Assembly (NCBI GenBank): GCA_021796055.1
Contig: JAJYOS010000051.1
Location: 1-14,818, forward strand
Direction: 5' to 3'
DNA: 14,818 nt
Origin: Bacteroidota bacterium
GTDB lineage: Bacteria; Bacteroidota; Kryptoniia; Kryptoniales; JAKASW01
Under the pieces are notes generated by a model. The model saw nothing but the letters and a program-made list of their open reading frames with translations, was not told where the DNA came from and made no database searches. Of the stretch, positions 1-14,818 are shown one piece after another (the first letter of the stretch is position 1; the number at the start of each line of letters is the position of its first letter). The position numbers and the translations under genes were made by a program.

Positions 1-35
1 TTTTTCTAAGTTTTGCATAGGAAAGTAGTAAGCAA

Positions 36-51
36 AGTTTCACGTGGAACA
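36..51. promoter_or_regulatory. parS: parS site 1 (ParB/Spo0J binding site), upstream of mnmG
   Basis: The 16-mer reads AGTTTCACGTGGAACA. It matches the conserved bacterial parS palindrome (TGTTNCACGTGAAACA, here read on the opposite strand as TGTTTCACGTGGAACA) at 15 of 16 positions; only the first base differs. ParB loads on such sites and spreads to organise origin segregation. The site ends 75 bp before the mnmG start, and a second copy lies just after that gene, so chance occurrence is unlikely. It could also influence mnmG transcription, but nothing seen here shows that. Confidence 0.88.
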
Positions 52-126
52 GGAGCAATTTTCGAAGATGTTCACTTGCACGAGGACATCTCGACTGCGA
101 GGAAATAGATAGGGAATTCGAGAAAG

Positions 127-2001
127 ATGACAGAGAAGAAGTACGATGTGATCGTTGTCGGTGCCGGTCATGCCGGCATCGAAGCTGCGTTGGCCGCTGC
201 CCGGATGGGGTGTTCCGTGATGATGGTAACAATGGATATTGCCGCTATCGGGCGCATGTCGTGCAATCCCGCGATTGGTGGAACAGCCAAGGGAAACCTC
301 GTGAGGGAAATTGATGCTCTTGGTGGCGAGATGGGAAAAATTGCTGACGCCACCGGCATACAGTTCAGGATGCTGAATCGTTCGAAGGGGCCTGCCGTCT
401 GGTCGCCGCGCGCGCAGAATGATAGGGAGGGGTACTCAATCGAAGCTCGACGACGGGTCGAGGCGCAGGAGAATGTGCATATTCTTCAGGATATGGTCAC
501 TGATGTATATGTGGAAAATGGGGAAATGGTCGGTGTGCAAACTGGGACCGGTGTCAGGGTGCCATGCAAAGCCCTTATCATCTCGTCCGGTACTTTTCTG
601 AACGGCGTGATGCATACCGGCCTGAAAAGCAGGATTGGTGGACGCTTCAACGAGCCTCCCGCAATTGGCCTGACCGCTTCGCTTGAGAAACTTGGTTTCG
701 TCAGCGGGAGACTGAAGACAGGCACTCCGCCAAGGGTGGACAAGCGAAGCATCGACTTCAGCAAAGTTGAAGAGCAGCCAGGTGACCCCGATCCTGAGCC
801 TTTCTCGTTTCAGACAAAGGAAGTGACCAGGGATCAGGTCAGCTGTTTCCTGACGTACACGAACCACGACACTCATGAGCTGCTGAGAAATGGATTCGAT
901 AGGTCACCGATGTTCACGGGGCTGATTAAGGGAATCGGTCCGAGGTATTGCCCGTCCATCGAAGATAAGATTGTGAGGTTCGCTGAGAAGGAAAGGCATC
1001 AGATATTCTTGGAGCCTGAGGGACGCGACACGAACGTTGTCTACGTGAATGGCTTCTCTACCAGTCTCCCCGCCGAGGTCCAGTACGATGCAATGAAGAC
1101 GGTCCCCGGGCTGGAGAATGTCGAGATGCTTCGGCCTGGATATGCGGTTGAGTATGACTTCTTTCCTCCACACCAGGTGAAACTTACCCTCGAGACCCAG
1201 CTTGTGAAAGGGCTGTTCTTCGCCGGGCAGATAAACGGCACTTCCGGTTATGAGGAGGCTGCGGGACAGGGAATCGTGGCTGGAATTAACGCCGCGTTAA
1301 GGGTAAAGGGCGGAGATCCTTTCGTACTCAGAAGATCCGAGGCTTACATCGGAGTATTGATCGATGACCTCGTCAACAAGGGGACTAGCGAGCCTTACCG
1401 TATGTTCACTTCCAGAGCGGAGTACCGCCTGATGTTGAGACAGGATAATGCCGACCGACGTCTGATGAAGCACGGCCATAAGTTCGAACTTCTTCCTCCC
1501 GATGTTTACGATGCTCTTCGAAAGAAAGAAGAATACATTTCTGTCCTCACTGATTACGTCCGCCAGAAGAGTGTTCCTCCGGCAGCGGTGAATTCTTATC
1601 TGGAATCGATCGGCTCTACAATCTTGTCGGAAAATGAAAAAGTGTCACAGCTTATTAAGAGGCAGGATGTGAAGTTGTCAGAACTCTTACAGATGGAGTT
1701 CTTCCGATCCGACTCGCTTCCGCTGGAAGCCGCGAGTCATAAACATGTAGTCGAGCAGGTAGAGATCGAGACGAAGTACGAAGGATACATTGTCCGCCAG
1801 CTTGAGGAGATCAAAAAGTTTGAAAAGTTTGATTCGATGGAAATCCCGGAAGGATTTGACTACGCTCGAGTGAAGTCTCTATCTACCGAAGCAAGAGAGA
1901 AACTAACGAGAGTCTTGCCTTCCTCTATCGGGCAGGCAAGCCGTATTTCGGGCGTATCTCCGGCTGACATATCCGTGCTGATGGTTTACCTCCACGGTTG
2001 A
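127..2001 (+). CDS. mnmG: MnmG (GidA), tRNA uridine-34 5-carboxymethylaminomethyl modification enzyme
   Basis: This is the FAD-dependent subunit that, with MnmE, installs cmnm5 (or nm5) groups at wobble uridine 34 of certain tRNAs in the cytoplasm. The 624-residue length is normal for the family. The FAD-binding Rossmann motif VGAGHAGIEAA is at residues 11-21, and the signature SCNPAIGGTAKG at 45-56 contains Cys46. A second conserved cysteine (SCFLTYTN, Cys240), GTSGYEEAAGQG at 371-382 and TSRAEYRLMLRQDNAD at 428-443 are all intact; the C-terminal helical region is present. ATG at 127 is the first possible start, because an in-frame TAG lies at 106-108; the Shine-Dalgarno is weak. parS sites flank the gene. 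The usual partner gidB (rsmG) does not follow it; murQ does. Confidence 0.98.
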   Translation: MTEKKYDVIVVGAGHAGIEAALAAARMGCSVMMVTMDIAAIGRMSCNPAIGGTAKGNLVREIDALGGEMGKIADATGIQFRMLNRSKGPAVWSPRAQNDREGYSIEARRRVEAQENVHILQDMVTDVYVENGEMVGVQTGTGVRVPCKALIISSGTFLNGVMHTGLKSRIGGRFNEPPAIGLTASLEKLGFVSGRLKTGTPPRVDKRSIDFSKVEEQPGDPDPEPFSFQTKEVTRDQVSCFLTYTNHDTHELLRNGFDRSPMFTGLIKGIGPRYCPSIEDKIVRFAEKERHQIFLEPEGRDTNVVYVNGFSTSLPAEVQYDAMKTVPGLENVEMLRPGYAVEYDFFPPHQVKLTLETQLVKGLFFAGQINGTSGYEEAAGQGIVAGINAALRVKGGDPFVLRRSEAYIGVLIDDLVNKGTSEPYRMFTSRAEYRLMLRQDNADRRLMKHGHKFELLPPDVYDALRKKEEYISVLTDYVRQKSVPPAAVNSYLESIGSTILSENEKVSQLIKRQDVKLSELLQMEFFRSDSLPLEAASHKHVVEQVEIETKYEGYIVRQLEEIKKFEKFDSMEIPEGFDYARVKSLSTEAREKLTRVLPSSIGQASRISGVSPADISVLMVYLHG

Positions 2002-2032
2002 ACAGGTGGGATATCGCGCCTGACCGTCGGAA

Positions 2033-2048
2033 GGTTTCACGTGAAACA
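2033..2048. promoter_or_regulatory. parS: parS site 2 (ParB/Spo0J binding site), downstream of mnmG
   Basis: GGTTTCACGTGAAACA matches the parS consensus at 15 of 16 positions and contains a perfect 14-bp palindrome, GTTTCACGTGAAAC, at 2034-2047. It lies 31 bp after the mnmG stop codon. The 24 bp from 2034 to 2057 match site 1 (37-60) at 22 positions, so the similarity extends about 9 bp past the palindrome (gagcaatt in both). This suggests that the two sites are duplicates rather than independent occurrences. Confidence 0.9.
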
Positions 2049-2084
2049 AGAGCAATTGAACTAATCTTAAAGCATAAGAAACCG

Positions 2085-2103
2085 TTGATTCTGCTCGAAT
2101 CAA
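2085..2103. other. Stem-loop between mnmG and murQ
   Basis: A perfect 7-bp inverted repeat, TTGATTC (2085-2091) and GAATCAA (2097-2103), surrounds a 5-nt loop. No T-run follows, so a rho-independent terminator is not well supported. It may be an RNA hairpin that weakly separates mnmG from murQ, or a protein-binding palindrome. A 10-bp palindrome, CCATTAATGG, follows at 2117-2126 in the same 151-bp gap. Confidence 0.35.
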
Positions 2104-2152
2104 GGGAATTTGCTAACCATTAATGGAAATTTTGGAAGTTGGGAGTGGTTAA

Positions 2153-3085
2153 ATGGCTGATGGAAAGGACCTGTTCAAAGAGCTGGCATCTCTGACGACG
2201 GAGAAAAGAAATATTGCCTCGATGAGGATCGACATGGCAGACCCCATCGAGATCATCCGTATAATTAACGACGAAGACAAGAAGATAGCTTTCGCTGTTG
2301 AGCAGGAGCTACCTTATATCGCGAAAGCCGTCGAGATGGTGGCACACACGTTCGCGAATGGAGGCCGTCTCTTCTACATTGGTGCAGGCACCAGCGGAAG
2401 GATCGGCGTCCAGGATGCGGCCGAGTGTCCGCCCACCTTCGGCAGTGACCCGGAGCAAATACAGGGACTCATAGCGGGAGGAAGGCGGGCGATCTTCAAG
2501 GCTCAGGAAGGCGCCGAGGACAAAGAGGAAAACGGCGCGAACGACATCATGGCACACGGCGTAACGGAGCGGGATGTCGTATGCGGGATAGCCGCCAGCC
2601 GAAGAACTCCATACGTCGTCGGCGCGGTTAAGAAGGCGCGGGAGATAGGAGCAAAGACGCTCTTCGTGACTACCAACCCGCGTTCGCAGTTCAACATCGA
2701 CGTAGACGTTGCCATCTGTCCGGAAGTCGGTCCCGAAGTAATCATGGGCTCGACGAGAATGAAGTCCGGCACCGCACAGAAGATGGTCTTAAATATGATA
2801 ACGACGGCCGCAATGGTCCTTCAGGGAAAAGTCTACGAGAATATGATGGTAGACCTGCAGATGACCAACAAGAAACTTGAAGAGAGATCGAAAAAAATAG
2901 TGATGACGATAACCGGCGTCGATTACGATGAGGCGGAGAGAGTGCTCAGACTCGCGAACGGTCATGTTAAGACGGCAGTTGTCATGATTAAGGCAAATGT
3001 AAATGCCGAAGATGCGAAGAAGCGTCTAGCAAAGGGGGGCGGTTTCGTGAGGCGGGCGATAGAGGGAGAAATTGGAAAACACTAA
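2153..3085 (+). CDS. murQ: MurQ, N-acetylmuramic acid 6-phosphate etherase
   Basis: MurQ cleaves the lactyl ether of MurNAc-6-phosphate to give GlcNAc-6-phosphate and D-lactate, a cytoplasmic step in peptidoglycan recycling. The 310-residue protein is a full-length SIS-domain member. LTTEKRN at 14-20 is the family N-terminal signature. GAGTSGRIGVQDAAECPPTFG at about 77-97 contains the sugar-phosphate loop and Glu91; GAED at 120-123 contains Glu122. The 31-residue spacing of these glutamates equals that of the acid/base pair Glu83/Glu114 known in the E. coli enzyme. GIAASRRTPYVVGA (145-158) and GSTRMKSGTAQK (from about 209) are also intact. The start ATG has a Shine-Dalgarno GGGAG at 2140-2144 with 8-nt spacing. 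The gene overlaps mfd by 14 bp. No MurNAc transporter or kinase gene is in view. Confidence 0.97.
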   Translation: MADGKDLFKELASLTTEKRNIASMRIDMADPIEIIRIINDEDKKIAFAVEQELPYIAKAVEMVAHTFANGGRLFYIGAGTSGRIGVQDAAECPPTFGSDPEQIQGLIAGGRRAIFKAQEGAEDKEENGANDIMAHGVTERDVVCGIAASRRTPYVVGAVKKAREIGAKTLFVTTNPRSQFNIDVDVAICPEVGPEVIMGSTRMKSGTAQKMVLNMITTAAMVLQGKVYENMMVDLQMTNKKLEERSKKIVMTITGVDYDEAERVLRLANGHVKTAVVMIKANVNAEDAKKRLAKGGGFVRRAIEGEIGKH

Positions 3086-6000
3086 CTTGATCCGCCTGAT
3101 GACGGATCTCGATTCAATTGAAACGAGCCGGACGGTCATTGGCTCGATTCCTGCAACAGGCACGACGGCGCTTCATTGTTTAAGCATCCCGTATTTTGCT
3201 TTCGTGCTGACAAGGCTTCTGAAATCAGATAAGTCACCGCTTCTCCTAGTCATCGACGAAGAGGAAGCGAGTGAGCGACTTCAGTCGGACTTCACGGTCT
3301 TCTCCGGCATTCACCCGATCCAGCTGACAGGGGATGACCAAGGGGAACCGGACTCAGGAACCTTCGGTCTCAACCTTGCCGGTCTGTTTGAGTTCTACTC
3401 CGGCGCAAGGAATCTTTACGTCTGCGATTATGCCGCTATCTTTCGTAAGATGCCCGCGCATGAGACCCTTAAAGAGACTGCCGTTATAATAAAGGCGCAA
3501 GCCGACGTAGATCACGACGAGCTCATCAAGAAGCTGTCCAGATATGGCTACCAGCAGAAAGATTATGTCGAAGAGGTGGGCGACTTCGCGGTCCGCGGAA
3601 GCATAATAGACATCTTTCCGGATTCCGGTGAAAACCCGATCAGGATAGATTTCTTTGGCGACAATGTCGACTCGATACGCGTTTTCGACGCGGTCACTCA
3701 GCGCTCGATCCAGGGGATCGATTCGTTTACTCTCCTCCCCTTTGCCAACTCGGCAAAGGACTCTTCGCCCTTCTCAGATCAAATCCCCCAGGGGACAAGG
3801 ATAATCTTTCACGAGCCCGCGGCGATATCCGAAGATTTAGCAGGAGACTTCCCTGAGCTTGTGGAACGAGTCTCAAAGAAAGCAACTATCCTTTACTGGA
3901 AGGTGCTTGAGAGAGTTGCGGACGAGCCTGGAGTGGAGGTGACTCCGCAACCGACGTTCGGGGGGAAACTTCAACTCGCCGCGAACAAAATCGCTGAGCT
4001 ATTTGCGGATGGCTACAGGATAACCGTAGCTTCGAGTACCAGGCATTTGGAGGATAATTTCCTCAACCTTCTCAACGAATACGACGACCTTAACGGTACC
4101 ATGCTCAAGCAGGAGGTCCAGCTCGTGCAGGCGTCGCTTTCCGGTGGGTTCATTCTCCCAGTCGACAAGTTTGCATTCCTTACCGAACATGAGATATTTG
4201 GCCGTCGATCGCCGCTAGTCTCCAGGAAAGAGAAGGCAAGGAAGTTCGTTGGACTTTTGCGCCGAGATTTGAACTCGCTCCGAAAAGGGGACTACGTCGT
4301 CCACGAGGAATATGGCATCGGGCGGTTCCTTGGCATGCAGAAGCTGAAGATAATAGACAGCACGCAAGAATGCGTGAAGATTGAGTATGCCGATGGCGAC
4401 ATGCTTTATGTCCACATAGACTACGTCGGCAGGCTCCAGCGATACGCCTCCGAGGACGGTTTCAACCCCAAACTTTCCAAACTCGGCGGCGCCGACTGGC
4501 AGCTCATGAAGACCCGCGCCAAAGGAAAGCTAAAAGACATTGCCAAGGATCTGATCAAACTATACGCGGACCGTAAGAAATCCAAAGGTTTCACATTTCA
4601 GAAGGACAGCATTTGGCAGCACGAACTTGAGGCGTCGTTTGTGTATGAGGACACCCCGGACCAGTCGCGTGCCACCTCCGAGATCAAGAAGGACATGGAA
4701 AGTGACAACCCGATGGACAGGCTGCTCTGCGGAGATGTCGGTTTCGGAAAAACGGAAGTTGCCGTGCGCGCCGCCTTCAAAGCGGTAATGAGCGGGAAGC
4801 AGGTCGCCGTCCTCGTCCCCACGACGATCCTTGCCGAACAGCATTACAACACCTTCCGTGACAGGCTTGCCGAGTACGCCGCGAGAGTCGAAGTACTCTC
4901 CAGATTCAGGAAGAAATCGGAGCAGAAGGTGATACTCCAGAAACTCGAAAAGGGGGATGTCGACATCGTCATCGGGACACATCGGCTTCTTTCAGGCGAC
5001 GCGAAGTTTCACGATCTGGGGTTGTTGATTGTCGACGAGGAGCACAGGTTCGGTGTCGAAGCAAAAGAGAAAATCCGCCAGCTGCGCGCTAGCGTAGACA
5101 CACTTTACATGACCGCAACGCCTATCCCGAGGACTCTTTACATGTCCCTCTCATCGGCGATGGATATTTCGATCCTTCAGACGCCCCCCGCCAACAGGCT
5201 TCCGATTGATACCTACATCATCAACTTCGACGGAAAACTCATACAGTCCGTCATAGAGCGTGAGCTTGGCCGCGGCGGACAGGTTTACATCGTCAGCGAC
5301 ACGGTGAAGGACCTGAACAAGCTGGCCGACTTCGTTCAAAGGAGAGTTCCGGGAGCGAAGGCCGGAGTCATCCATGGGAAGATGAAGGCGACAGAGATCG
5401 AGCGCACGATGGTTCATTTCCTCGAAAAGAAACTCAACATTCTCATAGCCACCAAGATAATAGAATCAGGTATAGACATACCCTCGGTGAACACGCTCAT
5501 TGTCAACAACGCTGACAGGTTCGGTCTCGCGGAGCTTTATCAGATTCGCGGCCGCATCGGGCGATCCAACGTGCAGGCGTACGCGTATCTCATCGCGAAA
5601 CAGTTCTCATACCTGACCCGAGACGCGGTGCGGCGGCTAACCGCGATAGAGGAATTCAGCGAGCTCGGCTCCGGGTTCAACCTCGCGATGCGCGACCTCG
5701 AAATCCGCGGGGCGGGTAACGTGCTCGGGAGAGAGCAGAGCGGATTCATAAATAACCTCGGATTCGAGATGTACAACAAGGTACTGGAGGAGGCCGTGGC
5801 CGAGGCGAAGTTTGAAGAGAACCTTACGGAGCAGCTCGACACGCTTACCCGGAGAAAGGTCGAACCACAGGTCACCGCCGATGTCGACGCTTACATACCC
5901 GACGACTATGTCTCCCTCGACGCCGACAGATTCGATTTTTACAAGCGCCTCTCCCGGGCCGCGATGGCAGCTGAGGTCGACGACATTCGGGCTGAGATGC

Positions 6001-6332
6001 TAGACAGGTTCGGCAAGATACCAGAACAGGCGGATAACCTCTTCAAACTGATCAAGCTCAAGATAGGACTCGAACCTCTCAGAATACCTAAAGTCGAAAT
6101 GAAAGCCGCAACCGTCGACATCATTCTTCCTTCCGACGACCATGAGTTCTACAAAGAGATATTCCCGCTGATGATGAATGCCCTCGACAGGATTGGCGAC
6201 ATCAAATACAGGGTCACGCAGGAAAACGCGAACGCGAAAGTTGAAGTGAAGTTTGTATCTGGTGGATCGGAAAGCGAAGGGGCGAAGATAGATAGACTCG
6301 AACGGCTCGTCGAAGTCCTGAAGATAATTTAG
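3072..6332 (+). CDS. mfd: Mfd, transcription-repair coupling factor
   Basis: Mfd is a DNA translocase that releases RNA polymerase stalled at lesions and recruits UvrA for nucleotide excision repair. The 1086-residue protein has the expected domain order. A UvrB-like N-terminal region comes first (DFAVRGSIIDIFP at 171-183), then the CarD-like RNA-polymerase interaction domain (KGDYVVHEEYGIGRFLGM, 405-422). The superfamily 2 motor follows, with Walker A GDVGFGKTE (554-562), DEEH (655-658), TATPIPRT (681-688) and QIRGRIGRS (824-832), and then the C-terminal TRCF domain. The start is TTG at 3072, inside the end of murQ in another frame. GGGAG at 3064-3068 precedes it by only 3 nt, so translational coupling to murQ is likely. 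An ATG at 3102 is the alternative start but lacks a Shine-Dalgarno. A terminator-like hairpin follows the gene. Confidence 0.97.
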   Translation: MENTNLIRLMTDLDSIETSRTVIGSIPATGTTALHCLSIPYFAFVLTRLLKSDKSPLLLVIDEEEASERLQSDFTVFSGIHPIQLTGDDQGEPDSGTFGLNLAGLFEFYSGARNLYVCDYAAIFRKMPAHETLKETAVIIKAQADVDHDELIKKLSRYGYQQKDYVEEVGDFAVRGSIIDIFPDSGENPIRIDFFGDNVDSIRVFDAVTQRSIQGIDSFTLLPFANSAKDSSPFSDQIPQGTRIIFHEPAAISEDLAGDFPELVERVSKKATILYWKVLERVADEPGVEVTPQPTFGGKLQLAANKIAELFADGYRITVASSTRHLEDNFLNLLNEYDDLNGTMLKQEVQLVQASLSGGFILPVDKFAFLTEHEIFGRRSPLVSRKEKARKFVGLLRRDLNSLRKGDYVVHEEYGIGRFLGMQKLKIIDSTQECVKIEYADGDMLYVHIDYVGRLQRYASEDGFNPKLSKLGGADWQLMKTRAKGKLKDIAKDLIKLYADRKKSKGFTFQKDSIWQHELEASFVYEDTPDQSRATSEIKKDMESDNPMDRLLCGDVGFGKTEVAVRAAFKAVMSGKQVAVLVPTTILAEQHYNTFRDRLAEYAARVEVLSRFRKKSEQKVILQKLEKGDVDIVIGTHRLLSGDAKFHDLGLLIVDEEHRFGVEAKEKIRQLRASVDTLYMTATPIPRTLYMSLSSAMDISILQTPPANRLPIDTYIINFDGKLIQSVIERELGRGGQVYIVSDTVKDLNKLADFVQRRVPGAKAGVIHGKMKATEIERTMVHFLEKKLNILIATKIIESGIDIPSVNTLIVNNADRFGLAELYQIRGRIGRSNVQAYAYLIAKQFSYLTRDAVRRLTAIEEFSELGSGFNLAMRDLEIRGAGNVLGREQSGFINNLGFEMYNKVLEEAVAEAKFEENLTEQLDTLTRRKVEPQVTADVDAYIPDDYVSLDADRFDFYKRLSRAAMAAEVDDIRAEMLDRFGKIPEQADNLFKLIKLKIGLEPLRIPKVEMKAATVDIILPSDDHEFYKEIFPLMMNALDRIGDIKYRVTQENANAKVEVKFVSGGSESEGAKIDRLERLVEVLKII

Positions 6333-6372
6333 TCTGGTCGATTTCCATGGAGTGGCTGATCACGACTGAATG

Positions 6373-6402
6373 CCGGGGAGCGAAACTCACTCCCCGGTCT
6401 TT
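6373..6402 (+). terminator. Probable rho-independent terminator of the murQ-mfd unit
   Basis: An 8-bp GC-rich stem, CCGGGGAG (6373-6380) and CTCCCCGG (6390-6397), has a 9-nt loop and is followed by TCTTT. It lies 41 bp past the mfd stop and faces the convergent ATPase gene. Read on the minus strand, no T-run follows the hairpin, so it appears to serve mfd rather than the ATPase. Confidence 0.7.
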
Positions 6403-6505
6403 CGCAACACTATTTACTGATTCAATTCAAAGCATGCAGTATCGCAATACGGATAGCGCAAGTTCGACACAAAACACACCTCCGTCGCTTGCCGCTGCAT
6501 ATTCC

Positions 6506-8929
6506 CTATTCAACACGGAATTTCTTGAACGCATAATATTTCGGCACATCAGTAACAAACGTGAAGATTACTGAAAAGACAAGGACGGCAAATACTTCGC
6601 TTGGAGTTATTGCCGGGATTATTATCCCATAAATACCGAGGAAGATAAACGCGACTACTCCGCCCAGCGTCGCGATCGTCAACGCGCCGCCCGGAAGCGA
6701 ATCCCAGAAAAATCTTCTCTCGCGAACGCTGATCACTCTGAACTGGCTCGTGAAGACTAGCATCAGAAGCATGAATGTCTGAAGTTGCGGGAAGCTGAGG
6801 TGCAGGTAATCCTTTCCCCAAAGCAGCGTCGCGATTCCGCCGATCACGAACAACCCGCCGACTGCCAGGGAGGCGAATGTTATGTCTCTGACGTTCCAGT
6901 TGTTCGGCGCAATGGTGTGTTTCACGTTGTCTGTCGCGAGGGACATTGTCACGAAATCGAGCGCGAACACGAGGAGCGACATGCCCAGAAGAGACAAAAC
7001 CATCTTGTCGATCATGAAGAAGCCGACCATAAGCAAGCCGACGAGTTGTACCACCTTGGTGACTTTGTTTATCACCCATGTCAACATTCTCTGGTATGTT
7101 TCGCGGCTGCGCTTGACCGCGTCGACGATGACGCTCACGCCGGGCTGTGTCAGCACGACGCTTGCCGATGCCTTCGCGACATCCGTAGAATTGCTGACCG
7201 CGATTCCCATCTCGGCCTGCTTGAGGGCTGGGGCGTCATTCACGCCGTCCCCCGTCATGCCGACCATGTAGCCTTTTGACTGAAGGAGCTTCACTATCTT
7301 GTATTTATCCTCGGGATAAATTTCGGCGAATCCGTCGCTTTCCGCGGCCTTCTTCGCCTGTTCGTCCTCGCTTAAGTTCGCGATGTCGGAAAGCCTGATG
7401 ACGTTAGTGCCTATACCGACCTGGCCCGCAATTTCCCTCGCGATCGCGAGGCTGTCGCCCGTGAGCATTAACGGCTTCACGCCAAGTTCCTTTACCTCCT
7501 CGATCATCTTCTTGCTGTCCGGCCTCGGCGGGTCGGCAAGCGGAATCAAACCCGCAAGACGGAGATCGTCAGGGTTACCATCAATGGAGCAGGCCACGGC
7601 GATTGTGCGATATCCCTTCCGCGAAAAAGAATCGATCTGCTTATCGACATCGGCGGTGGTTTCTGCGTCAAGACCATTGCACATTCCGAGAATAACCTGC
7701 GCGGCGCCCTTCACAGCGCGATATTGCTTCCCCTCGGTTTCGAATATCGCCTCGGTCCTTTTGATGGCAGGATTGAACGGAGTGTAGGAGATTTGCTTGT
7801 GGGAATTCATGCTTATGTTCTGGCTCTTAGCGAAGTCGATCACCGCTAGGTCGATCAAATCCATCCCTTCGTACCTCGATGCGAGCACCGCCGTCCGAAT
7901 TACTTCGTCCTTCTTGAAACCTGAGTACGGTATGCTGTCGGTGACTGCCAGCTTGTTCTGAGTGATTGTTCCTGTCTTGTCGAGACAGAGCACACTGATG
8001 GATGCTGCGTCCTCAATCGAGTCGAGTCGAGTCACGAGTACCCCCTCCGCCGCGAGCTTTGTGCCGGTAGCCGCCTGAACGATCGTCATGACAGCGGGTA
8101 GGGCGACCGGTACCGCGCCCATTAGGAACACGACGATAAATGTGAGGATCAAGAGGGCACTCATGTGCATTGCGAGGGCGTAAAGGGCAACCACGAGCGA
8201 TGCCGCGATTCCTAGGTACATCATGTCCTTCACGATGTTCATCATGATCTCTTCCTGGTGAGATTTCGGTTTCGCGATCTTGACCAGCTCTGCCGTCTTG
8301 CCGAAGTAAGTGTTCGCGCCGGTATTGAGCACGACGCACTTTGCTTCTCCGCGCCTGACTACGGATCCTGAATAGACCACGTCGGAATTCTGTTTCTCGA
8401 CAGGAAGAGACTCGCCGGTGAGGGCCGATTCGTCTATGGAAATGTCTCCGCCGACGATCTTAGCGTCCGCCGGTACTATATCACCGAGTTTCACCATGAG
8501 AATATCACCCGGTACTATGCCGCCGGCCTCTTCGGTTGTCCATATCCCGTTTCTCAGAATTTTCGCCTTGATGGCAAGCCGCTGCTTCAGCAACTCGACC
8601 GCCTTCTGCGACCCGCGTGAGTGCATAAACCCAATTATCGCGTTCACCGTGAGGAGCGCGAAGATGATTATTCCTTCGAGCTTGTGCTTCAGCACGAAGT
8701 CAAGTACCATGGCGAATTCGAGGAGCCATGGCATCGGACCCCAGTATCTTTTGAGAAATACCAGGACAGGATTTTTCTTTTTTTCCGTAATTTCATTTCG
8801 ACCGAAGAACGAAATGCGTTCCTGGATATCTGAATCAGAAAGTCCTGACTCTGTCGATTTTAGAAGTTTGTATGTGTCGTCTAATGACGAGGTTTTGAAG
8901 TCAGAAGTCGGTTTAATTTGGAAATCCAT
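6506..8929 (-). CDS. Plasma-membrane-type proton-translocating P-type (P3A) ATPase
   Basis: This is an integral membrane cation pump of 807 residues, most like the PMA/AHA proton-ATPase group, which exports H+ using ATP. It has the short-N-terminus layout of that group. TGES (171-174) is the actuator-domain motif, PVALP (274-278) lies in transmembrane helix 4, DKTGT (317-321) holds the phosphorylated Asp317, KGA (407-409) is in the nucleotide-binding domain, and TGD (490-492) and GDGVNDAP (560-567) complete the P-domain. About ten hydrophobic segments are visible. The LDFVTMSLATDN stretch (657-668) places acidic residues where helix 6 of proton pumps carries its key aspartate. There is no long C-terminal autoinhibitory tail. 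The ATG at 8929 has AAGGAC 8 nt upstream. It stands alone, convergent with mfd and divergent from msrA. Proton specificity is inferred; a related cation is possible. Confidence 0.92.
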   Translation of the reverse strand: MDFQIKPTSDFKTSSLDDTYKLLKSTESGLSDSDIQERISFFGRNEITEKKKNPVLVFLKRYWGPMPWLLEFAMVLDFVLKHKLEGIIIFALLTVNAIIGFMHSRGSQKAVELLKQRLAIKAKILRNGIWTTEEAGGIVPGDILMVKLGDIVPADAKIVGGDISIDESALTGESLPVEKQNSDVVYSGSVVRRGEAKCVVLNTGANTYFGKTAELVKIAKPKSHQEEIMMNIVKDMMYLGIAASLVVALYALAMHMSALLILTFIVVFLMGAVPVALPAVMTIVQAATGTKLAAEGVLVTRLDSIEDAASISVLCLDKTGTITQNKLAVTDSIPYSGFKKDEVIRTAVLASRYEGMDLIDLAVIDFAKSQNISMNSHKQISYTPFNPAIKRTEAIFETEGKQYRAVKGAAQVILGMCNGLDAETTADVDKQIDSFSRKGYRTIAVACSIDGNPDDLRLAGLIPLADPPRPDSKKMIEEVKELGVKPLMLTGDSLAIAREIAGQVGIGTNVIRLSDIANLSEDEQAKKAAESDGFAEIYPEDKYKIVKLLQSKGYMVGMTGDGVNDAPALKQAEMGIAVSNSTDVAKASASVVLTQPGVSVIVDAVKRSRETYQRMLTWVINKVTKVVQLVGLLMVGFFMIDKMVLSLLGMSLLVFALDFVTMSLATDNVKHTIAPNNWNVRDITFASLAVGGLFVIGGIATLLWGKDYLHLSFPQLQTFMLLMLVFTSQFRVISVRERRFFWDSLPGGALTIATLGGVVAFIFLGIYGIIIPAITPSEVFAVLVFSVIFTFVTDVPKYYAFKKFRVE

Positions 8930-9173
8930 TTGGATTCGTCCTTGTTCAAAGTAGGAATTTGTATCAAAGATTAGATGCTTAATGCAGGATTAGGTTCTCA
9001 ATTCGAATCACACAGTTGCTTTCTTGATTCAATATTACCAGCAAAGTGAATCCTTTTCAAGGTGCTGCACGAGCTGAAATTGGGGAAACGCGTGATCTTT
9101 GCGTTTCTATGTTGAGGCCAATGAAATTTGCTACCGAAGTTTGATGTTATTCAGGTAAAGAAAGGAGATTCTA
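8930..9173. promoter_or_regulatory. Divergent intergenic region between the ATPase gene and msrA
   Basis: These 244 bp must hold promoters for both the minus-strand ATPase and plus-strand msrA, but no convincing -35/-10 pair could be assigned. Two small inverted repeats are visible. GATTCA (9026-9031) pairs with TGAATC (9047-9052), and GAAACGC (9085-9091) pairs with GCGTTTC (9101-9107) around a 9-nt loop. The second may be an operator or a hairpin in the msrA leader. No coding potential was seen. Confidence 0.4.
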
Positions 9174-9719
9174 TTGACGGACGAGTCAATATTCGAGATC
9201 GCCACTCTTGGTGGCGGATGTTTCTGGTGCACTGAAGCTGTGTTCGACGACCTGAAGGGTGTAATCAGCGTGGATTCGGGATACTCCGGCGGGACGGTAG
9301 CCAATCCTAGCTATGAACAGGTATGTACAGGCAGAACCGGACACGCCGAGGTGGTCCAGGTAACTTTCGATTCCCAGGCGATCTCATACGAAGATATACT
9401 CAGGATATTCTTCACCGTACACGACCCAACTACGCTTAACCGGCAGGGGAACGATGTCGGGACGCAATACCGGTCGGTTATATTCTATCACAACGAAGAT
9501 CAGAAGAAGTCGGCGGAAAAGATCCTGAAGGAGATCACCGCCGAGAACATTTATGATGATCCGCTGGTGACTGAGCTTTCTCCATTTAAGGAGTTTTATA
9601 AGGCAGAAAAATATCATCAGGAGTATTTCGTGAATAATCCTAACCAGGGATATTGCCGCGTCATAATCGCACCGAAGGTCGCGAAGTTCAGAAGCCATTA
9701 CAAAGACAAGTTAAAATAA
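9174..9719 (+). CDS. msrA: MsrA, peptide methionine (S)-S-oxide reductase
   Basis: MsrA reduces the S-epimer of methionine sulfoxide in proteins and free methionine, using thioredoxin. The 181-residue cytoplasmic protein has the catalytic GCFWCTE motif, with nucleophile Cys16 and Trp18. It also has the expected GYSGG (36-40), the GHAEVVQV strand (56-63) and GTQYRSVIF (96-104). [10 protein letters not shown] carries Cys161, a likely resolving cysteine. There is no fused MsrB domain and no signal peptide. The start is TTG at 9174; AAAGGAG at 9161-9167 sits 6 nt upstream, and no ATG is available before the catalytic motif. It is divergent from the ATPase. A 186-bp gap separates it from the next gene, so shared transcription is uncertain. 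Confidence 0.97.
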
Positions 9720-9810
9720 AACATCTATATTAAAGCCGTCGGTGAAGACAGCCGGCGTGGCGCGGAGTAGAGACCCTTCTGGATTCGAGATTGACGCTGG
9801 GGTCCGTAAG

Positions 9811-9841
9811 GAGCAGGTCATAATATTCATAAGACTTGCTC
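9811..9841. other. Stem-loop in the gap between msrA and the SDR gene
   Basis: GAGCAGGTC (9811-9819) can pair with GACTTGCTC (9833-9841), giving a 9-bp stem with one G-U pair and a 13-nt A/T-rich loop (ATAATATTCATAA). It is the clearest structure in the 186-bp gap 9720-9905, which otherwise shows no gene. It lies about 65 bp before the SDR start and has no T-run, so it is more likely a leader structure or protein site than a terminator. Confidence 0.3.
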
Positions 9842-9905
9842 GAGTCACTGAACGGAAGACTATTTCCCCTCGTCAATAAATGCAAAAACTCAATGGAGAC
9901 TCTAA

Positions 9906-10655
9906 GTGAAGACATCGAATAACACGGTACTGATCACCGGCGGTGGAACCGGCATAGGCTTCTGTATCGCTGAGGAATTCGTCAAATCAGGGAACGAAGT
10001 AATTATCTGCGGGAGAAGGGAAGAGAAGCTGAAAGAGGCGAAAGAGAAGCTTCCTGATATCAGCACGAAGGTCTGTGACGTATCCAGCGCTAAAGACCGG
10101 GAAGAACTCTTTCGTTGGGTGACCACGAAGTTCAACGGCATAAACGTGCTCGTCAACAACGCGGGCGTTCAGAGGATGATCGATTTCAAAAAAGGCGCCG
10201 CCGAGCTGGCAAAGCATGAGAACGAAGTAGAGATTAACCTTACGGCGGCAATTCAGTTGGCTGCGTACTTCATACCTGGACTCATGCAGCGTGAAGAAGC
10301 CGCAATAGTAAATATATCTTCGGGATTGGCTTTCATCCCGCTTGCGATCATGCCAATTTATTGTGCCACGAAGGCTGCACTCCATTCCTTCAGCATCTCG
10401 CTGAGGCATCAGCTCAAAGATACCTCAGTGAAAGTCTTCGAGGTAATACCGCCTACTGTCGATACGGAGCTTGATAAGGGGACCCGTGATTTGAGAAACA
10501 TGACGTACAGGGGTATTCCCCCGTCGGAAGTGGCGGCAGCGATGTTGAAGTCGCTGGCGGTCGACGAGTACGAGTGCCTTGTCGGTCAGGCGAAGAACCT
10601 TATGGAGGCGTCGCGGGCAAACTTTGCCGAGCAGTTCGGCCGAATGAACCACTAG
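9906..10655 (+). CDS. Short-chain dehydrogenase/reductase (classical SDR, DltE-like)
   Basis: This is a 249-residue NAD(P)-dependent oxidoreductase of the classical SDR family. The cofactor-binding TGGGTGIG is at 11-18, the NNAG motif at 84-87 and the catalytic serine in ISSG (137-140). The YxxxK pair is Tyr152/Lys156 (YCATKAALHSFS). Overall wording resembles the DltE/YciK-type oxidoreductases of unknown substrate; no dlt genes lie nearby, so no role in lipoteichoic acid is implied. CGRR at 35-38 just after beta-2 hints at an NADP preference, which is an inference. The start is GTG at 9906, with GGAG at 9895-9898 seven nt upstream. The substrate cannot be read from the sequence. Confidence 0.9.
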   Translation: MKTSNNTVLITGGGTGIGFCIAEEFVKSGNEVIICGRREEKLKEAKEKLPDISTKVCDVSSAKDREELFRWVTTKFNGINVLVNNAGVQRMIDFKKGAAELAKHENEVEINLTAAIQLAAYFIPGLMQREEAAIVNISSGLAFIPLAIMPIYCATKAALHSFSISLRHQLKDTSVKVFEVIPPTVDTELDKGTRDLRNMTYRGIPPSEVAAAMLKSLAVDEYECLVGQAKNLMEASRANFAEQFGRMNH

Positions 10656-10726
10656 GAAAGCGGAAGGGCTGACAGTACAAAGCGTTGCATCAAGCCGCGT
10701 GAAGGCAAACCATCGGAGGAATAACT

Positions 10727-11197
10727 GTGGAGGAGTTTGAGATTCGCGACGCGACGAAGGAAGACGCCGCGTTGTTTGCTGAATACAGGTTTCGCATGTT
10801 TGTCGACATGCATCCTGAAACGGATTTCGAAAGTAGAAAAAAAGAGTTTGTCAGGAAATCGGAAGTTTATTACTCAGGACACCTAGGCTCGAAAGACGAG
10901 TATAGCTGTGTGGTGGTCGTCAGCGAAAGAGTCGTGGCGTGTGGGTCGATCTCCTTTTGGGACAGGCCGCCGCACATCGATTATTTCGAGAACAATATTG
11001 GTTATGTCCACAGTATTTACGTTCGAAAAGAATTCAGGCGCCGCGGAATCTCGAAGGCCGTCATGGCGCGGCTTCATGAAGAAGCGAGGAAGCGCGGGAT
11101 GCGCAAAGTTGGGCTTCACGCTTCTGAGTCAGGCCGTCTGGTATACAAGCCCATGGGATATAAAGGGAATGATTCTTATCTCGAAGTTGAGCTTTGA
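10727..11197 (+). CDS. GNAT-family N-acetyltransferase
   Basis: This is a 156-residue single-domain acetyltransferase predicted to move an acetyl group from acetyl-CoA to an unknown amine. The N-terminal strand (EFEIRDATKEDAAL) and the central strand HSIYVRKEFRRRGISKAVMARLHEEARKRG (95-124) fit GNAT motif A, with RRRGIS at 104-109 as the CoA-pyrophosphate loop. The KVGLHASESGRLVYKPMGY stretch (127-145) fits motif B and the common 'YxxxGF'-like end. The start is GTG at 10727 with GGAGGA at 10715-10720, 6 nt upstream. It lies 71 bp after the SDR gene in the same direction and may be co-transcribed. The substrate is unknown; small-molecule detoxification and protein acetylation are both possible. 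Confidence 0.88.
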   Translation: MEEFEIRDATKEDAALFAEYRFRMFVDMHPETDFESRKKEFVRKSEVYYSGHLGSKDEYSCVVVVSERVVACGSISFWDRPPHIDYFENNIGYVHSIYVRKEFRRRGISKAVMARLHEEARKRGMRKVGLHASESGRLVYKPMGYKGNDSYLEVEL

Positions 11198-11233
11198 TGA
11201 ATCTCAAACGCTGATGCATTAGATTAAAGCGGA

Positions 11234-11258
11234 GTCGCCGACAGGGAAAAGGGGCGAC
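11234..11258. other. Short stem-loop between the GNAT and DUF3795 genes
   Basis: GTCGCC (11234-11239) and GGCGAC (11253-11258) form a 6-bp GC-rich stem with a 13-nt loop. No T-run follows. It may attenuate read-through from the GNAT gene into the next gene, but support is slight. Confidence 0.25.
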
Positions 11259-11288
11259 CCGATTGACCAAATCGTCGGAGGGCTTAAA

Positions 11289-11714
11289 ATGGGCGAAATA
11301 GTTGCCAGATGCGGTTTCAGATGCGATGAATGCGCCGCCTACGCAGGGAACAAACAGTCACAGGATGACAGGGTCAAGGTTGCGGCGGCGTGGAACAAAT
11401 ATTTCGAGCTTAACCTCTCGCCGGAGAAAATTCGCTGCAACGGTTGTTGGGGCAATACATGCCCCGGAAGCGACCTTCCGGATTTGTCATGTCCAATCCG
11501 TGCCTGTGTCATGGAGAGAAGCATGAACACATGCGCAGACTGCTTCGATTATCCTTGCGAGAAGATGGAAACTCGTATGCAGGGCGTCGAGGATGTGATC
11601 GCACGGTTCAAGGACAAGATAACCCATACAGAGTACAACACGTACCTTGCTCCGTACGATGCAAGAAAGACTCTGAATGAGTTGAGGGACCGAAGGGTGG
11701 ACAGAATAGACTGA
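11289..11714 (+). CDS. DUF3795 cysteine-rich protein
   Basis: This 141-residue protein carries eleven cysteines, placed as in the DUF3795 family. The N-terminal CGFRCDECAAY has Cys8, Cys12 and Cys15; a middle cluster (CNGCWGNTC) has Cys50, Cys53 and Cys58; CPIRAC has Cys68 and Cys73; and CADCFDYPC has Cys82, Cys85 and Cys90. This pattern suggests binding of zinc or an iron-sulfur cluster, but the family's biochemical role is not established. The C-terminal 50 residues are helical and lack cysteine. ATG at 11289 has CGGAGGG about 8 nt upstream. No partner gene suggests a pathway, and it is separated from the restriction-modification operon by about 80 bp. Confidence 0.88.
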   Translation: MGEIVARCGFRCDECAAYAGNKQSQDDRVKVAAAWNKYFELNLSPEKIRCNGCWGNTCPGSDLPDLSCPIRACVMERSMNTCADCFDYPCEKMETRMQGVEDVIARFKDKITHTEYNTYLAPYDARKTLNELRDRRVDRID

Positions 11715-11793
11715 GCGAAGAAGTTCTTATAAAGGTATTCTCAGTCTTAAACATGCCAAAATACCGTTGAAAAGGTCTGTCGATTTAAGTATT

Positions 11794-13191
11794 ATGAGTT
11801 ACAAGATTTTCCCAATGGAGAGACGCCGACCTAACCGAATCCGAAAGTCAGAACTGTCAGAGCTGAAGGCAGACTTCACATTAGATTCAAGCCTCACTCG
11901 CAAAGGGGATACGCCGGTGATGGAAAGGCTAACGGCTCTACTTTCAAAAGACCTGGGGTTTCACGATGCCCCTGTCAGCAATGGCAGGCATAATTTTCAT
12001 TCTTTTCCCGCGAAGTTTCCTCCACAGCTATCGCGCTTTTTCATAGAGAATCTGTCGGTGCCCGGCGAACTTGTCCTGGATCCGATGTCAGGTTCCGGGA
12101 CGACTGTTGTGGAGGCAGCATCAGCGGGCAGAGTGGGATTGGGATTCGACATTGATCCTTTGGCTCTTCTGATCACGAAGGTCAAGCTTACCCCACTTGA
12201 CACGGCTTCGGTGGAGCGCCAAGTTAACAAGGTGGCACAGGAGGCGGAGCTTTCCTTGATGCACCCGTCCAGATTGGAAAAAGAGGTAAATGGCAGATTC
12301 GACGAAAAGACAAAGCAATTCATAGACTATTGGTTTAGTGAACAGACCCAGATCGAACTGATGAGTCTCCTCATTCAAATCGAAAAAGTCAAAGATCCTG
12401 ACATAAAGGATTTTCTGAAGCTTACCTTTTCGGCGATCATCGTAACGAAGTCGGGAGGCGTTTCCCTTGCCTGGGACTTAGGACATACACGTCCCCATAG
12501 ACTCAATCAAGGCAAGCCTAAGAAATACAAACCCGCAATTCCCGAGTTCGAGAAGCGTGCTACAAAGAACCTAATGGGGCTGACGAGCAACGGCGAGATG
12601 GTAGAGAGAAGCCGCGTTCGGTTTGGAAATGCTGAGAACCTTCCGTTGCAGGATGAAAGTATAGATCTCATTGTCACATCTCCGCCATACGCATCGAATG
12701 CGATAGATTACATGCGGGCTCACAAGTTTTCGTTAGTGTGGCTAGGCAATGAGGTTGATAGCCTGACCGAGCTTCGGAGCAAGTACATCGGCGGGGATAA
12801 AGTTACCGACTTTGATTTTGAATCTTTGCCGCCCCTTCCGGAAAGCGTAATATCAAACATCTCTAAACTAGATAATCAAAAAGCATTGGTACTTCGTAGG
12901 TACTATTCAGAAATGACAAGAGTCCTTAATGAAATGCGTCGGGTTTTGAGACCCGGAAAAGTGGCAATTGTAGTCGTAGGATCTTCGGTGATGCGAGGAA
13001 TAGATACGGAGACTGACAGGTGCCTGGCCGAAATAGGTAGGGCACTAGGCCTACCTTGTGCAGGCATAGGAGTCCGACTGCTGGACCGCGATAGGCGCAT
13101 GATGCCGACGAGCACAAAGAGCCGCGCGGATTCGCAGATAGAGAACCGAATGCATCGAGAGTTCGTGCTAGCGTTTGTGAAACCAAACTAG
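11794..13191 (+). CDS. Type II DNA methyltransferase, SPPY amino-MTase (probably N4-cytosine)
   Basis: This is the protective methyltransferase of a restriction-modification pair. From the ATG at 11794 it has 465 residues. HNFHSFPAKFPP (67-78) leads to the SAM-binding motif I, LDPMSGSGTT (95-104), with FDID at 119-122. The catalytic motif IV, TSPPY, is at 295-299. About 190 residues lie between them and could hold target recognition. MRRVLRPGKVAIVVVGSS (381-398) is the usual later strand. SPPY is typical of N4-cytosine and some N6-adenine enzymes; C5-cytosine hallmarks (PCQ, ENV) are absent. The start is uncertain: TTG at 11767 and ATG at 11815 are also in frame, and none has a clear Shine-Dalgarno. 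The endonuclease gene begins 11 nt after its stop. If both recognise the same all-G/C site, the product must be N4-methylcytosine. Confidence 0.93.
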   Translation: MSYKIFPMERRRPNRIRKSELSELKADFTLDSSLTRKGDTPVMERLTALLSKDLGFHDAPVSNGRHNFHSFPAKFPPQLSRFFIENLSVPGELVLDPMSGSGTTVVEAASAGRVGLGFDIDPLALLITKVKLTPLDTASVERQVNKVAQEAELSLMHPSRLEKEVNGRFDEKTKQFIDYWFSEQTQIELMSLLIQIEKVKDPDIKDFLKLTFSAIIVTKSGGVSLAWDLGHTRPHRLNQGKPKKYKPAIPEFEKRATKNLMGLTSNGEMVERSRVRFGNAENLPLQDESIDLIVTSPPYASNAIDYMRAHKFSLVWLGNEVDSLTELRSKYIGGDKVTDFDFESLPPLPESVISNISKLDNQKALVLRRYYSEMTRVLNEMRRVLRPGKVAIVVVGSSVMRGIDTETDRCLAEIGRALGLPCAGIGVRLLDRDRRMMPTSTKSRADSQIENRMHREFVLAFVKPN

Positions 13192-13202
13192 GGGGTAGAA
13201 GA

Positions 13203-14060
13203 ATGGACAAGATTTACCAGATACGCCATGCGTACCATTCGAGAGCTCTGAAATCTGCAATGTATCTCAAGAAAGGTCATATACCGAGCATTGCAGACGT
13301 GAGCAGTAAGGGGAGCATCAGAATATCAGAGGCCGTCATTACCCACATCGGGATCAGCCTCGGCAAGAGTCAAATCGAGGGTCAAAAGGCGGGCAAAATT
13401 TTCGAGCAACTCACCAGGGATTTTCTCGAAGAGGTCTTTACTTATTTGAAGAATGTCCGCCCGGGGAAATGGAGGTTTTCTGTGCACGAGGAAATATCTG
13501 ACTTTGCGCAGTACAAGCATCTTGGAGAGCTCACGAATATTCTTAAGGGTGAAGTTCCCAAAGACACTCGTACAAATTTGAAGAGTCTGCTGGGGGACTA
13601 TCTTGTTACTCCTGATGTGGTTGTTTCACGGACACCTTTGGCCGACTCGGAGCTAGACCGAACCGGAGAGCTGCTCAAAGGAGGTCGTCACGCCACGTTC
13701 ACGCCTCTCAGGCAATCAAATAGCACCAGTATGATTCTCCATGCTAGCATTTCCTGTAAGTTGACAATGCGAAGCGACCGGGCGCAGAATGCCAGAACTG
13801 AAGCACTGAATCTGATAAGAAACCGAAAGGGCAACACTCCCCACATATCCGTCGTAACCGCTGAGCCTCTTCCTAGCCGAATTGCCTCCGTAGCTCTTGG
13901 GACCGGGGACATCGATTGCGTGTACCATTTCGCACTGCCCGAATTGCAGGCGGCGGTACAAGAAAAAGGAAATGAAACAGATCAAGAGCAGTTGGACATG
14001 ATGATCAACGGCAGACGCCTCAGAGATATTTCCGACCTCCCTTTTGATCTGGCGATTTGA
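13203..14060 (+). CDS. NgoMIV-family type II restriction endonuclease, predicted GCCGGC
   Basis: This 285-residue enzyme is nearly the length of NgoMIV (286). The PD..K..E active site is visible. Asp138 lies in TPD, Ser184 and Lys186 lie in SISCK, and Glu200 follows with exactly 13 residues between Lys and Glu, as in NgoMIV and Cfr10I. Glu68 (GKIFEQL) matches the extra NgoMIV acidic residue Glu70. RSDR at 190-193 sits four residues after the lysine and matches the Arg-x-Asp-Arg that reads the inner CCGG. Gln61, seven residues before Glu68, matches the NgoMIV glutamine that contacts the outer G:C. The C-terminal half (ALGTGDIDCVYHFALPEL, about 231-248) is almost word-for-word NgoMIV. Known members act as tetramers that cut two sites together. 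ATG 13203 uses AGGGGG, which overlaps the methyltransferase stop, so translation is probably coupled. Confidence 0.96.
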   Translation: MDKIYQIRHAYHSRALKSAMYLKKGHIPSIADVSSKGSIRISEAVITHIGISLGKSQIEGQKAGKIFEQLTRDFLEEVFTYLKNVRPGKWRFSVHEEISDFAQYKHLGELTNILKGEVPKDTRTNLKSLLGDYLVTPDVVVSRTPLADSELDRTGELLKGGRHATFTPLRQSNSTSMILHASISCKLTMRSDRAQNARTEALNLIRNRKGNTPHISVVTAEPLPSRIASVALGTGDIDCVYHFALPELQAAVQEKGNETDQEQLDMMINGRRLRDISDLPFDLAI

Positions 14061-14083
14061 AGATTGGTCAGTAAGACCCGTGA

Positions 14084-14100
14084 GGTAGAACTCCTCTACC
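14084..14100. terminator. Possible weak hairpin between convergent genes
   Basis: GGTAGA (14084-14089) and TCTACC (14095-14100) form a 6-bp stem with a 5-nt loop. The hairpin lies between the endonuclease and zinc-ribbon genes and overlaps the minus-strand stop codon (14096-14098). There is no clear T-run on either side, so a bidirectional terminator role is only a guess. Confidence 0.25.
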
Positions 14101-14533
14101 CTCTCATCAAATCTTTCAACTTCATGAATAGCGAATGGGACTGCAGATGTTTAACCGTCGATTGCCAGTTTGCTTCGGCGCTGAATTTCCGCTGTTCGTC
14201 TCTTTTCCGCTCCTTCATAAGTACGAGTATGCGGTCGTCTTCTCCGGCCTCTAGCCAGAAACCATGCCTGTTCTCGCAGTATTCGAGAACAAGGTCATAC
14301 ATCCTGTAATCGAACTGCCTCAAACTAGATTCACACACCGGGCAGCTGTACTTCGCCGGGATGCTCGATAACATCAGTGAACCTTTTTCCTCTTCATCAC
14401 TGAAGGCTTCGTTCTCAAGTTCATCCAGTTCGCTCATCGTAAACCACATTCCATGGTCATTAGAGCAGCTCTGGACGGCTATTCCGTGACGGAGCTGATT
14501 TGTCATCTCCGCTCCACACTCGGGGCATCTCAT
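14096..14533 (-). CDS. Small protein with two zf-TFIIB-type zinc ribbons
   Basis: Read from ATG at 14533, the protein has 145 residues and begins directly with its first zinc module. Module 1 is Cys3-x2-Cys6-x16-Cys23-x3-His27 (MRCPECG, then SCSNDHGMWF). Module 2 is Cys64-x2-Cys67-x18-Cys86-x3-His90 (CPVC, then YCENRHGFWLEAGE). The HG-x-W ending of each module is the zf-TFIIB signature. An acidic linker separates them, and a charged helical tail (LMKERKRDEQRKF) follows. Such proteins are common, and their function is largely unknown. This start is preferred to the upstream ATG at 14644 because GAGG lies 6 nt before it. The longer reading would also translate through the left arm of an inverted repeat. 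It is convergent with the endonuclease gene. Confidence 0.85.
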   Translation of the reverse strand: MRCPECGAEMTNQLRHGIAVQSCSNDHGMWFTMSELDELENEAFSDEEEKGSLMLSSIPAKYSCPVCESSLRQFDYRMYDLVLEYCENRHGFWLEAGEDDRILVLMKERKRDEQRKFSAEANWQSTVKHLQSHSLFMKLKDLMRG

Positions 14534-14574
14534 AGAAATCCTCTTTTCTAATGGTGTTGTGTCGAAAAAGGGCA

Positions 14575-14594
14575 GTGTCCAAAATTCAATTATC
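14575..14594 (+). repeat. Left arm of the 20-bp inverted repeat
   Basis: This arm pairs perfectly with 14799-14818; the match stops at 14595 on the inner side. It lies 42 bp upstream of the zinc-ribbon start codon, so the segment it bounds could contain that gene's promoter. Confidence 0.85.
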
Positions 14595-14798
14595 ATTTCC
14601 TGAGAAAGTTCCTCTTTGACCGCAAAGTCCGCCGAGAGCAGCATTGGTCACTCTTAGTGAAAAGAACTTGGTGATTCTTCGTGGTCCCCGGGGGGCATTT
14701 CAAATCATATGGTAAAGAAAATCAAATAGGACACTACTCGAAAAAGCTAATCGTGGTCACGATAAAAGACAAGGAAGACATTAAGGCCGAATTGTTGA

Positions 14799-14818
14799 GA
14801 TAATTGAATTTTGGACAC
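14799..14818 (-). repeat. Right arm of the 20-bp inverted repeat, at the window edge
   Basis: This is the exact reverse complement of 14575-14594. It includes the window's last base, so its true outer limit is unknown and the repeat may continue beyond the window. Confidence 0.85.

Follow-up and report, generated by a model that had tools for sequence, protein, structure and literature searches.

Among the closest described relatives of the locus analyzed here is the NgoMIV/NgoAIV system of Neisseria gonorrhoeae (PDB 1fiu, 4abt). NgoMIV is described as a type IIF enzyme that forms a tetramer and cleaves two sites (PMC4081073), contacting the bases of its target through an R-(D/E)R motif with an inner serine, together with Q63, D34, and R227 (PMC4652773, PMC6344858). 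Its partner is listed as a C5-cytosine enzyme that places 5mC at GCCGGC (PMC6789123, from REBASE), and the partner at an NgoMIV-type locus in our own set (L082) matches the C5 family PF00145. In the papers examined, methylation of GCCGGC is mostly m5C (PMC6789123, from REBASE; PMC12114051), including a predicted case (PMC5578853) and Aeromonas hydrophila, where two m5C methods were used (PMC8565308, PMC8112702). m4C at this palindrome is already in print, if weakly: in Sinorhizobium meliloti, SMRT sequencing is reported to give m4C at GCCGGC with an average frequency of 0.06, the motif being present in REBASE, and the part of that text that was searched assigns no enzyme to GCCGGC and names neither NgoMIV nor an endonuclease (PMC11711589). 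A search of plasmid sequences gave no Sinorhizobium plasmid among its NgoMIV-family matches. In the open-licence literature searched, no paper came to light that pairs an NgoMIV-family endonuclease with an m4C-type methyltransferase; REBASE may list many such pairs as predictions.

Two further systems are relevant on the methyltransferase side. M.DraR1 of Deinococcus radiodurans (DR_C0020) belongs to the alpha class, carries its SPPY motif C-terminally, and is encoded on a small plasmid. Its N4-cytosine product is proven: when the gene is deleted, the signal at C(m4C)GCGG is reported to vanish and 4mC to fall drastically, whereas 6mA does not fall (PMC6712171). Like the methyltransferase described below, it carries the SAM motif first and TSPPY late; its system differs in the site, CCGCGG, and in the endonuclease, the unrelated GIY-YIG enzyme R.DraR1, reported at the tenth ORF upstream (PMC10855626). 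In cyanobacteria, m4C methyltransferases are described as replacing m5C ones at CGATCG in some lineages (PMC4390886); one site is thus served by either chemistry depending on lineage, as predicted for the NgoMIV family, but those methyltransferases are tied to a repeated palindrome, whereas here the change concerns an entire branch within a single endonuclease family.

The window, a stretch of 14,818 nucleotides from a Bacteroidota contig (JAJYOS010000051.1), encodes an NgoMIV-family endonuclease (R) next to an amino-methyltransferase (M). It shares with NgoMIV/NgoAIV the endonuclease family, the six base contacts tested, and the M-then-R order; it differs in the chemistry of the partner and in its place in the endonuclease tree, NgoMIV falling into the other of the main branches. 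We consider it highly probable that the pair is a chromosomal two-gene type II restriction-modification (RM) system that joins an NgoMIV-like R to an N4-cytosine M and belongs to a large alpha-SPPY branch. R would cut G/CCGGC where it is unmodified, probably by forming a tetramer like that of NgoMIV and bridging two sites, and M, encoded co-directionally just 5' of R, would protect GCCGGC by N4-methylcytosine. Within the NgoMIV family, the pair would fall in a large branch that is usually partnered by an alpha-order SPPY methyltransferase, with Neisseria NgoMIV in the other branch, where C5-cytosine methyltransferases are found. We infer both activities, and tetramer formation, for the window's own proteins.

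Organization of the Locus

M and R lie head to tail in open, intact frames. The M gene (11794..13191, forward strand) encodes 465 residues from the ATG at 11794, and the R gene (13203..14060, forward strand; 285 residues) has its ATG 11 nt beyond the stop of M, the spacing that a first-pass annotation of this DNA had reported. The start of M has three candidates: a TTG at 11767, the ATG at 11794 adopted in that annotation, and an ATG at 11920, a position computed from the length of a 423-residue database copy (P0123); residues 1–26 are of low confidence in the AlphaFold model. Both flanking genes stand outside the system: a DUF3795 gene on the left (11289..11714, forward strand) and a zinc-ribbon protein gene on the right (14096..14644, reverse strand). 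As to membership of the type II RM class, adjacency of M and R is seen in many loci, and their common specificity is the predicted part of the assignment.

An NgoMIV-Family Endonuclease

R covers positions 13–275 of the 275-position profile PF09015 (E 5.2e-96; 321.5 bits against a curated cut-off of 23.2) and aligns with NgoMIV itself (PDB 1fiu, E 6e-66), residues 6–285 of R lying against 7–286. Homology at E up to 0.001 was seen for every one of the 7999 candidates scored with R and for 3635 of the 8000 scored with M; the E-values and the number of relatives exclude a chance match for either protein. The family assignment of the first-pass annotation is borne out, as are the residues on which it drew (Asp138, Ser184, Lys186, Glu200, and R190-S-D-R193). 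The permuted active site is complete, with E70, D140, K187, and E201 of NgoMIV corresponding to E68, D138, K186, and E200 of R. RSDR, at residues 190–193 (13770..13781, forward strand), is the motif to which reading of CCGG is ascribed (PMC6344858, PMC4652773).

The six NgoMIV base contacts that we tested, D34, Q63, R191, D193, R194, and R227, correspond to D32, Q61, R190, D192, R193, and R226 of R. All six are kept in 94 of the 95 rows of the endonuclease tree, across both partner chemistries; the exception (L048) has Q in place of R191, and at its locus M is in two fragments. Since the contacts are kept in both branches, GCCGGC is the best prediction for the specificity of R in both.

An Alpha-Order SPPY Methyltransferase

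M matches PF01555 (N6_N4_Mtase; E 2.3e-18), whereas the C5 family PF00145 is absent from its Pfam matches at E up to 1, and its sequence contains no literal PCQ or ENV motif, as had been noted at first pass. By domain and by PC/ENV motifs, M therefore falls outside the C5-cytosine methyltransferases, and a C5 enzyme overlooked through divergence is ruled out by the sequence motifs and the Pfam result. A missing PCQ string is not diagnostic by itself, being shared by three of five annotated C5 partners; the four C5 partners run against Pfam all match PF00145.

Ahead of motif I, M carries HNFHSFPAKFPPQ, which we take to resemble motif X. Both motifs named in the first-pass annotation are present: the SAM motif I, DPMSGSGTT (residues 96–104; 12079..12105, forward strand), comes first, followed by a middle region and by the catalytic motif IV, TSPPY (residues 295–299; 12676..12690, forward strand), an order that places M in the alpha class as described in PMC6712171. 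D96, P97, M98, G100, S101, and T103 are invariant across the 43 rows of the M alignment, as is TSPPY. The top PADLOC profile for M is PDLC03322, a type II methyltransferase (154 bits), and three of its four best PDB matches are N4-cytosine enzymes (8s9m, 8s9n, and PvuII), these matches being local, around motif I. The AlphaFold model of M (pLDDT 82.7) retrieves generic SAM-dependent folds in a fold search, Trm11 first and Dam lower, at a query TM of about 0.3, and is uninformative on chemistry.

The closest characterized relative that we found is a collinear protein, 24% identical over 392 residues, annotated as "site-specific DNA-methyltransferase" on the D. radiodurans plasmid pCP1. We identify it as M.DraR1 because of the plasmid and because D63, P64, T255, and N261, in the numbering given in PMC6712171, fall at the same places. 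M is also 26% identical over 423 residues to a plasmid-borne methyltransferase near an MvaI/BcnI-family endonuclease, with two further such plasmid loci (L189–L191). TSPPY is present in all three, and PDLC03322 is the best profile for L189 too, although L189 scores 463 bits and is thus much closer to that profile than is M; the neighboring endonuclease is of another family, whose sites are presumably CCWGG/CCSGG. Another relative, annotated as an N4-cytosine methyltransferase, is encoded by a haloarchaeal virus, with an Eco29kI-type endonuclease one gene away. Identity between M and its nearest relatives of known or guessable chemistry is only 24–26%.

m4C is the expected product of M because GCCGGC contains no adenine, and homology, with M.DraR1 as the nearest characterized enzyme, makes this product well supported. 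The argument of the first-pass annotation that m4C is the only amino-methylation possible at GCCGGC thus holds, given the contacts kept by R and the collinearity of M with M.DraR1. PF01555 spans both N6 and N4 enzymes, and the motif by itself cannot prove the base, so that M might make N6-methyladenine in a site overlapping or containing GCCGGC. We regard this as very improbable: GCCGGC is without adenine, the outer-pair contacts of R are conserved, TSPPY occurs in 62 of 62 NgoMIV-linked M frames longer than 350 residues, and the reported loss on deletion of M.DraR1 is of 4mC and not of 6mA (PMC6712171). N4-methylation is therefore retained as the predicted chemistry. The specificity of M for GCCGGC we likewise infer, from linkage to and co-divergence with R rather than from a known recognition domain.

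Partners of NgoMIV-Family Endonucleases

A genome scan with the R alignment was followed up at the best 80 of 579 loci, a sample biased towards the query. The window's M family is the sole partner class within 2.5 kb at 75 of these 80, and in 70 of the 75 a strong M match lies at most 400 bases from the R frame; the other five (L008, L039, L048, L067, and L068) are cut or fragmentary, or a partial or over-extended R frame was used. Among the remaining loci of the best 80, a C5 partner stands at L030 and L077, R is found at the edge of a contig in L041 and L076, and L079 has an adjacent C5 partner plus a divergent SPPF-type methyltransferase nearly 0.9 kb downstream of R. This SPPF enzyme was considered as an intermediate of a partner swap and set aside, being distant (about 0.9 kb), divergent, and grouped with other family members.

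A search of plasmids and phages yielded 16 plasmid matches and one phage match, and the eight that were examined all have a C5 partner. On viral contigs, the alignment scan found 56 loci, many of them near-identical (53 with C5 partners, two with the window's M family, L137 and L139, and one with none); a scan with the single R protein found no viral locus. Among 100 relatives of the nearest genome, R has a match in nine, with a window-type M in eight; in the ninth (G013), contig ends interrupt the locus.

Draws at phylum or class level around seven centers, uneven in size and excluding the seeds and the window's genus, added 31 genomes with a match: 16 with a window-type M, three with a beta-order SPPY enzyme (L112, L116, and L117), seven with a C5 enzyme, and five uncalled (two apparently full R frames with no partner found and three R fragments). 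The 26 callable partners are thus 19 amino-type and seven C5, with amino-type to C5 counts of 2:1 in the phylum of the nearest genome (G001), 10:3 in Chloroflexota, 2:0 in the phylum of G102, 5:0 in the phylum of G107, and 0:3 in Pseudomonadota and its G108 class draws; the cyanobacterial draw added no match.

Taken together, 193 loci have R, 176 of them at full length with duplicates included, and the nearest methyltransferase within 2 kb was called as the partner. Window-type M accompanies 98 of the 176, a C5 enzyme 71, and a beta-order SPPY enzyme three; no partner was found within 2 kb at the remaining four, two of which have R at a contig edge (L041 and L076). The C5 partners split into three clusters of 36, 33, and 2. 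One predicted endonuclease specificity is thereby paired with no fewer than two families of amino-methyltransferases and with three clusters of C5 enzymes. Judged by the genome draws, with their 19 amino-type and seven C5 partners, NgoMIV itself is untypical of its family, except in the Pseudomonadota and gammaproteobacterial draws, where three C5 partners stand against no amino-type one.

A Probably Settled Chromosomal Locus

Within the window's genus, R has a match in six of 13 genomes and none in seven. R is 100% identical in the nearest genome, G001. The pair in G010 is flanked by the DUF3795 and zinc-ribbon genes, as in the window; G003 has the same flanking genes, with extra DNA on the left, and G013 has them as read from two contig ends. 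G012 holds the pair in a different arrangement, and in G011 an intact M stands next to what is left of R, a C-terminal stretch of about 110 residues. From these neighborhoods and counts, the pair appears to be settled in the chromosome and to have been lost in some genomes, rather than to be a fresh arrival.

Across the 69 window-type rows of the endonuclease tree, M lies 5' of R on the same strand in every case. The distances of M and R correlate (r 0.57 over the 62 of 69 rows with an M frame longer than 350 residues), and none of 2000 permutations reached this value, the maximum being 0.22. In a tree of the M family, the NgoMIV-linked methyltransferases fall on one side of a branch against nine other members, with a support of 99 and long-branch warnings.

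Avoidance of GCCGGC is weak and mixed. In samples of 0.27–0.38 Mb, observed-to-expected ratios are 0.80, 0.87, 0.78, and 0.98 in the R-positive genus members G001, G003, G010, and G012, and 0.98 and 0.91 in the R-negative members G002 and G006; among 64 palindromes, GCCGGC ranks 4, 9, 1, and 45 in the former and 42 and 16 in the latter. The signal is suggestive in three of the four R-positive genomes, other palindromes being equally low, and it was dropped as proof of GCCGGC specificity because it is too weak.

With avoidance this weak and the specificity of M a prediction, one could suppose that M and R are adjacent but non-cognate, with M marking another motif and R protected otherwise or inactive. 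We find this quite improbable in view of the linkage across many phyla, the correlated divergence, and the G011 locus, whose M beside an R remnant is expected if M must outlive R. A cognate pair might also be intact but silent or inactive in the window's host, a reading to which the weak avoidance and the truncated or broken R of G011, G896, and G1036 lend something; both window genes, however, are full length with their catalytic residues, R is unchanged in G001, and we deem silence unlikely. A cognate, working pair is the reading that we carry forward.

Two Branches and the Number of Chemistry Changes

The endonuclease tree comprises 95 rows, after removal of four partnerless rows and of 77 others whose identity to a retained row was 80% or more: 69 window-type, 24 C5 (17 + 6 + 1 by cluster), and two beta-order. 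In the careful, unrooted tree, 23 of the 24 C5 rows stand apart from the other 72 rows across a branch with a support of 100/99; the exception, the viral L130, has a C5 cluster of its own and sits among the N4 rows. The tree requires a minimum of two changes of chemistry, and a topology that needs just one is not rejected (p-AU 0.135 for the careful tree, 0.547 for the quick one). When the five partner classes are scored separately, it requires seven changes against a least possible four, from which it follows that partners, chiefly the two main C5 clusters, have been exchanged more often than chemistry. The beta-order SPPY partner, found at three loci, and the existence of three C5 clusters suggest that partners were exchanged on further occasions while the specificity was conserved.

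Rows on the N4 side, mostly metagenome bins, carry 16 phylum-level names: Bacteroidota, Chloroflexota, Chlorobiota, Ignavibacteriota, Gemmatimonadota, Rhodothermota, Pseudomonadota, Binatota, Latescibacterota, Acidobacteriota, Actinomycetota, Thermodesulfobacteriota, Myxococcota, Bacillota, Sumerlaeota, and KSB1. By these sequence comparisons, the alpha-SPPY pairing appears as a common branch of the NgoMIV family, with the C5 system as the other. The alpha-SPPY branch is probably old, and the split between N4 and C5 lineages would be of great age; the tree, being unrooted, gives no order for the two chemistries.

The first-pass annotation had proposed a partner swap around a conserved endonuclease, or an independently assembled GCCGGC system. 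For a recent, local exchange, in which a C5-kind NgoMIV endonuclease would have captured another methyltransferase in the window's lineage, one may cite NgoMIV itself and the eight examined loci among the 17 plasmid and phage matches, all with C5 partners. Such an exchange is extremely improbable. The same M family stands at 75 of the 80 nearest loci (best 80 of 579) and at 98 of the 176 full-length loci (duplicates kept), so that many NgoMIV homologues, under 16 phylum-level names and with correlated M and R distances, have this partner at the sequence level, the outcome that the first-pass annotation had named as one that would count against its proposal. The tree marked by partner chemistry also speaks against it, as 23 of 24 C5 rows are separated by a 100/99 branch and two changes, or even one, account for the chemistries; genus-mates G010, G003 (with its extra DNA on the left), and G013 (across two contig ends) moreover share the neighbors of the pair. 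The local exchange is thus given up in favor of membership in a widespread N4 branch.

Implications for the NgoMIV Family

A further idea, which we advance tentatively and regard as doubtful, is that the two NgoMIV lineages share the GCCGGC readout while R is tuned to the mark of its partner, an N4-branch R being blocked by m4C and still cutting m5C sites. R.DraR1 is reported to behave in this manner at CCGCGG (PMC10855626). If the idea were true, DNA coming from C5-branch hosts could be restricted by N4-branch hosts, and selection would act on the mark's chemistry instead of on the sequence.

As a single case, the window's system is ordinary; the interesting part is the family-wide split in chemistry. 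The pairing draws attention to a likely origin of m4C at GCCGGC among uncultured bacteria, which annotators might otherwise label as m5C, and the NgoMIV family may serve as a natural experiment on the choice of modification chemistry with respect to m5C mutability, escape from modification-dependent nucleases, and temperature.

Surroundings of the window system

To the right of the system, window positions 14571-14747 contain about 170 bases that match seven scattered places in a genus-mate (G013) at 69-77% identity; this segment is a dispersed repeat. Elsewhere in the window, the gene for an 807-aa E1-E2 (P-type) cation ATPase (6506-8929, minus strand), 93% identical to the copy in genus-mate G010, adjoins mfd and msrA.

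Pairs with one component damaged or not found

Restriction-modification pairs usually decay with the endonuclease being damaged while the methyltransferase persists. This pattern, a retained methyltransferase with a truncated or broken NgoMIV-family endonuclease, is seen in genus-mate G011 (L353:7631-9458), in G896 (L118 and L120), and in G1036 (L125 and L128). At L104 (G621) and L124 (G1050), the endonuclease frame is apparently full length, and no methyltransferase was found within ~1.5 kb on either side.

N4-methylcytosine at the predicted site has appeared in print: SMRT data for Sinorhizobium meliloti give GCCGGC as a core m4C motif with an average frequency of 0.06, in a table that itself names no enzyme for it (PMC11711589, Table 2). 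As tabulated there, the call may reflect a relative of the window methyltransferase or may be noise.

Other partner methyltransferases

Very-short-patch repair endonuclease genes adjoin the C5-partnered NgoMIV systems at L084 (2209-2682) and L087 (2036-2446), as expected because m5C is mutable. On a viral contig (L130:2908-4852, and likewise L131), the endonuclease is placed among N4-partnered rows of its tree, yet its partner is a C5 methyltransferase from a separate C5 cluster of its own. A reversal of chemistry at these two loci is possible, and the statistics do not require one.

At three loci, all from the Chloroflexota draw, a distinct SPPY methyltransferase of ~310 aa lies upstream of the NgoMIV-family endonuclease (L112:508-1446, L116:527-1435, and L117:2287-3225). 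Its motifs follow the beta order, TSPPY first and FSGSGT last, and the L112 protein matches PF01555 (E 3e-49). This methyltransferase is a second amino-type partner of NgoMIV-family endonucleases.
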